Both the position numbers and the translations under genes were made by a program. From NCBI GenBank assembly GCA_903904755.1, contig CAIVDV010000068.1, positions 1 to 60,447 of the forward strand: a stretch of DNA of 60,447 bases, written 5' to 3'. Below the pieces are notes generated by a model, which saw only the letters and a list, made by a program, of their open reading frames with translations, was not told the origin of the DNA and did no database searches. Positions 1-60,447 of the stretch are shown one piece after another (position 1 is the stretch's first letter; each line of letters starts with the position of its first letter). This DNA comes from an uncultured Acidobacteriaceae bacterium (lineage in GTDB: Bacteria; Acidobacteriota; Terriglobia; Terriglobales; Acidobacteriaceae).

Positions 1-121
1 GAAACCAAACTCTCAGAACCAGACACTCGATGGGAAATGATGACTACACCTCGATGGTCTCGCTAAAAAATGCCTGGTGATCACAGTCGGCAAGCTGTGG
101 TGAGAAATGCGGGCTAACGCA

Positions 122-407
122 TTTTAGGGCCTACACTACCTGAGTGGTGGCGACGGGCGAGGAGTTTTTCCCAGTTCAAGAAGCGACGAGTGCGCTGAAA
201 CGAGTTACTGAAGCGAGGAGCGACGCAGAAATGGGGAAAACTGGCCCCGTCCCTTCGGTTTGCGGCGCAAATCGGGCCATACTGCGTTCTCGCCCTCGGC
301 GGTGGGGTCGCCAAAGCTCTCGGGCTCGGCCTTGCGTGCCCAGAATTGCCTGGCCCGATTCGCGCTCGCAACGCCATCCATCCAGGTAGTGTGAACAGGC
401 CCTAGGA
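122..407. repeat. MITE-like element with terminal inverted repeats
   Basis: The two ends match in inverted orientation: TAGGGCCT followed by ACACTACCTG at 125-142, and the complement at 383-404 carrying four extra bases (gaac) between the two blocks. Inside there is a further imperfect inverted repeat (agtttttccca near 163-173, against the complement of tggggaaaact near 232-242). Two overlapping ORFs of about 80 codons lie inside on opposite strands, but neither resembles a transposase or any family I know. The size and ends fit a non-autonomous mobile repeat. I see no clear target-site duplication. The rest of the first 500 bases holds no gene I can support. Confidence 0.6.
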
Positions 408-506
408 AATACTGTGGTCTCGCAGCATCGGTTCGGTGTGGCCTTTCTTTGATAGACAGTCCACGCGATCTTCGGCTGGTCGGTCTACACCTTTTCCTAA
501 AATGCT

Positions 507-1631
507 CTAGATGCGGCGGAGGTCGCGTTGCATGGGGACGACCTGGACGGTGACGTCGCGAACTTCGTTGAGGAAGCGATTGAGGACGGAGCCGCGGAGG
601 AGGATGTCCCAGCGGGAGCGGACGGACTGGCCGAAGACGACGTGGGAGATGGACTCCTGCTGGGCGAAGCGGATGAGGGCGTCGGAGACGTTTTTGTCTT
701 CGAGGACGACGATTTTAGCGCCGAGTTCGCGGGCCATGCGCTGAACGGACTGGAGGCGGTCGTAGGCGGCGGGGTCACCGTGGCCGTGGTCGCGCTGGGG
801 GCGGGCGACGTAGACGACGAACCAGTCAGAGGCGAGGCGGCCGGCGATGCGTGCGCCGACGCGGACGAGCTTCTCGTTTCCGGCTCGATCGGAGAGGCAG
901 ACCATGACTTTTTCGGGGACGAGGGCCTGTTCGAGGCCCTGGACGCGGCGGTACTCGGCGGCGCGGGAGCCGACCTGCTCGGCGGTGACGCGGAGGGAGA
1001 GCTCGCGGAGGAGGTTGAGGTTGCCCTTGCGGAAGAAGTTGGCGAGGGATTGCTCGACCTTGTCGGGGGCGTAGATTTTTCCCTGGCGGAGGCGGGAGCG
1101 GAGCTCGTCTACGGTGACATCGACGTTGACGACCTCGTCGGCGCGCTTGATGAAGCTGTCGGGAACGGTTTCGCGTACGGTGGTGTTGGCGGATCGGGCG
1201 ACGGCGTCGTTGAGGGTTTCAAGGTGCTGGATGTTGACGGCGGTGAGGACGTTGATACCGGCGTCGAGGAGTTCGAGTACGTCTTCGTAGCGTTTGCGGT
1301 TTTTGCTGCCGGGGACGTTGGTGTGGGCGAGCTCGTCGACGATGGCGGTTTGGGGATGGCGGGCGATGACCGCGTCGACGTCCATCTCCTTGAGCTCGAC
1401 GGAGCGGTAGGGGATGACTTTGAGGGGGACCTGCTCCAGGTCGCCGACCTGGGCGAGGGTCTCTTTGCGGCCGTGGGTTTCAATGAGGCCGAGGACGATG
1501 TCGACGCCCTGTTCCTTGAGGAGGTGGGCGTCGCGGAGCATGAGGAAGGTTTTGCCAACGCCGGGGGCAGCGCCGATGTAGATGCGGAGCTTGCCGGGTT
1601 CGGTGGTTTTTTCAAGCTTGAGTTCCGCCAT
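507..1631 (-). CDS. KdpD N-terminal sensor protein with universal stress domain (stand-alone)
   Basis: This 374-residue soluble protein matches only the N-terminal half of KdpD, the potassium sensor kinase. The Walker A motif GAAPGVGKT is at residues 20-28, the family segment IVDELAHTNVPGS is near 97-109, and a universal stress protein domain spans about 240-370. There is no transmembrane block and no kinase domain, whereas E. coli KdpD has about 890 residues. The start lies three bases after the stop of the upstream histidine kinase gene, so the two are almost certainly co-transcribed. In Acidobacteria this module is often split from the kinase and linked to the Kdp ATPase. No kdpABC or response regulator is visible here. 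The family is clear; the signal it senses is inferred. Confidence 0.88.
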   Translation of the reverse strand: MAELKLEKTTEPGKLRIYIGAAPGVGKTFLMLRDAHLLKEQGVDIVLGLIETHGRKETLAQVGDLEQVPLKVIPYRSVELKEMDVDAVIARHPQTAIVDELAHTNVPGSKNRKRYEDVLELLDAGINVLTAVNIQHLETLNDAVARSANTTVRETVPDSFIKRADEVVNVDVTVDELRSRLRQGKIYAPDKVEQSLANFFRKGNLNLLRELSLRVTAEQVGSRAAEYRRVQGLEQALVPEKVMVCLSDRAGNEKLVRVGARIAGRLASDWFVVYVARPQRDHGHGDPAAYDRLQSVQRMARELGAKIVVLEDKNVSDALIRFAQQESISHVVFGQSVRSRWDILLRGSVLNRFLNEVRDVTVQVVPMQRDLRRI

Positions 1632-1634
1632 GGG

Positions 1635-3071
1635 TCAGCCAATCTCTACGGGATGTTTGTCGGCCACAACGGTGGCGATGGGCAGGGTGAAGCGGAAAGT
1701 TGCGCCGTTGCCGAGGCGGCTTTCCGCGGCGATTTGGCCGCCGTGGGTTTCGACGAGGCGGCGGACGAGGGCGAGGCCGAGGCCGGTGCCGCCGTCGGAT
1801 GCGGAGCCGAAACGGTCAAAGATGGAGCCGATGCGGTCGGCGGAGATGCCTTTGCCGGTGTCACGGACGGTGAACTGGACGAAGCCCTTGCGCTCTTCGG
1901 CCTCGAGGTCAACTTCTCCGCCGGAGGGGGTGTAGCGGAGTGCGTTGGCGAGGAGGTTGTCGAAGATGGTGCGGACGGCGCGGCGGTCGGCGCGGATGTA
2001 GGAGAGATCGGGGAAGGCCTTGATTTCGACGCGAACGTTGCGAGTTGCGGCCTCGTCGAGGTAGCGGTTGCGGGAGTCGACGAGGATGGCGTAGGGGCGG
2101 AGGTTTTCCGGGGTGGGGACGCGGCGGCCGCTGTCGAGCTCGGCGACATCGATGAGGTCGGCCATGAGGTCGGAGAGTTTGCCGGCGTCCTGGACGGCGG
2201 AGGTGACGAGTTCGACCTGGAGTGGGCGAAGCTCGCCGGCGTAGCCTTTGTCGAGGGCGTAGAGGCCTCGGCGGAGCTGGAGGAGGGGGTCGCGGAGCTT
2301 GCGGGATGCGATGGCGATGAACTGGCTCTTGAAGCGGTCGGTTTCGGAGAGGCTGGTGACGTCTTCGAGGGTGGTCACGGTGCCGAGGAGGCGGCCGTCG
2401 GCGTCGCGCATGGGGGTGGTGCGGAGGCGGTAGGAGCGTTCGCGGTCGCCGAAGCGCATGGGGAGCAGGGCGGCATCGCCTTCGGCGGCGACGGCTTTCT
2501 GCATTTCGACGGCGTTGCGGATGGCTGAGAGGATTTTTTCGCCGCCGGGGGTGTTGGCGAGGGCCATGCGGTCGTGGGCGGCGTCGCCGAGGATCTGGAT
2601 GGCGGCCTGGTTGAGCTTGAGGATGTGGCCTTTACTGTCGGTGACGATGATGGGCTCGAAGATGGACTGCAGGACTGCGTCGGAGAGCTGGAACTCCATT
2701 TGGCGGCGGCCCATTTCGGTTTCGCGGAGCTCGCGCAGGCGGACGGCGAGGCGGTTCATTTCGCTGGCGATTTGTCCGAAGGAGTCGTTGCCGGTGCCGG
2801 AGCGGCCGAGTTCGGCGCGGTGGGCGAGGTCGCCCTGGGCGATGCGGCGGATGTCGTGGGCGAGCTGCTGGACGGGGCGGAGGACGAAGTAGAGGGTGAG
2901 GCAGGCGGTGAGGGTGGCGGCGCCGGAGAGCATCCAGAGAATGACGAGGGATCGGGTGGTGTGGCCGGGGTGGCCGGCGGGGGCGAGTTCGCGGTGGACC
3001 CAGATGGCGAGGGTGAGGGAGAGGGCAACGAGGATGGTACAGCCGGCCGTCATTCGCTGGGTGAGATTCAC
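1635..3071 (-). CDS. Membrane histidine kinase with HAMP and PAS, lacking the phospho-acceptor His
   Basis: A 478-residue sensor kinase with two N-terminal membrane segments (about 8-27 and 41-64), a HAMP-like linker, a PAS domain around 125-240, and a kinase core. The ATP-binding domain looks intact: N-box N376, DTGKG at 404-408 and GTGLG at 429-433. The H-box reads ASRKLRDPL where the family has ASHELRTPL, so residue 257 is Arg (CGC at 2303-2301) instead of the phosphorylated His. It probably cannot trans-phosphorylate by the usual route and may act as a pseudokinase or phosphatase. The start is GTG. The gene is followed at once by the KdpD-type protein, which suggests that the pair reconstitutes a split KdpD. 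Confidence 0.88.
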
Positions 3072-3143
3072 GCGTGGAGCCCCCGGAAGCTGATGACTCT
3101 ATCTTAGGCGAACAGGACGGATTGTGCGGGGGGGAGTTGGAAT

Positions 3144-3185
3144 CGGGGACGCAGGGACACAGGGACGCAGGGACTGGGGACTAGT
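3144..3185 (+). repeat. G-rich GGGAC heptad array
   Basis: Five near-identical units of the type GGGACGCA / GGGACACA lie in the gap between the histidine kinase gene and the next plus-strand gene. The G-runs are spaced by about five bases, which would allow a G-quadruplex on the plus strand. Nothing else is recognisable in this roughly 300-base gap. Confidence 0.65.
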
Positions 3186-3415
3186 GCGGGGCGGAGAAGG
3201 GAATTCTGCGGGAGGAGGGGCGGTGGGGAAGGGGGCTTATAGGATAATGAAAGGAGCAAATACGGAACCGAAATGAAAGATAGTCCCACCGTCGCGCGCT
3301 GCTGAGCGATTCTCCCGGGCCGTAGTTTTCAGGATTTACCAAGCCAGGTTTCCAGGAGTATCCGGCATTGCCTTGCCGGTTGGGGGCTGGGTGTGGTTTG
3401 ACGAGAGGTTGTCTT

Positions 3416-4897
3416 TTGAGGCACGATTGCGCGTCCCGTTTCCCGGCCTTCCGATTGCTGTTGCTTTCGGCGGCGGCGCTGCTTATCCATGGGTATCACC
3501 TGGGTGTGGATGACGCGGAGATTTATCTGCCCGCGGCACGGCGGCTGCGGGACCCGCAACTGTATCCGTTTGCACCGGAGTTTTTCCTGTCGCATGGGCA
3601 TTTGTCGCTGTTCAGCCCGCTGCTGGCGGCGACGTCGTGGGCGACGCATCTGAGCATTGATGCGGTGACGCTGGGGTGGTACTGCGTGACGCTGTGGCTG
3701 ATGCTGGCGGCGACGTGGCAGTTGGCTTCAGCGTGTTTTGAGGGTGCTTCGGCACGGTGGACGGCGACTGGGCTGCTGACGACGCTGCTGGCGATGCCGG
3801 CGGCCAATACCGGGTTGCTGCTGATGGATCCGTACCTGACGGCGAGGTCGTTTTCAACGCCGCTGACGCTGCTGAGCATTGGGCTGTACTTGCGGCGGAA
3901 GTATGCGGCGGCGCTGGCGACAATGGTGGTGACGGGGCTGTTTCATCCGCAGATGGTGATTTACCTGCTGTTCCTGTTTACGGTGATGTTTGTGGCGGAC
4001 CGGGTGATGCACCGGGATGAGAAGCGTGTGCCGGTTCTGGCGGGGGCGGGGATGCTGCCGAGCGGCTTTCACTTTGCGCCGGCGACAGGGCCGTACCGGG
4101 AGGCGCTGTACTCGCGGGACTATTTCTTCTTGTACAACTGGGAGTGGTACCACTGGCTGGGCGTGCTGGCGCCGCTGGGGCTGTTCTGGTGGGGCTGGCG
4201 GCGAGGCTTCCGGGGGACGACGGAGGCGGCGCGGCGCCTGAGCTTTGCGCTGATTCCGTTTGGGGTGATTTCGATACTGGCGGGGACGCTGTTTGCCAGC
4301 AGCACGAGCTTTGACATGTTTGAGCGGCTGCAGCCGATGCGGTCGTTCCACCTGATTACGATTGTGATGATGCTGTTTCTGGGAGGGCTGCTGGGCGAGT
4401 ATCTGGTGCGGGGCCGGGTTTGGCTGGGCGCGCTGGTGCTGGTTCCGGTGGCGGCGGGGATGTTTGTTGTGGGGCAGCAGACGTATCCGCACAGCGCGCA
4501 GATTGAGCTGCCGGCGAAGACAAGCGCGAATCCGTGGATAAACACGCTGCTGTGGGTGCGGGAGAATGTGCCGGCGGATGGGGTGTTTGCGGTGGATGCG
4601 GCCTATTTGCGGGATGAGGTGACGGATACGCACGGATTTCGCGCGTTGAGCGGGCACTCGGCATTGGCGGATGCGTACAAGGACAGCGGGGTGGTGAGTC
4701 TGTTTCCGGATTTGGCGCCGGAGTGGAAGCGGATGAGCACGGCCGCGACGGGGGTGAACCACTTTACGGTGGAGGATTTCCGGCGGCTGCAGGTGGAGTA
4801 TCCGGCGGTGAACTGGACGGTGATCCACGGGGCTGCGCCGGCGGGGTTGATTTGCCCGTATGAGCAGGGCGGGTTTGTGGTTTGCCGGTTGCGGTAG
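3416..4897 (+). CDS. Polytopic membrane protein of unknown function
   Basis: About 490 residues with roughly ten hydrophobic segments and a C-terminal soluble portion of about 110 residues. An acidic patch (DDAEIYLP) directly after the first membrane segment recalls the first loop of GT-C glycosyltransferases, and the overall shape resembles DUF6798-type proteins, but neither assignment is secure. The frame is open from a TTG at 3368. I prefer the TTG at 3416 because GAGAGG sits seven bases upstream. The gene stands alone: a divergent kinase gene lies upstream, and a palindromic repeat plus a bidirectional terminator lie downstream, facing argG. I cannot give a substrate or pathway. Confidence 0.7.
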   Translation: MRHDCASRFPAFRLLLLSAAALLIHGYHLGVDDAEIYLPAARRLRDPQLYPFAPEFFLSHGHLSLFSPLLAATSWATHLSIDAVTLGWYCVTLWLMLAATWQLASACFEGASARWTATGLLTTLLAMPAANTGLLLMDPYLTARSFSTPLTLLSIGLYLRRKYAAALATMVVTGLFHPQMVIYLLFLFTVMFVADRVMHRDEKRVPVLAGAGMLPSGFHFAPATGPYREALYSRDYFFLYNWEWYHWLGVLAPLGLFWWGWRRGFRGTTEAARRLSFALIPFGVISILAGTLFASSTSFDMFERLQPMRSFHLITIVMMLFLGGLLGEYLVRGRVWLGALVLVPVAAGMFVVGQQTYPHSAQIELPAKTSANPWINTLLWVRENVPADGVFAVDAAYLRDEVTDTHGFRALSGHSALADAYKDSGVVSLFPDLAPEWKRMSTAATGVNHFTVEDFRRLQVEYPAVNWTVIHGAAPAGLICPYEQGGFVVCRLR

Positions 4898-4926
4898 GGG
4901 AGCTGGTGGGGTGAGGTCGCGGGATT

Positions 4927-4970
4927 GACTACTCCCCGGTCCCCAAGTGTGAGGGACCGGGGGCACCCGG
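4927..4970. repeat. Palindromic GGCACCCGG-type repeat, copy A
   Basis: The stem CCGGTCCC pairs with GGGACCGG across a short loop and is followed by the family tail GGGGCACCCGG. It lies between convergent genes, 30 bases after the membrane-protein stop. Related copies occur at seven other places in the window. Confidence 0.75.
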
Positions 4971-4994
4971 CGTTTACAGAAGTGAGAAGAATAG

Positions 4995-5027
4995 AAGAGG
5001 CCCGCCGGGGTGACTGGCGGGCCTCTT
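4995..5027. terminator. Bidirectional rho-independent terminator
   Basis: A perfect 12-base stem (AAGAGGCCCGCC and its complement) encloses a nine-base loop. Flanking A and T bases give short U tracts in both directions. It sits between the convergent ends of the membrane-protein gene and argG and can serve both. Confidence 0.85.
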
Positions 5028-5043
5028 TGGATTTGAGATGGGG

Positions 5044-6393
<1,350 letters not shown>

Positions 6394-6479
6394 TTACGCG
6401 GGAGATGGGTCTCCTGTGGGGGAGAGGACACTCTTATTTTACGGGATGGGGGTGGGGAAGGGACGTAGGGACTGGGGGA

Positions 6480-6520
6480 AGCGGAGCTAGCGGGGCTGGC
6501 GGGGTTAGCGGAGTTAGGGG
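6480..6520 (+). repeat. GGTTAGCGGAG short tandem array
   Basis: Degenerate units of the type GCGGGGTTAGCGGAGTTAG lie just after a GGGACGTAGGGAC stretch, in the gap between argG and the epimerase gene. The same unit recurs at 7679-7716, around 21660 and inside dnaX. Confidence 0.6.
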
Positions 6521-6659
6521 CGCGAGCTGGCGCTCGCGTGGGGGTGGGGTGGGGTTTGGCGAGTTAGCCGCGCTGCGCGCGTGGTAGCGAGTCAGCAAGT
6601 CAGCGGGATTGGTGGAGGTCGCTGCATCCGCTATGCTGGGCGCGGAGGGTTTTGTCTTT

Positions 6660-7688
6660 ATGGCGCGAGTGTTGGTGACGGGGGGGACGGGGTTTATTGC
6701 GGGGCATACGCTGCTGCAGTTGCTGGCGGCGGGGCATGAGGTGCGGACGACGGTGCGGAGCCTTGGGCGGGAGGCTGGGGTGCGCGCGATGCTGAAGGCC
6801 CATGGAGCGGATACGGTGCGGCTGACGTTTGTGGAGGCGGAGCTGACGGCGGATGGGGGATGGGCAGAGGCGGTGGCGGGGTGCGAGTTTGTGCTGCACA
6901 TGGCGAGTCCTTTTCCGGTGAAGGCTCCGAGAGATGAGATGGAGCTGATTGTGCCGGCGCGGGAGGGGACGGTGCGGGTGCTGCGGGCGGCGCGGGAGGC
7001 CGGGGTGAAGCGTGTGGTGGTGACGAGCTCGTTTGCGGCGATTGGGTACGGGCACGCGCCGCGGGTGGAGGCGTTTGACGAGCGGGACTGGACGGATTTG
7101 TCGGGGACGCGGGAGGTGCCGGCGTATCCGAAATCGAAGACGCTGGCGGAGCGGGCGGCGTGGGAGTTTATGGAGCGGGAAGGCGGGGGGATGGAGCTGG
7201 CGGTGGTGAATCCGGTGGCGGTGTTTGGGCCGGTGCTGGGGCCGGAGTATGCGGCGAGCGTGGAGGTGGTGGCGCGGATGCTGACGGGTGGAATGCCGGC
7301 GTGCCCGCGGATCAGTTTGGGGGTGGTGGATGTGCGGGATGTGGCGGCGCTGCATTTGCTGGCGATGACGCGGGCGGAGGCGGCGGGGGAGAGGTGGCTG
7401 GCGGTGGCCGGGGAGAGTGTGTCGATTTACGAGATTGGGCAGATGCTGCGGGCGCGGCTGGGTGAGGCTGCGAAGAAGGTTCCGACGCGGATGATTCCCG
7501 ACTGGGTGCTGAAGTTTGTGGGGATATTTGATGCGACGGTGCGAGGGGCGCGGACGGAGCTGGGGCAAGTGAAGCATGGGTCGAGCGCGAAGGCGAAGCG
7601 GGTGCTGGGATGGGAGCCGCGGAGTGTGGAGGAGGCGGTGGTGACGTGTGGGGAAAGTTTGGTGGGGCTGGGGGGGAAGCGGAGCTAG
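6660..7688 (+). CDS. NAD-dependent epimerase / dihydroflavonol-4-reductase-like protein
   Basis: An extended short-chain dehydrogenase of 342 residues. The nucleotide-binding motif GGTGFIAGH is at the N-terminus and the catalytic pair falls in YPKSK, the YxxxK motif. The family resembles dihydroflavonol-4-reductases, aldehyde reductases and related oxidoreductases that act on carbonyl groups or nucleotide sugars; the substrate here is unknown. The start was set at the ATG encoding MARVLVTGG, with GGAGG upstream; a longer reading frame from 6609 adds residues that do not belong to the fold. The stop codon TAG lies inside a GCGGAGCTAGC repeat array, so the extreme C-terminus borders repetitive DNA. 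Confidence 0.88.
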   Translation: MARVLVTGGTGFIAGHTLLQLLAAGHEVRTTVRSLGREAGVRAMLKAHGADTVRLTFVEAELTADGGWAEAVAGCEFVLHMASPFPVKAPRDEMELIVPAREGTVRVLRAAREAGVKRVVVTSSFAAIGYGHAPRVEAFDERDWTDLSGTREVPAYPKSKTLAERAAWEFMEREGGGMELAVVNPVAVFGPVLGPEYAASVEVVARMLTGGMPACPRISLGVVDVRDVAALHLLAMTRAEAAGERWLAVAGESVSIYEIGQMLRARLGEAAKKVPTRMIPDWVLKFVGIFDATVRGARTELGQVKHGSSAKAKRVLGWEPRSVEEAVVTCGESLVGLGGKRS

Positions 7689-7716
7689 CGGAGTTAGCGG
7701 GGTTAGCGGAGCCAGG
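7679..7716 (+). repeat. GGAGTTAGCGG tandem array over a stop codon
   Basis: Units GCGGAGCTAGC, GGAGTTAGC, GGGGTTAGC and GGAGCCAGG follow one another. The first TAG is the stop codon of the epimerase gene. This is the same family as the array at 6480-6520. Confidence 0.6.
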
Positions 7717-7726
7717 GGGTGCTGGC

Positions 7727-8452
7727 TTAGAACTTGGGGAGGAGGAGGCGGAGGGTGAGGAAGCCTGCGACACCGAGGAAGAAGACGAGGGCCATGCGGA
7801 TGCCGGGTTCGCGGTTAACTTCGGGTACGAGATCGGTGGCGGCGACGTAGAGGGCGACGCCGGCGGAGACGGGAAGGCCGAAGCGGACGAGTGCGGGGGC
7901 AAGGCCGATGACGAGGACGCCGACGAGGGTGGTGGCTGCGAGGATGACGGCGGAGAAGAGGGCGGTGCGGCGGCTGGCTCCGGAGGCGAGCATGATGGAG
8001 GCCATGGTGAAGCCTTCAGGGGCCTTGTGGAGGAGGATGGCGAGGAAGATGAGCCATCCGAGGGCGCTGGAGAGGGCAAAGCCTGAGCCGATGGCTACGC
8101 CGTCAAAGAGGGCGTGTACGGCGAGGCCGGCGAGGACGGAGTAGCTGGTTTTGGGGGAGACGAACTCGCCGGGGTGGGTTTCTTCGCCGAAGTGGAAGTG
8201 GGCGTTGATGGTGTGCTCAAGGAAGTGGACGGCGCAGTAGCCGGCCATGACGAGGACGGGAGCGAGTTTGGGGTCGAGCTTGAGGCTTTCGGGGAGCATT
8301 TCGAGGACGGCGGTGGCCATGAGGAAGCCGGCACCGAGGGCGACGAAGTAGCGGAGATATTTCTGGATTCCTGTGGCGCGGACGAGCACGAAGCCGCCGA
8401 CGATGTCGGCCAGGGCGGCTACGGTTCCGAGGAGGATGGAGAGTTTGAGCAC
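7727..8452 (-). CDS. ZIP family metal transporter
   Basis: A 241-residue inner-membrane protein with about eight hydrophobic segments. The two metal-site helices are recognisable: HALFDGVAIG (His113, Asp117) in helix 4 and HKAPEG (His142, Glu146) in helix 5. A short histidine-bearing loop (HFLEHTINAHFHFGEE, 77-92) precedes them, typical of metal-delivery loops. The family moves zinc, iron or manganese into the cytoplasm; which metal cannot be read from sequence. Start codon ATG. Repeat arrays and a palindrome lie upstream rather than a visible regulator site. Confidence 0.9.
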   Translation of the reverse strand: MLKLSILLGTVAALADIVGGFVLVRATGIQKYLRYFVALGAGFLMATAVLEMLPESLKLDPKLAPVLVMAGYCAVHFLEHTINAHFHFGEETHPGEFVSPKTSYSVLAGLAVHALFDGVAIGSGFALSSALGWLIFLAILLHKAPEGFTMASIMLASGASRRTALFSAVILAATTLVGVLVIGLAPALVRFGLPVSAGVALYVAATDLVPEVNREPGIRMALVFFLGVAGFLTLRLLLPKF

Positions 8453-8462
8453 GATTCAGGAT

Positions 8463-8524
8463 ACAGGACAGAGATCAGCCGTCAGAGATCAGAGATCAGT
8501 TGGATCGAGCTGAAGCTCGATTGC
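8463..8524. repeat. TCAGAGA array followed by GGATCGAGC palindrome
   Basis: Degenerate AGATCAG units are followed by GGATCGAGCTGAAGCTCGAT, an inverted repeat that recurs at 25530-25550 and 39748-39768 with different central bases. It occupies the gap upstream of the ZIP gene. Confidence 0.55.
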
Positions 8525-8553
8525 GGAGGGGAGCCGCTGAGGTTGGGGGAGGG

Positions 8554-8593
8554 GTGGTTCCCAGGTCTCAGAATCGAGACCTGGGCCACCCGG
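8554..8593. repeat. Palindromic GGCACCCGG-type repeat, copy B
   Basis: The stem CCCAGGTCTC pairs with GAGACCTGGG across a four- to five-base loop and is followed by CCACCCGG. The stem sequence differs from copy A but pairing is complete, as expected of a family conserved in structure. Confidence 0.7.
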
Positions 8594-8610
8594 GTTGAGG
8601 GTGAAGGGGA

Positions 8611-9108
8611 TTAAGCGGCAGGGCTGGTGGTTTCGGCGCGGGCGGTGAAGACGACGAGGATGAGGCCGAGGAGGAGGATGCCTTCTTCGACGGTTTCCGA
8701 AAGGCGGTGGAGGCGGTTGAAGTCGATGCGGGCGGGGTTGTCCTCAGGGGCGAGGTCAACGGCGCCGCCGGCAGCGATGCGGTCGCGCTCCATGGTGGGG
8801 ATGATGCCGAACTGGGAGTAGGAGGTGAGACCCAGCATGAGCACGAGCAGAACCATGGGAGCGAGGACGCTGCGGGATTGGTAGACGCGGAGGGCGGGCG
8901 CCACGGCGAAGAGCACAAGGAGGAACGCTCCGGCGGTGAGGCCGATCCAGTGGAGGATGCGGAGGAGGCTGCCGACGATGGAGCCGGCGGCGTGGGTGTC
9001 AGGAATGAGGTGCTGGAAGGTGGTAGCTGCGACGACGGGGAAGAATATCTCCGCGCCGAGCCACACAATGAGAGCGAGCAGGATGAGGGTGCGAGCCAGG
9101 GTTTTCAT
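8611..9108 (-). CDS. DUF4149 (TMEM205-like) membrane protein
   Basis: A 165-residue protein with four hydrophobic segments and the DUF4149 pattern: an N-terminal WLGAEIFFPVVAA segment, a middle HWIG stretch, and a late FNRLHRLSETVE motif before the last helix. No biochemical function is established for this family. It follows the large anchored protein gene by two bases, so it is probably translated as the last member of the cytochrome c maturation run. Whether it takes part in that process is only an inference from position. Confidence 0.8.
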   Translation of the reverse strand: MKTLARTLILLALIVWLGAEIFFPVVAATTFQHLIPDTHAAGSIVGSLLRILHWIGLTAGAFLLVLFAVAPALRVYQSRSVLAPMVLLVLMLGLTSYSQFGIIPTMERDRIAAGGAVDLAPEDNPARIDFNRLHRLSETVEEGILLLGLILVVFTARAETTSPAA

Positions 9109-9110
9109 GC

Positions 9111-10451
9111 CTAGCTCTTTTCGCGTGCCATGGCGCGCTTGAGGACAGTCTCAAGAGCTGCGCGAGCTTCAGCGTAATCTTCGGGGGAGATTTTGCCGGA
9201 GATCTTTTCGCTTTCGAGGGTGAAGAGCTCTTCCTTGATGTGGTCCATCTGGGCCCTGGCGGGGGAGACCGGTGCAGCCGGGATGGGTGCGTGGATGGGA
9301 GCGTGGGCTGCTGCTTGTGTGGGCAGAGCGGGGTTGGGGCCTGGGGCTGCGACGACGACCGAGCCGGCGGGCTTGCGGAGGAGGAAGGCAGCGGCGATGA
9401 CGAGGGCCAGGCCGAGACCGGCGAGGATCCAGTACTTGTACTTGGCGAGCGGGTCGGGGGTGTCAATGGGAACGCCGAGGCCGCCACCGGGTTTGCCGCC
9501 GGGGCCATTGGCCTGGGTGGTGTCTGCGGAGTCTGCCGCTCCGCCGCCCATGCCGCCGCCGCCACCGCCACCCTGGGCGGCTGCGTCACGGGGAAGGGAG
9601 CCCTCGCCGGAGACGGTGAAGCTGAGGTTCTGGCCGGGGGCGATGTTTTTGGCGAGCATGGTCTGGCCGCTGACATCGTCGGGAACGGGCTGGAAGCTGA
9701 GGCCGTCGTTGCCGGTGAGCTTCATGGTCTTGGGGAGCATGACGACGAGGTTGTCGACCTTTTCCATCATGACGGGCTTGAAGGTGTAGCTACCGGAGTA
9801 GGCGATGTGGTAGCTGAGCTGGAAGCGAGTGCCGAGATCGCGCTCGTTGGGGCGGATGGGGAAATCAAAGGCGTAGTGGCCCTTGGGGGAGATGGGATCC
9901 GGCGTGGCGGAGATGGGCATGTTGCTGGGGCCGACTGTAGCTGCGCCTTCGAGCGTAGCGTCGGCGGGCAGGACGACCTCAAAGGTCTTGGAGGATGCCT
10001 GGGTGCGGGGCGGGGAAGAGACGTTCTTGACGAAGTAGTTTTCCGTGACCTTGAGCTGGCCGCCCTCGGTTTCGAGGCGGAGGACGTCGGCTTCGGTGGA
10101 GACACCGTCGACCTTGGCAGCGACGTCGTAGACGGAGATTTCGGCGGTGCTCATGCCGGGGGGCATGTTTTTGAAGTAAGAGCCCTTCTGGTGCTCGACC
10201 TTGATGAGGTAGGGGTCGGTGTCAGCCGGGGTCTTGAGGGAGAAGTGGCCCTGGGCGTCGGTTTTGGCGGTGGTGAGCTCGTCCATGGCGCCTGTGAGGG
10301 AGAGCAGGGTGACGCTGTCGCCGGAAGAGGGCTTGCCGGTGGTCTGATTGGTGACGGTGCCGTGGATGGTACCGGCCCAGGCGGCGAGGGAGCTGACGGT
10401 GAGCAGCGCGAGAGCGGCAGCGCGCATTCCATTCTTCATGAGAGTATTCAA
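9111..10451 (-). CDS. Secreted, membrane-anchored protein with carboxypeptidase-regulatory domain
   Basis: A 446-residue protein with an N-terminal signal peptide, a carboxypeptidase-regulatory-like beta domain (about 27-110), a long beta-rich region, a Gly-rich stretch (GGGGGGGMGGG, around 300), one transmembrane helix (about 335-360) and a cytoplasmic tail. The tail ends in a helical motif, GKISPEDYAEARAALE, close to one in the CcmI-like neighbour. The annotated start is TTG with GAGG nine bases upstream; an ATG twelve bases further in is possible. It directly follows the ccm genes and is probably in their operon. It may help present haem or apocytochrome, but this is inferred from position only. 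Confidence 0.7.
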   Translation of the reverse strand: MNTLMKNGMRAAALALLTVSSLAAWAGTIHGTVTNQTTGKPSSGDSVTLLSLTGAMDELTTAKTDAQGHFSLKTPADTDPYLIKVEHQKGSYFKNMPPGMSTAEISVYDVAAKVDGVSTEADVLRLETEGGQLKVTENYFVKNVSSPPRTQASSKTFEVVLPADATLEGAATVGPSNMPISATPDPISPKGHYAFDFPIRPNERDLGTRFQLSYHIAYSGSYTFKPVMMEKVDNLVVMLPKTMKLTGNDGLSFQPVPDDVSGQTMLAKNIAPGQNLSFTVSGEGSLPRDAAAQGGGGGGGMGGGAADSADTTQANGPGGKPGGGLGVPIDTPDPLAKYKYWILAGLGLALVIAAAFLLRKPAGSVVVAAPGPNPALPTQAAAHAPIHAPIPAAPVSPARAQMDHIKEELFTLESEKISGKISPEDYAEARAALETVLKRAMAREKS

Positions 10452-10488
10452 GCGATTCGACCTCAGTTCGTGTGTTCTTGGGCTGGGA

Positions 10489-10770
10489 TTATCCAGCGTG
10501 CCGGAGGGTATCCATTTCAGCGAGGACAGCGGCTGCTTCGTTTTCGAGCAGGGTGCGCTGCGCTGTGTAGTCTTCCAGCGGGTATTTGCCGGCCTGGTAC
10601 TCGAAGTTCAAGTCGCGCAGGTTGGTGTAGAGCTGTTCCTTCCACTCTTCGAGGAAGTCGAGCCGGGTTTTTTCGGTTTGTGCAGTCGCGACCGAGTCGG
10701 GCCAGAAGGCATAGACAAAGAGGATGAGGGCCAGGACCGCGCCCAGTACAATTCCACTACCGCTAGACAT
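10489..10770 (-). CDS. CcmI-like cytochrome c biogenesis protein (small)
   Basis: A 93-residue protein with one N-terminal transmembrane helix (about 7-24) and a cytoplasmic coiled segment, LRDLNFEYQAGKYPLEDYT, of the kind found in the N-terminal part of CcmI. Proteobacterial CcmI carries a further periplasmic TPR domain for binding apocytochrome; this one does not. It begins four bases after the ccmH stop and so belongs to the ccmF-ccmH unit. Assignment rests on the short motif, the topology and the location. Confidence 0.65.
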   Translation of the reverse strand: MSSGSGIVLGAVLALILFVYAFWPDSVATAQTEKTRLDFLEEWKEQLYTNLRDLNFEYQAGKYPLEDYTAQRTLLENEAAAVLAEMDTLRHAG

Positions 10771-10773
10771 GGG

Positions 10774-11289
10774 TTACTCCCCTCCGAAATCTGTTTCGCG
10801 ACGGATGCGCTCGCGCATGTCGTCCTGAGCCTGAGCCGGTTCTGTAGCTGTGCCAGCAGCGACGGCGAGGCGGGTTTGTTTTGCCCAGTTGCGCACGAGG
10901 AAGACTGTGCCGACGAGGGCGAGGAGGCTGACGGCAAAGGGCATGATCCATGCGACGAGGTCGAAGCCGCTCTTGCTGGGTGCGGCGAGGACGGTTGCGC
11001 CGTAGCGCTGGACGAAGCTTTGCAGGACGAGTGAGTCGTTGTTGCCGGTGGAGATGGCGGACTGGAGCTCTGCGCGCATCTGTTCGCTGGTCTGGCAGCC
11101 GACGTGGTTGCACTCCAGCAGGACCTGGGCGCAGCCGCAGGTGCACATCATCTGGTGGCCGAGGTCGTTGAAGCGGGCGGCGGGGTCCGTAGCGCCCATG
11201 CCGAAAGCGACGGCGATGGCGACGGTGACGGTGAGAAGCAACTTGGACCGGAGGAGATTCTTCCACCGGGTCTGGATGAATGTGCGCAT
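10774..11289 (-). CDS. ccmH: Cytochrome c maturation protein CcmH
   Basis: A thiol oxidoreductase subunit of the haem lyase that reduces or holds the apocytochrome cysteines in the periplasm. The 171-residue protein has an N-terminal signal/anchor helix, the cysteine motif MMCTCGCAQVLLEC in place of the classical LRCxxCQ, and a C-terminal membrane helix. The start is the ATG encoding MRTFIQ, which overlaps the ccmF stop by one base (TGATG) and so is translationally coupled. The same frame is open for 70 codons further upstream within ccmF; that extension is an artefact. Confidence 0.85.
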   Translation of the reverse strand: MRTFIQTRWKNLLRSKLLLTVTVAIAVAFGMGATDPAARFNDLGHQMMCTCGCAQVLLECNHVGCQTSEQMRAELQSAISTGNNDSLVLQSFVQRYGATVLAAPSKSGFDLVAWIMPFAVSLLALVGTVFLVRNWAKQTRLAVAAGTATEPAQAQDDMRERIRRETDFGGE

Positions 11290-13328
11290 CAGGCGACACC
11301 TCCTGCAGCGAGGGGTTTGGCTGGGGCAGCGACTGCCTTGGTTTGGGGCGTGAGGCTGGGCAGCAGCGCCAGCAGGGAGCCGATGACGACGACGACGAAG
11401 CCGATCCAGATCCAGACGACGAGGGGATTGAGGAAGGCCTTGATGATGGGCATGCCGGTGGTGGGGTTGACGCCCTCGTAGACGACGTAGAGATCCCACT
11501 CAGGTGTGGAGTGATTGGCGACCATGGTCTGGGGCTGGCCAGAGGCATGGTAGACGCGGCGTTCGGGGGCCATCTGGAGGATGGATTTGCCGCCGGCGCT
11601 GACGTCAATCTGGGCGTACTCGGTGTCGTAGTTGAGGTTCGACTCCTGAGTGTTGCCGAGGTTCTTGAGGGTGTACGGCCCGATGGTCATGGTGTCGCCG
11701 GGGGTCATTTCCTTTTCAACACTGCGGTTGAAGGCGTAACCGGCGAAACCGATGAAGATAAGGACGATGCCGAGGTGAACCAGGTAGCCACCGTAGCGGC
11801 GGGTGTTGCGGCGGAAGAGGGTGACAACGGCTGAGAGGAGATTGCGGCCGGTCTGTTTGGAGATGACCATGGCCCCGCGAAGGTACTCGGAGAGGATGGC
11901 GGTGCCGACGGCGGCGGAGAGCGCCCAGGTGAGGGCCGCGTAGAAGGTGCCTTCGTCGCCCCAGACCTTGATGCCGCCAACCCAGACGCCGAGGAAGGTA
12001 ATCCAGAAGGCGATGGTGGGCCAGAGGAAGTTCTTCTTCATGCCCTTGAGGCTGGAGGAGCGCCATGCGAGCAGCGGGCCAACGCCGGTGAGCAGGAGGA
12101 GGAAGACGCCGATGGGGACCATGACGTGGGTGTAGTAGGCGCCGGAGACGGTCTTCTTGGTGCCCTCGACGTATTCACTGAGGACCGGGTAAAGGGTGCC
12201 CCAGAGGATGGTGAAGCAGGCGGCGAGCAGGACCAGGTTGTTGAAGAGGAAGCTGGACTCGCGGCTGACGAGGGATTCAAGCTGATGCTCGGATTTGAGG
12301 TGGTCGCGCTGCAGGATGTAGGTGAAGACGCAGACGGCGAGGGTGATGAGGAGGAAGACGATGAACCAGGTGCCGATGGAGGACTGGGCGAAGGCGTGCA
12401 CGGAGCTGACCAGACCGCCGCGGGTGAGCAGTGTTCCGAGGATGGAGAGGAGGAAGGTAGAGAAGATGAGCCAGACGTTCCACTGCTTCATCATGCCGCG
12501 CTTTTCCTGCATCATGACGGAGTGAAGGAAGGCGGTGCCTGTGAGCCATGGCATGAGGGAGGCGTTTTCGACGGGGTCCCAGCCCCAGTATCCGCCCCAG
12601 CCGAGGACCGCATAGGCCCAGTGCATGCCGAGCAGGATGCCGACGGTGAGGAAGAGCCAGGTGAACATGGTCCAGCGGCGAGTAATCTTGATCCATTTTT
12701 CGCCGGGGTAGCGCATCATGAGCGCGCCGAGAGCGAAGGCGAAGGGGATGGTGAAGCCGACGTATCCGAGGTAAAGCATGGGGGGATGGATGACCATCTC
12801 GGGATACTGGAGCAGCGGGTTGAGGCCGTTGCCGTCGTCGGGGATGACGCCGCCGCGGACCAGCGAGAAGGGCTGGGCGACGAAGTTGACGAGGAGCAGG
12901 AAGAAGATTTGTACGGCGGCGAGGATGGTGCCGGCGTAGGCGTAGAGGCGGACGTCCTTTTTATGGGTGAGGCGGAGGACGAAGCCGAAGCCTGCGAGGA
13001 GCCAGTTCCAGAGGAGCAGGGAACCTTCCTGCCCGGACCAGAGGGCGGCGAATTTATAGGCGCCGGGGAGGGCACGGTTGGAGTGCTCGACGATGTACTC
13101 GATGGAGAAGTCGTTTTGGAAGACGCTCCAGACGAGTGCAAAGGCCGCCGCAGTGATGGCCACGAAGGTGGCGATACCCGCCCGGCGACCGGTTTCTGCG
13201 AGTCGCTCAGGGGAGACACGCGCTGGACCGCCGACCGACAGCAGGCGCAGCGCCACGGTACCGGCAAAGAGGTTCCAAACCGCCAATGCCAGCGCAACGA
13301 GAAGGATAAAACTACCGAATGCCGCCAT
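11289..13328 (-). CDS. ccmF: Haem lyase subunit CcmF
   Basis: The large membrane subunit of the system I cytochrome c haem ligation complex. About 680 residues with some fifteen hydrophobic segments. The haem-handling WWD motif is present as WGGYWGWDPVENASLMPWL, and the VIHPPMLYLGYVG segment typical of CcmF precedes it. A periplasmic loop follows near the C-terminus. The ATG encoding MAAFGSF is preferred; the frame is open six codons further to a TTG. It is the first gene of a ccmF-ccmH-ccmI-like run. CcmA, B, C and E are not in the window and must lie elsewhere. Confidence 0.93.
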   Translation of the reverse strand: MAAFGSFILLVALALAVWNLFAGTVALRLLSVGGPARVSPERLAETGRRAGIATFVAITAAAFALVWSVFQNDFSIEYIVEHSNRALPGAYKFAALWSGQEGSLLLWNWLLAGFGFVLRLTHKKDVRLYAYAGTILAAVQIFFLLLVNFVAQPFSLVRGGVIPDDGNGLNPLLQYPEMVIHPPMLYLGYVGFTIPFAFALGALMMRYPGEKWIKITRRWTMFTWLFLTVGILLGMHWAYAVLGWGGYWGWDPVENASLMPWLTGTAFLHSVMMQEKRGMMKQWNVWLIFSTFLLSILGTLLTRGGLVSSVHAFAQSSIGTWFIVFLLITLAVCVFTYILQRDHLKSEHQLESLVSRESSFLFNNLVLLAACFTILWGTLYPVLSEYVEGTKKTVSGAYYTHVMVPIGVFLLLLTGVGPLLAWRSSSLKGMKKNFLWPTIAFWITFLGVWVGGIKVWGDEGTFYAALTWALSAAVGTAILSEYLRGAMVISKQTGRNLLSAVVTLFRRNTRRYGGYLVHLGIVLIFIGFAGYAFNRSVEKEMTPGDTMTIGPYTLKNLGNTQESNLNYDTEYAQIDVSAGGKSILQMAPERRVYHASGQPQTMVANHSTPEWDLYVVYEGVNPTTGMPIIKAFLNPLVVWIWIGFVVVVIGSLLALLPSLTPQTKAVAAPAKPLAAGGVA

Positions 13329-13573
13329 AAAAGTTCCAGACTCCAAGGCCGGGGAAAGATGGCCAGTTCTGATTGTCGCACCCGCCGCAAAGCAGGGGCA
13401 AAGTCATCGTGAAATGTGATGACTCTTCATTCGTATCGGATGGTATATGGAAATTTTGTGCGCTTCGTCACACAAAAGATTGGGAAGGGCAATCGTTTAT
13501 TAGACTTTCCCGGCAGGCGGGACGTGAGCAGGTGCCTGAGTGGGCCCAAAGCGGAGAAATGGGAGAGGCGCGA

Positions 13574-13954
13574 TCAGGCGGATTGGCGGTGGGTGCCCTT
13601 GAGGAGACCCTTGACGGTGGCGCGGAAATCCTCAGGTGAAGTTGCGATGGAAACGAATACCCCGGGGAGGGTGGAATATTCCTGGGGTGCTTCTGGGTGG
13701 GAGCTGAGGATGAGGACTGGGATGCCGACGATGCGGGATTGGAGTTCGGTGACGAACTCCGGGCCGGAGATGCCGTGGATGGGGTGGCTGGCGACGATGA
13801 GGCCGAGCCGGCCGGCGAAGTCGATGGCCCCGAGGAGGCAGAGAGCCTCAGCAGCATCGGTCACGCGGACGACGGTGGCGTGGTCGCGTTCAAGGATGGA
13901 TTGTCGGAGGGAAGCCCGGAGGGGGTTGTCATCCACGAGAAGAATAGTAGCCAT
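13574..13954 (-). CDS. Degenerate response-regulator receiver domain
   Basis: A single 126-residue receiver-type domain. The acidic pair Asp8-Asp9 and the conserved Ser84/Ser85 are present. The strand that should carry the phosphorylated Asp reads LIVASHP, so position 56 is Ser, and the conserved Lys of the last strand is also missing (VFVSIATSP). It is therefore unlikely to be phosphorylated in the usual manner and may be a pseudo-receiver that binds a partner. It stands alone between ccmF and uvrB with no kinase nearby. It starts at ATG and ends about 245 bases before ccmF; that gap shows nothing recognisable. Confidence 0.8.
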   Translation of the reverse strand: MATILLVDDNPLRASLRQSILERDHATVVRVTDAAEALCLLGAIDFAGRLGLIVASHPIHGISGPEFVTELQSRIVGIPVLILSSHPEAPQEYSTLPGVFVSIATSPEDFRATVKGLLKGTHRQSA

Positions 13955-14092
13955 AAATACCCATCGCCGCGTCCTGGCACTACCGCCGGATCGTCGGCCG
14001 AATCGGAGACAACTACAGGCTCCACAGACTGAGATGGCGGCGGTTTGCGCGGGGTTGTATGGAGCGCGGACTGGGCCCTCAGAAAAATCGTG

Positions 14093-16114
14093 TTACTGGT
14101 CCTCCGGGGTGGATTCGGCGGCGGGGCCGAAGAGGAACTCCTGTTCGCGCATGGACTTGATGCGGTCGCGGAGGGAGGCAGCTTTCTCAAACTCGAATTT
14201 GGCGGCGGCGGCGCGCATTTCCTTTTCGAGGCCTTCGAGGAATTTTTCGAGGTCGTCGAGGGTGCGGAACTCGGGCGCTTCGGCGGGGGAGTCTTCGATG
14301 GGGTCGCCGTACTCGGCTTTGAGGATTTCAGCGAGCGAGGTATCGAGGTGGCTGAGGACGGAGCGGGGTTCGATGCCGTTGTCGAGGTTGTGCTGGTGCT
14401 GGATTTCGCGGCGGCGGGTGGTTTCGTCGATGGCGCGCTTCATGGAGTCGGTCATGCGGTCGGCGTAGAGGATGGCGCGGCCCTCGACGTTACGGGCGGC
14501 GCGGCCCATGGTCTGGATGAGGGAGCCGGTGGAGCGGAGGAAGCCTTCCTTGTCGGCGTCGAGGATGGCGACAAGGGAAACTTCGGGGAGGTCGAGGCCT
14601 TCGCGGAGGAGGTTGATGCCAATGAGGACGTCGTACTCGCCCTTGCGGAGGCCGGCGAGGATTTTGATGCGCTCGAGGGTTTCGATCTCCGAGTGCATGT
14701 AGCGGCAGCGGACGCCAACCTCAGTGTAGTAACCGGCGAGATCCTCAGACATACGCTTGGTGAGGGTGGTGACGAGGACGCGCTCGTCTTTGGCGGTGCG
14801 GATGCGGATTTCGGCGAGGAGGTCGTCAATTTGGCCTTTGACGGGGCGGACTTCGACGATGGGGTCGAGGAGGCCAGTGGGGCGGATGACCTGTTCGACA
14901 ACCACACCCGAGGATTTGGTGAGCTCGTAGGGACCGGGGGTGGCGGAGACGTAGATGGTCTGGCTGACGCGGTTTTCGAACTCCTCGAAGCGCAGGGGGC
15001 GGTTGTCCATGGCGGAGGGGAGGCGGAAGCCGTAGTCGACGAGGTTCTGCTTGCGGCTGCGGTCGCCGTGCCACATACCGTGGACCTGGGGGATGGTGAC
15101 GTGGGACTCGTCGATGAAGACGAGGAAGTCGCGGGGGAAGTAGTCGAGCAGGGTGGGTGGGGGCTCGCCGGGGAGCCGGCCGGAGAAGTGGCGGGAGTAG
15201 TTTTCAATGCCATGACAGTAGCCCATGGACTTGATCATTTCGAGATCGAAGCGGGTGCGCTGGTGGATGCGCTGGGCTTCGACCATGCGGCCCTGCTTTT
15301 CGAGCTCGGCTTCCCACTCGGTGAGCTCGTGGACGATGGTGGTGATGGCCTCGGCTTTGCGGTCGGGGGGGACGACGTAGTGGCTTTTGGGGTAGATGGG
15401 GAGGCGGGCGAACTTTTGCTTTACGGTGCCGAAGAGAGGATCGATTTGAGCGAGGCACTCGATTTCGTCGCCGAAGAGTTCGATGCGGAAGGCGTTTTCG
15501 TCGTAGGTGGGGAAGACCTCAATGACGTCGCCGCGAACGCGGAAGGTGCCGCGCCGGAAGTCGGCGTCGTTGCGTTCGTAGAGGATTTCGACGAGGCGGC
15601 GGACGATGTCTTTTCGGCTGATGCGCTGGCCTTTTTCGAGGAGGAGGAGCATGCCGAAGTAGGCCTCAGGCGAGCCGAGGCCGTAGATGCAGGAGACGGA
15701 GCTGACGATGATGGAGTCGCGGCGTTCGAAAAGGGAACGGGTGGCGGAGAGGCGGAGCTTGTCGAGCTCCTCGTTGATGGTGGCTTCTTTTTCGATGTAG
15801 AGGTCGCCGGCGGGGATGTATGCCTCGGGCTGGTAGTAGTCGTAGTAGGAGACGAAGTACTCGACGGCGTTGCCGGGGAAGAATTGCTTGAACTCGGAGT
15901 AGAGCTGGGCGGCGAGGATCTTGTTGTGGGCGAGGATGAGGGCTGGGCGGTTGAGTTCCTCAATGACCTTGGCCATGGTGAAGGTTTTGCCGGAGCCGGT
16001 GACGCCGAGAAGGACCTGATGCTGCTCGCCGTCGGCGATGCCATCGACGAGTTCGCGGATGGCGCGGGGCTGGTCGCCCTTTGGTTTGTAGTTTGAGACG
16101 AGCTGAAAGTCCAT
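14093..16114 (-). CDS. uvrB: Excinuclease ABC subunit B
   Basis: The damage-verifying helicase-like subunit of nucleotide excision repair, loaded by UvrA and nicked with UvrC. 673 residues, the standard family length. Visible features are Walker A GVTGSGKT at about 37-44, the beta-hairpin region [12 protein letters not shown], the DEAD-like box FIDESH, helicase motif VI around QTMGRAARN, and a C-terminal UVR motif of about 35 residues ([17 protein letters not shown]). It appears monocistronic, with repeat arrays upstream. The sequence is intact. Confidence 0.97.
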
Positions 16115-16157
16115 GGTGAGAGTATAACGGAAAGGCGAAGAGAAAGCGAAGATAATT

Positions 16158-16195
16158 CAGGGGTCAGGGGTCAGGGGTCAGGGGTCAGAGGTCAA
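16158..16195 (+). repeat. GGGGTCA array forming a perfect G-quadruplex motif
   Basis: Four GGGG runs at 16160-16163, 16167-16170, 16174-16177 and 16181-16184 are separated by three-base TCA loops. The complement of the third TCA is the stop codon of the Fic gene, and the last Fic residues (TSDP) are encoded by the array itself. Confidence 0.85.
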
Positions 16196-17293
16196 GGGGA
16201 GGGTGTAGTGGGTGCTGCGGCCGCCGGAGGAGCTGCGGTGGAGTAGGCCCCAGGCGACGAGGGCGGAGAGGTCGCGGAGGGCGGTGTCGTGGGAGGCTTT
16301 GGTAAGTGCAGCGTATTTGGCAGAGGTGAGGTTGCCCTGGAAGCCGGCGAGCAGGCGGGTGAGGACGAGGCGCTGGCGCTCGTTGAGGGGGAACTGGGCG
16401 GCGGATTGCCAGAAGCGGGCCTGGTCGAGGACTGAGGAGAGGGTGGACTGGGCGCGGGAGATGGCCCGGCCCATGCAGCCGAGGAACCAGTCGAGCCAGG
16501 GGGTGATATCGAGCGAGCCGCGCTGGGATTGCTCGAGGATGGAGTAGTAGTCGTCGCGCTCGAGGCGGATTTGGCCGGAGAGGGAGTAGAAGCGCTGGGA
16601 GCTTTGCTCGCTGCGGGCGAGGGCGAGATCGGCGACGGCGCGTGCGATGCGGCCGTTGCCGTCGTCGAAAGGGTGAAGGGTGACGAGCCAGAAGTGGGCG
16701 ATGGCGGCCTTCATGACCCAGTCGGTGTCGTTGGGGCCGTGGAACCAGGCGAGGAAGGAATCGACCTCGACGGGGAGGCTCGCTGCGGCGGGGGCCTGGA
16801 AGTGGACGCGCTCGCGACCGATGGGGCCGGAGACGACCTGCATGGGGCCGGTAGAGTCGAGGCGGAAGTTGCCGACGCGGATGGAACGCATGGCGCTGCG
16901 GGCGGCTGGGAAGAGCGCGGCGTGCCAGGCGAAGAGGCGGTCGCGGGTGAGCGGGGCCTGGAAGTTGGTGGTGGCATCGAGCATCATTTCGACGACGGAG
17001 TCCACGTCGCGGTCGACGAAACGGGGGCCGGCGTATTCCAGGCCGATGCGGCGGGCGACGGAAGAGCGAACCTGCTGGAGATCGAGACGGTCGCCTTCGA
17101 TTTCAGAGGATTTGAGGACGTCTTCGGAGAGGGTGTCGAGGAGGGTGTGCTCACGGGTGCGGAGGCCGAGCGCGTCGAGGCGGCCGAGGAGGCGTCCCTG
17201 CTGGTGGCGCACCTCGGCGAGTCGGGCGGCGAGGAGGTCGCCATTCCAGCGGAAGTTGGGCCAGTCGGGATATTCGTGGATAAAGTCGTGCAT
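16178..17293 (-). CDS. Fic family protein (DUF4172 plus Fic), probable AMPylator
   Basis: A 371-residue enzyme of the FIC fold that usually transfers AMP from ATP to a protein hydroxyl. The catalytic loop HPFDDGNGR lies at about 207-215 and matches HPFxDGNGR, so it should be active. An N-terminal inhibitory helix motif, SSEIEG (about 62-67), has the (S/T)xxxE(G/N) form, indicating self-inhibition. The N-terminal 90 residues fit DUF4172 and the C-terminus looks like a winged helix. The target is unknown. No antitoxin-like small gene is adjacent. The C-terminal few residues are read from a GGGGTCA repeat array. Confidence 0.9.
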   Translation of the reverse strand: MHDFIHEYPDWPNFRWNGDLLAARLAEVRHQQGRLLGRLDALGLRTREHTLLDTLSEDVLKSSEIEGDRLDLQQVRSSVARRIGLEYAGPRFVDRDVDSVVEMMLDATTNFQAPLTRDRLFAWHAALFPAARSAMRSIRVGNFRLDSTGPMQVVSGPIGRERVHFQAPAAASLPVEVDSFLAWFHGPNDTDWVMKAAIAHFWLVTLHPFDDGNGRIARAVADLALARSEQSSQRFYSLSGQIRLERDDYYSILEQSQRGSLDITPWLDWFLGCMGRAISRAQSTLSSVLDQARFWQSAAQFPLNERQRLVLTRLLAGFQGNLTSAKYAALTKASHDTALRDLSALVAWGLLHRSSSGGRSTHYTLPLTSDP

Positions 17294-17414
17294 TCAACGC
17301 GAGTCCTGCGTAGATTATGCCATGGATTCGACGCGGGGTGGGATAAATAACGCACGAAATGCGTCGATTACGGGAGGTATTCGACGCATTTGGCTTGAAG
17401 GGGATTGGGGTGGG

Positions 17415-18164
17415 TTACCAGGGGAGGGGTTTGCCGAGGTGGAAGTAGCCGCCGGTGGGGCCGTCGTTGGGGAGGGTGGCGAGCTGGACGGAGGTTTTTG
17501 CTCCTTCGGCGAGATCCATGGTGGCATGGGGGCCGCCCATGTCGGTTTTGACCCAGCCGGGGTGGGCGGAGTTGACCTTGATGGTGGTGTCGCGGAGCTC
17601 GTAGGCGAGATGGATGGTCAGCGAGTTGAGGGCAGTTTTGGAGACGTCGTAGGCGAAGGATTTTGCGGAGTAGATGGGGGATTTGGGCTCGGCGTGGAGG
17701 GTTTGTGAGCCGAGGATGGAGGAGAGGTTGACGATGCGGCCGGCTGGGCTGAGGCGGAGCAGCGGCAGCAGGGTTTGGGTGAGGGCGACCTGGGCGAAGA
17801 AGTTGGTTTCCATGACGCGGCGGAGCTCGTCGAGGGGGAGTTCGGAGGCTTTGTGGGCGGGGCCGACGGGCGGGAAGGTGCCGTCGCCTGCGGCGATGCC
17901 GGCGTTGTTGACGAGGATGTCGAGGCGTCCCCAGTGCTGGGCGAGGTAGTCGTGGGCGGCCAGATGGTGGGCCGGGTTGGTGATGTCGAAGAGGATGGCT
18001 TCGGCCTGGACGCCGGCGGCGCGGAGCTTTTCTACGGCCCGGTGGCCGCTGGCGAGGTCGCGGGAGCCGATAAGGGAGGCGACGCCGTGGGGAGCGAGGT
18101 CGAGGGCGGTCTGGAAGCCGATGCCGCGGTTGGCGCCGGTGATGAATGCGATTTTCTGGGACAT
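17415..18164 (-). CDS. Short-chain dehydrogenase/reductase
   Basis: A classical SDR of 249 residues. The cofactor motif TGANRGIG is at about 10-17, NNAG follows in the fourth strand, the catalytic Ser is in NLSS, and the catalytic pair is in YDVSK (YxxxK). The length and the C-terminal PGWVKTDMGG segment fit carbonyl reductase-like SDRs that use NADPH. The substrate cannot be read from sequence. It is divergent from the small secreted-protein gene, with about 120 bases between starts. Confidence 0.9.
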   Translation of the reverse strand: MSQKIAFITGANRGIGFQTALDLAPHGVASLIGSRDLASGHRAVEKLRAAGVQAEAILFDITNPAHHLAAHDYLAQHWGRLDILVNNAGIAAGDGTFPPVGPAHKASELPLDELRRVMETNFFAQVALTQTLLPLLRLSPAGRIVNLSSILGSQTLHAEPKSPIYSAKSFAYDVSKTALNSLTIHLAYELRDTTIKVNSAHPGWVKTDMGGPHATMDLAEGAKTSVQLATLPNDGPTGGYFHLGKPLPW

Positions 18165-18286
18165 GGAAGCGGGTCTCCTGTTGTGGTTCGATTCAGGCGG
18201 GAGGGGGATGGGTGCAGAAAGAGTGGAGAAGGGGCGGGAGGCTCGGGGTAGAATTGGGGAAATTCGGGAAGGGTGAGGAGACGGGG

Positions 18287-18742
18287 ATGCGACGGATTGG
18301 ATTGTTTCTGGTTGGTGTGATGATGGTGCTGGGGTTGGGGCGCAGCGGAGCGGCGCAGGGTGCGCCGACGCAGACGGCTGCGGGTGCGCCGTACACGATT
18401 GAGTACTACTACAAGGTGCAGTGGGGACATCAGCAGGAGTTTTTGAACCTGTTCCTGAAGAACCACTACCCGCTGCTGAAGAAGATTGTGGAGAGCGGCC
18501 GGATGACGGCGGTGAAGATGGAGGCTCCGACGTACCACACGACCGAAGACGGGCGGTGGGATTACCGGGTGACGATTACTTTCAAGGATTCCACGGTGGC
18601 GACGACGCCGAACCCGGATGAGGAGCGGCTGATCCACGAGCTGTGGCCGGACCAGGTGACGTACAAGGCGGAGGAGCAGCGGCGGTTTGAGATATTGGTG
18701 AGTCACTGGGACTTGCCGGTGACGAATATTACGCCGAAGTAA
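18287..18742 (+). CDS. Secreted protein of unknown function
   Basis: 151 residues with a clear signal peptide (about 1-23, ending AAQG) and a mature domain rich in aromatic and charged residues, beginning TIEYYYKVQWGHQQEF, reminiscent of a dimeric alpha/beta barrel fold. I do not recognise a named family with certainty. The start is the ATG with GAGGAG about six bases upstream; the same frame is open 47 codons further into the divergent promoter region, but that extension is unlikely to be translated. Confidence 0.75.
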   Translation: MRRIGLFLVGVMMVLGLGRSGAAQGAPTQTAAGAPYTIEYYYKVQWGHQQEFLNLFLKNHYPLLKKIVESGRMTAVKMEAPTYHTTEDGRWDYRVTITFKDSTVATTPNPDEERLIHELWPDQVTYKAEEQRRFEILVSHWDLPVTNITPK

Positions 18743-18745
18743 GGG

Positions 18746-18845
18746 GTGGTTACTCCCATACCTGACCGCGATGGGCGTGGTCAGCTACGGGGCACCCCGG
18801 TTGGTTATTCACCAGTCCCCAAGTGCGAGGGACCGGTGGCACCCG
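18746..18845. repeat. Tandem pair of palindromic GGCACCCGG-type repeats, copies C1 and C2
   Basis: C1 (18746-18800) has the stem CTGACCGCG against CGTGGTCAG and the tail GGGGCACCCCGG. C2 (18801-18845) has CCAGTCCC against GGGACCGG and the tail TGGCACCCGG. Together they fill the gap between two convergent genes. The same C1-then-C2 order recurs at 23136-23253. Confidence 0.75.
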
Positions 18846-18864
18846 GATATTTGTCTGAAGGAAA

Positions 18865-21540
18865 TTAGAACTCGAAGCGCATGGCGAGCTGGATGCGGCG
18901 GGGTGGGGTGACGCTGGTGACCTGGCCGAAGTCTGAGGCGGTGAGGACTGGGTCAACGCCGGACCAGTTGGCGTGATTGAGGAGATTGAAGGCGCCGGCG
19001 GAGAAGCCGAGCTTGGGGGATTCGTCTTCCTTGCTGGCGGTGAGGTGCCAGTCGTGTCCCCAGCGCATGTCGACGTCGACGTAGGGGGGCAGGTTCTGGG
19101 AGTTGCGGCTGACGCCGGCGGGGCGGGCGTTGAAGAGGCCGTCGCCGAAGGGGTCGGCGCCGGTGAGGATGGTCCACGGGGTGCCGGAGTTGGCGAAGAT
19201 GCCGAGGGAGAGGTTGGCGACGGATTCGCGATTGAGGACGGCGTACATGCCGAGACGGTGGCGGCGGTCAAAGCCGGCGTTGGACCACTCGTCGTTGGGG
19301 GCGGCCTGATTCTGAGGCATCCAGCCGATGCCGCCGGTGTTGGACTCAAAGTGGGACCAGGTATAGCGGCCGAATCCGGTGAAGTACTTGTTGAGTTCGC
19401 CGCGGTAGCTGAAGTCCACGCCGGAGCCGAGGAAGGTGCCCTCGGGCTGCATCTGACGGATGCGGCCGTAGTTGGGGTCGGGGCGGAGGGTGTAGCCGGA
19501 GGCCTGGGTGGGGGCGTTGACGTCGACGGAGCGGAAGCTGTCGACGCCGCGGACGGAGTAGGTGCTGATGGTGCCAAGGCCGGATTTGCCGAAGCCGCGC
19601 TCGATGGAGAGGCCGTACTGGAACTGGTAGGGGACTTTGGCGCCGGGCTGGAGGCGGACAAGCGACGGCGGCTGGCTGCCGATGGCAACGCAGGCGGTGA
19701 CGGGGATGCAGCCTGAGTCGGGCTCGGTGGCGGGGTCGAGAGAGACGACGACGGCGCGGCGGCGGGCGTCGGCAAAGCGGGCGAGATCGAGGAGCGGGCC
19801 ACCGCCGAAGCGGTCGTAATAGATGCCGCCACCACCGCGGACGACCATTTTGGCGTCGTTGTTGAGGACCCAGGCGAAGGAGAGGCGGGGGGAGAAGGTG
19901 AGGCGGCGAGTGGCGAGGAAGTTTTGCCAGTCGTAGCGGAGGCCGGGGGTGAGGGAGAAGTGGTCGGAGAGCTTGAGCTGATCCTGGGCGAAGGTGCCCA
20001 TCTCCTGCTGGTGGTAGAGGAAGCGGGAGTCGCCGGTGTTCTGGGTGAATTCGGTGGGGAGGTTCCGCAAGTAATTGTCGAGGGCGGAGGCGAGGATGGA
20101 GCCGTCGGCGGCGAGGGTGGGACCGAAGGTGTAGGAGCCGAGGGAGTTGGTGTCGTCACGGAGTACGCGCCGGGCGAAGCGGGGGACGTTGGCGCCGAAC
20201 TTGAGGGTGTGGCGGCCCCAGGTGAGGGTCATGGTGTTGTTGAGGCGGGCGTTGTACTCGGTGGAGAGGGAGTTGTTCTGGGCAGAGCCACCGGCGAAGT
20301 CTCCGGCGACGGAGATGCGGGGGGCATCGACGGCGTTGCGGTTCTGGCTGCTGTCGTGTTCGAGGACAACGGAGAGCTGATTGAGCCAATTGGGGGCGAG
20401 GGTGGAGTCGGCGTGGAGGATGAGGTCGTCCTCGTGATAGCGGGCGTTGAAGCCTGAGGAAGCGAGGGACTGGCCACCGACGCCGAGATTCTGGCCGGTC
20501 CAGGTCTGAAAGGAGTACTGGGCGTATACGGAGTGGCGCTGGCCGAACTGGTGGGCGGCGCGGGTGGAGAATTCGGTGTCGCGAGTGGGGGCGGGGACGT
20601 TGGCCTGGAAGGCTCCGCTGGGGTTGGAGGGGGTGGGGGCGATGGTAGCGAAGACGATGGCGTTCTGGTCTTCTTCGGCGCGGTTGAAGCTGACGAGGAA
20701 GCTGGAGTTGGGGCTGTGGGGGATGGGGCCTGTGGTATGGCCCTCGTAGACGCGGCGCTGCTCGGCGGGCTTGGTGGCGGCGAGGGCGTTGCGGGCGTTG
20801 AGGGCGGAGTCGCGGAAGAAGCCGTTGAGCTGGCCGTGGTAGTGGTCGGCGGTGGAGCGGGTGATAATTTCCATTTGTCCGCGGCCGGGCCAGTAGTACT
20901 GGGCGGAGTAGGGGTCCTGGTTGATGCGGACTTCCTGAACGGCAGAGGCGGAGACGGTGGCGTGGTTGGCCTCGACGCCGTCGACCATGAGGCCGGAGCC
21001 GCCGGTGGCGCTGGCACCGGAGTCAAGGAATGCGCCCATGGCGGAGGCGTAGTCGTTGTCAAAGATGGGGAGGGATTTGAGGTCCTGGGCGGACATGGTG
21101 GAGGTGTCGGCGTTGGTTTCAGGGGCGGCGAGATCGACGTTGGTGCCGGCGCTGACGTTGATGGTGGTGGCCATGGACGAAATGGGCAGCACGATGTGGA
21201 GCATGGGGATGGCTGCGGGTTTGGCGAGGACGACGGCTTGCCGGACGGTTTGGAAGCCGACTTCGGAGATGACAAGGGTGTAGCTGCCGCCGGCGGGTGG
21301 AGTGATCTGAAAGAAGCCTTCGCCGTCGGAGTGGATGGTTTCGGTGACGTTGCCGTTGGCGTCGACGAGGTCGATTTCGGCGTTGGGTACGATGGCGCCG
21401 GAGGGGTCGGCGACGACGCCGCGGACGGTGGGGGGAGTGCTGTCAGAGTTGGCGGCGTTATTGGAGGCGGCAGCGAGGGGCAGCGTGGCGGCGAGGAGCA
21501 GGGCGGCGAGTGGGAAGGCGGAAAAATGAGGGGTGCGCAC
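18865..21540 (-). CDS. Oar-like TonB-dependent outer-membrane receptor with carboxypeptidase-regulatory domain
   Basis: About 890 residues. A signal peptide is followed by a carboxypeptidase-regulatory-like beta domain (VRGVVADPSGAIVPNAEI onward), a plug-like region and a long beta-barrel with many aromatic-rich strands, ending in the outer-membrane C-terminal pattern QLAMRFEF. Acidobacteria encode many such receptors, thought to take up oligosaccharides or other large substrates. The start is placed at a GTG with AGGAG eight bases upstream; a longer frame from 21639 would put 33 residues before the signal peptide. No substrate-degrading enzymes are adjacent, so the ligand is unknown. Confidence 0.85.
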   Translation of the reverse strand: MRTPHFSAFPLAALLLAATLPLAAASNNAANSDSTPPTVRGVVADPSGAIVPNAEIDLVDANGNVTETIHSDGEGFFQITPPAGGSYTLVISEVGFQTVRQAVVLAKPAAIPMLHIVLPISSMATTINVSAGTNVDLAAPETNADTSTMSAQDLKSLPIFDNDYASAMGAFLDSGASATGGSGLMVDGVEANHATVSASAVQEVRINQDPYSAQYYWPGRGQMEIITRSTADHYHGQLNGFFRDSALNARNALAATKPAEQRRVYEGHTTGPIPHSPNSSFLVSFNRAEEDQNAIVFATIAPTPSNPSGAFQANVPAPTRDTEFSTRAAHQFGQRHSVYAQYSFQTWTGQNLGVGGQSLASSGFNARYHEDDLILHADSTLAPNWLNQLSVVLEHDSSQNRNAVDAPRISVAGDFAGGSAQNNSLSTEYNARLNNTMTLTWGRHTLKFGANVPRFARRVLRDDTNSLGSYTFGPTLAADGSILASALDNYLRNLPTEFTQNTGDSRFLYHQQEMGTFAQDQLKLSDHFSLTPGLRYDWQNFLATRRLTFSPRLSFAWVLNNDAKMVVRGGGGIYYDRFGGGPLLDLARFADARRRAVVVSLDPATEPDSGCIPVTACVAIGSQPPSLVRLQPGAKVPYQFQYGLSIERGFGKSGLGTISTYSVRGVDSFRSVDVNAPTQASGYTLRPDPNYGRIRQMQPEGTFLGSGVDFSYRGELNKYFTGFGRYTWSHFESNTGGIGWMPQNQAAPNDEWSNAGFDRRHRLGMYAVLNRESVANLSLGIFANSGTPWTILTGADPFGDGLFNARPAGVSRNSQNLPPYVDVDMRWGHDWHLTASKEDESPKLGFSAGAFNLLNHANWSGVDPVLTASDFGQVTSVTPPRRIQLAMRFEF

Positions 21541-21707
21541 TACGGTTGCTCCTGGGGCAAAACGGCCGCGAATTGAAGGGTTTAGGGGATTTGGCGAGCG
21601 GTTGCGGCGTAAGGGTGCCCAAGAAGATTGTAAACACATTGGAATTTGTTGGGGAAGGGTTAGCCGGGGTTAGAGGGGGTTAGAGATGGGGGTTGAAGAG
21701 GTTGTGC

Positions 21708-22436
21708 TCAGGCGGGGGAGAGGCCGAGGGCGAAGGGCCATTCTGAGGGGTGGTCGACGAGGACGTCTGGCTGGGCCTGTTCGAGGGAGTCTGGGGCGAG
21801 GCCGAAGCTGCAGCCAAGGATGGCGGTGCCGGCGTTGCGGGCGGTGCGGACGTCGACGTCGCTGTCGCCGATGAGGGTGGTTTCCTGAGGGGTGACGCCG
21901 GCCTGGGCGATGAGGGAGAGGAGGCCTTCGGGGTCGGGCTTTTTGGAGGGGAAGCTGTCTCCGCCGTAGACCTGGAAGCAGAAATCGGCCAGGCCGAGGG
22001 CGTTGCAGATGGCGCGGGCGGGGCCGACGGGCTTGTTGGTGAGCACGGCCATGGGGCGTGGCGAGCCGTCGGGGAGGAGGCGGAGGGCGTGGAGGCTTTC
22101 GAGGACGCCGGGGTAGATGTAGGTGTTATCGAGCTTGTGGGCGCGGTACCAGGTGAGGAAGTAAGTGAATGCCTGCTGGAAGAAAGCTTCGTCGGTGGGG
22201 TCAACGCCGGCGGCGCGTTCGGCGGGGGCGGCGAGGGCGCGGCGGATGAGCATTTGTGCGCCGTCGCCGATGAAGCCTGCGATGGTGGCGTCGTCGAGGG
22301 CGGGGAGGCCGAAGTTGCGGAGGGTGGCGTTGACGGAGTTGCAGAGGTCCTGGCGGGAGTCGATGAGGGTGCCGTCGAGGTCGAAGACGAGGAGGCGGGT
22401 GCTGGCAGAGGGAATAGGGCGGAGGGTACGAACCAT
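21708..22436 (-). CDS. gph: HAD-superfamily phosphatase, phosphoglycolate phosphatase type
   Basis: A 242-residue HAD hydrolase. Motif I is DLDGT (nucleophile and acid Asp), motif II TNK, motif III the Lys in SKKPDP, and motif IV GDSDVD. The helical cap between motifs I and II fits phosphoglycolate phosphatase, which removes 2-phosphoglycolate made during DNA repair or oxygenation. Related HADs act on other small phosphates, so substrate specificity is inferred. It lies between the cupin gene and the outer-membrane receptor gene; the gap after it holds GGTTAG-type repeats. Confidence 0.85.
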   Translation of the reverse strand: MVRTLRPIPSASTRLLVFDLDGTLIDSRQDLCNSVNATLRNFGLPALDDATIAGFIGDGAQMLIRRALAAPAERAAGVDPTDEAFFQQAFTYFLTWYRAHKLDNTYIYPGVLESLHALRLLPDGSPRPMAVLTNKPVGPARAICNALGLADFCFQVYGGDSFPSKKPDPEGLLSLIAQAGVTPQETTLIGDSDVDVRTARNAGTAILGCSFGLAPDSLEQAQPDVLVDHPSEWPFALGLSPA

Positions 22437-22449
22437 GGTTTTAGTTTAA

Positions 22450-22477
22450 GGGGTCAGGGGCCAGGGGTCAGGGGTCA
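22450..22477 (+). repeat. GGGGTCA array, perfect G-quadruplex motif at a stop codon
   Basis: GGGG runs at 22450-22453, 22457-22460, 22464-22467 and 22471-22474 are separated by three-base loops. The complement of the final TCA (22475-22477) is the TGA stop of the cupin gene, so the array starts exactly where the reading frame ends. Confidence 0.85.
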
Positions 22478-23065
22478 GTTGTTGGGGAGGAAGTTGGGGC
22501 CGATGAGTTTGCGGAGGAAGGGTTCAGTGGCCCAGGGGGCGGCGCCGGTGAAGCGGTGGAGGAAGGCGGGGCCTTCGCCGATGCGGACGCGGTCGGGGGT
22601 GAACTCGGGGGAGAGGGCGTTGGCCATGAGGGCGAAGGCTGCGCCGGGGCGGAGGACGAGGGCCTTCCAGCAGCCGGCGGGGACGGCGACGACGGGGCGC
22701 TGGCCGGCTGCGTAGTCGCGGCCGAGCGTGACGAGCTCGGCGTGGCCGTCGGGATGGAAGATGTAGTAATCGACGGGGCCGCCTTCGATGAGGATGTGGG
22801 TGTCGGCGGGTTCGAGTTGGTGGAGGAAGTTGATGGGGAGGTCGCGGGTGAGCATGTAGTAGTTCTGGCTTTGGACGGCGAGGGGGCGGCCGTTGAGGGG
22901 GAGCTGGAGGGAGGAGACGCCGATGATGCCGAGGTAGCCGGATTCTTTGGGGAGGACGTGGAGGTCGAGGTCGTGGATGATTTGCCGGGCGCGGGCGGGG
23001 GTGGGGGACTGGGCGGGGAGTGCGAGGGGGATGAGGAGGAAGGCGGCGAGGAGGAGGCGGTCCAT
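22475..23065 (-). CDS. Secreted cupin-superfamily protein (DUF985-like)
   Basis: 196 residues with a signal peptide (cleavage near LPAQS) and a single beta-barrel domain that resembles DUF985/cupin_5 proteins: LNGRPLAVQSQNYYML, then HQLEPADTHILIEGGPVDYYIF, then RPVVAVPAGCWKALVL. Typical DUF985 proteins are cytoplasmic; the leader here is unusual and places the protein in the periplasm. No enzymatic activity is established for the family. It begins at ATG and lies downstream of the DUF4097 gene on the same strand. Confidence 0.75.
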   Translation of the reverse strand: MDRLLLAAFLLIPLALPAQSPTPARARQIIHDLDLHVLPKESGYLGIIGVSSLQLPLNGRPLAVQSQNYYMLTRDLPINFLHQLEPADTHILIEGGPVDYYIFHPDGHAELVTLGRDYAAGQRPVVAVPAGCWKALVLRPGAAFALMANALSPEFTPDRVRIGEGPAFLHRFTGAAPWATEPFLRKLIGPNFLPNN

Positions 23066-23135
23066 GGGGAGAGTTTACAGGGGGAAGCGGAGCGATTGGA
23101 TGGAACTGCACCTGATTGCGGTGTGTGGGTGGGGG

Positions 23136-23253
23136 ATTGGTTACTCCCACATCTGATCGCAAAGGGGCGGTCAGATATGGGGCATCCGGTAGGGTGAGGT
23201 CGGGGGATTGGTTCGTCCCCGGTCCCCATTTGCGAGGGACCGGGGGCACCGGC
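23136..23253. repeat. Pair of palindromic GGCACCCGG-type repeats, copies D1 and D2
   Basis: D1 (23136-23189) has ATCTGATCGC against GCGGTCAGAT and the tail GGGGCATCCGG. D2 (23204-23253) has CCGGTCCC against GGGACCGG and the tail GGGGCACCGG. The order and spacing repeat those of C1 and C2. It lies between two minus-strand genes. Confidence 0.75.
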
Positions 23254-23279
23254 TGAATTTGATATTGCCGAGCCTGGAT

Positions 23280-24128
23280 TTAGTGGATGCGGACGTCGCC
23301 AGAGCCGGTGTCGATGCGGACGGAGGGGCCGCCACCGTGGAGCTTGGTGTTGAGGCTATGGTGTTCGTGGTCTTTCTTTTCGCCGTCGACGTCGATATCG
23401 CCGGAGCCCGTGGAGACTTCAATGTTGATGGGGGAGGATTCTGTCCAGAGCTCGATGTTGCCGGAGCCGGAGGAGAGCCGCCAGCCGGATTTGGGTTGGC
23501 CGTGGATTTTGATTTCTCCGGAGCCGGTGCGGGCGAAGAGTCCGCCGGCGAGGCCGGAGAGTTCGATGTTGCCGGAGCCGGTTTGGGCGCGTACATCGCC
23601 GGTGCCACGGCTGTCGATGTGGATATCGCCGGAGCCGGTGTTGACGCTGAATCCGCCGGAGAGGCCGGAGGCGTGTATGTTGCCGGAGCCGGTGGAGAGC
23701 TTGGCATTGGCGCCGACGCCGGAGTCATCGACGTCGCCGGAGCCGGAGCTGGCGTCAAGGAATGCATCGGCGGGTGCTTCGATTTCGTAGTCGATGGAGA
23801 TGTTGTTGAGGTTGCCGAGGTGCGCGCCGATGCGGATGATTTCGCCGGTTTGCTCGATGGGCGGGTTGGCGGCGATTTGCTTGACGCGCTCGGCCTGGCT
23901 GCCGCCGTTGCCGGGGCAGATGAGGCAGTAACCGGATTTGACGTGGCCGACGATGTGGATCTGGTTGGAGGTGCCGGCGGTGAGGCGGATGTTTCCGGAG
24001 CCAGTTTCAATGTGGAGTGTGGGGTGGCCGGAGATGGAAAGGGTGCGCTCAAAGCGGGCTTCGGTGGCCTGGGCGGGGCTGGCGAGGGAGAGAGCGAGGG
24101 CGAAAGCGGCGAGGAAATATTTGTACAC
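23280..24128 (-). CDS. DUF4097 secreted beta-solenoid repeat protein
   Basis: 282 residues with a signal peptide (to about 21) and a mature domain built from short beta repeats. Nine copies of the motif TGSGNI or a close variant occur, several about 19 residues apart, each followed by hydrophobic-x-hydrophobic residues; this is the DUF4097 / putative adhesin pattern of a right-handed beta solenoid. Two cysteines (CLICPG, around 68-71) sit in an early loop. The protein is probably periplasmic or surface exposed. The function of the family is not established. It lies 79 bases downstream of the HlyD adaptor gene on the same strand and may be co-transcribed. Confidence 0.85.
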   Translation of the reverse strand: MYKYFLAAFALALSLASPAQATEARFERTLSISGHPTLHIETGSGNIRLTAGTSNQIHIVGHVKSGYCLICPGNGGSQAERVKQIAANPPIEQTGEIIRIGAHLGNLNNISIDYEIEAPADAFLDASSGSGDVDDSGVGANAKLSTGSGNIHASGLSGGFSVNTGSGDIHIDSRGTGDVRAQTGSGNIELSGLAGGLFARTGSGEIKIHGQPKSGWRLSSGSGNIELWTESSPINIEVSTGSGDIDVDGEKKDHEHHSLNTKLHGGGPSVRIDTGSGDVRIH

Positions 24129-24207
24129 GGGATCCTCCTTGGAGAGACGGGCCTGGGAAGGCGGGATGGAATGGCGGTGGGTGAGGCCGCCAATTGGAAC
24201 GGGACAG

Positions 24208-25407
24208 TTATTGCAGGACTACGGGGTCGCCTTCCTTGAGACCTTCGGTGATTTCCGTGAGGCTGCCGTTGGAGAGGCCGACCTTTACAGGTACCTTGCG
24301 GAAGCCTTCCTTCTGGGATTTGTCGGGGATGGCGACGGTGGCATTTTTCTGGTTGTCGTAGGTGACGGCGTTTTCAGGGACAGTGAGGACGCCCTTGTGC
24401 TCGTCGAGGAGGATTTCAGCGTTGGCGGTCATCTGGGCCTTGAGCTCGCCCTCGGGGTTGTTGATGGAGACGCGGACCTCGAAGGTGGTGACGTTGTCTT
24501 TTTCGACGCCCATGGGGGAGATTTTGGTGACCTTGCCCTGGAAATATCGGTCGCGGAAGGATTCGACCTTGATGCGGGCGGGCTGGCCGAGATAGACGTG
24601 GGCGATGTCGGCCTCGTCTACCTTGCCCTTGACGTAGACCTCGGTGGTGTCGCCGACGGTCATGACGAGGGTGGCGGTGGAGCCGAGGACGAGGATGGAG
24701 GAGACGGCATCGCCGATTTCGACATCGCGGCTGAGGACGACGCCGTCCATGGGAGCGACGATGGTGGTGTAGCTGAGCTGCTCAAGGAGCTGGTTGAGGG
24801 TGGCTTCGCTTTGGGCGACCTGGGCCTTGGCCTGCTTGAGCTTGGCGGTATCGACGCCGATCTGGGCGCGGGCGGAGTCGCGTCGGGTGAGGGCTGCGAG
24901 GTATTCGCGGTTGGCGTCGTCGAGGGCCTGGCGGCTGACGATGCCTTCCTTCTGCATGGCGAGGTTGCGATCGAGGGTGGCCTTGTACATGGGCAGGTCA
25001 GGGGCGCTGGCGTTGACCTTGTCCTGCTCGAGGTTGGCCTCGTAGGTGCTGACGTTGGCCTGAGCGCTGGAGAGCTGAGCGCGCTGGGCTGCGACCTGGG
25101 CTTCAATTTCCTGGCGGTCGAGCTGGGCGAGGGGCTGGCCCTTTTTGACGACCTTGTTGATGTCGACGAAGAGCTGTTCGACGATGCCGGAGGCCTTGGA
25201 TTTGACCTCGACCTGGGTGATGGGGGTGATTTTGCCGGTGGCGACGACGGAGCGGGCCACGTCTCCGCGGGAGACTTTGGAGAGCTTGTTGGGGTCGAGT
25301 TTGGAGCCTGAGGCCAGGCGTGTGATGCCAAAGATGGCACCGGCCACGAGGAGGATACCGCCGATAACAATGCCCCAGATTAATCCGCTACGCCGCTTTG
25401 CTGCCAC
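24208..25407 (-). CDS. HlyD / RND-type periplasmic adaptor (membrane fusion protein)
   Basis: A 399-residue membrane fusion protein. There is one N-terminal membrane helix (LIWGIVIGGILLVAGAIF), then a lipoyl half-motif, a long coiled-coil hairpin (VAAQRAQLSSAQANVSTYEA region), a second lipoyl half (MDGVVLSRDVEIGD), and beta-barrel domains to the C-terminus. Such adaptors link an inner-membrane pump to an outer-membrane channel such as TolC. The start is a GTG (25407-25405) five bases after GGAGG; a longer frame running to 25620 adds 71 residues that are the translation of a palindromic repeat. No ABC or RND partner is adjacent. Confidence 0.9.
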   Translation of the reverse strand: MAAKRRSGLIWGIVIGGILLVAGAIFGITRLASGSKLDPNKLSKVSRGDVARSVVATGKITPITQVEVKSKASGIVEQLFVDINKVVKKGQPLAQLDRQEIEAQVAAQRAQLSSAQANVSTYEANLEQDKVNASAPDLPMYKATLDRNLAMQKEGIVSRQALDDANREYLAALTRRDSARAQIGVDTAKLKQAKAQVAQSEATLNQLLEQLSYTTIVAPMDGVVLSRDVEIGDAVSSILVLGSTATLVMTVGDTTEVYVKGKVDEADIAHVYLGQPARIKVESFRDRYFQGKVTKISPMGVEKDNVTTFEVRVSINNPEGELKAQMTANAEILLDEHKGVLTVPENAVTYDNQKNATVAIPDKSQKEGFRKVPVKVGLSNGSLTEITEGLKEGDPVVLQ

Positions 25408-25529
25408 TTGAGCCTCCAGGAAGGTATGGGAGAGATTTTTCGCAGGCGGCTGAGGTGCAGGCCGCTGGTTGCTGTCATGAGCGGATACGCAGGGGGCGGG
25501 GGATTTGTTCCGTGGGGTTGGTGGGGACT

Positions 25530-25648
25530 GGATCGAGCTGTGCTCGATGGTGGTGAGTGGGTGGTGGAGGTTGGGAAGGTGGTTACTCACCGGTCCCCAA
25601 GTGCGAGGGACCGGTGGCACCCGACGCGGTCAGATTTGGGGTAACCAG
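25530..25648. repeat. GGATCGAGC palindrome and GGCACCCGG-type repeat, copy E
   Basis: GGATCGAGCTGTGCTCGATGG at 25530-25550 is followed at 25579-25623 by copy E of the palindrome family (CCGGTCCC / GGGACCGG, tail GGCACCCG). A remnant of a D1-type unit follows (GCGGTCAGATTTGGGGTAACC). This fills most of the gap between the divergent HlyD and CNNM-like genes. Confidence 0.7.
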
Positions 25649-25693
25649 GACAGAATATTCGCGGGCGGTGCTGGATTTCGCTAGACTCAAGGG

Positions 25694-27058
25694 ATGCAAG
25701 GGCTTGGGTTGCTCCAGTTCGTGGCCGTGGCGATGTTGATACTGGCGAACGCCTTTTTTGTGGCGGCGGAGTTTGCGCTGGTTTCCATGCGGGATACGCG
25801 GATAGAGCAACTGATTGCCGCGGAGGTGCCGGGGGCGCTGGCGGTGCGGCGTCTGCGGATGAACCTGGACAGCTTTTTGCCGGCGGTGCAGTTGGGTGTG
25901 ACGCTGTGCAGCCTGGCGCTGGGATGGCTGGGCGAGCCGGTGGCGGCGGAGATGTTTTTGCCGTTGCTTCAGGGGTTGCCGCACGCGGTGCTGTATGCGC
26001 ATGTGGCGGCGGTGGCGCTGGGCTTTGCGCTGATTACCTATCTGCATGTGCTGCTGGGTGAGCTGGTGCCGAAGTCTCTGGCGCTGCGGCGGGCGGAGCA
26101 GTTGGCGATAGCGGTGGCCGGGCCGATGATTGTGTTTATTACGGTGACGCGGCCGGCGGTGCGTTTTTTGAAGCACTCTGCGCGGTTTGTGCTGACGCTG
26201 TTTGGCGCGCCGATGACGCAGGAGGCGGAGGTGCACTCGCCGGAGGAGCTGAAGCTGATTGCCTCGGCGGCGCGGCGGTCGGGGTTGCTGCCGGTGTTCC
26301 AGGAGCGGCTGATTCACCGGGCGCTGGAGCTGGACGAGTTGCCGATTCGGGATATTATGACGCCGCGGCAGCGGATTGTGAGCCTGCCCTCAAACATGCT
26401 GATTGAACAGGCGAGCGCGGAGGTGATTGACCACCAGCACTCGCGGGTGCCGGTGTATGACGAGAAGAAGGGGCCGGAGCACATTATTGGTGTGGTGTAC
26501 GCGAAGGACCTGGCGCGGCTGATGCACTTCCGGCGGACTGCGGGGACGCGGGCGGCGGCCGCGCCGATTGTGGAGATGCGGGTTTCGCAGATTATGCGGG
26601 ATGTGCTGATGGCGCCGGAGACGAAGACGGTGCTGGATCTTATCCAGGAGCTGCAGCAGAGGCACCGGCAGATGGCCATTGTGGTGGATGAGTACGGGTC
26701 GACGGTGGGCGTGGTGACGGTGGAGGACGCGATTGAGCAACTGACGGGCGAGTTGCACGACGAGTTTGACGACCCGGCGCGGCCGGTGCTGACGACGGCG
26801 AGCGGCGCGCTGCTGCTGGAGGGGAGCGTGAATCTGCGGGACCTGGAGACGCAGATGCAGTGGAGCCTGCCTCGGGATGGCGGGGTGGAGACGCTGGCGG
26901 GGTTTGTGCTGATGCGACTGGGGCATATTCCGCGGGGTGGGGAATGGGTGGTGCATGAGGGGCGGAAGATGACGGTGACGGAGATGGATGGGCGGCGGAT
27001 TGCGAAGGTGCGGGTGGAGCCGGTGGAAGAGGAGCGGGAAGCAGGGTTGGCAATATGA
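25694..27058 (+). CDS. CNNM / CorC-HlyC family transporter-like protein with CBS domains
   Basis: 454 residues: an N-terminal DUF21 membrane region (about 1-190, four helices, motif FFVAAEFALVSMR), a pair of CBS domains (about 215-345, with DIMTPR and VVDEYGSTVGVVTVED), and a C-terminal CorC_HlyC domain. Members are linked to magnesium and cobalt efflux or homeostasis; the old name haemolysin is misleading. The start is an ATG close to the divergent HlyD gene's repeat-filled upstream region. It is followed after 60 bases by the MNT gene, which is functionally unrelated. Confidence 0.88.
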   Translation: MQGLGLLQFVAVAMLILANAFFVAAEFALVSMRDTRIEQLIAAEVPGALAVRRLRMNLDSFLPAVQLGVTLCSLALGWLGEPVAAEMFLPLLQGLPHAVLYAHVAAVALGFALITYLHVLLGELVPKSLALRRAEQLAIAVAGPMIVFITVTRPAVRFLKHSARFVLTLFGAPMTQEAEVHSPEELKLIASAARRSGLLPVFQERLIHRALELDELPIRDIMTPRQRIVSLPSNMLIEQASAEVIDHQHSRVPVYDEKKGPEHIIGVVYAKDLARLMHFRRTAGTRAAAAPIVEMRVSQIMRDVLMAPETKTVLDLIQELQQRHRQMAIVVDEYGSTVGVVTVEDAIEQLTGELHDEFDDPARPVLTTASGALLLEGSVNLRDLETQMQWSLPRDGGVETLAGFVLMRLGHIPRGGEWVVHEGRKMTVTEMDGRRIAKVRVEPVEEEREAGLAI

Positions 27059-27118
27059 GGGCTTGCTCCGGGATGGATTCAGGGCGGCAATAGGGCAACG
27101 CTCGCAGGGGGACGCAGG

Positions 27119-27439
27119 ATGCAGAAGGGAATAGTGGGGCAGCTCGAACAGACGCAGGTGCTGAGCCGGTTTCGCGCTCACAGGCTGGAGCTGGAGCGGG
27201 CGGGGATTGTGCGGCTGGCGGTGTTTGGGTCAGTTGCGCGCGGGGAGAATGGAGCTGCGTCGGATGTGGACCTGATGGGGGATTTTGACCGCACGCGACG
27301 GCTCACGCTGCTGGATATGGCTGGGCTGGAATACAGGTTGAGCGAGATTGTGGGCGGACCTGTGGAGCTGGCGGACCGGAAGATGCTGAAGGACAGCGTG
27401 AAGGCTCGGGCGGAACGCGAGGCGATTCTTGCCTTTTAG
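27119..27439 (+). CDS. MNT-domain nucleotidyltransferase antitoxin (MntA-like)
   Basis: A 106-residue minimal nucleotidyltransferase. The catalytic motif GSVARGENGAASDVD fits GSX10DXD. In MntA/HepT modules this enzyme neutralises the HEPN ribonuclease by attaching AMP groups. The next gene overlaps it by eleven bases and is a HepT-like HEPN protein, which confirms the module type. The start is an ATG with a GGGGGACGCAGG stretch upstream. The reading frame is intact, unlike that of its partner. Confidence 0.85.
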   Translation: MQKGIVGQLEQTQVLSRFRAHRLELERAGIVRLAVFGSVARGENGAASDVDLMGDFDRTRRLTLLDMAGLEYRLSEIVGGPVELADRKMLKDSVKARAEREAILAF

Positions 27440-27780
27440 GGATCCGGCGCTGGCGCTGAACGACATTCTCGAGGGAATCGGGAAGATTGAGCAGTTTGTG
27501 CAGGGTTACGGCCTAAATGATTTTGCAGCGGACGAGAAGACTGTGGCTGCGGTTGAGCGAAAGCTGCAGCTCATCACTGAGGCAGCGGTTCGTCTGGGTG
27601 ACCAGGCAGAGGTTCTTTGTCCGGAAATTGCTTGGCGGGATATTCGCGGGATTGGGGAACTGGCTGCGTCACCAGTATGACCGGGTTGATCTGGAAACGG
27701 TTTGGAACACAGTCACAGATGACCTGCCGCGGTTGAAGCCGGCAGTTGCGAGCGCACTTGCGACGCTCGGGCGCGGTTAG
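27429..27780 (+). pseudogene. HepT-like HEPN toxin, frameshifted
   Basis: The first frame, from a TTG overlapping the MNT stop, encodes DPALALNDILEGIGKIEQFV through AWRDIRGIG, then runs into a stop. The family continuation NWLRHQYDRVDLETVWNT, with the C-terminal DDLPRLK, is found in the next frame. Dropping one G from the run at 27654-27657 joins the two into a normal HEPN protein of about 116 residues. The break falls just before the family's conserved RH-containing segment, so the toxin should be inactive unless the base is a sequencing error. An otherwise intact antitoxin beside a broken toxin fits toxin decay. Confidence 0.8.
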
Positions 27781-27816
27781 GCTCCGTCTGCTGCCAAGCT
27801 GCTAACCTGCTAGAGA

Positions 27817-28755
27817 ATGAAATCGATATTGAGTCGCGTGGGGTTGACGCTGCCGGTGGTTTGGCTGGTGGTGTCGCTGGTGTTTCTGCTGATTCACCTG
27901 GTGCCTGGGGACCCGGTGCAGCTGATGCTGGGGGAAGGTGCGAGCGCGGCGGATGTGACGCAGTTGCGGCACCAGATTGGGCTGGACCGGCCGCTGCCGG
28001 AGCAGTACGTACGGTACTGGGCAGGGGTGGTGCGGGGGGATCTGGGGCAGTCAATCCGTATGCATGATGGGGTGGCGCATCTGATTGCGACGCGGTACCC
28101 GTACACGCTGGAGTTGACGCTGGCGGCGCTGCTGGTGGGTTTGGTGGTGGCGATTCCGGCGGGAGTGGTGGCGGCGGTGCGGCGGGGGCGGTGGTTGGAC
28201 CAGGGGATTGGCGTGGTGAGCCTGCTGGGGCTGAGTGTGCCGAGTTTTGCGCTGGGGCCGCTGCTGATACTGGTGTTTTCGATTGCGCTGGGTTGGTTGC
28301 CGGTGTCGGGCGCGGGGACGGGTGGTTTTTTTACCGCGAACGGATGGCCGTATCTGGTGCTGCCGGCCGGGGTGATGGGGCTGAGCCTGGCGGCGGTGCT
28401 GACACGGATGGTGCGGACGGCGGTGCTGGAAGAGCTGAACCAGGACTACATACGGACGGCGCGGGCCAAGGGGCTGACGGAGGTGCGGGTGCTGATGGGC
28501 CATGCGCTGCCGAATGCGCTGGTACCGATTGTGACGGTGGTGGGGCTGCAGTTTGGCGCGCTGCTGGCGGGCGCGATTGTGACGGAGACGCTGTTCAGCT
28601 GGCCGGGTTTGGGGCGGCTGGTGGTGACGGCGATTTCAAGCCGGGATTATGCGCTGGTGCAGGGGTCGCTGCTGGTGATTGGGCTGACCTATGTGGTGGT
28701 GAATCTGCTGACAGACCTTGCATACCGGGTGGTGAATCCGCGGATGCGGGGGTAG
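27817..28755 (+). CDS. Dipeptide/oligopeptide ABC transporter permease (DppB type)
   Basis: 312 residues with six hydrophobic segments. The N-terminal signature LIHLVPGDPVQLMLG and the segment DRPLPEQYVRYWAGVVRGDL are typical of DppB/OppB/GsiB-type permeases. The EAA-type loop that contacts the ATPase reads DYIRTARAKGLTEVRVL. These proteins pair with a DppC permease, one or two ATPases and a binding protein; none is adjacent here, so this is an orphan subunit. The neighbour on the opposite strand is an M20 peptidase, which could act on imported peptides, though that link is speculative. Confidence 0.88.
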   Translation: MKSILSRVGLTLPVVWLVVSLVFLLIHLVPGDPVQLMLGEGASAADVTQLRHQIGLDRPLPEQYVRYWAGVVRGDLGQSIRMHDGVAHLIATRYPYTLELTLAALLVGLVVAIPAGVVAAVRRGRWLDQGIGVVSLLGLSVPSFALGPLLILVFSIALGWLPVSGAGTGGFFTANGWPYLVLPAGVMGLSLAAVLTRMVRTAVLEELNQDYIRTARAKGLTEVRVLMGHALPNALVPIVTVVGLQFGALLAGAIVTETLFSWPGLGRLVVTAISSRDYALVQGSLLVIGLTYVVVNLLTDLAYRVVNPRMRG

Positions 28756-28765
28756 GCGCCAGACC

Positions 28766-30040
28766 CTAGCGGTCGGGGTCCAGGGGCATGGAGCCCGCGG
28801 CGGACTCTGCCATGGCGAGGGTGAGCAGGAGAATGCGGCGGAGTCCTAATTCGCGATTGACCGCCGAATACCATTCAGCCTGCGTGTGCGCGCCGCCGCC
28901 GTCGCCGCCGGCGCCGAAGGATGCTGCCTGGATGCCGAGGGAAAGCGGGATGTTGGCGTCGGTAGAGCCGAGGCGGAGGTCGGTGCGGAGGCCGAGGTGA
29001 CGGTCGACGGCGCGCAGGGTTTCCAGCATGGTGGAGTGGGCGGGGAGTTCGGCGGCGGGTCGGTTGCCAATGACCTGAATGCGCGAGGTGAGCTTGCCTT
29101 TGTCCGGGTTGCCGAAGTGGGAGGCACGGGCGTTGGCGGCATGTACGGCATCTTCGACGGCGCGGTGGAGGGCGACTTCGAGGCGGACGAGTTCGCGGAC
29201 GTCGGTGGAGCGGAAGTCGATGGCGGCGGTGGCGGCCTCTGGGATGGAGTTGACGCTGGTGCCGCCGGAGATGGTGCCGATGTTGCGGGTGGTGCGGGGA
29301 TCGTCGGGGAGTGGGAACTGGTCAAGGACGGCGAGAGCGGTGGCGAGGGCGGCGATGGGGTTTGGGGTGCCAGCGTCAGTAAAGCTGTGGCCGCCGGGGC
29401 CGGTGAGTGTGACCTGGAAGCGCTTGCTGCCAAGGGCCTGGGAGACGACGGTTTCGTCGCCGGCGCCGTCGAGGACGATGTGCGCGGCGACGCGGGAGGC
29501 GAAGGGGGCGTTGGCGTAGAGGGAGCGGATGCCGCGGAGGTCGCCTTCGCCTTCTTCGCCGACGTTGGCGACAAAGATGAGGGTGGCGGGGAGCTGAACG
29601 CCGGCATGGCGAAGGGCGCAGGCGAGTGCGATCATGCCGATGACGCCGGCGGCGTTGTCGCATGCGCCGGGGCAGTCGAGGCGGTCGTGGGTGAGGACGG
29701 GATTGAGCGGGGTTTCGATGGGGAAGACGGTGTCGAGGTGGGCGGAGATGAGGATGACGGGGCCGCCGTCGTCGAGGGGGCGGGAGCCGTGGAGGGTGCC
29801 GCAGACGTTCCCGATGGCATCGGTGGTGACGGAAGCGAGGCCGATGCGCTGGAAGTGGTCAGCAGCCCAGAGGGTGCGGGCGGCTTCGCCGAACGGTGGG
29901 GCGGGGATGGTGACGAGGTCGGCCTGGAGGCGGAGGAGGTACTGGTCGTTGAGATGGAGCCAGCGGAAGGCCTCGTGGACCGGGCGCAGTTCCGCGAGCG
30001 CGGTGACGCGGGCAAAGGCGGAATGGCGTCGGTGGGGCAT
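28766..30040 (-). CDS. M20-family metallopeptidase
   Basis: A 424-residue zinc aminopeptidase-like protein, closest in layout to tripeptidase T and related M20 enzymes. Metal-site motifs are present in order: SAHLDTVFP (His, Asp), GACDNAAG (bridging Asp), GEEGEGD (catalytic Glu), and a late His in GGGAHTQAEW. A dimerisation domain is inserted in the middle. No signal peptide, so it acts in the cytoplasm. The start is placed at the ATG encoding MPHRRHSAF; the frame extends 31 codons upstream through palindromic repeat copy F and those residues are spurious. Confidence 0.87.
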   Translation of the reverse strand: MPHRRHSAFARVTALAELRPVHEAFRWLHLNDQYLLRLQADLVTIPAPPFGEAARTLWAADHFQRIGLASVTTDAIGNVCGTLHGSRPLDDGGPVILISAHLDTVFPIETPLNPVLTHDRLDCPGACDNAAGVIGMIALACALRHAGVQLPATLIFVANVGEEGEGDLRGIRSLYANAPFASRVAAHIVLDGAGDETVVSQALGSKRFQVTLTGPGGHSFTDAGTPNPIAALATALAVLDQFPLPDDPRTTRNIGTISGGTSVNSIPEAATAAIDFRSTDVRELVRLEVALHRAVEDAVHAANARASHFGNPDKGKLTSRIQVIGNRPAAELPAHSTMLETLRAVDRHLGLRTDLRLGSTDANIPLSLGIQAASFGAGGDGGGAHTQAEWYSAVNRELGLRRILLLTLAMAESAAGSMPLDPDR

Positions 30041-30093
30041 GGGGGTAGTGTAAATGGAGAGTTGGGGTGGGCCTTTGCGGAAGTTGCAAGGGT

Positions 30094-30195
30094 TGTTACT
30101 CACCGGTCCCCAAGTGCGAGGGACCGGTGTCACCCGGTGGTTCCACCCGGACGTTCCGCCCGATGGTGGTCGCCCGATGGTGGTCGCCCGATGGG
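30094..30195. repeat. Palindromic repeat copy F and 14-base tandem repeat
   Basis: Copy F (30094-30137) has CCGGTCCC against GGGACCGG and the tail GTCACCCGG. It is followed by a three-unit tandem repeat of CGCCCGATGGTGGT (30157-30195) ending just before the truA stop. The array is a good candidate for length variation. Confidence 0.75.
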
Positions 30196-30196
30196 G

Positions 30197-30985
30197 TTAG
30201 TCGGGGAAATCGGCGTACTCGACGGAGTGGAGGAAGAGGCCGCGGGCGGGGGCGGTGGGGCCGGCGGCGGAGCGGGAGTGGGCCTGGAGGATGGTGGGCA
30301 TGGAGCCGGCAGGGAACTGGCCGCGGGCGATTTCCAGCATAGTGCCGACGAGGTTGCGGACCATGTGATGGAGGAAGCCGTTGCCACGGACGCAGTAGAC
30401 GAGGATGTCGCCGGGCTGGGAGGTCCAGGAGCTGGAGAAGATGGTGCGGATGGTGGAGCGGGGCTCGGAGTCGTCCTGGAGTGCGGCGCGGGTGACGAGG
30501 TCAGAGTCAGAGGCGGCGAGGGAGATGAAGTCGTGTTCGCCAATGACGTGGTTGGCGGCCTGGTGGAGGAGATCGAGGGAGAGCGGCCAGCGGCAGGCGT
30601 GAACGTAGGGGGCCAGGAAGGGCATGCAGAGATCGCCGCGGAAGATGCGGTACTCGTAGGTTTTGGCGGTGGCGGAGTGGCGGGCGTGGAAGTCCCCCGG
30701 CATGGGGGTGGCGGAGAGGACGCGGATGGCGGCCGGCAGGGTGCGGTTGAGGGCACGCTGGAGGTTGGAGGCAGGCAGCGGCGCGGTGAGGGAGAAGCTG
30801 GCGACCTGGGCGAGGGCGTGGACGCCGGCGTCGGTACGGCCGGAGCCCTGGGGCAGTGGATTTTCTCCGCAGATTCGCTGGATGGCGGACTGGAGATGGC
30901 CTTGGACGGTTTCCAGGCCAGGCTGCACCTGCCAGCCGTGGAAGGTGGTTCCGTCGTACGCGAGGGTGAGTTTCCAGTTGGCCAT
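30197..30985 (-). CDS. truA: tRNA pseudouridine synthase A
   Basis: Converts uridines 38-40 of tRNA anticodon arms to pseudouridine. 262 residues, close to the family norm. The catalytic Asp is in GSGRTDAGVHA (Asp52), and the MANWKLTLAYDGTTFHGWQ start and the late GNGFLHHMVRN segment are diagnostic. Complete and in frame. It lies 156 bases downstream of the M20 gene on the same strand, with repeats between, and is divergent from tolC. Confidence 0.96.
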   Translation of the reverse strand: MANWKLTLAYDGTTFHGWQVQPGLETVQGHLQSAIQRICGENPLPQGSGRTDAGVHALAQVASFSLTAPLPASNLQRALNRTLPAAIRVLSATPMPGDFHARHSATAKTYEYRIFRGDLCMPFLAPYVHACRWPLSLDLLHQAANHVIGEHDFISLAASDSDLVTRAALQDDSEPRSTIRTIFSSSWTSQPGDILVYCVRGNGFLHHMVRNLVGTMLEIARGQFPAGSMPTILQAHSRSAAGPTAPARGLFLHSVEYADFPD

Positions 30986-31280
30986 GTGCGCCCATAGACA
31001 GGATAGAGGATGGGTTGGGGAGGCGGGATGGGAGGGAAGGTGCGAAGGGAAGGATATACTCAGGATTTGCAGGAGTTGATGCAGGGGAACGAATTGCGTG
31101 CCGGGCGCGTATAGGTGAGGGTAGAAGCCTCAGAGGTTGCGGGGGCGTGTGCATTTTGGGATTCCCAGGCATGGAAAAATGCGTCCCGAGGTGGTTGGGG
31201 CGCGTCTTGAATAGAGTTGGAATTTTTGGGCGAGTGCTTGGTAGTGTGGAAAGTTTTGTTGAGTTTTTTGGAGAGAATGC

Positions 31281-33371
31281 ATGTTTCTTAACGGCAATGG
31301 TCGTGAGCAGGGCGTGACGAGCAGGAATTCGATGTGGGCGGGAGCCCGCAGCGCTGAGAAATTGCGGGCTGCAGCGGTAGTGCTGCTGAGCCTGACGACG
31401 CTGGTACCGCAGGGGATGGCGCAGCAGTCGTCTTCGCAGGCGGGGAACAGTGTGCTGGCGGAGTTGCCGGCGGCACCGGTTCCGACGAGCACGGAACCGC
31501 TGTATCTTCGGGATACGGCGCGCGACTTCAGCAAGGCGCGCGGGCTGTTTCCGAACCCGTTGAAGATTTACACGGGCACGGAAGTGGACAAGGCAAGCTT
31601 CATGAACTCGGTTCGTCTGACGGACCTGGTGAAGAACGGCAAGATTTATCTGAGCCTGAGCGATGCCCTGACGCTGGCGCTGGAGAACAACTACGATCTG
31701 GCGATTGCGCGTTACAACCTGGACATTGCGGACACGGATATTCTGCGCGCGAAGGCGGGTGCGAGCCTGTTTGGCGCGCCGTCGTCGCTGGTGACGAATA
31801 CGCTTGGCGGTTCGAGCCAGACGTTGACGGCGAGCGGTGGCGGCCCTGGGGGCAGCTCGAGCAGCGCGTCGAGCGGCGCGGCTGGTTTGACGCTTTCCGC
31901 CGATGGCGCGGGCCCTGCGCCGGAGAACCTGGATCCGTCGATTACGGCGACGATTTCGTTTGACCGTCAACGATCGCCGAGCACGAGCTTTTTCTCGGGT
32001 GGTACCAGTTCCAACAACCAGTACAACTTTACGTACAACCAGGGTTTTGTGACGGGCACCTCGGCGGTTGTGGCGTTCAACAATACCTACTCGTCGACCT
32101 CGAACTCGGTTTCGACGTTCAGCCCTGAGTTGTTCAGCAGCTACAAGGCGACGGTGACGCAGCACCTGCTGCAAGGCCGCGGGATGTGGGTGAACAAGCG
32201 GTTCATGCAGGAAGCGATTTATGACCGGCGGATTACGGATGCGGGCTTCCGGCAGCAGATTCTGTACACGGTGAACCAGGTGGAGAATATCTACTGGGCG
32301 CTGGTGTCGAGCTACGAGGATTTGCAGTCGAAGGAACGCGCGCTGGAGCAGACCACGAAGGTTTACGAAGACGACAAGAAGCAACTTGAGATTGGCACGA
32401 TGGCACCGCTGGATGTGGTGACGGCGGAGAGTTCGATGGCTGCCGACAAGCAGGCGCTCATCAGTTCGCAGAGCAACCTGAACTATCAGCAGTTGATTAT
32501 GAAGCAGGCGATTGCGCGGAACCTGAATGATCCGGCGCTGATTGCGGCTCCGATTATTCCGACGGACCGGGTGAGCCTGGAGCAGTTGCCGGAAGAAAAG
32601 CTGAGCGCGGATGAACTGGTGAAGACCGCATTTGAGCAGCGGCCGGAGCTGGAGCAGGCTGTGCTGGCAATCAAGAAGGACGAGATTACGCTGAAGGGCG
32701 CGAAAAATGCGCTGCTGCCGGTGTTTGACGCGTACGGCTACCTGAGCGGACAGGGCATTGCGGGTACAAAGAACCCGAACTGCACGGTCTTCTGCACGGG
32801 GCAGGTGGGTGCCAGCACGGGCTACGGAACAGCGTTTGAGAACACCTTCAACAACTCGGCGCCGGACAAGGGCATCGGGTTCAACCTGACGATTCCGCTG
32901 AGCAACCGCACGGCGCAGGCGCTGCAGGCGCGTTCGGTGATTGAGTATCGGCAGGCGCAGCTTCGTCTGGAGCAGCTGTACACGCAGATTCGGATGCAGG
33001 TTGTGAACCAGCAGTACGCGCTGACTAACGACCGTGCCGGGGTGCTGGCGGCAGAAGCGAGCCAGCGCTACAACGCGCAGAGCCTGGATGCGGAGCAGAA
33101 GAAGCTGCACCTGGGAGCTTCGACGACGGCGCTGGTGTTGCAGCAGTCGCGTAACCTGGCCCAGAGTGAGAACAGCCTGATTGCGGCAAAGGCGGCGTAC
33201 GCACGGGATCGTGCGGCGCTGTATGAGCTGCTGGCCTCGACGCTGCAGCACTACGGCATCAACCTGACGGAAGCTGCGGCGGGTGTGGTGAGGGAACAGC
33301 CGGTGGTGCCTGGGTTGGAAGCGGCGAAGCCGGGCAAGGAGCCGAGTCTGGCTCCGGCTGGACAGCAGTAA
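31281..33371 (+). CDS. TolC-family outer-membrane efflux protein
   Basis: 696 residues, longer than E. coli TolC (about 490). After an N-terminal leader that ends near QGMAQQ there is a TolC/OEP region with two repeated halves: YLSLSDALTLALENNYDLAIA in the first, and the second carrying KNALLPVFDAYGYLSGQG and QQSRNLAQSENSLIAAK. A Gly/Ser-rich insertion (GGPGGSSSSASSGAAG) extends the first half. Such channels export drugs or polymers with an HlyD adaptor and inner pump; an HlyD adaptor gene is 6 kb away. GGAGAG sits upstream of the ATG. A strong terminator follows. Confidence 0.88.
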   Translation: MFLNGNGREQGVTSRNSMWAGARSAEKLRAAAVVLLSLTTLVPQGMAQQSSSQAGNSVLAELPAAPVPTSTEPLYLRDTARDFSKARGLFPNPLKIYTGTEVDKASFMNSVRLTDLVKNGKIYLSLSDALTLALENNYDLAIARYNLDIADTDILRAKAGASLFGAPSSLVTNTLGGSSQTLTASGGGPGGSSSSASSGAAGLTLSADGAGPAPENLDPSITATISFDRQRSPSTSFFSGGTSSNNQYNFTYNQGFVTGTSAVVAFNNTYSSTSNSVSTFSPELFSSYKATVTQHLLQGRGMWVNKRFMQEAIYDRRITDAGFRQQILYTVNQVENIYWALVSSYEDLQSKERALEQTTKVYEDDKKQLEIGTMAPLDVVTAESSMAADKQALISSQSNLNYQQLIMKQAIARNLNDPALIAAPIIPTDRVSLEQLPEEKLSADELVKTAFEQRPELEQAVLAIKKDEITLKGAKNALLPVFDAYGYLSGQGIAGTKNPNCTVFCTGQVGASTGYGTAFENTFNNSAPDKGIGFNLTIPLSNRTAQALQARSVIEYRQAQLRLEQLYTQIRMQVVNQQYALTNDRAGVLAAEASQRYNAQSLDAEQKKLHLGASTTALVLQQSRNLAQSENSLIAAKAAYARDRAALYELLASTLQHYGINLTEAAAGVVREQPVVPGLEAAKPGKEPSLAPAGQQ

Positions 33372-33391
33372 GCGGACTGGTGGTGATGTGA

Positions 33392-33417
33392 CAAAGCCCG
33401 GCGGGAGCCGGGCTTTG
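33392..33417 (+). terminator. Rho-independent terminator of tolC-like gene
   Basis: An 11-base perfect stem (CAAAGCCCGGC and its complement) with the four-base loop GGGA, followed by TTG. It lies 20 bases after the stop codon and is the strongest single-direction terminator in the window. Confidence 0.88.
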
Positions 33418-33438
33418 TTGCGTTTGGGGGGAAGGTAG

Positions 33439-33480
33439 TGGTCAGTGGTCAGTGATCAGTGATCAGGGGTCAGTGGTCAG
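33439..33480 (+). repeat. GTGGTCA / GTGATCA heptad array
   Basis: Six heptads of the type AGTGGTC or AGTGATC run in tandem downstream of the convergent ends of the tolC-like gene and aroA. This is a weaker relative of the GGGGTCA arrays. Confidence 0.7.
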
Positions 33481-33521
33481 TTTGGTTGAGGTGTGCTGGA
33501 TTGAGGTGTGAGGTCGGGGGA

Positions 33522-34817
33522 TTATCGCTCGGCGAGGAAGTCGAGGAGGTCGAAGAACTCCGGGAAACTGATGGCGGCGGCTTCGGAGCCGTCGATGATG
33601 GTGTCGGAGGTGGCGCGGAGGGCGGCGACGGCGAAGGCCATGGCGATGCGGTGGTCGTGGCCGGAGTCGATGGTGGCGCCGTGGAGGGTTTGGCCGCCGG
33701 GGACGTCCATGCCGTCTTCGTATTCGGTGACTTCGGCGCCCATGGCGCGGAGGTTCTTGACGACCAGGGCGATGCGGTCGGATTCCTTGACGCGGAGTTC
33801 TTTGGCGTCGCGGATGCGGATGCCGCCGGAGGAGTAGGGGGCGATGGCGGCGAGGACGGGGAGCTCGTCAATGAGCTGGGCGGCGACCGCGCCGGAGATG
33901 GAGGTGGAGCCAAGGCCCTGGGCGGGGGAGGAGATCTGGACCATGCCGACGAGCTCGGAGTGCTTTTCTTCGAGATTGAGGACCTTGACCTGTGCGCCGA
34001 AGTGGGTGAGGACGTCGAGGAGGGCGGCGCGGGTGGGGTTGAGGCCGAGCGAGTCAAGGACGAGCGAGGAGCCGGGGAAGAGGGAGGCGGCGGCAAGGAA
34101 GAAAGCGGCCGAGGAGATGTCGCCTGGGACCCGGGCGGTGATGGCGGAGAGCGTTTGGGGGCCGCGGATGGTGACCGAGCCGGCGGTGCGGGAGACTTCA
34201 GCCCCGAAGGCGCGGAGGGCGAGTTCGGAGTGGTCGCGGGTGCGGATGGCTTCGCGGACGGTGGTTTCGCCGGGGGTTTGGAGGCCGGCGAGGAGGATGC
34301 AGGTCTTGACTTGCGCGCTGGGGACGGGGACGGTGTAGTCGATGGGGGAGAGCGTGCCGCCGTGGACGGTGAGGGGGGCGTGGCCTTCGGTGAGGGAGAT
34401 GCGCGCGCCCATCTGCTCGAGGGGCTTGCGGATGCGCTCCATGGGGCGGCGGGAGAGCGAGGCGTCGCCGATGAGGGTGAACTCGCAGGGCTGGGCGGCG
34501 AGGAGGCCGGACATCATGCGCATGGTGGAGCCGGAGTTGCCGCAGTCGAGGGGGCTGGACGGCTGAGAGACCTGGCCGCCGATGCCGGTGACTTCGATTG
34601 CGCCGTCGTCAAGCTTCTTGACCTGTGCGCCGAGCTGGCTCATACAGGCGAGAGTGGAGGCGCAATCGGCGCCGGTGGAGAAGTTGGTGAAGCGGGAGGT
34701 GCCGGCGGCAAAGGCGGCGAGCATTCCGTAGCGGTGCGAGATGGATTTGTCACCGGGCAGGCGGAGGCTGCCGTAGATGTTCTTTGCGGGGCGGATGAGG
34801 CGCTGCTGAGAGGACAA
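33522..34817 (-). CDS. aroA: 3-Phosphoshikimate 1-carboxyvinyltransferase (EPSP synthase)
   Basis: Condenses shikimate 3-phosphate and phosphoenolpyruvate in the sixth step of chorismate synthesis. 431 residues, the normal length. Substrate-binding motifs LPGDKSISHR at about 20-29, LDCGNSGSTMRMM near 90-102, and a late RVKESDRIALV segment are clear. The residue following the NSG motif is Ser (NSGSTMR) where many class I enzymes have Ala or Gly (NAGTAMR / GNSGTTMR), which may affect inhibitor response but cannot be judged from sequence. It appears to be the last gene of a minus-strand run. Confidence 0.96.
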   Translation of the reverse strand: MSSQQRLIRPAKNIYGSLRLPGDKSISHRYGMLAAFAAGTSRFTNFSTGADCASTLACMSQLGAQVKKLDDGAIEVTGIGGQVSQPSSPLDCGNSGSTMRMMSGLLAAQPCEFTLIGDASLSRRPMERIRKPLEQMGARISLTEGHAPLTVHGGTLSPIDYTVPVPSAQVKTCILLAGLQTPGETTVREAIRTRDHSELALRAFGAEVSRTAGSVTIRGPQTLSAITARVPGDISSAAFFLAAASLFPGSSLVLDSLGLNPTRAALLDVLTHFGAQVKVLNLEEKHSELVGMVQISSPAQGLGSTSISGAVAAQLIDELPVLAAIAPYSSGGIRIRDAKELRVKESDRIALVVKNLRAMGAEVTEYEDGMDVPGGQTLHGATIDSGHDHRIAMAFAVAALRATSDTIIDGSEAAAISFPEFFDLLDFLAER

Positions 34818-34932
34818 AGTGTGCTCCGGGAAGTGGGATCCTGTTTAGTTTAATGGACGGGGGAGGGGAAGGTAGCCAGCGGAGGCAGGCGGAGTCGATG
34901 GAGGTTTTTCGGGGGCAGGAGAGTTTCAGGAT

Positions 34933-35385
34933 TTAGTTGTCGACGTAAAAGCCTGACATGGTGTCCATTTTCTGGGTGAAGTTGTAGCCGTCGATGTCCG
35001 GGACGGGAATGTAGTATTCGTCTGGGTCTTTGGGGTTGAAGTGAACGGGAAACTTGATGTTCTTGAGGAAGTCAATTTCTTCCTGGCCGGGGTCGTCATT
35101 GACCTGGAGGACGAGGACTCCCCAGTGGCCTTCTCCGTTGACGGTCCAGGTAAAGCTGCAGACGGGTTGTGTGATTGGGCCGACGCCTTTTGCGACGCCC
35201 ACGACCTGTCGATTTATCCGGTGGATGGAGCCTTCCGAGAGAGGCCATTTACGAGCCCTGCGGCGCTGGTAGGACTGCGAGCTGAAATTGACGAGGAACA
35301 GGATGACCATGATGCCGAGGAATGCAAGATAGAGAAAGAGCGCGCCAATCGATTGGCCCCCCGCATGGATTGAGGCGTAGAGCAT
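34933..35385 (-). CDS. Single-pass membrane protein of unknown function
   Basis: 150 residues with one N-terminal transmembrane helix (about 14-34) followed by a basic patch (RRRARK) and a soluble beta-rich domain with an HFNPKDPDEYYIP stretch. It resembles DUF3592-type proteins loosely; I do not claim a family. The start is an ATG with GAGG five bases upstream; the frame is open far upstream within the phosphatase gene, which is a shadow. It lies 70 bases after the phosphatase gene on the same strand, so it may belong to that transcript. Confidence 0.7.
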   Translation of the reverse strand: MLYASIHAGGQSIGALFLYLAFLGIMVILFLVNFSSQSYQRRRARKWPLSEGSIHRINRQVVGVAKGVGPITQPVCSFTWTVNGEGHWGVLVLQVNDDPGQEEIDFLKNIKFPVHFNPKDPDEYYIPVPDIDGYNFTQKMDTMSGFYVDN

Positions 35386-35455
35386 TGGTTCCTCGCCAAC
35401 ATTGAAGTGTAAGGAAAGGATACAGCAACTATGGCGCGGAACCTGCCGGGATGAG

Positions 35456-37321
35456 CTAGCGGACGCGGAGGACGAGGATGGTTTCGTCGTCGAAGCGGTC
35501 TTTACCGCCCTGGAAGCGGGCGACGTCTGTGAAGATGATGTCGGCGATTTCTTCAGCGGGGAGGGCGCGGTGACCGCAGAGGACGCTGGTGAGGCGGTCG
35601 GAGCCGTACATTTCGCCGGCGGGGCTTTCGGCGTCGGTGATGCCGTCTGAGACGAAGACGAAGGCGTCGCCGGGTTGGGTGGTGATGGTGAATTCCTCGT
35701 ACTGCGCGTCGGGGAACATGCCGAGGGGGAAGCCCTCAGCATTGAGCGTGGTGACCTTGCCGTCGCGGCAGAAGATTGGGGGTACGCCGCCGGCGTTGGC
35801 GACGGTGAGTGAGCGATCCTGGTCGTTCCAGAGGCAGAAGAGCATGGTGACGTACTGGGATTCGAGCTTGCGCTCCTGCAGGGCGTCGTTGAGCAGGGTG
35901 AGCAATTGTGCGGGGCTGGGCTTTTGGGTGGCGGCGGAGCGCATGATTCCGCTGACGAGTGCGGCGAAGAGGGCTGCTGGTGCGGCCTTGCCGCTGACAT
36001 CGCCGACGATGATGGCGGTGGTGTTTTGGTCGTAGGAGACGAAGTCGTAGAGGTCGCCGCCGATGGAGCGGGCGGCGAGGAAGCGGGCGGCGAACTCGCC
36101 GTTGGTGTGGACCGGGACGGAGGGGGGCAGGAGGCGGAGCTGGACTTCGCGGGCCATGGAGATGTCGCGTTCGAGCTGCTGCTCGTGGCGGAGGACCTGC
36201 TGGTAGAGGCGGGCGTTCTCAATGGCGATGGCGATTTGGGCAGCGAGGGTGGTGAGGGTGTTCTGGTGGCGCTCCTGGAAGTAGTTGCAGCGGGTGTGTT
36301 CGAGGTCGAGGACGCCGATGACGCGGTTTTTGTAGAAGAGGGGGACGACGAGCTCGGAGCGGGTTTCCGGATTGACGAGGTGGTAGCGGGGGTCTTTGCG
36401 GACGTCGGGGACGTTGATGACGCGCCACTCGCGGACGGCTGTGCCGACCAGGCCGGTATCGATGGGGATGACGCGCTTGGGGGTGGAAGCCTGACCAAAG
36501 CGCCAGGAGTAGCGGGTGACGAGGCGCCTGCCGCTTTTGTCGAGGAGCATGATGGTGAACATCTGGTAGTCGATGAGGCGGCGGAGGAGGAGGCCGATGC
36601 GTTCCAGGAGGGGATCGAGTTCGAGGATGCTGGTGAGCTCGGTGGCAATTTCGTGGAGGACGGTGAGGGTTTCAGCCTGGCGGGTGACGCGGGAGTAAAG
36701 GCGCGCGTTCTGGATGGCCTGGGCGATGCGGGAGGCGGTCATCTCAAGGATGTGGAGATGCTCGACGCGGAAGAAGCCGGCTTGCTCGGATTCGATATCG
36801 AGGACGCCGATGACCTTGTTTTTATTGATGAGGGGGACGGTGAGCTCGGCCTGGACGGTGGGGCTGGCTGGGATGTAGTGAGCAGTTTCGGGGTTGTCGG
36901 GGTCGTGGACGTTGTTGAGCAGGACGGCCTGGCGATGGGCGGCGACGCGGCCGACGATGCCTTGACCGACCTTGATGCGGATGCGCTCGGCCTCGCGGGT
37001 GTGGCCGATCTGGAAGCGCATTCGGAGTTCCTGCGAGGCTTCGTCGAGGAGGAAGATGGCGAAGATGCGATAGGGGATGGCGGCGCGGATGAGCTCGCCG
37101 GTGCGATTGAGGAGTGTGCGGAGGTCGAGTGTGGTGTTGAGAGCTTCGGTAAGGCGCATGAGGTAGACGAAGTCTGCGGCCTCGATGCGGGCGTTGATGG
37201 CGGCGTGTACGGGATCAATGTGGCTGAGGGAGGCGGGGCGATAGTCTCCCTCCATCTCCGGCTGGGGGCGGGAAACGGGCACCAGGTCGACGGGGGAAGG
37301 AGAGAGCGTGTCGTCGGGCAT
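35456..37321 (-). CDS. GAF-GAF-PP2C phosphatase (RsbU/SpoIIE-like)
   Basis: A 621-residue signalling protein. Two GAF sensor domains (about 60-200 and 225-375) are followed by a short coiled linker (LERDISMAREVQLRLLPP) and a PPM/SpoIIE phosphatase domain (about 410-620) with metal-binding motifs GGDLYDF, VGDVSGK, VSDGITD and DDETILV. Such phosphatases usually dephosphorylate an anti-sigma antagonist. No STAS or anti-sigma partner is adjacent. The linker and RLLPP are typical of RsbU-family phosphatases. It begins 33 bases after the deoC stop, so the two are probably co-transcribed. The ligands of the GAF domains are unknown. Confidence 0.9.
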   Translation of the reverse strand: MPDDTLSPSPVDLVPVSRPQPEMEGDYRPASLSHIDPVHAAINARIEAADFVYLMRLTEALNTTLDLRTLLNRTGELIRAAIPYRIFAIFLLDEASQELRMRFQIGHTREAERIRIKVGQGIVGRVAAHRQAVLLNNVHDPDNPETAHYIPASPTVQAELTVPLINKNKVIGVLDIESEQAGFFRVEHLHILEMTASRIAQAIQNARLYSRVTRQAETLTVLHEIATELTSILELDPLLERIGLLLRRLIDYQMFTIMLLDKSGRRLVTRYSWRFGQASTPKRVIPIDTGLVGTAVREWRVINVPDVRKDPRYHLVNPETRSELVVPLFYKNRVIGVLDLEHTRCNYFQERHQNTLTTLAAQIAIAIENARLYQQVLRHEQQLERDISMAREVQLRLLPPSVPVHTNGEFAARFLAARSIGGDLYDFVSYDQNTTAIIVGDVSGKAAPAALFAALVSGIMRSAATQKPSPAQLLTLLNDALQERKLESQYVTMLFCLWNDQDRSLTVANAGGVPPIFCRDGKVTTLNAEGFPLGMFPDAQYEEFTITTQPGDAFVFVSDGITDAESPAGEMYGSDRLTSVLCGHRALPAEEIADIIFTDVARFQGGKDRFDDETILVLRVR

Positions 37322-37354
37322 TGGGTAGATTGTATGCCGTGCGGAGCCTGGATG

Positions 37355-38119
37355 CTACTGGGCCAAGAGCTCCTGGAGGATGGAGACGGAGGCGGAGGCG
37401 CCGATGCGGTTTGCGCCGGCCTCAAGGAGGTTGCGGACGTCAGCAAGGGAGCGGATGCCGCCGGATGCCTTGACGCCGCATCGGGAGCCTGCAACGCCGC
37501 GGAGGAGTGCCACGTCAGAGACGGTTGCGCCGGCGGTGGAGAAGCCGGTGGATGTCTTTAGGAAGTCAGCTCCGGCGTGGATGGCGATTTCAGAGGCGCG
37601 GAGTTTTTCCTCAACGGTGAGGAGGCAGGTTTCCAGGATGACCTTGAGGATGGCGCCGTTGTGGTGGGCGACTTCAGCGGCGGCGCGGATGCTGCGCTCG
37701 GCGGCGTGGTAGTCGCCGGACTTGACCTGGCCGATGGAAAGGACCATGTCGAGCTCGCGGACGCCGAGGCGGGTGATAGCGTGCGCCTCCTGCCGGAGGG
37801 TGGAGGCGAGGGATGCTCCGAGGGGGAAGCCGATGACGACGCCGACGGGGATGCCGGTGCCGGAGAGGCAGGAGACGGCTGTGGCGGCCCAGACGGGATT
37901 GATCATGGCGCAGGCAAAACCGTGTTCCGCTGTTTCGCGGCAGAGGGTTTCGACCTGGGTGCGGGAGGCGTCGGGCTTGAGCAGGGTGTGATCGAAGACC
38001 CGGGCGAGGGACTGGGGCGTGGCGAGTGCTTCGCGGGCAAAGGCGGCGGAGTCAAAGAAGCCGTTGTCGAAATCGGGCTCGAGGTCGTCGGGGAGGGGGA
38101 CAGCGATGCGGTGGGGCAT
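37355..38119 (-). CDS. deoC: Deoxyribose-phosphate aldolase
   Basis: Cleaves 2-deoxyribose 5-phosphate to acetaldehyde and glyceraldehyde 3-phosphate in deoxynucleoside salvage. 254 residues. The Schiff-base lysine is in FLKTSTGF (about Lys188), with the assisting Asp in ELDMVLSIG and a second Lys in GVKASGGI. An N-terminal extension of about 35 residues precedes the usual HTLLKP segment. It lies between hpt and the phosphatase gene on the same strand; the pairing with hpt is consistent with nucleotide salvage. Confidence 0.94.
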   Translation of the reverse strand: MPHRIAVPLPDDLEPDFDNGFFDSAAFAREALATPQSLARVFDHTLLKPDASRTQVETLCRETAEHGFACAMINPVWAATAVSCLSGTGIPVGVVIGFPLGASLASTLRQEAHAITRLGVRELDMVLSIGQVKSGDYHAAERSIRAAAEVAHHNGAILKVILETCLLTVEEKLRASEIAIHAGADFLKTSTGFSTAGATVSDVALLRGVAGSRCGVKASGGIRSLADVRNLLEAGANRIGASASVSILQELLAQ

Positions 38120-38184
38120 GGTGCGGGCTCTTTCAGTGCACGGGCAGGCGCGGGACGGGCTATGTTCCGCGCCCGCGACGGAAG

Positions 38185-38733
38185 CTAGTGGGCGATTTCG
38201 TCGTCGTTCATGAGGCAGATGTCGGGGAGGTTGCGATAGCGCTCAGCGTAGTCCATGCCAAAGCCGATGACGAAGAGGTTGGGGATGGAGAAGCCGACGT
38301 AGTCCGCATCGATGTTTTCCTTGCGGCGGGAGGGCTTGTCGAGGAGGGTGGCGATGCGGAGGCTCTTGGGATGCTGCTGGAGGAAGAGCTTGCGCAGATA
38401 GCTGAGGGTAAGGCCTGTGTCGAGGATGTCTTCGACGACGAGGACGTTCTTACCCTCGATGGGCTCGTCGAGATCCTTGATGAGCTTGACTGCGCCGGAG
38501 GAGCGGTCGCCTTTGCCGTAGCTGGAGACGGCGACGAAGTCGAAGGTGGCGTCGACGGTGACGGCGCGGGCGAGATCGGCGAGGAAAGGAGCAGCGCCTT
38601 TAAGGACGCCAATCATGACGAGTTTTTCGCCGGCGAGGTCTGCGGAGATCTGCGCGCCCATTTCCTGGATGCGCTGGGCGATTTGCTGGCGTGAGTAGAG
38701 GACCTGGTGTCCCTGACAGGATTCGGTGGCCAT
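38185..38733 (-). CDS. hpt: Hypoxanthine phosphoribosyltransferase
   Basis: Converts hypoxanthine or guanine with PRPP to the mononucleotide. 182 residues. The PRPP-binding motif is VLVVEDILDTGLTL, preceded by the flexible loop SSYGKGDRSSG and followed by the base-binding VGFSIPNLFVIGFGMDYAE. The ATG encoding MATESCQ is preferred; upstream open frame reads into the divergent lgt promoter. It is followed by deoC, 65 bases downstream. Confidence 0.94.
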   Translation of the reverse strand: MATESCQGHQVLYSRQQIAQRIQEMGAQISADLAGEKLVMIGVLKGAAPFLADLARAVTVDATFDFVAVSSYGKGDRSSGAVKLIKDLDEPIEGKNVLVVEDILDTGLTLSYLRKLFLQQHPKSLRIATLLDKPSRRKENIDADYVGFSIPNLFVIGFGMDYAERYRNLPDICLMNDDEIAH

Positions 38734-38848
38734 GGGGAACAGTATCGCCTGTGGGAGGCCGGGGTGCCAACTGCGCGAGATAAGGAAGCTGTGGGATTCC
38801 GGTTTTGGGGGCATGGAAAGGTGGGCGGGAGTCTATACTTGGGGGGAT

Positions 38849-39679
38849 ATGCTGCCATTTCTTCATATTGGATTTCACACGGTCGTGCACCTGTTCGGGC
38901 GGCTGTGGGTGATAGGGCCGTGGGATGTGCCTACGTTTGGACTGATGCTGTGGGTTGCCACGGTGGCGGGCGCGTGGGTGATGCACCTGAGCTTCAAGCG
39001 GGCACACGTGCAGGCGGATGCGCTGGGCATTGTGGCGCTGAGCGTGGTGGCCGGCATTGTGGGTGCCAAGCTGTGGCACGTGCTGGATACTCCGGCGGAG
39101 TTCCAGATGGACGGGTGGCAGGTGCTGTGGTCTACGGGCGGCTTTGCGTGGTTTGGCGGGCTGGTGGGCGGCATACTGGCGCTGCTAATGCAGGGAAGGC
39201 AGGCGGGCATTGGCGCGCTGCGGACGCTGGACCTGGCGACGCCGGCTGCGGCCGTGGGCTATGCCGTGGGGCGCATTGGGTGCCTGACCAGTGGCGACGG
39301 GGATTATGGCTTGCCAACGAATTTGCCGTGGGCGATGGGATTCCCGAACGGGATTGATCCGACACCGCCGGGGGTGAAGGTGCATCCGACGCCGCTGTAT
39401 GAGCTGATTGTGGGGCTGGCGATTGGGTTCTGGCTGTGGAAGCGAGGGGGCAAGCAGCGGGGGCTGGGCGCGATGACAGGCGAGTACCTGGTGCTGACCG
39501 GAGTGGCGCGTTTTCTGGTTGAATTTTTGCGGCGTAATCCGCACGTGTTGCTGGGGTTATCGAATGCGCAACTGGCGAGTGTGGGGAGTGTGGTGGCGGG
39601 TGCGGTGCTGATGTATGTGGCCGGGAAGCGTCCCAAGCCGGAGCCGGAAGAGCCGGCGCGGCTGGCGAAGGCGGCGTAG
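38849..39679 (+). CDS. lgt: Prolipoprotein diacylglyceryl transferase (Lgt-like)
   Basis: Transfers diacylglycerol from phosphatidylglycerol to the lipobox cysteine of prolipoproteins in the inner membrane. 276 residues with about seven hydrophobic segments. The Lgt signature is recognisable as GRIGCLTSGDGDYG; enterobacterial enzymes have GRIGNF. The HGGL motif, whose His is important in E. coli Lgt, reads FGGL here, as in divergent Lgt subfamilies. The start is the ATG after GGGGGG, in place of an upstream extension overlapping hpt. The TAG stop lies at the edge of a TAGGG repeat array. Confidence 0.88.
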   Translation: MLPFLHIGFHTVVHLFGRLWVIGPWDVPTFGLMLWVATVAGAWVMHLSFKRAHVQADALGIVALSVVAGIVGAKLWHVLDTPAEFQMDGWQVLWSTGGFAWFGGLVGGILALLMQGRQAGIGALRTLDLATPAAAVGYAVGRIGCLTSGDGDYGLPTNLPWAMGFPNGIDPTPPGVKVHPTPLYELIVGLAIGFWLWKRGGKQRGLGAMTGEYLVLTGVARFLVEFLRRNPHVLLGLSNAQLASVGSVVAGAVLMYVAGKRPKPEPEEPARLAKAA

Positions 39680-39768
39680 GGCGTAGGGACTGAGGGACTT
39701 AGGGACTTAGGGACGTAGGGACTTAGGGACTTAGGGACGTAGGGGCTGGATCGAGCTCCGCTCGATGG
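39680..39768 (+). repeat. GGGACTTA heptad array and GGATCGAGC palindrome
   Basis: Seven to eight units of GGGACTTA / GGGACGTA start at the lgt stop codon. They are followed by the palindrome GGATCGAGCTCCGCTCGATGG (39748-39768). GGG runs separated by five bases could form a G-quadruplex. Confidence 0.8.
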
Positions 39769-39799
39769 GGGGTTGGAGTTGGTGGGGCCGGGGTGGAGG

Positions 39800-39841
39800 G
39801 GAATCCCCGGTCCCCACGTGCGAGGGACCGGGGGCACCCGG
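39800..39841. repeat. Palindromic GGCACCCGG-type repeat, copy G
   Basis: Stem CCGGTCCC against GGGACCGG with the loop ACGTGCGA, tail GGGGCACCCGG. It lies between the convergent lgt and oxidoreductase genes. Confidence 0.75.
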
Positions 39842-39925
39842 AGTTCAAGTTGGAGTGGTTGAAGTTGTTGTGGTAAGTGTAAGGAAATACATGGGAAGTG
39901 GTTGAGATTGAGTCCCCTGCGCTGG

Positions 39926-40972
39926 TTACCAGGTGCAGGGGATTTCTGCGTGAGTGCGGGAGCTTTCGACGGCGGCTTCGAGGATGCGTGCGGTGCGAGA
40001 GGCGTCCTGCGCGGTGGCGGGGAGGGGTGTGCCAAGGAGGATGGCGTCGCGGAGGGCGGCGTAGAAGAGGCGGTAGTCGCCAGGGATGGAGGGGACGGGT
40101 AGTTGGAGGAAGTCGCCCTGGTGGTCGGTGGCGAGGGTGCCCCAGAGGGATTCCGGCTCAAGGCCCCAGGGTTCGACGATCTGGGGGAAGGCGCGGAGGC
40201 GGTCTTCCTGGGGGTCGAGGCCGTGCTTGAGAAAGTTGCCGTGGGTTCCGCGGACGGTGTAGCGCGGGCGGGGGATGGCGGCCAGGCAGTTGCCGGCGAG
40301 GGTGGCGATGAGGCCGGGGTAGCGGAGGCGGATGGTGAAGGAATCGATGGTGTGGCCCCCCTCGCGCTCGATGAGGACTTCGGCGGATACGCCGAGGGGC
40401 TGGCCAAAGAGGAGCAGAGCCTGATCGACGAGATGGGTGCCGAGGTCGAGGAGGATGCCGGAGCCCTCGCCCGGGGCTTCGCGCCAGCGGGATGGGTCGA
40501 TGTTGGGACGCCAGCGGTCGAAGGTGGACTCAAAGTAGGTTACCTTGCCGAGTTTTTCTTCAAGTAAAAGCTTCTGAAGTGTCTGGAAGTCGTTGTCGTA
40601 GCGACGGTTGTGATATGGGGTGAGGATGAGGTTGCGGCTGGCGGCGAGGGTGGCGAGGTCGGCAATGTCGGAGCTGGCGACGCCGAGGGGCTTGTCGCAA
40701 AGGACGTGCTTGCCGGCGAGGAGGCACTGGCGGACGACCTGGACGTGGGTGGGAGTGGGTGTGGCGACGACGACGAGAGGGATGGAGTTGTCGGCGAGGA
40801 GGGATTCGATGGAGGTGTGGGTGGTGATGCCGGGGTATTGCTGCTGGGCGTTGCGGCTGCTGCGCTCGACGACGGCGGCGAGTTCGAGGCCGGGGACGGC
40901 GGTGAGGATGGCAGCGTGGAAGACGCGGCCTGCGAGTCCGTAGCCGATGAGGCCGACGCGGAGGGTGGACAT
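39926..40972 (-). CDS. Gfo/Idh/MocA family oxidoreductase
   Basis: A 348-residue NAD(P)-dependent dehydrogenase. The N-terminal Rossmann motif is GLIGYGLAGRVFH (about 7-19), the family motif EKP appears as CDKPLG, and the C-terminal alpha/beta domain carries the DLGTHLVDQALLLFG segment. The family acts on sugars, inositols and related compounds; the subfamily resembles YvaA/scyllo-inositol-type oxidoreductases, but substrate is not determined. Start ATG. It stands alone, with heptad arrays on both sides. Confidence 0.88.
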   Translation of the reverse strand: MSTLRVGLIGYGLAGRVFHAAILTAVPGLELAAVVERSSRNAQQQYPGITTHTSIESLLADNSIPLVVVATPTPTHVQVVRQCLLAGKHVLCDKPLGVASSDIADLATLAASRNLILTPYHNRRYDNDFQTLQKLLLEEKLGKVTYFESTFDRWRPNIDPSRWREAPGEGSGILLDLGTHLVDQALLLFGQPLGVSAEVLIEREGGHTIDSFTIRLRYPGLIATLAGNCLAAIPRPRYTVRGTHGNFLKHGLDPQEDRLRAFPQIVEPWGLEPESLWGTLATDHQGDFLQLPVPSIPGDYRLFYAALRDAILLGTPLPATAQDASRTARILEAAVESSRTHAEIPCTW

Positions 40973-41030
40973 GGGGAAGCTCCGGATAAAGCGGTTTAGC
41001 GGTGCTTGAGAGAGTGTAGCAGGAAGGGAG

Positions 41031-41072
41031 TGGCCAGTGGTCAGTGGTCAGTGAACAGTGGTCAGTGGCTCA
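41031..41072 (+). repeat. GTGGTCA heptad array at a stop codon
   Basis: Units of AGTGGTC and AGTGAAC run in tandem and end exactly at the complement of the TGA stop of the Lnt-like gene (41070-41072). Confidence 0.75.
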
Positions 41073-42656
41073 GGCTGCTTTTGGTCGGGTGAAGATGCTG
41101 GTGAGGGCGAGGGCGGCGAGGGCGGCGGCGCAGAGGAGGACGAAGGAGTCGCCGATGCTGGGGTAGAGGGTGGGCTGGTGGTGCACGGGCAGGCGGGTGG
41201 AGACGGCGTAGATGGGGCCGTGGGAGGGGGTGAAGAGGGTGATGACGCCGAGGGGGCCGGTGGCCAGGGTGAAGCCGTGGCTGGCGGGACGGAGGATGGA
41301 GACGCCGTTTTCAAGGGCGCGGAACCAGGCGGCGCGGGCGTGATGGCGGGCGATGGCGCGCCAGTCGCCGGAGGGGACGAGGAGGAGATCGGCGTGGTTG
41401 CGGCCGACCTGGCGGAGGAACTGTGGGGAGTCGAGGTCGTAGCAGATGGCGGTGGCGATGCGTCCGTAGGGGGTGTCGAGGACGGGAATGACGCCGTTGC
41501 CGGGGACGGAGGGGTCGCCGGGGGGGAGCTTGGTCTTGTAGTAGACGGCGAGTTGGGTGCCGGCGGGGGAGAAGACAACGACCTTGTTCTCGATTTTGCC
41601 GTCGTTGCCCTGGAAGGCGGCTGCGCCTCCGTGGAGGGTTCCAAGGGCGGCGAAGAGGTAGATTTGCTGCTGGCGGGCGAGGGCGGCGGTTTGTGCGAGG
41701 AAGTCGGGCTCTTCTTCGCGGAGGAGCATGGCTGCGCCTTCAGACCAGACGATGATGCGCGCGCCGGACTGTGCCTGGCGGGCGGTTTCCGCCAGAAGGC
41801 GGTCGCGGACGGACTGGGTGGCGACGCGGACGGCGGCGAAGCGGGTGCTGCGCGGGTCGAGGAGGAAGTGGTTGATGGCGAGTTGCATGCGGATGACCTG
41901 GGGCGAAGCCTCGTCGACGTTGTCCGGGATATCGAGGGGTTGGCCGGTGTCTGCGAGATAGGCGGCCTGGCCGATGGGAACTGCGTCGGCGGTGATGGCG
42001 GCCATGGGGACGGTGAGAGCGCCGGGGGCCGAAGCGAGACGGAGAAAGCCGAAGACGAGAACGGCGGCGAGGGATAGCGCGAAGGCGGCGGCGGGCAGGG
42101 TGGCGTGGCGCGGGGTTCTGCGGAGGTGCCACGCGAGCTCGACGGTGGAGCCGAACCAGAGGATGAGGAAGATGATGGGCCAGATGCCGGCAACGGAGGC
42201 GATTTGGGCGAGGGGGTGGAAGCGGGCCTGGGAGTAGACGAAGGAGAAGAGGGTGCCGGTGAACTGGAAGCCGAGGAGGAATTCCAAGAGGACGCCGGCG
42301 GCGGGGAGAACCAGGGTGGCCGGCAGGGCGGGGAGGCGGGGGGCGAGGAGGCGATGTGCGGCGTAGGCCAGCGAGGTGTAGCCGACAAAGAGGGAGGAGG
42401 CGATGAAGGCCGCAGCGCCGGGCAGGGGGAGGAAGCTTTTGTTGGCGGCGAACCAGCAGAGGATCATGGCGACGAGCATGGCCAGGAAGCGGAGGATGGG
42501 ACGGCCGGGGCGCAGCCAGTGGAGGAGGAAGATGGGGGCGAGCCAGGGGGCCCAGGGGAGATCAGCGACGGGGCCGGCGAGGGCGAAGAGGATGGAGCCG
42601 GCGACGAGGCAGGTGGCGGAGGCGGCGACAAGGGCGGGGTGTTTGGGGGTGGTCAT
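41070..42656 (-). CDS. lnt: Apolipoprotein N-acyltransferase-like membrane protein (nitrilase fold)
   Basis: 528 residues: an N-terminal block of six hydrophobic segments, a nitrilase-type catalytic domain and one C-terminal helix, the Lnt layout. Catalytic candidates are Glu306 (IVWSEG), Lys374 in YYKTKLPPGD and Cys405 in AICYDLDSP. In E. coli Lnt the same triad acylates the N-terminal cysteine of lipoproteins. The loop around the Lys differs from that of canonical Lnt (YDKVHLVPF), so it may be a divergent paralogue with another acceptor. GGAGGG precedes the ATG by six bases. It follows the PadR regulator gene by 36 bases and is probably controlled by it. Confidence 0.8.
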   Translation of the reverse strand: MTTPKHPALVAASATCLVAGSILFALAGPVADLPWAPWLAPIFLLHWLRPGRPILRFLAMLVAMILCWFAANKSFLPLPGAAAFIASSLFVGYTSLAYAAHRLLAPRLPALPATLVLPAAGVLLEFLLGFQFTGTLFSFVYSQARFHPLAQIASVAGIWPIIFLILWFGSTVELAWHLRRTPRHATLPAAAFALSLAAVLVFGFLRLASAPGALTVPMAAITADAVPIGQAAYLADTGQPLDIPDNVDEASPQVIRMQLAINHFLLDPRSTRFAAVRVATQSVRDRLLAETARQAQSGARIIVWSEGAAMLLREEEPDFLAQTAALARQQQIYLFAALGTLHGGAAAFQGNDGKIENKVVVFSPAGTQLAVYYKTKLPPGDPSVPGNGVIPVLDTPYGRIATAICYDLDSPQFLRQVGRNHADLLLVPSGDWRAIARHHARAAWFRALENGVSILRPASHGFTLATGPLGVITLFTPSHGPIYAVSTRLPVHHQPTLYPSIGDSFVLLCAAALAALALTSIFTRPKAA

Positions 42657-42692
42657 CGGATTCCCTCCGGAGGTTGGTTGGGGTGGTGAGGT

Positions 42693-43253
42693 TTACTCCG
42701 CTGCTGGGGCGGCGGTGAGGGTGAGCAGGGATTCTTCGGTCCACTCGACGCAGGCTTTGCAGTAGAGGATGCCGAAGCGGTTGGTGATTTGGGCTCGCAG
42801 GTGCTGGGGGGTGGGTGGGTCGTGACGCTGGCGTTCCTGGAGGTGGGCTTCGAAGCGGGCCTGGAGGCGGCGCATGCGGTCGCCGTATTCGCGGAGGAGG
42901 GTGCGCTGCTGGTCGGGGGAGATCTGGCCGCTGAAGAAGAACTTGAGAAGGAGCTCGTGGCGGAAGGCGATGGGCTCGGTGGGCTGGAGGAGCCACTCGC
43001 GGAGGGAGTTGATGCCGGCGGGGGTAATGGTGTAGCGGCGGCTGTCGGGGCGGCCGGTGTTGGAGACGGCTTCGCCCTGGGCGAGGCCGGCCTCTTCGAG
43101 GCGGCGGAGGCTGGGGTAGATGTGTCCGTAGTTTTCGCGCCAGAAGTTGGAGAGGGTGGACTCGATGCCCTTTTTGATTTCGTATCCGGAGCTGGGGCCG
43201 AGGCTGAGCATGCCGAGGATGGCGAACTGGGTCTTGTTTTCGGCGGTCTTCAT
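42693..43253 (-). CDS. PadR-family transcriptional regulator
   Basis: 186 residues. A winged-helix domain with ILGMLSLGPSSGYEIKKGIE, IYPSLRRLEEAGLA and the wing GRPDSRRYTITPAG, then a C-terminal helical dimerisation region (about 110-170, coiled), the PadR subfamily 2 layout. These proteins usually repress their own operon and are released by a small ligand. A 19-base palindrome lies just upstream of the start codon. The next gene in the same direction is the Lnt-like acyltransferase, an unusual partner for this regulator type. Confidence 0.93.
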   Translation of the reverse strand: MKTAENKTQFAILGMLSLGPSSGYEIKKGIESTLSNFWRENYGHIYPSLRRLEEAGLAQGEAVSNTGRPDSRRYTITPAGINSLREWLLQPTEPIAFRHELLLKFFFSGQISPDQQRTLLREYGDRMRRLQARFEAHLQERQRHDPPTPQHLRAQITNRFGILYCKACVEWTEESLLTLTAAPAAE

Positions 43254-43266
43254 GTGGCAGAACGTA

Positions 43267-43285
43267 ATATATCAAAATGATATAT
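43267..43285. promoter_or_regulatory. Probable PadR operator palindrome
   Basis: ATATATCA-AAA-TGATATAT is a perfect inverted repeat with a three-base centre, 13 bases upstream of the padR start codon. It is AT-only in an otherwise G+C-rich region and is placed where an autoregulatory operator or a -10 element is expected. PadR sites are often AT-rich palindromes, so autorepression is the likely role. Confidence 0.75.
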
Positions 43286-43369
43286 GTCAAGAAAAAAATC
43301 CAGGGGATCTGGGCAGGCCGAGGTGGGGCCGCTGGGTGAGTGGTGAGACGCGGGATGTTCGGGATGGAG

Positions 43370-43786
43370 CTATCGACGGCGGCGGATGGGGGCGAGGGCG
43401 GCGGTGATTTGCCATGCGGAGCGGATGAGTTGGGCGAGGTCTTCGTTGTTGATGCGGGTGAGTTCGACGCCGACCCAGCCTTTGACGCCGACGTAGGGGG
43501 GCTTGAAGTAGGTTTCTGGGGCGTCGGCGATCATTTCGGCCTGGCGGCCGGGAGCGGCGGGGATCCAGATGGCGGTGTGGCCGTCGTTGTGGTGATTGTT
43601 GGCGAACATGATGAAGGCGCGCTTGCGGACGAAGAAGGTGGGTTCGCCGTGGGAGAGTTTTTCGGTGGTGTCGGGCAGGGAGAGGGCGAGGCGGCGGACG
43701 CGGGTGATGTGCTGGTTGGTGGGGGTGGTGGCGCCTTCGGGCTGGGTGGGGACGGTGGTGGGGGTGGTGGGTTCCATCTTTGCCAT
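43370..43786 (-). CDS. MmcQ/YjbR family DNA-binding-like protein
   Basis: 138 residues, a small alpha/beta protein of the YjbR (DUF419) family: ALSLPDTTEKLSHGEPTF, then FVRKRAFIMFANNHHNDG, then PPYVGVKGWVGVEL. A low-complexity Pro/Thr-rich N-terminus of about 25 residues precedes the domain. The fold resembles a DNA-binding domain but no role is established. It ends about 100 bases upstream of the padR start on the same strand. Confidence 0.85.
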   Translation of the reverse strand: MAKMEPTTPTTVPTQPEGATTPTNQHITRVRRLALSLPDTTEKLSHGEPTFFVRKRAFIMFANNHHNDGHTAIWIPAAPGRQAEMIADAPETYFKPPYVGVKGWVGVELTRINNEDLAQLIRSAWQITAALAPIRRRR

Positions 43787-43802
43787 TGTGGCATAAAGGC
43801 AG

Positions 43803-43822
43803 CGATCAGGGGTCAGGGGTCA
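43803..43822 (+). repeat. Short GGGGTCA array at a stop codon
   Basis: Two full GGGGTCA units end at the complement of the permease TGA (43820-43822). Same family as the arrays at 16158 and 22450. Confidence 0.7.
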
Positions 43823-45592
43823 GCCTTCGAGTTTGTAGCGGGTTTCGGCGAGGCGGTAGAGGCGACGCCAGACGAGGCGGTTCATGGTAACAACCATGAT
43901 GGAGATGAGGACGGTGGCGAGGAGGAGGATGTTGAAGTGTCCGGATTCGGTGGCGGCATCGATTTGTGCGCCGAGGCCGACGGTGGAGAGGGTGCGGTCG
44001 GCGAGGCGGGAGTACTCGGCGAAGACGCTGGCATTCCAAGCGCCGCCGGAAGCGGTGACCATGCCGGTGATGAGGTAGGGGAAGATGCCCGGGAGGATGA
44101 GGGTGGTCCAGCGCTGCCAGCGGGTGAAGTGGTAGACGGAGGCGGCTTCCTTGAGGTCGGAGGGGATGGACATGGCCCCGGCGATGACGTTGAAGAGGAT
44201 GTACCACTGAGTGCCAAGGAGCATGAGGGCGATGGAGCCGATGCCGAGGCCTCCGCCGAGCTTGACGAGGCCGATGAGGAGGATGGGGAAGAAGGCGGTG
44301 GCGGGTACGGAGGCGAGGACCTGGGCGACGGGCTGGACGATGCGGGCGAGTTTGGGATTGAAGCCGATGGTGACGCCGACGGGGATGGTCCAGAGGGCGG
44401 AGATGATGAGGGAGGCGTTGACGCGGGCGAAGGTTGCGGCTGCGCCGGCGAGGAGGAGGCGGAGATCGGCCCAGGTGACGGTGCGGAGCATGAGGGCGGC
44501 CTGCCAGAGTCCCCATGAGGCGAGGGCGGCGGCGGCGACGGCGAGGAGGATGAGGAGGAGTGCGGGCTTGCGGGTGGTTTCGTCGGCGTCCAGAGGCTCG
44601 ACAACGCGGCAGGCGCGGGTTCGGGCGAGGCGGCGGAAGAGGGGCTCTTCGAGGCGAGTGAAGAGGCGGCCGGGGATGGCGGTGAGGTTGGAGCGGCGGA
44701 GGAGTTCGAGGATGGGCGAGGTGACGCGGTCAGAGGACTCAACCTGCTCGAACTTGAATTTGTCGCTCCAGGCGATGAGGGGCCGCCAGAGGAGCTGGTC
44801 AGTGGCGACGACGATGAGGATGACGACGGCGATGCCGTAGAGGATGGCTTTGACATCGCCGGAGTCCGTTGCGGTTTGGAGATAGGAGCCGATGCCGGGG
44901 AGTCGGAAGTTTCGGGCGCCGAGGGGGAACATTTCGCAGGCGATGAGGGCGAACCATCCGCCGGCGACGGAGACGATGGAGTTCCAGACGAGGCCGATGG
45001 TGGCGTATGGCATCTCAAGCTGCCAGAAGCGCTGCCAGGCGGAGTAGCGGTAGATGCGGGCGGCCTCAACCATCTCTTTGGGAATGGATTTGAGGGAGGA
45101 GTAGAAGCTAAAGGCAAGGTTCCAGACCTGGCCCGTAAATATAAGCAAAATAACGCCCATCTCAATGCCGAGCTGGTGGCCGGGGATGAGGGTGATCATG
45201 AAGAGGATGACGGGGGGGAGGAAGCTGAGGACGGGGATGGACTGGAGGATGTCGAGGACGGCGACCATCCAGGCCTCAATGCGGGGATTGTAGGCGGCGG
45301 TGTAGCCGTAGGAGATGGCGAAGGTGAGGGAGAGCAGATAGGCGATGGCGATGCGGGTGATGGAGTAGAAGGCGTAGACGGGCAGGGCGGAGACGGAGTG
45401 GGAGATGGCGACGACGGGGACCTGGCCGCCGAGCCAGTAGGAGCATGTGCGCAGGATGGCAAAGAAGATGGCGATGCCGCAGGCACCGATGGCGAGATCA
45501 ATGAGGAAGGGCCAACTGCGTACGGTGACGAGCGAGCGGGCGAGGACGCGGTGGGGCGGGAGGGTGGTTCCGGAGGGGTGATTGAGGCTCAT
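43820..45592 (-). CDS. ABC transporter permease with two fused permease domains
   Basis: A 590-residue inner-membrane protein made of two binding-protein-dependent permease domains in tandem, roughly residues 60-290 and 350-590. Each carries its own EAA-type loop: SIPKEMVEAARIYRYSAWQR in the first and IPSDLKEAASVYHFTRWQR in the second. The layout resembles nitrate/sulfonate/taurine-type systems but with both permease halves in one polypeptide. Its ATG overlaps the ATPase stop by four bases (ATGA). No binding protein is encoded nearby. The substrate is unknown. The gene's stop coincides with a heptad repeat. Confidence 0.9.
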   Translation of the reverse strand: MSLNHPSGTTLPPHRVLARSLVTVRSWPFLIDLAIGACGIAIFFAILRTCSYWLGGQVPVVAISHSVSALPVYAFYSITRIAIAYLLSLTFAISYGYTAAYNPRIEAWMVAVLDILQSIPVLSFLPPVILFMITLIPGHQLGIEMGVILLIFTGQVWNLAFSFYSSLKSIPKEMVEAARIYRYSAWQRFWQLEMPYATIGLVWNSIVSVAGGWFALIACEMFPLGARNFRLPGIGSYLQTATDSGDVKAILYGIAVVILIVVATDQLLWRPLIAWSDKFKFEQVESSDRVTSPILELLRRSNLTAIPGRLFTRLEEPLFRRLARTRACRVVEPLDADETTRKPALLLILLAVAAAALASWGLWQAALMLRTVTWADLRLLLAGAAATFARVNASLIISALWTIPVGVTIGFNPKLARIVQPVAQVLASVPATAFFPILLIGLVKLGGGLGIGSIALMLLGTQWYILFNVIAGAMSIPSDLKEAASVYHFTRWQRWTTLILPGIFPYLITGMVTASGGAWNASVFAEYSRLADRTLSTVGLGAQIDAATESGHFNILLLATVLISIMVVTMNRLVWRRLYRLAETRYKLEG

Positions 45593-46953
45593 TCGGCCTC
45601 CGGAGCGGCGACGGTTTCTTCCTCGACTTCAGGGAGGATGAAGCGGCGGCGGGAGGCGTCGAAATCGAAGAGCTCGGCGTAGCGGCCCCAGTTGACGGCG
45701 GTTTCGACCTGGCGGAGGGATTCGTCGTCAGAGAATTGCTCGTCGAGCATGTCGAGGAAGAACTCTTCGGGGACGGTGTGGTCGGATTTGGTTTCAAGGG
45801 CGCGGCGGATTTGGCGAAGGAGGAGAACGTTGGTGAGGGCGGCCTCACGGAAGAGCTCTTTCTGGTGAAGGATTTCGGAGTTGGCGAAGGCTGCGCCGGT
45901 GGCGGTGATGGCGGCGTCGCCTTCTTCGATGTTGAGGAAGCCGAGGAGTTGGGCGGCGTCGACGATGGGGAGCAGGTCGTCGATTTCGAAGGCGAGGTCG
46001 TCGGCGAGGCGGTAGATGTCGTCTTTGCCGCCGTGGTCGATGAGGAGTTCGAGGAGACCTGCAACGCCGCCGGGGCGGGCGTGGGGCAGCATCTGGTAGT
46101 GCATCTGGCGCTGGTCGCGGGGGACCTTGCCGGTCGTTTGGTCGGGGGCGGCGGTGGGGGCGACTTCAGGGCGGGTGAGGACCTTGTAGATGTAGTCGAC
46201 GAGGTTGGTGAAGGGCTCGGATTTGCGGTCGCGGGGCTGGGGGAGCTGGACGCGGAAGTCGGTGCGGATGTGGCCGGGGTTGCGGCCGAGGACGATGATG
46301 CGGTCGGCAAGGAGGACGGCTTCCTCAATGTTGTGGGTGACGAGGAAGACGGCCTTGGTGGGCATGGTCTTGTTGGCCCAGAGTTCGAGGAGTTCGGAGC
46401 GGAGGTTTTCTGCGGTAAGGACGTCGAGGGCAGAGAAGGGCTCGTCCATGAAGAGGACTTCGGGTTCGACGACGAGGGCTCGGGCAAAGCCGACGCGCTG
46501 GCGCATGCCGCCGGAGAGTTCCTTGGGGTAGGCAGCTTCGAAGCCGTCGAGACCGACGGTGTCGAGCATTTTGAGGGAGCGGCGGCGGCGCTCTTCCGGG
46601 GGGATGCCGCGGGCCTGGAGGGGGGCTTCGACGTTTTCCTGGACGGTGAGCCAGGGGAAGAGTGCGAAGGACTGGAAGACGATGGAGACGTTGATTTCGG
46701 CGTTGGCGATGGGTTTTTCGTGCCAGAAGACCTGCCCGGCGGAGGGCTGGGAGAGGCCGCTCAACATGCGTAGCATGGTGGATTTGCCGGAGCCGGAGGG
46801 TCCGAGGAGGGCGAGGATTTCGCCGGGGACGATGGAGAGGTCAGTGGGTGCGATGACCTGGATGCGGTTCTGAGAGGGTTGGGCGTAGTACTTTTCGATG
46901 CCCTGGGCGCGGATGATAGCGGCATTTGCGGTGGTGGTGGCGGGCTCGGGCAT
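45589..46953 (-). CDS. ABC transporter ATPase with C-terminal AAA-associated domain
   Basis: 454 residues. The N-terminal half is a nitrate/sulfonate-type ATPase: Walker A GPSGSGKS at 51-58, signature LSGGMRQRVG, Walker B VLFMDEPFSALD. The C-terminal ~150 residues match the AAA-associated domain (PF09821 type), a likely regulatory module: LLELLIDHGGKDDIYRLADD is a typical stretch. The ATG is preceded by GGAGAG; a longer frame upstream is not supported. It is translationally coupled to the fused permease, so the two make a complete inner-membrane transporter on their own. Confidence 0.9.
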   Translation of the reverse strand: MPEPATTTANAAIIRAQGIEKYYAQPSQNRIQVIAPTDLSIVPGEILALLGPSGSGKSTMLRMLSGLSQPSAGQVFWHEKPIANAEINVSIVFQSFALFPWLTVQENVEAPLQARGIPPEERRRRSLKMLDTVGLDGFEAAYPKELSGGMRQRVGFARALVVEPEVLFMDEPFSALDVLTAENLRSELLELWANKTMPTKAVFLVTHNIEEAVLLADRIIVLGRNPGHIRTDFRVQLPQPRDRKSEPFTNLVDYIYKVLTRPEVAPTAAPDQTTGKVPRDQRQMHYQMLPHARPGGVAGLLELLIDHGGKDDIYRLADDLAFEIDDLLPIVDAAQLLGFLNIEEGDAAITATGAAFANSEILHQKELFREAALTNVLLLRQIRRALETKSDHTVPEEFFLDMLDEQFSDDESLRQVETAVNWGRYAELFDFDASRRRFILPEVEEETVAAPEAE

Positions 46954-47259
46954 CGGGCGCTCTCCAAATAGGGTGGCCGGGCAGTTGCGCGGCGGAAAGG
47001 GGATAGGGACAGTATATGAATGCTGGATGAGAGGAAGATGAACCGCGTGGGAAGCACGGCACAAGAGGGTAAAGGGTTCAATCCAAAGGATGAGCCGTAA
47101 GGCACTGGCCCCAGCGTATCATCGAAAGACACCGAAGCGGGGCAGGAAGCGGGAATGGCTTTATGCTTCTATTACGAGTAAAGGTATATACAATTGAGAG
47201 ATGGGCCCGGAAGTGCCGGGTTGTTTGCCTTGGGAAAGGGTGAGAGAACGGAGCGAACG

Positions 47260-47631
47260 ATGCCGGGAACGGGAAGAAAGCCAAGGGTTTTGGTAGCCGA
47301 TGATGAGCGGGTGATCGCGGATACGCTGGCGATGATTCTGAACCAGAGCGGGTTTACGGCCGAGGTGGCGTATTCGGGCGAGGCGGCGGTGGAGAAGGCG
47401 CGGAGCTTTGAGCCGGAGATGGTGATTTCCGACGTGATTATGGGCGGAATGAACGGGATTGATGCTGCGATTGCGATACGGGGGCTGCTGCCTGGGGTGA
47501 AGATATTGCTGTTCAGCGGGCAGGCTGCGACGGCGGATTTGCTGGAGAAGGCGCGGGCGCGGGGGTATGAGTTTGAGATTCTGGCGAAGCCTGTGCATCC
47601 GGGGGATTTGCTGGCGCGGTTGCGGGGGTAG
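47260..47631 (+). CDS. Single-domain response regulator
   Basis: A 123-residue receiver domain with all key residues: Asp14-Asp15, phospho-acceptor Asp58 (MVISDVI), a Ser in LLFSG and Lys110 in ILAKP. It has no output domain, so it probably acts as a CheY-like relay. The ATG encoding MPGTGRKP is preferred over an upstream open frame. The neighbours are the ABC transporter (divergent) and recR (convergent); no kinase is adjacent. It contrasts with the degenerate receiver next to uvrB. Confidence 0.9.
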   Translation: MPGTGRKPRVLVADDERVIADTLAMILNQSGFTAEVAYSGEAAVEKARSFEPEMVISDVIMGGMNGIDAAIAIRGLLPGVKILLFSGQAATADLLEKARARGYEFEILAKPVHPGDLLARLRG

Positions 47632-47761
47632 GGGCAGCCTGCGGCTGGCGGGACGTGGGGACGTGGGGACTGGATTGAGCTGGGCTAGATTGCGGCGAAG
47701 CTAAGCGTGGTGAGGCTAGCCATGGATTGGCCAGCCTGGCTATTGATGCTGGGGATGGTGG

Positions 47762-48361
47762 CTAGACGTCGCGGCGGTTGTCCATGGCGCGGGACATGGT
47801 GACTTCGTCGGCGTATTCGATGTCGGAGCCGGCGGGGACGCCGGTGGCGATGCGGGTGATGCGGACGGAGTGGGGTCGGAGGGCATTGGCGAGCCAGGTG
47901 GCGGTGGCTTCGCCTTCGAGGGTGGGGCTGGTGGCGAGGATGATTTCGTCGATTTCGCCGAGTGCTGCGCGGGAGAGCAGGTTGCCGGCGCGGAGTTGGT
48001 CGGGGCCGACGCCGTGGAGGGGGGAGAGGGTTCCGTGAAGGACGTGGTAGACGCCCTGGTAGCTGCGGGTGCGCTCAATGCTGGCGATGCTGGTGGGCTC
48101 CTCCACCACACAGACGAGGCGGGGGTTGCGGGTGGCAGAGGTGCAGTAGGCGCAGGGGTCAACGTCGGTGACGTTGTTGCAGATGGAGCAGAGGCGGAGG
48201 CCGGCTTTGAGGGCGAGGAGTGCGTCGGCGAGGGCCTGTGCGTCGGCATCGGAGGCGCGGAGGAGGTGGAAGGCAAAGCGCTGGGCGCTGCGCGTGCCGA
48301 CGCCGGGGAGCTTTTTGAGCTCTTCGATGAGGCGTGCCATGGGCTCGGCGTATCGGGACAT
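47762..48361 (-). CDS. recR: Recombination protein RecR
   Basis: The partner of RecF and RecO in RecA loading at gaps. 199 residues. A helix-hairpin-helix segment (LPGVGTRSAQRFAFHL) comes first, then a zinc finger (CSICNNVTDVDPCAYC), then a Toprim domain (VCVVEEPTSIASIE). Complete. In many bacteria recR follows dnaX and ybaB directly; here three unrelated genes (DUF2306, YjbQ, MBL) separate it from those genes. Confidence 0.96.
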   Translation of the reverse strand: MSRYAEPMARLIEELKKLPGVGTRSAQRFAFHLLRASDADAQALADALLALKAGLRLCSICNNVTDVDPCAYCTSATRNPRLVCVVEEPTSIASIERTRSYQGVYHVLHGTLSPLHGVGPDQLRAGNLLSRAALGEIDEIILATSPTLEGEATATWLANALRPHSVRITRIATGVPAGSDIEYADEVTMSRAMDNRRDV

Positions 48362-48372
48362 GAATCTCCGAG

Positions 48373-48440
48373 GGACGTATGGACTAGGGACTAGGGACTA
48401 GGGACTTAGTGACCAGGGACCAGGGACTGAGGGACTGACC
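48373..48440 (+). repeat. GGGACTA heptad array
   Basis: About nine degenerate units of the type AGGGACTAGGGACTT run between recR and the DUF2306-like gene. This is the longest array of this family in the window and is G-rich on the plus strand. Confidence 0.75.
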
Positions 48441-48495
48441 GATGGGGTCAGTCCGCCAGGACGATTGTATCGGGTTTGGGGTGGGGCCGGGCTGG

Positions 48496-49263
48496 TCAAG
48501 AGCCCATGGCGTGGTTGAGAAAGGCGGCGAAGGCGTGCCACGCGGGAGTCATGCCTATGGGGACAGCGGAGGCTCCGACGAGGAAGGTGATGGGAGCGGC
48601 CCAGAGGTTGGTGCGGTGGATGCGGCGGAGTGCGATGAGGTCGTAGGCGAGAACGAGGAGGATGAGGATTCCGAGGCCGACGACGGCACCGGCGCCGGGG
48701 GCGAGTCCGACGCGGCTCCAGGGGAAGCGGCCGAGAGCGGCGTCGGCGAGGGCGATGGTGGAGAGGAGGACAAGGCGTTTGTGGGCGTCGGGGCGGCGGC
48801 GGGTCTGCCAGGAGCAATAAATGATGACGGTGAACCAGGCGATGCCGATGAGGGGGATGGCGAGCGAGGTCGCGCCGTCGAGGGGGCCGATGTGGACATC
48901 GCGGTGGAGCGCGTCAAGGGCGGCGATGACGCCGAGGACGATCATGATGGGCGGCAGGCAGAAGGAGATGGTGCCGAAGGTGCGATGCCATGCGACGCGG
49001 CGGGCGGAGATGAGCGCGGTCTGGACGAGGAAAAGGAGCATCCAGAGGGTGAAGATGGCCCCGTGGATGTGGAGGATGGGGGCGGGCAGGGGAGCGCGGA
49101 CGAAGCCTGCGCCGAAGTAGGTGGGCGAGAAACCGACGTAGACGACGGCGCAGAGAATAACAGCCATCAAGGCGAAGTAGATGCGCTCCACGGTGCGATT
49201 GACTGGGCGGTACTGAGGGCGAAGGGAGAAGGGTTTGGAGACAGGAATCGCTTCCGTTGCCAT
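48496..49263 (-). CDS. DUF2306-like membrane protein
   Basis: 255 residues with about seven hydrophobic segments. The pattern HIHGAIFTLWMLLFLVQTAL followed by RRVAWHRTFGTISF, with a second histidine pair downstream, resembles DUF2306 and related predicted haem-binding membrane proteins. Function unknown. The ATG encoding MATEAIPVS is preferred because GGAGG lies nine bases upstream; the open frame extends 29 codons further. It sits between YjbQ and recR on the same strand. Confidence 0.72.
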   Translation of the reverse strand: MATEAIPVSKPFSLRPQYRPVNRTVERIYFALMAVILCAVVYVGFSPTYFGAGFVRAPLPAPILHIHGAIFTLWMLLFLVQTALISARRVAWHRTFGTISFCLPPIMIVLGVIAALDALHRDVHIGPLDGATSLAIPLIGIAWFTVIIYCSWQTRRRPDAHKRLVLLSTIALADAALGRFPWSRVGLAPGAGAVVGLGILILLVLAYDLIALRRIHRTNLWAAPITFLVGASAVPIGMTPAWHAFAAFLNHAMGS

Positions 49264-49398
49264 AGGGGAAACCTCCGGTTGTGGGGTGATTCGGTTTCGC
49301 GCAGGGAAATTCGGGAAGGCCTGGCGGGAACGCACGCGGAACGATAGCACGCGGAAGGTGTGGATGTGGAGTGGAAAGTGATGGGGGAGCGGGGCGGA

Positions 49399-49818
49399 TC
49401 AGGCGATGCCGAGGACTTTGACGATGAGGCGCTTGGGGCGCTGGCCGTCGAATTCGGCGTAGAAGATGCGCTGCCAGGTGCCGAGGTCGAGGTGGCCGTC
49501 GGTGACCGGCAGGGTGGTTTCGTGGTGGAGGAGGAGGGCCTTGAGGTGGGCGTCGCCGTTGTCCTCGCCGGTCTGGTGGTGGCGATAGGCGGGGTTTTCC
49601 GGGGCGAGCTGTTCGAGCCAGGTGGAGATGTCTTCGATGAGGCCGGACTCGTGGTCGTTGACGTAGACGGCGGCGGTGATGTGCATGGGTGAGACGAAGC
49701 AGAGGCCGTCGCGGATGCCGGAGCGGCGGACGATGGCCTCAACCTGGTCAGTGATGTGGATCATTTCCTTGCGCTTGCGGGTGTTGAAGGTGAGGTATTC
49801 GGTGTGGGCTTTGGTCAT
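49399..49818 (-). CDS. YjbQ family protein (UPF0047)
   Basis: 139 residues of the YjbQ family: [20 protein letters not shown], then [20 protein letters not shown], then [21 protein letters not shown]. coli YjbQ can substitute weakly for thiamine phosphate synthase, but the physiological role of the family is open. Complete. A repeat array lies just upstream, between its start and the MBL gene. Confidence 0.92.
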
Positions 49819-49823
49819 GGCGA

Positions 49824-49858
49824 ATCAGGGGTCAGGGGTCAGGGATCAGGGTCAGGGT
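49824..49858 (+). repeat. GGGGTCA / GGGTCA array
   Basis: Five G-runs (GGGG, GGGG, GGG, GGG, GGG) are separated by TCA or ATCA loops, which again fits a G-quadruplex motif on the plus strand. It lies between YjbQ and the MBL hydrolase gene. Confidence 0.75.
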
Positions 49859-49899
49859 GAGTGGTTTGGGGAAGGGATGACCTTCCCCGGGGATTGCCG

Positions 49900-50865
49900 T
49901 TACACGGTGCGGTAGACGATGCCGTTGAAGGTGGCGGGGTTGATGAAGCCCTTGCCCCAGGTGGTGTCAGTGGCGGCGGTGGGGTGCTGGGCGACGACTT
50001 CGGCTTCGGAGAGGCCCTTGGCCTTGAGGGGTGCGATGGCATCGCGCGCGGCGACGAGGACGTCGTGGTAGCGCTGGAGGTCGGCTTTGGTGGCGAGGGG
50101 GCCGTGGCCGGGGATGATTTTGGTGCTGCTGTCGGCGAGGGCGAGGCCGCGGGCTGCGCCGGCAATCATGCCGTGGATGTTGCCGCCGGAGCCTTCGTCG
50201 ATGAAGGGGTAGAAGCCGTTGAAGAAGATGTCGCCGAGGTGGAGGACGTTGGCTTTGTGGAAGTGGATGTAGATGTCGGTGTCAGTGTGAGCGGGGTCGA
50301 AGTGGACGAGGTCGAGGGTGTCGCCGTTGTGGTCGGCGTGGAGAGCTGTGTCAAAGGTGATGGAAGGCCAGGCGGCCCTGGGATAGGCGGGCAGGGAGAT
50401 GCCGAGCAGCTTGATGGACTGGGGGGTGGAGAGGCGCTCGCGGGTTTTTGAGTGGGCGAAGATGGTGAAGCCGGCCTCGTGGAGTGGCTGGTTCCCGTCG
50501 GCGTGGTCGACGTGCCAGTGGGTGTTGATGAGGGCGTCGAGGGGGTCGGGGGAGAGTGCCTTGAGGGCCTCGAGGATGCGGGGGGCGGCGGTGAGATAGC
50601 TGGCGTCGATGAGGAGCTTGCCCTCGGGGCCGATTTGGGTGGCCATGTTGCCGCCTGCACCCTGGAGGAGGAAGAGGTTGTCGTAGAGCCTGGTGGTGGT
50701 GATGGGTGTGGTGAGGGCGGGGGCACGCATGGAAGTGAGCGGGTCAGCGGCGGGGGCCTGGGCGAATGCACGCAAGGGCGCGGCGGCGAGGGCGGCGGCG
50801 GAGATGGCACCCATGCGGAGGAAGCTGCGGCGGTTGGGGGTCGAGAGAGCTGGGGCGAAGGGCAT
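49900..50865 (-). CDS. Tat-exported metallo-beta-lactamase-fold hydrolase
   Basis: 321 residues. The N-terminus has a twin-arginine signal (RRSFLRM followed by an Ala-rich stretch, about 12-36), so export is by the Tat route after folding. The MBL zinc motif THWHVDHADGN is present, with later ligands in PAHTDTD, LGDIFF and PGHGP. MBL enzymes hydrolyse lactams, lactones and many esters; no specificity is apparent, and it should not be taken as a resistance gene. It starts at ATG close upstream of the ybaB stop. Confidence 0.9.
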   Translation of the reverse strand: MPFAPALSTPNRRSFLRMGAISAAALAAAPLRAFAQAPAADPLTSMRAPALTTPITTTRLYDNLFLLQGAGGNMATQIGPEGKLLIDASYLTAAPRILEALKALSPDPLDALINTHWHVDHADGNQPLHEAGFTIFAHSKTRERLSTPQSIKLLGISLPAYPRAAWPSITFDTALHADHNGDTLDLVHFDPAHTDTDIYIHFHKANVLHLGDIFFNGFYPFIDEGSGGNIHGMIAGAARGLALADSSTKIIPGHGPLATKADLQRYHDVLVAARDAIAPLKAKGLSEAEVVAQHPTAATDTTWGKGFINPATFNGIVYRTV

Positions 50866-50891
50866 AGGGAAGTTGCTCCTTTTGGGGAAGT

Positions 50892-51233
50892 TTAGCTGAG
50901 ACCGGGAAGGTTGAGGCCGGGGATGTTCATGCCGCCGAGCAAGGTTTGAAGCTGGGATTTCATGGCTTCGTCTGCGCGGCGATTGGCGTCGTTTACGGCG
51001 GCGACGATGAGGTCTTCCAGCATTTCGACGTCGGCCTGGTTGCCGGTGAGGCTGGTGACGGCGGCGGGGTCGATTTTGATTCCGAGGAGCTGCTTTTTGC
51101 CGTTGATGCGGGCGGTGACGGCACCGCCGCCGGAGGAGCCTTCGAGGATGGTCTGGGCGAGCTTTCGCTGGACCTCTTCCTGCATCTGGGAGGCCTGGGA
51201 GAGCATTTCCTGCATTTTGAGGGGGTTGAACAT
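50892..51233 (-). CDS. Nucleoid-associated protein YbaB/EbfC
   Basis: A 113-residue homologue of the YbaB family, small DNA-binding dimers. Key segments are MLSQASQMQEEVQRKLA, an IKIDPAAVTSL strand and VAAVNDANRRADEAMKSQ. It lies downstream of dnaX with about 140 bases between, the usual dnaX-ybaB order. The usual next gene, recR, is displaced by three other genes. Confidence 0.93.
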   Translation of the reverse strand: MFNPLKMQEMLSQASQMQEEVQRKLAQTILEGSSGGGAVTARINGKKQLLGIKIDPAAVTSLTGNQADVEMLEDLIVAAVNDANRRADEAMKSQLQTLLGGMNIPGLNLPGLS

Positions 51234-51371
51234 GTTGGACCTCGAGAGGTTGGATGATGGGCGGGGGGGAAGGATGCGGGATTTGTTGGGGGATCTGTTA
51301 TCCCACCTTTGCCGGATGAGGCTCCGGAGGGATGGGGTACGCGCAGATTTGTGGTTTGACGGGAAGCGGGC

Positions 51372-53378
51372 CTAGCTGCGGGGGCGGAGGTCGATGACAG
51401 AGACGATTTCGGCGTCGAAGAGTTCCATGGCGCGGGTGACGAGGGGGTTTGTGCGGGCCTCACCCTCAATGGAGCCGGCGGGAGCGGAGACGCGGGCGGG
51501 GCCTGAGGTGGGGGAAAGGCCTTCGCCGGGGACGATGGCGAAGCGGGAGGGGACACCGGCGGCGGAGAGCTCGCGGCGGATGATCTTCTCGGCTTCGGCA
51601 TTGAAGGTGATGCGGATCATGGTGGGTTTGGCGGGGACCTCCATGCGGAGGCTGCCACCCTGAAGGGACCAGCGGCCTGCGCCGAGGATGACTGCGGCGG
51701 AGGCGTGGTTGGCGGCTTCGAGGGCCTTGAGGACGGATTCGATGACGGCGTCTGGAAGGACAGCGGGGTTAGCGGGGTTAGCGGAGCTATGGGGGGTGGT
51801 GGAGTCCGAAACGATGGGGTCGAGTTTTGGCTCGGCGGCCGACGGGGTGACGGTTTCTGCCGCGGGAGGAACGAGGGCGGGGCCGGGGTGGGCGAGCGGA
51901 GTGGGTTCGGGCTGGGTGGCGACGGCGAGGGCGCCCTGGGTGCGTGTGTCAGCATGCGGAGCGACGAGGACGGGGCCGGGGTGGGAGGCCGTTGCGGTGG
52001 GCTCGGCGGAGCGGGAGAGGGTTGGGGTGTCGCGGCGGAGGGATCCCTGGCCGGGGTCGTCGGAGCGGGTGGTGGTGCCGAAGGGCGAGAGAGAGGGGGC
52101 GGCGGATTGCTGCGGCGGGGCCGGGCGCGATGGGGGCGAGGCGGGGCGGGAGGGCGGCTGCGATGGGGCAGCGGTGCGGCGGGGGCTGCCGGCGAGGCCG
52201 GAGAGGATTTCTTCGACGGGGAGTAGGCGCTGGGCGTGGACCATCTTGAGGAAGCCGAGTTCGAGGTGGAAGCGCTGCTCCTGGCGGTAGTTGAGCTCGT
52301 CGAAGGTGCGGAGGGCGAGCTGGAGGTTGCGGGTGAGTTCTTCTTCGGAGAAGAGCTGGGCGGTGCGGGCGACGCGGGAGCGCTCGTCCTGGGCGATTTC
52401 GAGGAGCTGGGTGCTTTCGCCGCCGATTTTGGACATGAGGGTGTTGCGGAGGTAGCGGACGAGCTGTCGTGCGATGGAGGTGTGGCTGTTGCCGGAGTTG
52501 AGGAGGCGGTTGAGGTGGTCCATGAGCTCGGCGGAGTTGCCGGCGGAGACCGAATCGAGGAGTCGCTCGAAGACGGCGTTGGGGACAGCGCCCATGAGCT
52601 CGCGGATTTGGTCGACCTGAAGGACGGGGCGGCCGTTGACGAGGGGGGCGGAGGCGATGGCCTGGTCCATGATGGAGAGGGCATCGCGCATGGAGCCGTC
52701 GCCGGCTTCGGCGAGGAGAGCGAGTGCGGCGTCTTCGGCGTCAATGGCTTCGCGGTCGGCGATGAGGCGGAGCTGGGCCATGATGTCGTCGAATTTGACG
52801 GCGTGGAAGCTGAAGTGCTGGCAGCGGGAGCGGATGGTTTGGGGGATGGACTCCGGCTCAGTGGTTGCCATCATGAAGATGGCCCACTCGGGGGGCTCTT
52901 CGAGGGTCTTGAGGATGGCGTTGAAGGCGGCGTCGGTAATCTGATGTGCTTCGTCGAGGAGGAAGATTTTGTATTTGTCGCGAGCGGGGCGGACGTTGGC
53001 CTGGGAGCAGATGGAGCGGACGTCGTCGATGCCGCGATTGCTGGCAGCGTCGATTTCGATGAAGTCGAAGGAGTGGGTGGCGAGGGTGTCGCCTTCGGCG
53101 TTGCCGCCGGAGGAGATTTCGCGGCAGGAGACGCAGTGCAGGCAGGGCTCGACCGTGGGGCGCTCGGGGGTGCCGACAGCAGTGCGACAGTCAAGAGCCA
53201 TGGCGAGGATGCGTGCGATGGTGGTTTTGCCGATGCCGCGGTGGCCAGAGAAGATGTAGCCGTGGGCGAGGCGGTTTTGGGTGAGGGCGTTGATGAGGGT
53301 GCGGGTGACGTGGTCCTGCCCGGCGACGTCAGAGAATCGCTGCGGACGGTATTTACGCGCCAGAACCTGGTAGCCCAT
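51372..53378 (-). CDS. dnaX: DNA polymerase III subunits gamma/tau
   Basis: The clamp-loader ATPase of the replisome. 668 residues. The N-terminus MGYQVLARKYRPQRF is diagnostic, with Walker A GHRGIGKT at 45-52, zinc cysteines around 64-85 (CLHCVSC), and Walker B LLDEAHQ. The C-terminal third is a Pro/Ala/Ser-rich linker followed by a small conserved domain. A repeat of the GGGGTTAGCGG type found between genes lies inside the linker (51755-51795, encoding SSANPANPAV). The ATG is favoured over a longer open frame that reads repeat DNA. Confidence 0.96.
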   Translation of the reverse strand: MGYQVLARKYRPQRFSDVAGQDHVTRTLINALTQNRLAHGYIFSGHRGIGKTTIARILAMALDCRTAVGTPERPTVEPCLHCVSCREISSGGNAEGDTLATHSFDFIEIDAASNRGIDDVRSICSQANVRPARDKYKIFLLDEAHQITDAAFNAILKTLEEPPEWAIFMMATTEPESIPQTIRSRCQHFSFHAVKFDDIMAQLRLIADREAIDAEDAALALLAEAGDGSMRDALSIMDQAIASAPLVNGRPVLQVDQIRELMGAVPNAVFERLLDSVSAGNSAELMDHLNRLLNSGNSHTSIARQLVRYLRNTLMSKIGGESTQLLEIAQDERSRVARTAQLFSEEELTRNLQLALRTFDELNYRQEQRFHLELGFLKMVHAQRLLPVEEILSGLAGSPRRTAAPSQPPSRPASPPSRPAPPQQSAAPSLSPFGTTTRSDDPGQGSLRRDTPTLSRSAEPTATASHPGPVLVAPHADTRTQGALAVATQPEPTPLAHPGPALVPPAAETVTPSAAEPKLDPIVSDSTTPHSSANPANPAVLPDAVIESVLKALEAANHASAAVILGAGRWSLQGGSLRMEVPAKPTMIRITFNAEAEKIIRRELSAAGVPSRFAIVPGEGLSPTSGPARVSAPAGSIEGEARTNPLVTRAMELFDAEIVSVIDLRPRS
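51755..51795. repeat. GGGGTTAGCGG repeat inside dnaX
   Basis: CAGCGGGGTTAGCGGGGTTAGCGGAGCTATGG, read in frame on the minus strand as SSANPANPAV. It matches the arrays at 6480-6520 and 7679-7716. This is the only one of these short arrays wholly inside a coding sequence. Confidence 0.7.
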
Positions 53379-53445
53379 TGCCCGGTGTCTCCCAAGGAGG
53401 ATTGTAGCTGGCGGGGGTAGGGACGTGGGGTGGAAAACGGGGGTG

Positions 53446-53470
53446 AGTGTCCAGTGTCCAGTGGTCCGTG
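53446..53470 (+). repeat. GTGTCCA array
   Basis: Three to four units of AGTGTCC or AGTGGTCC, upstream of dnaX in a gap of about 200 bases. Nothing else recognisable lies in that gap. Confidence 0.55.
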
Positions 53471-53587
53471 GGTGGAGCCGGGGCCCGATTTTGGATTTGG
53501 GTGGCGGGGGTGGGATATGTGGCGGCCCCACCCCTGCGGGAGAAGCTCCGAAGGGCTGGGGCCGGCTGGATTGGAGTGAGGAAGAGT

Positions 53588-54052
53588 TCAGCGCATTTCG
53601 AGGTGACGGATGATGCTGTCGATGGTGTGGTTGGCTGACTCAATGTGCTGGAGGGCGCGATGCTTGAGGCCGTTGGCGTAGCCGTTATCTTCATCCATGT
53701 TGACGTCACGCCAGGCAGCGTTGCCGGCTTCGCGGGCGCGGTGGAAGCGGTCGGTGCGGGAGATGCGGGCGTCGATCGAGGGGTGGGCGTTCGGATTCTT
53801 GCCGTCGTCGATGGCGGCGCGCTTGATTTCGGCAATGGCGGCATCGACATCAGCAATGGCGTGGGCGGACTCGGCGTCGAGAGCCTCGTTGGGGGTGAGC
53901 CGGTCAAGGTAGGCGCGCATGAGGCGGAGATCCTCAAGGGCGTGGAGATAAGCGGGATGGTCACCACGGGGCTGGGCCTGGGCAGGAGTGCCGGCAGCCA
54001 ATGCCAGACCGACTCCGAGCAGAGTGAGAGCGAAAAGCTTGATGGACTTCAT
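53588..54052 (-). CDS. Secreted helical protein of unknown function
   Basis: 154 residues with a signal peptide (about 1-25, ending PAQAQ) and a mostly helical mature part: AYLHALEDLRLMRAYLDRL near the start and a final LQHIESANHTIDSIIRHLEMR helix. It has several His and Asp residues but no recognised metal site. The ATG encoding MKSIKLF is used; a longer frame reaches into the SET gene end. I do not recognise a family. Confidence 0.7.
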   Translation of the reverse strand: MKSIKLFALTLLGVGLALAAGTPAQAQPRGDHPAYLHALEDLRLMRAYLDRLTPNEALDAESAHAIADVDAAIAEIKRAAIDDGKNPNAHPSIDARISRTDRFHRAREAGNAAWRDVNMDEDNGYANGLKHRALQHIESANHTIDSIIRHLEMR

Positions 54053-54141
54053 TTGGGAGAATCCTCCGAGGAGATGTTTGCCCGGCAGGCTGAGAGCCAG
54101 CTGAGTCAGAGGTAGAGACACGGAGCGGCGGATAAAGTTGC

Positions 54142-54657
54142 TCACTCCGATGGCGGCGGGGAGATTCTTGCTGAGGCTCTGCGTTTGCCGCGGCGTTTGA
54201 GGGTTTTCTGATTGCGTGCGGCGGCATTTTTAGCGGCGGCCTTGCGGCGGCGGAGTTCCTCGGCGGAGTACATGGAGCCGCGGCAGTTGGCGGAGCGGCA
54301 GTGGCAGGTGCAGGGGTCGTCGCCGCCGTCCCAGAGGCAGTAGTCGTAGGTGATTTCTTCGCCGGCGGGGATGGCGCGCTTGGCGACTATCCAGACGCGC
54401 CCGTCGTCTTCGACGGTTTCGCAGTTGCCTCGGCAGGAGTGGTTGATGAACATGGCAGTGGAGAATCCGTCGATGACCTGGGCGCCGTCGCCGAGTCCAA
54501 AGAGATAGGTGACGGGGTAGTCCTGGTAGAGGGAGTCTGCGAGCTATTTGGAGAGGCGCTGGCCGGAGTACTCGATGACGCGCTGGCCGCGACGGATGGG
54601 TGCTGTGGTGTAGCAGCCGGCGGCGTGGATGGCGGAGGAGCGGACGATGAGGGCCAT
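54142..54657 (-). pseudogene. SET-domain protein, interrupted by an in-frame amber codon
   Basis: Read from the ATG at 54657, the frame encodes a SET-domain N-terminus (IHAAGCYTTAPIRRGQRVIEYSGQ) and then hits TAG at 54546-54544 (codon 38). It continues in the same frame to MFINHSC, then ITYDYC and the post-SET cysteine cluster CTCHCRSANCRG, the standard SET order with the catalytic Tyr present. Total length about 171 residues. Everything else is intact, so this is a recent nonsense mutation, a sequencing error, or a read-through site. A restart at the ATG of MFINHSC would yield only the second half. Confidence 0.78.
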
Positions 54658-54660
54658 GGG

Positions 54661-54700
54661 AAGGGGTCAGGGTTCAGGGATCAGGGGGCAGGGGTTTGGG
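54661..54700 (+). repeat. GGGGTCA / GGGTTCA array
   Basis: GGGGTCAGGGTTCAGGGATCAGGGGGCAGGGG and then GGTTTGGGG runs lie upstream of the SET gene start. At least four G-runs lie within 40 bases. Confidence 0.65.
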
Positions 54701-54761
54701 GTTTGGATGCCGAGGCGGAAATCCTTACTGGGGAGAGTAGCATGAAAGGGAGGGGGAGCAG

Positions 54762-55487
54762 GTGCGGCGAGCGGATTTGGGGAGGTTAGCGTGCGTGGTA
54801 TTGGCGGGGATGGTTTGCTGGCTGTTGGCTGCGGGCCGAAGTGCTGCGCAGACGCCGGCAACGCAGGCACCAGCGCAGACCAGCGGAGAGCAGAAGCCGG
54901 GTGTGCCGACGGGAGCCGGGGATAATCCGTTCCCCGGGGAGAATGCAGATGTGCCGATATTGCCGGTGGGGACGGGGACACCGGATGCGGGACGACCGGA
55001 TGCGATGAGCGAAGTGGAGAGCGGGACGGGGAAGCCGGTTGATCCGGATGGTGACCCAGTGCGCACGCCAGAGATGGCGAGCGGAGAGGAAGCGGGCTTC
55101 AGTTCCAGCAGGACTGGACTGAACGGGGCGGCTGCGGGGCCGGTGGTGGAGACGACGCCGGGGAAATCGACGAAGACCAAGACCCGGGATGAGGTGGTAA
55201 AAGACGATGTGGGGGTGGGCGAGTTCTACCTGGAGAAGAAGGACTGGAAGGCTGCGCTGATGCGTTTCCAGAGCGCGTTTCTGCTGAATTCCGAGAGTCC
55301 GGAGGCGGTGTTTGGTCTGGCGGAGGCGGAGCGGCACATGGAGATGTGGGACAAGGCGCGGGAGCACTACTGGATGTTCCTGAGCTATGACCCCGGCGGC
55401 GGGAAGGCGAAGGCGGCGCGCAAGGCGGTGGAGCAACTGGAGCGGGAGCATCCTGCTGCGGGGGCGAAGGCGGGTGAAAAGCCGTAG
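54762..55487 (+). CDS. Secreted TPR-like protein
   Basis: 241 residues with a GTG start, a leader (ending AAGRSAAQ), a long low-complexity Pro/Gly/Thr region (about 30-145), and two TPR-like units near the C-terminus (EFYLEKKDWKAALMRFQSAF and ESPEAVFGLAEAERHMEMWD). TPR units usually mediate protein binding, so it may be a scaffold in the periplasm. No partner is identifiable. The start is set by an AGGGGG stretch about seven bases upstream. Confidence 0.72.
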   Translation: MRRADLGRLACVVLAGMVCWLLAAGRSAAQTPATQAPAQTSGEQKPGVPTGAGDNPFPGENADVPILPVGTGTPDAGRPDAMSEVESGTGKPVDPDGDPVRTPEMASGEEAGFSSSRTGLNGAAAGPVVETTPGKSTKTKTRDEVVKDDVGVGEFYLEKKDWKAALMRFQSAFLLNSESPEAVFGLAEAERHMEMWDKAREHYWMFLSYDPGGGKAKAARKAVEQLEREHPAAGAKAGEKP

Positions 55488-55670
55488 GGTTCGTGGTTGA
55501 GGTAACGAAAATTAGTAACCGGGATGAATCGTTTGTATCGTGCTGAGCGGGTTTGGTTTGCTCGTTTGTCTCAAATGTGGAATTTCATATGGAAGAAGCG
55601 GGGATTTCGCTTATTCTCAAGGAAACCACAAGGCGCGCAGCCCGTATAGCGAGCCAGGAAGTCAACCCCG

Positions 55671-56252
55671 ATGCACCCTGTGTTGAGAGTCGAATTGGAG
55701 CGTTTGGCGGAGGAAGTGCGCGGCATTTCCCTGGAGGAAGCGCAGGTTCACCCGCAGCCCGGGCAGGGTCGGTGGTGTCCGCAGCAGGTGATAGAGCATC
55801 TGGTTTTGTCGTACAAGCTGACAACGGAAGAGCTTCAGCGGCAACTGGCGAAGGGGCAGCCGTCGAAGCGGCGTCGGGGGTTGCTGGAGATTTTTCTTCG
55901 GTTGCAGACGATTGGGCTGGGCGTGATGCCGCACGGGATTCCGTCAACGCCGCGGTTGAAGCCGAGGACGTTTGAGCCGCTGTCTGGTGCGCAACTGGCT
56001 GAGCGGCTGATGGAGAAGGCGGAGGAGATGGATGTTCTGCTGGCGGTCGCGCGGCGGAAGTTCGGAATCCAGCCATGCGCGGAGCATCCTTTTTATGGGC
56101 CTCTGCGGGTTGACGAGTGGCGGCGGTATCATGCGCTGCATGGGCGGCACCACCTGAAGCAGTTGCAGCAGGCGATCAAGTTTGCGCAAGGGCAGCATTC
56201 TGGCGAGATTTCGCTGAAGAGCCTGAAGCAGCCGCGGGCGCAGAGAAGCTAA
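55671..56252 (+). CDS. DinB-like / DUF1569 protein
   Basis: 193 residues, helical. Metal-ligand pattern of DinB-fold proteins: an N-terminal His (VIEHLVLSY) and a late HALHGRHHLKQLQ with His residues at the same helix face. Function unknown; the family includes thiol transferases and metal-dependent enzymes. ATG start. It is convergent with the prepilin peptidase gene, and the two coding regions overlap by four bases at their ends. Confidence 0.75.
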   Translation: MHPVLRVELERLAEEVRGISLEEAQVHPQPGQGRWCPQQVIEHLVLSYKLTTEELQRQLAKGQPSKRRRGLLEIFLRLQTIGLGVMPHGIPSTPRLKPRTFEPLSGAQLAERLMEKAEEMDVLLAVARRKFGIQPCAEHPFYGPLRVDEWRRYHALHGRHHLKQLQQAIKFAQGQHSGEISLKSLKQPRAQRS

Positions 56253-57202
56253 CAGAACAAGCAGGCAGCGAGCCACCAGCGGATGATGCTGGCGTGCGTC
56301 CAGATTTCGAGGATGCCGGCGATGGCGAGAAACGTGCCGAGGGGGAGCGGAATGGCTGCCCAGGGGCGGTTTTGCCCGCGCGCCAGGCCGACGGCGATGA
56401 GGACGAGTGCCGCGGCGGCGGTGAGGAAGATTCCCAGGACAAACGACTCAATGGCTGGGACGATGCCGAGCCATGCACCGAGCATGGCCATGAGTTTGGC
56501 ATCGCCGAGGCCCATGCCCTCTTTGCGGCGGACGAGCCAGTAGGCGAGGCGGATGATGAGGACGATGGCGGCGGGGGCGAGGATGGCGAGGAGCTGGCCG
56601 TAGAGCCAGGGGAGCCAGGTGATGGGTTGAGCGGCGGGGGTGGCGGCCCAGTCGCGGAGGAGATTGAAGAGGAAGCCGAGGGCTATGCCGGGGAGGGTGA
56701 GTGCGTCGGGGAGCCAGAAGTGCTCGAGGTCGAGGGCGGCGAGGGCGACGAGGAGCCAGGAAAAGAGTGCGTAGCCGAGGAATGTGGTGGCGAGCCAGAG
56801 GATTTGGCTGTGGGCGGTGAAATTGCCAGGGAAGTCGGGGGAGGGGGAGTCGTAGCCGGGGGTGAGGATGGGCTGGCCGTACTGGAGCCAAAGGAGGGTG
56901 AAGATGAGGCCGACGAGTGCTTCAATGGCGGGATAGAGCCAGGAGATGCGGGCGTGGCACTGGCGGCAGCGGCCACGGAGGAGGAGGAAGCTGAGGAGGG
57001 GGATGTTTTCCCACCAGGCGAGGGTGTGGGAGCAGGTGCGGCAGTGGGAGGCGGGGAGAGCGAGGTTTTCGGCGTTGGGCCAGCGGGTGCGGAGAACGTT
57101 GAGGAAGCTGCCGAAGGCGAGTCCGAAGCAGGCGGAAAGGAGGGCGGGCGCGGCGAGGGCGGCTGCGGTGAGGGGGGAAGCGGCTTGGGCGGCGAGGAGC
57201 AT
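56249..57202 (-). CDS. Prepilin peptidase (A24 family)
   Basis: 317 residues with about eight hydrophobic segments. It cleaves type IV pilin-like leader peptides and often methylates the new N-terminus. Diagnostic motifs are GSFLNVLRTRWP, a zinc tetrad in CRTC and CRQC, and the catalytic Asp in GMGLGDAKLMAMLG together with LDLEHFWLPD. The N-terminal methyltransferase domain is therefore present. No pilus genes are adjacent, so the substrates are encoded elsewhere. Confidence 0.93.
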   Translation of the reverse strand: MLLAAQAASPLTAAALAAPALLSACFGLAFGSFLNVLRTRWPNAENLALPASHCRTCSHTLAWWENIPLLSFLLLRGRCRQCHARISWLYPAIEALVGLIFTLLWLQYGQPILTPGYDSPSPDFPGNFTAHSQILWLATTFLGYALFSWLLVALAALDLEHFWLPDALTLPGIALGFLFNLLRDWAATPAAQPITWLPWLYGQLLAILAPAAIVLIIRLAYWLVRRKEGMGLGDAKLMAMLGAWLGIVPAIESFVLGIFLTAAAALVLIAVGLARGQNRPWAAIPLPLGTFLAIAGILEIWTHASIIRWWLAACLFC

Positions 57203-57317
57203 GGGTGAGCTGGATTGGCGGTAAGTTGTGAAAAGTCTGTAAGAAGACAGGACGCGGAAGGCTGGCTTAGCGCTTGCCGACTACGATGCTGGCCTGTTGG
57301 CAGGTTACAGTATTGGC

Positions 57318-58235
57318 ATGGGGCCAGTGGACGAAAGCCGGGAGCCGGAGCAGAGCCTGGGGTTGCAGGCGCGGCCGGAAGCGGCGCGGCTGTTTGCGGA
57401 GTCGGTGGGGATTATGGCGCGGCTGCGGGGGCCGGGCGGGTGCCCGTGGGACCGCGAGCAGAGCTTTGAGACGATTCGCAAGCACACGCTGGAAGAGACG
57501 TATGAGGTTCTGGACGCGATTGAGCGGAAGGACTGGCCGCATCTGGCGGAAGAGCTGGGGGATTTGCTGCTGCAGGTGCTGTTCTATGCCGAGATGGCAA
57601 GCGAGATTGCGCCGGAGGCGGGCGGGTTTGGGATTGAGGCTGTGCTGGGCGAGCTGAACCGGAAGCTGGTGCGGCGGCATCCGCATGTGTTTGGGGAAGA
57701 GGCTTCGGCGGCGGCGGGGAACCGGGCGACGGTGGACGCTGCGGTTGCGGGGAGCGCCGAGCGGGTGCTGGCGAACTGGGAAGAGATCAAGAAGGCTGAG
57801 AAGAAGCCGGTTACGGGGGATGATTCTCTGCTTGATGGGGTGCAGCGGGCGCAGCCGGCGCTGGCTGAGGCTGCGAAGATTGGGTCAAAGGCCGCGAAGG
57901 TGGGGTTTGACTGGCCGCACTGGCGGCATCTGCTGGAGAAGCTGGAAGAAGAGACCGGCGAGCTGGTGGCTGAGGCCGAGGCGGTAGGCGCAGACCCGAG
58001 CCGGCAGGCAGCGGTGGAGGCTGAGCTGGGGGATTTGCTGTTTACGGTGGTGAACCTGGGGCGGCACCTGGGAGTGGATGCGGAGATGGCGTTGCGGGGG
58101 ACGAATCTGCGGTTTCGGCAGCGGTTCCAGGCGATGGAGCAGGCGAGTGCGCGTCCGCTTGAGGAGCTGGGGCCCGAGGAGCTGGAAGAGCTGTGGCGGC
58201 AGGCGAAAAGGAAGTTGGCGGAGGAGAAGCGATGA
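57318..58235 (+). CDS. mazG: Nucleoside triphosphate pyrophosphohydrolase MazG
   Basis: 305 residues with two MazG domains. The first (about 30-140) has CPWDREQSFETIRKHTLEE and the metal-binding EELGDLLLQVLF; the second (about 190-290) has ETGELVAEAEA and AELGDLLFTVVN. It hydrolyses non-canonical or damaged dNTPs and helps limit misincorporation. The ATG encoding MGPVDES is preferred; a TTG seven codons upstream is also in frame. The stop overlaps the next gene by ATGA. Confidence 0.94.
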   Translation: MGPVDESREPEQSLGLQARPEAARLFAESVGIMARLRGPGGCPWDREQSFETIRKHTLEETYEVLDAIERKDWPHLAEELGDLLLQVLFYAEMASEIAPEAGGFGIEAVLGELNRKLVRRHPHVFGEEASAAAGNRATVDAAVAGSAERVLANWEEIKKAEKKPVTGDDSLLDGVQRAQPALAEAAKIGSKAAKVGFDWPHWRHLLEKLEEETGELVAEAEAVGADPSRQAAVEAELGDLLFTVVNLGRHLGVDAEMALRGTNLRFRQRFQAMEQASARPLEELGPEELEELWRQAKRKLAEEKR

Positions 58236-59026
58236 TTGTGTACCGCGCATGCAAGGGGCTGGAGGAGTTGCAGGCCTGCGTGGATATGGAGATTGAGGTG
58301 TGGGGGTACTGCGAGGGGGATGTGATTCCGCGCAGGGCCTTTCTGGTGAGCCAGAAGATTGGCGGGCAGGTGATTGGGGCGTTTGACACGAGCCTGTCGG
58401 GCGCACCGGAGCGGGGGGATGCGGGGTCGATGGTGGGCTTTGCGTATTCTCTGCCGGGCGTCAAGATGACGGAAGGGAAGCCGGAGGCGTATTTGCACTC
58501 GCATATGCTGGCGGTGCGGGAGAGCTACCGGAACCAGAGCCTGGGGCGGCAACTGAAGCTGGCACAGCGGGTGGATGCGCTGGCGCGCGGGATTCGGCTG
58601 ATGGAGTGGACGTTTGATCCGCTGGAGATCAAGAACGCGTATCTGAATGTGAGCAAGCTGGGTGCGGTAATGGGGCGGTATGAGGAGAATTTCTATGGCT
58701 CCTCGACCTCAAAGCTGCAGGGTGGGCTGCCGACGGACCGTCTGGTGGCGGAGTGGTGGCTGGATTCGCCGCGGGTGGTGGCAGCGATTGCCGGACAAGT
58801 GCCGGAGCCGCCGGTCTCGGGAGAAAAGCTGACCGTGCCGGGGCAGGTGTATGCGTGGAAAGCAAGCGATGCGGAGCGGGAGAAGGCGCGAGCTGTGCAG
58901 GCGGAGAATCGGGAGCGGTTTCAGCGGTTATTTGCGGAGGGGCTGGCGGTGGTGGCCTTTACCCGCGATGGGGAAGGCAACGGGACGTACCATGTAAGCG
59001 AGTGGGGCGAGCCCACAGAGGACTGA
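58232..59026 (+). CDS. GNAT-like acyltransferase (COG3375-type), possible partner of MenC
   Basis: 264 residues. The central portion has an acyl-CoA-binding segment of GNAT type (HSHMLAVRESYRNQSLGRQLK), preceded by MVGFAYSLPGV. COG3375 proteins are commonly encoded beside enolase-superfamily racemases, as here. The ATG overlaps the mazG stop by four bases (ATGA), so it is translationally coupled. The substrate is inferred only from the neighbour. Confidence 0.78.
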   Translation: MIVYRACKGLEELQACVDMEIEVWGYCEGDVIPRRAFLVSQKIGGQVIGAFDTSLSGAPERGDAGSMVGFAYSLPGVKMTEGKPEAYLHSHMLAVRESYRNQSLGRQLKLAQRVDALARGIRLMEWTFDPLEIKNAYLNVSKLGAVMGRYEENFYGSSTSKLQGGLPTDRLVAEWWLDSPRVVAAIAGQVPEPPVSGEKLTVPGQVYAWKASDAEREKARAVQAENRERFQRLFAEGLAVVAFTRDGEGNGTYHVSEWGEPTED

Positions 59027-59102
59027 CGCAACGGTGCGCGACCCTGGGCGGATGCACAGCCGGGATGAACAGGCAGCAAACAGGCAACAGGAGTGACGAG
59101 CG

Positions 59103-60227
59103 ATGAAGATTGATGCGATTTTCCTGCGGGAACTGAATTTGCCATTGGTTAAGCCTTTCCAGACGAGTTTTGGAGTGACGAAGGACCGGCGTGTGGTGCT
59201 GGCCGAGGTGCACTCTGAGGGGTTAGTTGGCTGGGGCGAGTGCACGGCTGGGGAGCATCCACACTTCAGCGAAGAGAGCGTGGACAGCTGCTGGCAGGTG
59301 ATTGTGGATGAACTGGGGCCGACACTGGCGGCGTGCGAGCCGGAGAATGGGGGGGAAGTTCCCCGGCTACTGGGGCTGGTGAGGGGCAATCGGATGGCCA
59401 AGGCGACGCTGGAGAATGCGATTTGGGACCTGGAGGCGCAGCGTGTGGGCATCAGCCTGAGTGAGCTGCTGGGCGGCACGCGGGAGCGGATTCCGTGCGG
59501 GGTCTCGATTGGGATTCAGTCGTCGATTGCGGAGACGCTGGAGGTGGTGGGGCGTGAGGTTGCGGCGGGGTACCAGCGCATCAAGCTGAAGTGCAAGCCG
59601 GGCTGGGATGTGGAGGTATTTGAGCGGGTGCGGCACCGGTTCCCGGAGATTACGCTGAGCTGCGATGCCAACTCGGCTTACCGGCTGAAGGATGCGGACC
59701 ACCTGGCGACGTTTGACCAGTTTGATTTGCTGATGGTGGAGCAGCCGTTGTGGGCGGATGATTTTTATTTCCACTCGATGCTGCAGAAGCGGCTGGATAC
59801 AGCGATTTGCCTGGATGAGTCGATCCGGAACCGGCGGGATGCGCTGGCGGCGATTGAGATGGAGAGCTGCCGGATCATCAATATCAAGCTGGGCCGGGTG
59901 GGCGGCTTCAGCGAGGCAATTGCGGTGCACAATGCGGCCTATGAGCGTGGCATTCCGGTGTGGTGCGGGGGGATGCTGGAGTCGGGCATTGGGCGCAGCC
60001 ACAATATTGCGCTGTCGAGCCTGCCGAATTTCACGCTGCCGGGGGATGTTTCAGCTTCGAAGCGTTACTGGACCGAGGACATCATTGAGCCGGAGGTTAC
60101 GGTTACCAGCGCGGGGGAGATTGAGATTTCTCAAGAGCCGGGCCGGGGCTATGCGGTGAAAACTGACCTGGTGGAGCGGCTGACGGTGCGCAAGGAAGAG
60201 ATTCGCGCGCGGATTACGGTGGCCTGA
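59103..60227 (+). CDS. menC: o-Succinylbenzoate synthase / N-acylamino acid racemase (MenC)
   Basis: An enolase-superfamily enzyme of 374 residues. It carries the general-base lysine pair KLK around 161-163 (IKLKCKPGWD), metal ligands Asp188, Glu213 and Asp238 (CDANSAY, VEQP, CLDES), and the opposite lysine in NIKLGRVGG (Lys262). These residues fit either OSBS in menaquinone biosynthesis or N-acylamino acid racemase, and the family is often bifunctional. No other men gene is nearby, and the acyltransferase next door favours a role in acylated amino acids. Confidence 0.9.
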   Translation: MKIDAIFLRELNLPLVKPFQTSFGVTKDRRVVLAEVHSEGLVGWGECTAGEHPHFSEESVDSCWQVIVDELGPTLAACEPENGGEVPRLLGLVRGNRMAKATLENAIWDLEAQRVGISLSELLGGTRERIPCGVSIGIQSSIAETLEVVGREVAAGYQRIKLKCKPGWDVEVFERVRHRFPEITLSCDANSAYRLKDADHLATFDQFDLLMVEQPLWADDFYFHSMLQKRLDTAICLDESIRNRRDALAAIEMESCRIINIKLGRVGGFSEAIAVHNAAYERGIPVWCGGMLESGIGRSHNIALSSLPNFTLPGDVSASKRYWTEDIIEPEVTVTSAGEIEISQEPGRGYAVKTDLVERLTVRKEEIRARITVA

Positions 60228-60385
60228 GGCCGGAAGCGAAGCGGTTGCTGCAAAAGGGTCCTCTACGGGCGGGGCGCTTGCACTGCGTTGCAGAGTAATG
60301 TATAGCTCGAAAGACCCCCTATCAGCCCGTGGTAAAAGTCGTGTTCTGCGCCAGTACGGGACGAGCTTGAAAACGTCTAAACGGT

Positions 60386-60447
60386 ATGGCGATGGGCAAG
60401 CGGCAACATCGAGAGCGGCAAGAGGATTTGTGGGTGGCGCACACGGA
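60386..60447 (+). CDS. Probable transposase, 5' end only (cut by window edge)
   Basis: The frame opens at an ATG and encodes MAMGKRQHRERQEDLWVAHT, running off the window. This short, basic N-terminus resembles the start of DDE transposases of the IS5/IS1182 type that begin MxMGKR and soon reach an FY-containing segment. Only 20 residues can be seen, so the call is tentative. The 150 bases upstream, after menC, hold no other gene and may include the left end of the element. Confidence 0.45.
   Translation, partial: MAMGKRQHRERQEDLWVAHT

Follow-up and report, generated by a model that had tools for sequence, protein, structure and literature searches.

Two adjoining genes on the reverse strand lie at one end of the window, by which we mean the whole 60,447-nucleotide stretch of DNA analysed here. 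The window is an entire contig (C68 of genome G000), and DNA past the second of these genes on that side lies outside view. The first gene, 1635–3071 (−), begins with GTG and encodes a 478-residue protein consisting of predicted membrane helices, a HAMP domain, a PAS domain, a DHp-like region and an HATPase_c domain; we refer to it as the pseudokinase for reasons given below. All its features are on the (−) strand. Pfam calls three domains and no others: HAMP (PF00672, E 6.4e-6; residues 62–114, 2730–2888), PAS (PF08448, E 5e-9; residues 137–241, 2349–2663) and HATPase_c (PF02518, E 5.9e-28; residues 362–466, 1674–1988). DUF4118 is absent, and HisKA goes uncalled at E 1e-3. The H-box (residues 255–263, 2283–2309) reads ASRKLRDPL and lacks the phospho-acceptor His. 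As an earlier note on this DNA had reported, the acceptor place is taken by Arg257 (codon CGC at 2303–2301), and residue 261 is Asp. The ATP-binding boxes that it described as intact are present as well: the N-box with N372 and N376 (1929–1958), the G1 box DTGKG (residues 404–408, 1848–1862) and the G2 box GTGLG (residues 428–432, 1776–1790).

Three bases after the stop of the pseudokinase gene comes the ATG of the second gene, on the same strand (507–1631 (−), 374 residues). Its KdpD domain (PF02702, E 9.6e-90; residues 13–220, 972–1595 (−)) is the only PF02702 match in genome G000 and carries a Walker A motif GAAPGVGKT (G-X5-GKT, 1548–1574 (−)) and a Walker B Asp-Glu pair (E. coli D109/E110, 1332–1337 (−)). 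A Usp domain follows (PF00582, E 2.3e-8; residues 240–357, 561–914 (−)). Silberberg et al. (2024, PMC11018627) describe the KdpD domain as an atypical serine kinase whose phosphorylation of KdpB Ser162 inhibits the pump, and they define the residues concerned. By its domains and by these residues, we predict the product of 507–1631, hereafter KdpD-N, to be a stand-alone KdpD/Usp serine kinase of this atypical type, with no histidine kinase on the chain.

An AlphaFold model of the single pseudokinase chain, built on 17 sequences, is poor and supports the histidine-kinase fold only. In this low-confidence model (mean pLDDT 66.6), residues 2–32 and 35–78 form long helices. The model matches the fold of the pseudokinase DivL well (TM-score by target length 0.72–0.77), and DivL is also the best PDB sequence match of the protein (E 3.3e-35). 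Another of the fold matches is 9qq6, which we take to be the NifL–NifA complex.

Family matches were taken at >180 bits and >48% identity. Dropping 29 identical or contained copies reduced the 117 matches to 88 distinct sequences, one of them the window's own; all but two extend over position 257, which leaves 86. Of 250 sampled Acidobacteriaceae genomes, 61 have a match at E 1e-60. There are 33 close orthologues in named records (L031–L063), and the named strains with the gene include Terracidiphilus gabretensis S55 and Occallatibacter savannae AB23.

None of the 86 sequences has His at position 257, which rules out a sequencing error or a single-species oddity. The residues found there are Arg (41), Gln (29), Glu (5), Lys (3), Ser, Asp and Ala (2 each), and Leu and Asn (1 each). 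Within the DHp region this is one of the more variable columns, ranking 16th of 88 positions by entropy (1.97 bits). The earlier note had raised the question whether Arg257 is conserved across species; with nine different residues it is not, and the conserved trait is the absence of His together with the basic residue that follows, position 258 being Lys in 82 sequences and Arg in four. Orthologues from close species with His, which would have spoken against the note's reading, were not found in the family; His is found in distant relatives from other families. In canonical H-boxes, an acid directly follows the His (the equivalent of position 258) and serves as the kinase base, as in the H-box SHELRTPL of relatives, and E/DxxT/N at the His is the phosphatase signature. 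Position 261 is Asp in 65 sequences, Glu in 7, Gly in 4, Asn and Thr in 3 each, Gln in 2, and Ala and Ser in one each, which leaves Thr or Asn in 6 of 86. This loss of the signature, together with Lys or Arg after the acceptor place in all 86, disfavours the phosphatase role that had been suggested for the protein. DHp helix 1 stays conserved past the H-box.

Despite the lost acceptor, N372 and N376 are found in 86 of 86 sequences, and D404, G406 and G408 of the G1 box and G430 and G432 of the G2 box in 85 of 85. No stops interrupt the listed family matches. For 138 sequence pairs (80–97% identity, at least 420 aligned residues, unsaturated pS), dN/dS has a median of 0.10 and a range of 0.055–0.217, with dS (median 1.08) partly saturated. 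The claim that the protein has not decayed is borne out by these numbers. Selection keeps the pseudokinase as an ATP-site protein that lacks the acceptor, the neighbouring acid and, mostly, the phosphatase Thr/Asn. We therefore class it, from its sequence, as a pseudo-histidine kinase: the fold is kept, the acceptor is lost and the gene is under selection. Measured against a functional HisKA kinase, it has the N, G1 and G2 boxes and lacks the acceptor His, the acid and Thr/Asn, and a nearby response regulator.

The pairing with KdpD-N is conserved as well. In 83 of 88 family loci the adjacent gene downstream, in the same orientation, is KdpD-N, and in 77 of the 83 the two are separated by −14 to +7 nt. 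Four of the five loci without a scored KdpD-N are cut by a contig end, and in the fifth (L219) the gene was not joined by the gap rule. The two-gene unit described from the window alone is thus supported. All 61 pseudokinase genomes have a PF02702 match; it is single in 54, while G035, G078, G140, G158, G172, G194 and G247 have two or three. Walker A GKT, D109, E110 and R190 (E. coli numbering) are invariant in all 81 distinct paired KdpD-N sequences, the window's among them. Residue 39 (Trp39 in E. coli numbering) is Tyr in 66, Phe in 13, including the window, and Trp in two. No response regulator is found within 3 kb, or within the available DNA, of any of the 54 pairs that have at least 1 kb of sequence on both sides; the window's own pair is cut off downstream by the contig end, and a regulator encoded at an unlinked site may exist.

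The pseudokinases of the family end in a conserved tail, HPVEVG (HPVEIG in the window, 1635–1660), whose His473 is kept in 81 of 83 sequences via both codons. At first we considered this tail as a docking peptide, but in 78 of 83 pairs VEVG overlaps the KdpD-N ribosome-binding site, a Shine-Dalgarno-like stretch that falls in the final 21 nt of the pseudokinase coding sequence. The window itself lacks such a stretch at the end of the gene. Since the tail is also missing from the related kinases of loci L251 (which ends SIRHTA) and L252, it seems unnecessary for the common function.

The Kdp pump of the window's genome is encoded elsewhere. KdpA lies on contig C69, not on the pseudokinase contig, at a locus (L185) with kdpA, kdpB, kdpC, a response regulator with Trans_reg_C and a 582-residue histidine kinase, and with no KdpD-N. 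This kinase has DUF4118, HisKA and HATPase domains and an H-box, DSLAHAYKTPL, with the His intact; DUF4118 also occurs in the kdp-locus kinases of L186, L113 and L252. The earlier note had proposed that our two genes together form a split KdpD. That idea does not hold: the pseudokinase has HAMP and PAS domains and no DUF4118, it falls outside the kdp-locus histidine kinases in the kinase tree, and a KdpD-type histidine kinase with its His sits beside kdpABC on C69.

The same arrangement recurs in other pseudokinase genomes. In the first 20 kdp regions fetched from them (12–18 kb), a His-bearing histidine kinase is present in 17, a response regulator in 18 and KdpD-N in none. The regions without such a kinase are those of G001 and G235, which have no regulator either, and G109, which has a regulator only. 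Of six further regions, L238 (G172) holds a second KdpD-N and the other five none. The histidine kinase of L241 (G160) has its His (H-box ALAHDFLTPL). By these gene contents, the histidine-kinase/response-regulator arm appears to consist of separate proteins at the kdp locus. KdpB carries the motif SA(I/V)TGESAPVIR in 19 of the 20 loci (in L202 the search pattern caught a different GES), and TGES is present in the window genome's own KdpB. KdpA is found in 55 of the 61 pseudokinase genomes. A match is absent from G033 (99% complete), G208 (90%), G095, G158, G177 and G276. In the near-complete G033, the pseudokinase/KdpD-N pair (L125) occurs without a KdpA match, and another substrate of KdpD-N is possible there. 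None of the family loci that we read has the pair beside kdpABC. In family genomes without the pseudokinase, KdpD-N is often followed by a response regulator, mostly together with kdpABC, and the KdpD-N loci examined in them have a His-bearing histidine kinase nearby.

Relatives outside the family point to where the pair came from. Searching the phylum with the pseudokinase yielded matches of 32–47% identity in seven genomes of other families out of 297, plus four within the family. When one of these other-family kinases served as the query, 25 of 396 genomes matched, 19 of them outside Acidobacteriaceae. We read all 20 loci of these 19 genomes; 17 are His-bearing and three His-less. The His-bearing kinases have H-boxes such as SHELRTPL and SHQLKTPL and a response regulator gene within 300 bp in 17 of 17 cases. 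In nine of the 17, KdpD-N and genes of the Kdp pump lie close by; L253, for instance, reads kdpA-kdpB-kdpC-KdpD-N-histidine kinase-regulator. Four (L288, L289, L290 and L292) have regulators and no kdp genes nearby, and the remaining ones are partial or cut. The L288 regulator is of the sigma-54 activator type, and genome G626 (L284, L285) has two kdpABC-KdpD-N-histidine kinase sets, each with two response regulator genes.

The three His-less loci all lie beside kdpABC with KdpD-N. Their H-boxes are ASSKLREPL (L251), TAAQALQEPL (L256) and ASNKLRDPL (L252), and the G2 box of L256 is altered to GAGLE. L251 and L256 show no response regulator in the 16–17 kb fetched. In L252, the KdpD-N gene is followed by a DUF4118 kinase with its His and then a KdpE-like regulator. 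In the kinase tree, L251 and L252 group with the family pseudokinases (100/100) and L256 with the His-bearing kinases (100/100), so the His was lost independently at least twice; each loss coincides with the lack of a response regulator of the kinase's own. The pseudokinase trees hold 10 rows in one case and nine family rows in the one used to count losses. Judged by these relatives, the pseudokinase derives from a family of HAMP-PAS kinases whose genes are often part of kdp operons. The KdpD-N tree places the window copy with the operon copies of L251, L252, L253, L256, L284 and L285 (100/99); the L255 copy is a long branch outside this clade. The KdpD-N trees sampled 21 of the 81 paired sequences and, in the second, 10 of 81, with two L235 copies also left out. 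We rejected a shared origin of the window copy with the kdp-locus KdpD-N of other family genomes, which form a separate clade. Because both the relatives of the kinase and the place of the window's KdpD-N point to such operons, the two genes most likely left a kdp operon as a pair.

Silberberg et al. (2024, PMC11018627) show control by c-di-AMP for the short KdpD of Deinococcus geothermalis, and we considered whether this could apply here. A diadenylate cyclase domain (PF02457) is found in 1 of the 61 pseudokinase genomes against 100 of the 189 others in the family sample or, counted by genus, in 1 of 16 with the pseudokinase against 47 of 63 others, both comparisons ignoring relatedness. With the domain in a single genome of 61, such control is unlikely for most pseudokinase genomes. 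The Usp domains give a neutral result: the published c-di-AMP motif, (A/G/C)XSXSX2N(Y/F) (PMC8214093), occurs in 0 of 81 paired Usp domains (the window's included), 0 of 22 comparison copies and 0 of 7 others, and so tells none of the groups apart. Relaxing the motif to a two-serine core gives matches in 24 of the 81 paired and 7 of the 22 comparison domains; the latter include some copies from the pseudokinase genomes G035, G140 and G194, each of which has more than one. Overall, we see a moderate case against c-di-AMP input. Loss of the cyclase as the cause of the His loss was rejected, because the genomes with in-operon His-less kinases (G284, G510 and G539) all keep PF02457.

Taking these observations together, we think it fairly probable that a membrane pseudo-histidine kinase regulates a stand-alone KdpD serine kinase by a route other than a phosphorelay, and that the Kdp pump is probably controlled in this way. 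The pseudokinase, with its membrane-bound HAMP-PAS-DHp-ATPase fold, would no longer pass phosphate to a response regulator. Its dedicated partner would be the KdpD-N/Usp protein of the next gene, which by its residues is of the serine kinase type that phosphorylates KdpB Ser162 and switches the K+ pump KdpFABC off; KdpB may be the substrate here too. A signal would be sensed via the membrane, HAMP and PAS parts of the pseudokinase, which would bind ATP and, by direct contact, turn the serine kinase on or off. It could thus serve in trans as the input domain of a serine kinase from which the TM/GAF sensors known in E. coli KdpD are missing. Since the ATP site is retained, we suggest that nucleotide binding there sets the conformation, much as in NifL. 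NifL is a histidine-kinase-fold sensor that controls the P-loop ATPase NifA, the product of the next gene, by direct contact and without a phosphorelay; NifA, however, activates transcription, whereas KdpD-N is predicted to be a serine kinase. Of the roles that the earlier note had offered, ATP binding or scaffolding is plausible. An invariant ATP site is more in keeping with a protein that senses nucleotides or is still catalytic than with a passive scaffold, although the G2 box is altered in the independent His-less case L256.

Several findings run counter to this interpretation, and they bear on the alternatives. A second or third KdpD-N occurs in 7 of 61 genomes, and 3 of 20 kdp regions have no His-bearing histidine kinase. 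In the window's family the pair is unlinked to kdpABC, and KdpD-N may have another substrate, because 6 of the 61 genomes that carry the pair, one of them 99% complete, have no KdpA match. Both of these last points would fit a serine kinase module that responds to general stress or senses K+ and acts on a target other than KdpB, either another K+ transporter or an unknown protein. We regard this as unlikely, given that KdpA is present in the other 55 genomes, that the related His-less loci L251, L252 and L256 adjoin kdpABC, and that the catalytic residues match those of the KdpB kinase. Decay into a non-functional histidine kinase is highly improbable: nine different residues at position 257 and the failure of Pfam to call HisKA in the window protein would suit it, yet it is contradicted by the dN/dS values (138 pairs, all at or below 0.217) and sits badly with invariant ATP boxes, conserved pairing and the lack of stops inside the listed family matches.

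The conserved ATP boxes could instead mean that the ATPase domain still phosphorylates the His of a partner kinase within a heterodimer, for example the DUF4118 kinase of the kdp locus, and so tunes a KdpDE-type arm. Such a partner is at hand in 17 of the 20 kdp regions and, in L252, two genes from the pseudokinase. It is missing from the other three, however, and L251 and L256 show no further kinase or response regulator in 16–17 kb. The two groups of histidine kinases are also far apart in the tree, and the pairing conserved across loci is with KdpD-N, which leaves a heterodimer an improbable arrangement in our view. It is unlikely, too, that a phosphorylated response regulator docks on the DHp surface as the input, to be relayed to KdpD-N. 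DivL offers the model for such a sensor: it is the closest PDB match by sequence, its fold agrees well, and it has neither kinase nor phosphatase activity but acts as a sensor of DivK~P (PMC4211667). The conservation of DHp helix 1 past the H-box would fit, but could equally serve dimerisation or KdpD-N binding, and none of the 54 assessable pairs has a response regulator near it.

DivL is in any case a precedent for a histidine-kinase fold used without catalysis (PMC4211667). It resembles our protein in this fold, in its N, G1 and G2 boxes, in the lack of an acceptor His and in its PAS input. It differs in having Tyr at the acceptor place and in its link to CckA/DivK cell-cycle control in Caulobacter (PMC4211667), whereas the window family has Arg, Gln, Glu, Lys, Ser, Asp, Ala, Leu or Asn there, a HAMP domain, predicted membrane helices and a paired KdpD serine kinase. 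With no Tyr at this place among the 86 family sequences, we rejected the possibility that they are DivL orthologues. E. coli KdpD likewise unites a serine-kinase domain and a histidine-kinase-fold transmitter in one system, but does so on one chain with TM/GAF sensors and a working His673 (PMC11018627); here the genes are separate, the sensor is HAMP-PAS, the His is absent, and a separate DUF4118 histidine kinase is found elsewhere in the genome. The KdpD of D. geothermalis shares with our KdpD-N the KdpD plus Usp domains, the same Walker A/B and Arg residues and serine and histidine kinases on separate chains, an arrangement that according to the same source is frequent in Acidobacteriota. 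It differs in that our KdpD-N is encoded with a pseudo-histidine kinase, in genomes of which 1 in 61 has a cyclase domain.

The earlier note knew of no such variant among described Kdp systems. In part the arrangement is not new, as pseudo-histidine kinases are known and split KdpD in Acidobacteriota is published (PMC11018627). What we did not find in the literature is a conserved pseudokinase dedicated to a KdpD serine kinase: a word search of the text of Silberberg et al. (2024, PMC11018627) available to us for 'pseudo', 'KinB' and 'PAS domain' returned no pseudokinase partner, and a literature search met no mention of one in the titles and abstract beginnings of the CC-licensed PMC papers that it returned. 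If our interpretation is correct, this would be a natural case of a histidine-kinase fold that has given up phosphotransfer and been connected to a serine kinase instead, as the conserved partner of a stand-alone KdpD serine kinase in species of which 1 in 61 has a detectable diadenylate cyclase domain.

It is tempting to speculate further on how this came about, although here we are less confident and put the chances at a little under even. A membrane histidine kinase encoded in the kdp operon of Acidobacteriota may have turned, at least twice, into a His-less sensor whose output is the KdpD-N serine kinase. Allostery from pseudokinase to serine kinase would then carry membrane signals to the K+ pump with no need of a His-Asp relay, and would do so in family genomes nearly all of which lack a detectable c-di-AMP cyclase. 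Transcription would be left to a second, ordinary two-component pair. Because a series of states survives, from kinases at kdpABC that have both the His and a regulator, through kinases at kdpABC that have neither the His nor their own regulator, to the unlinked pair, the steps of such a conversion would be testable.

Two smaller observations concern the window itself. Many orthologues are about 600 residues long with a longer N-terminal part (605 in L124 of G031) against 478 here, and the N-terminal sensor part seems to have been shortened in the window's subclade. On the far side of the pseudokinase gene, and divergent from it, 3368–4897 (+) encodes a 509-residue hydrophobic, probably membrane, protein without a Pfam match. 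A similar gene lies on the same strand as the adjoining pseudokinase in several relatives (e.g. L002 and L007), and a local inversion around this gene in the window is possible.
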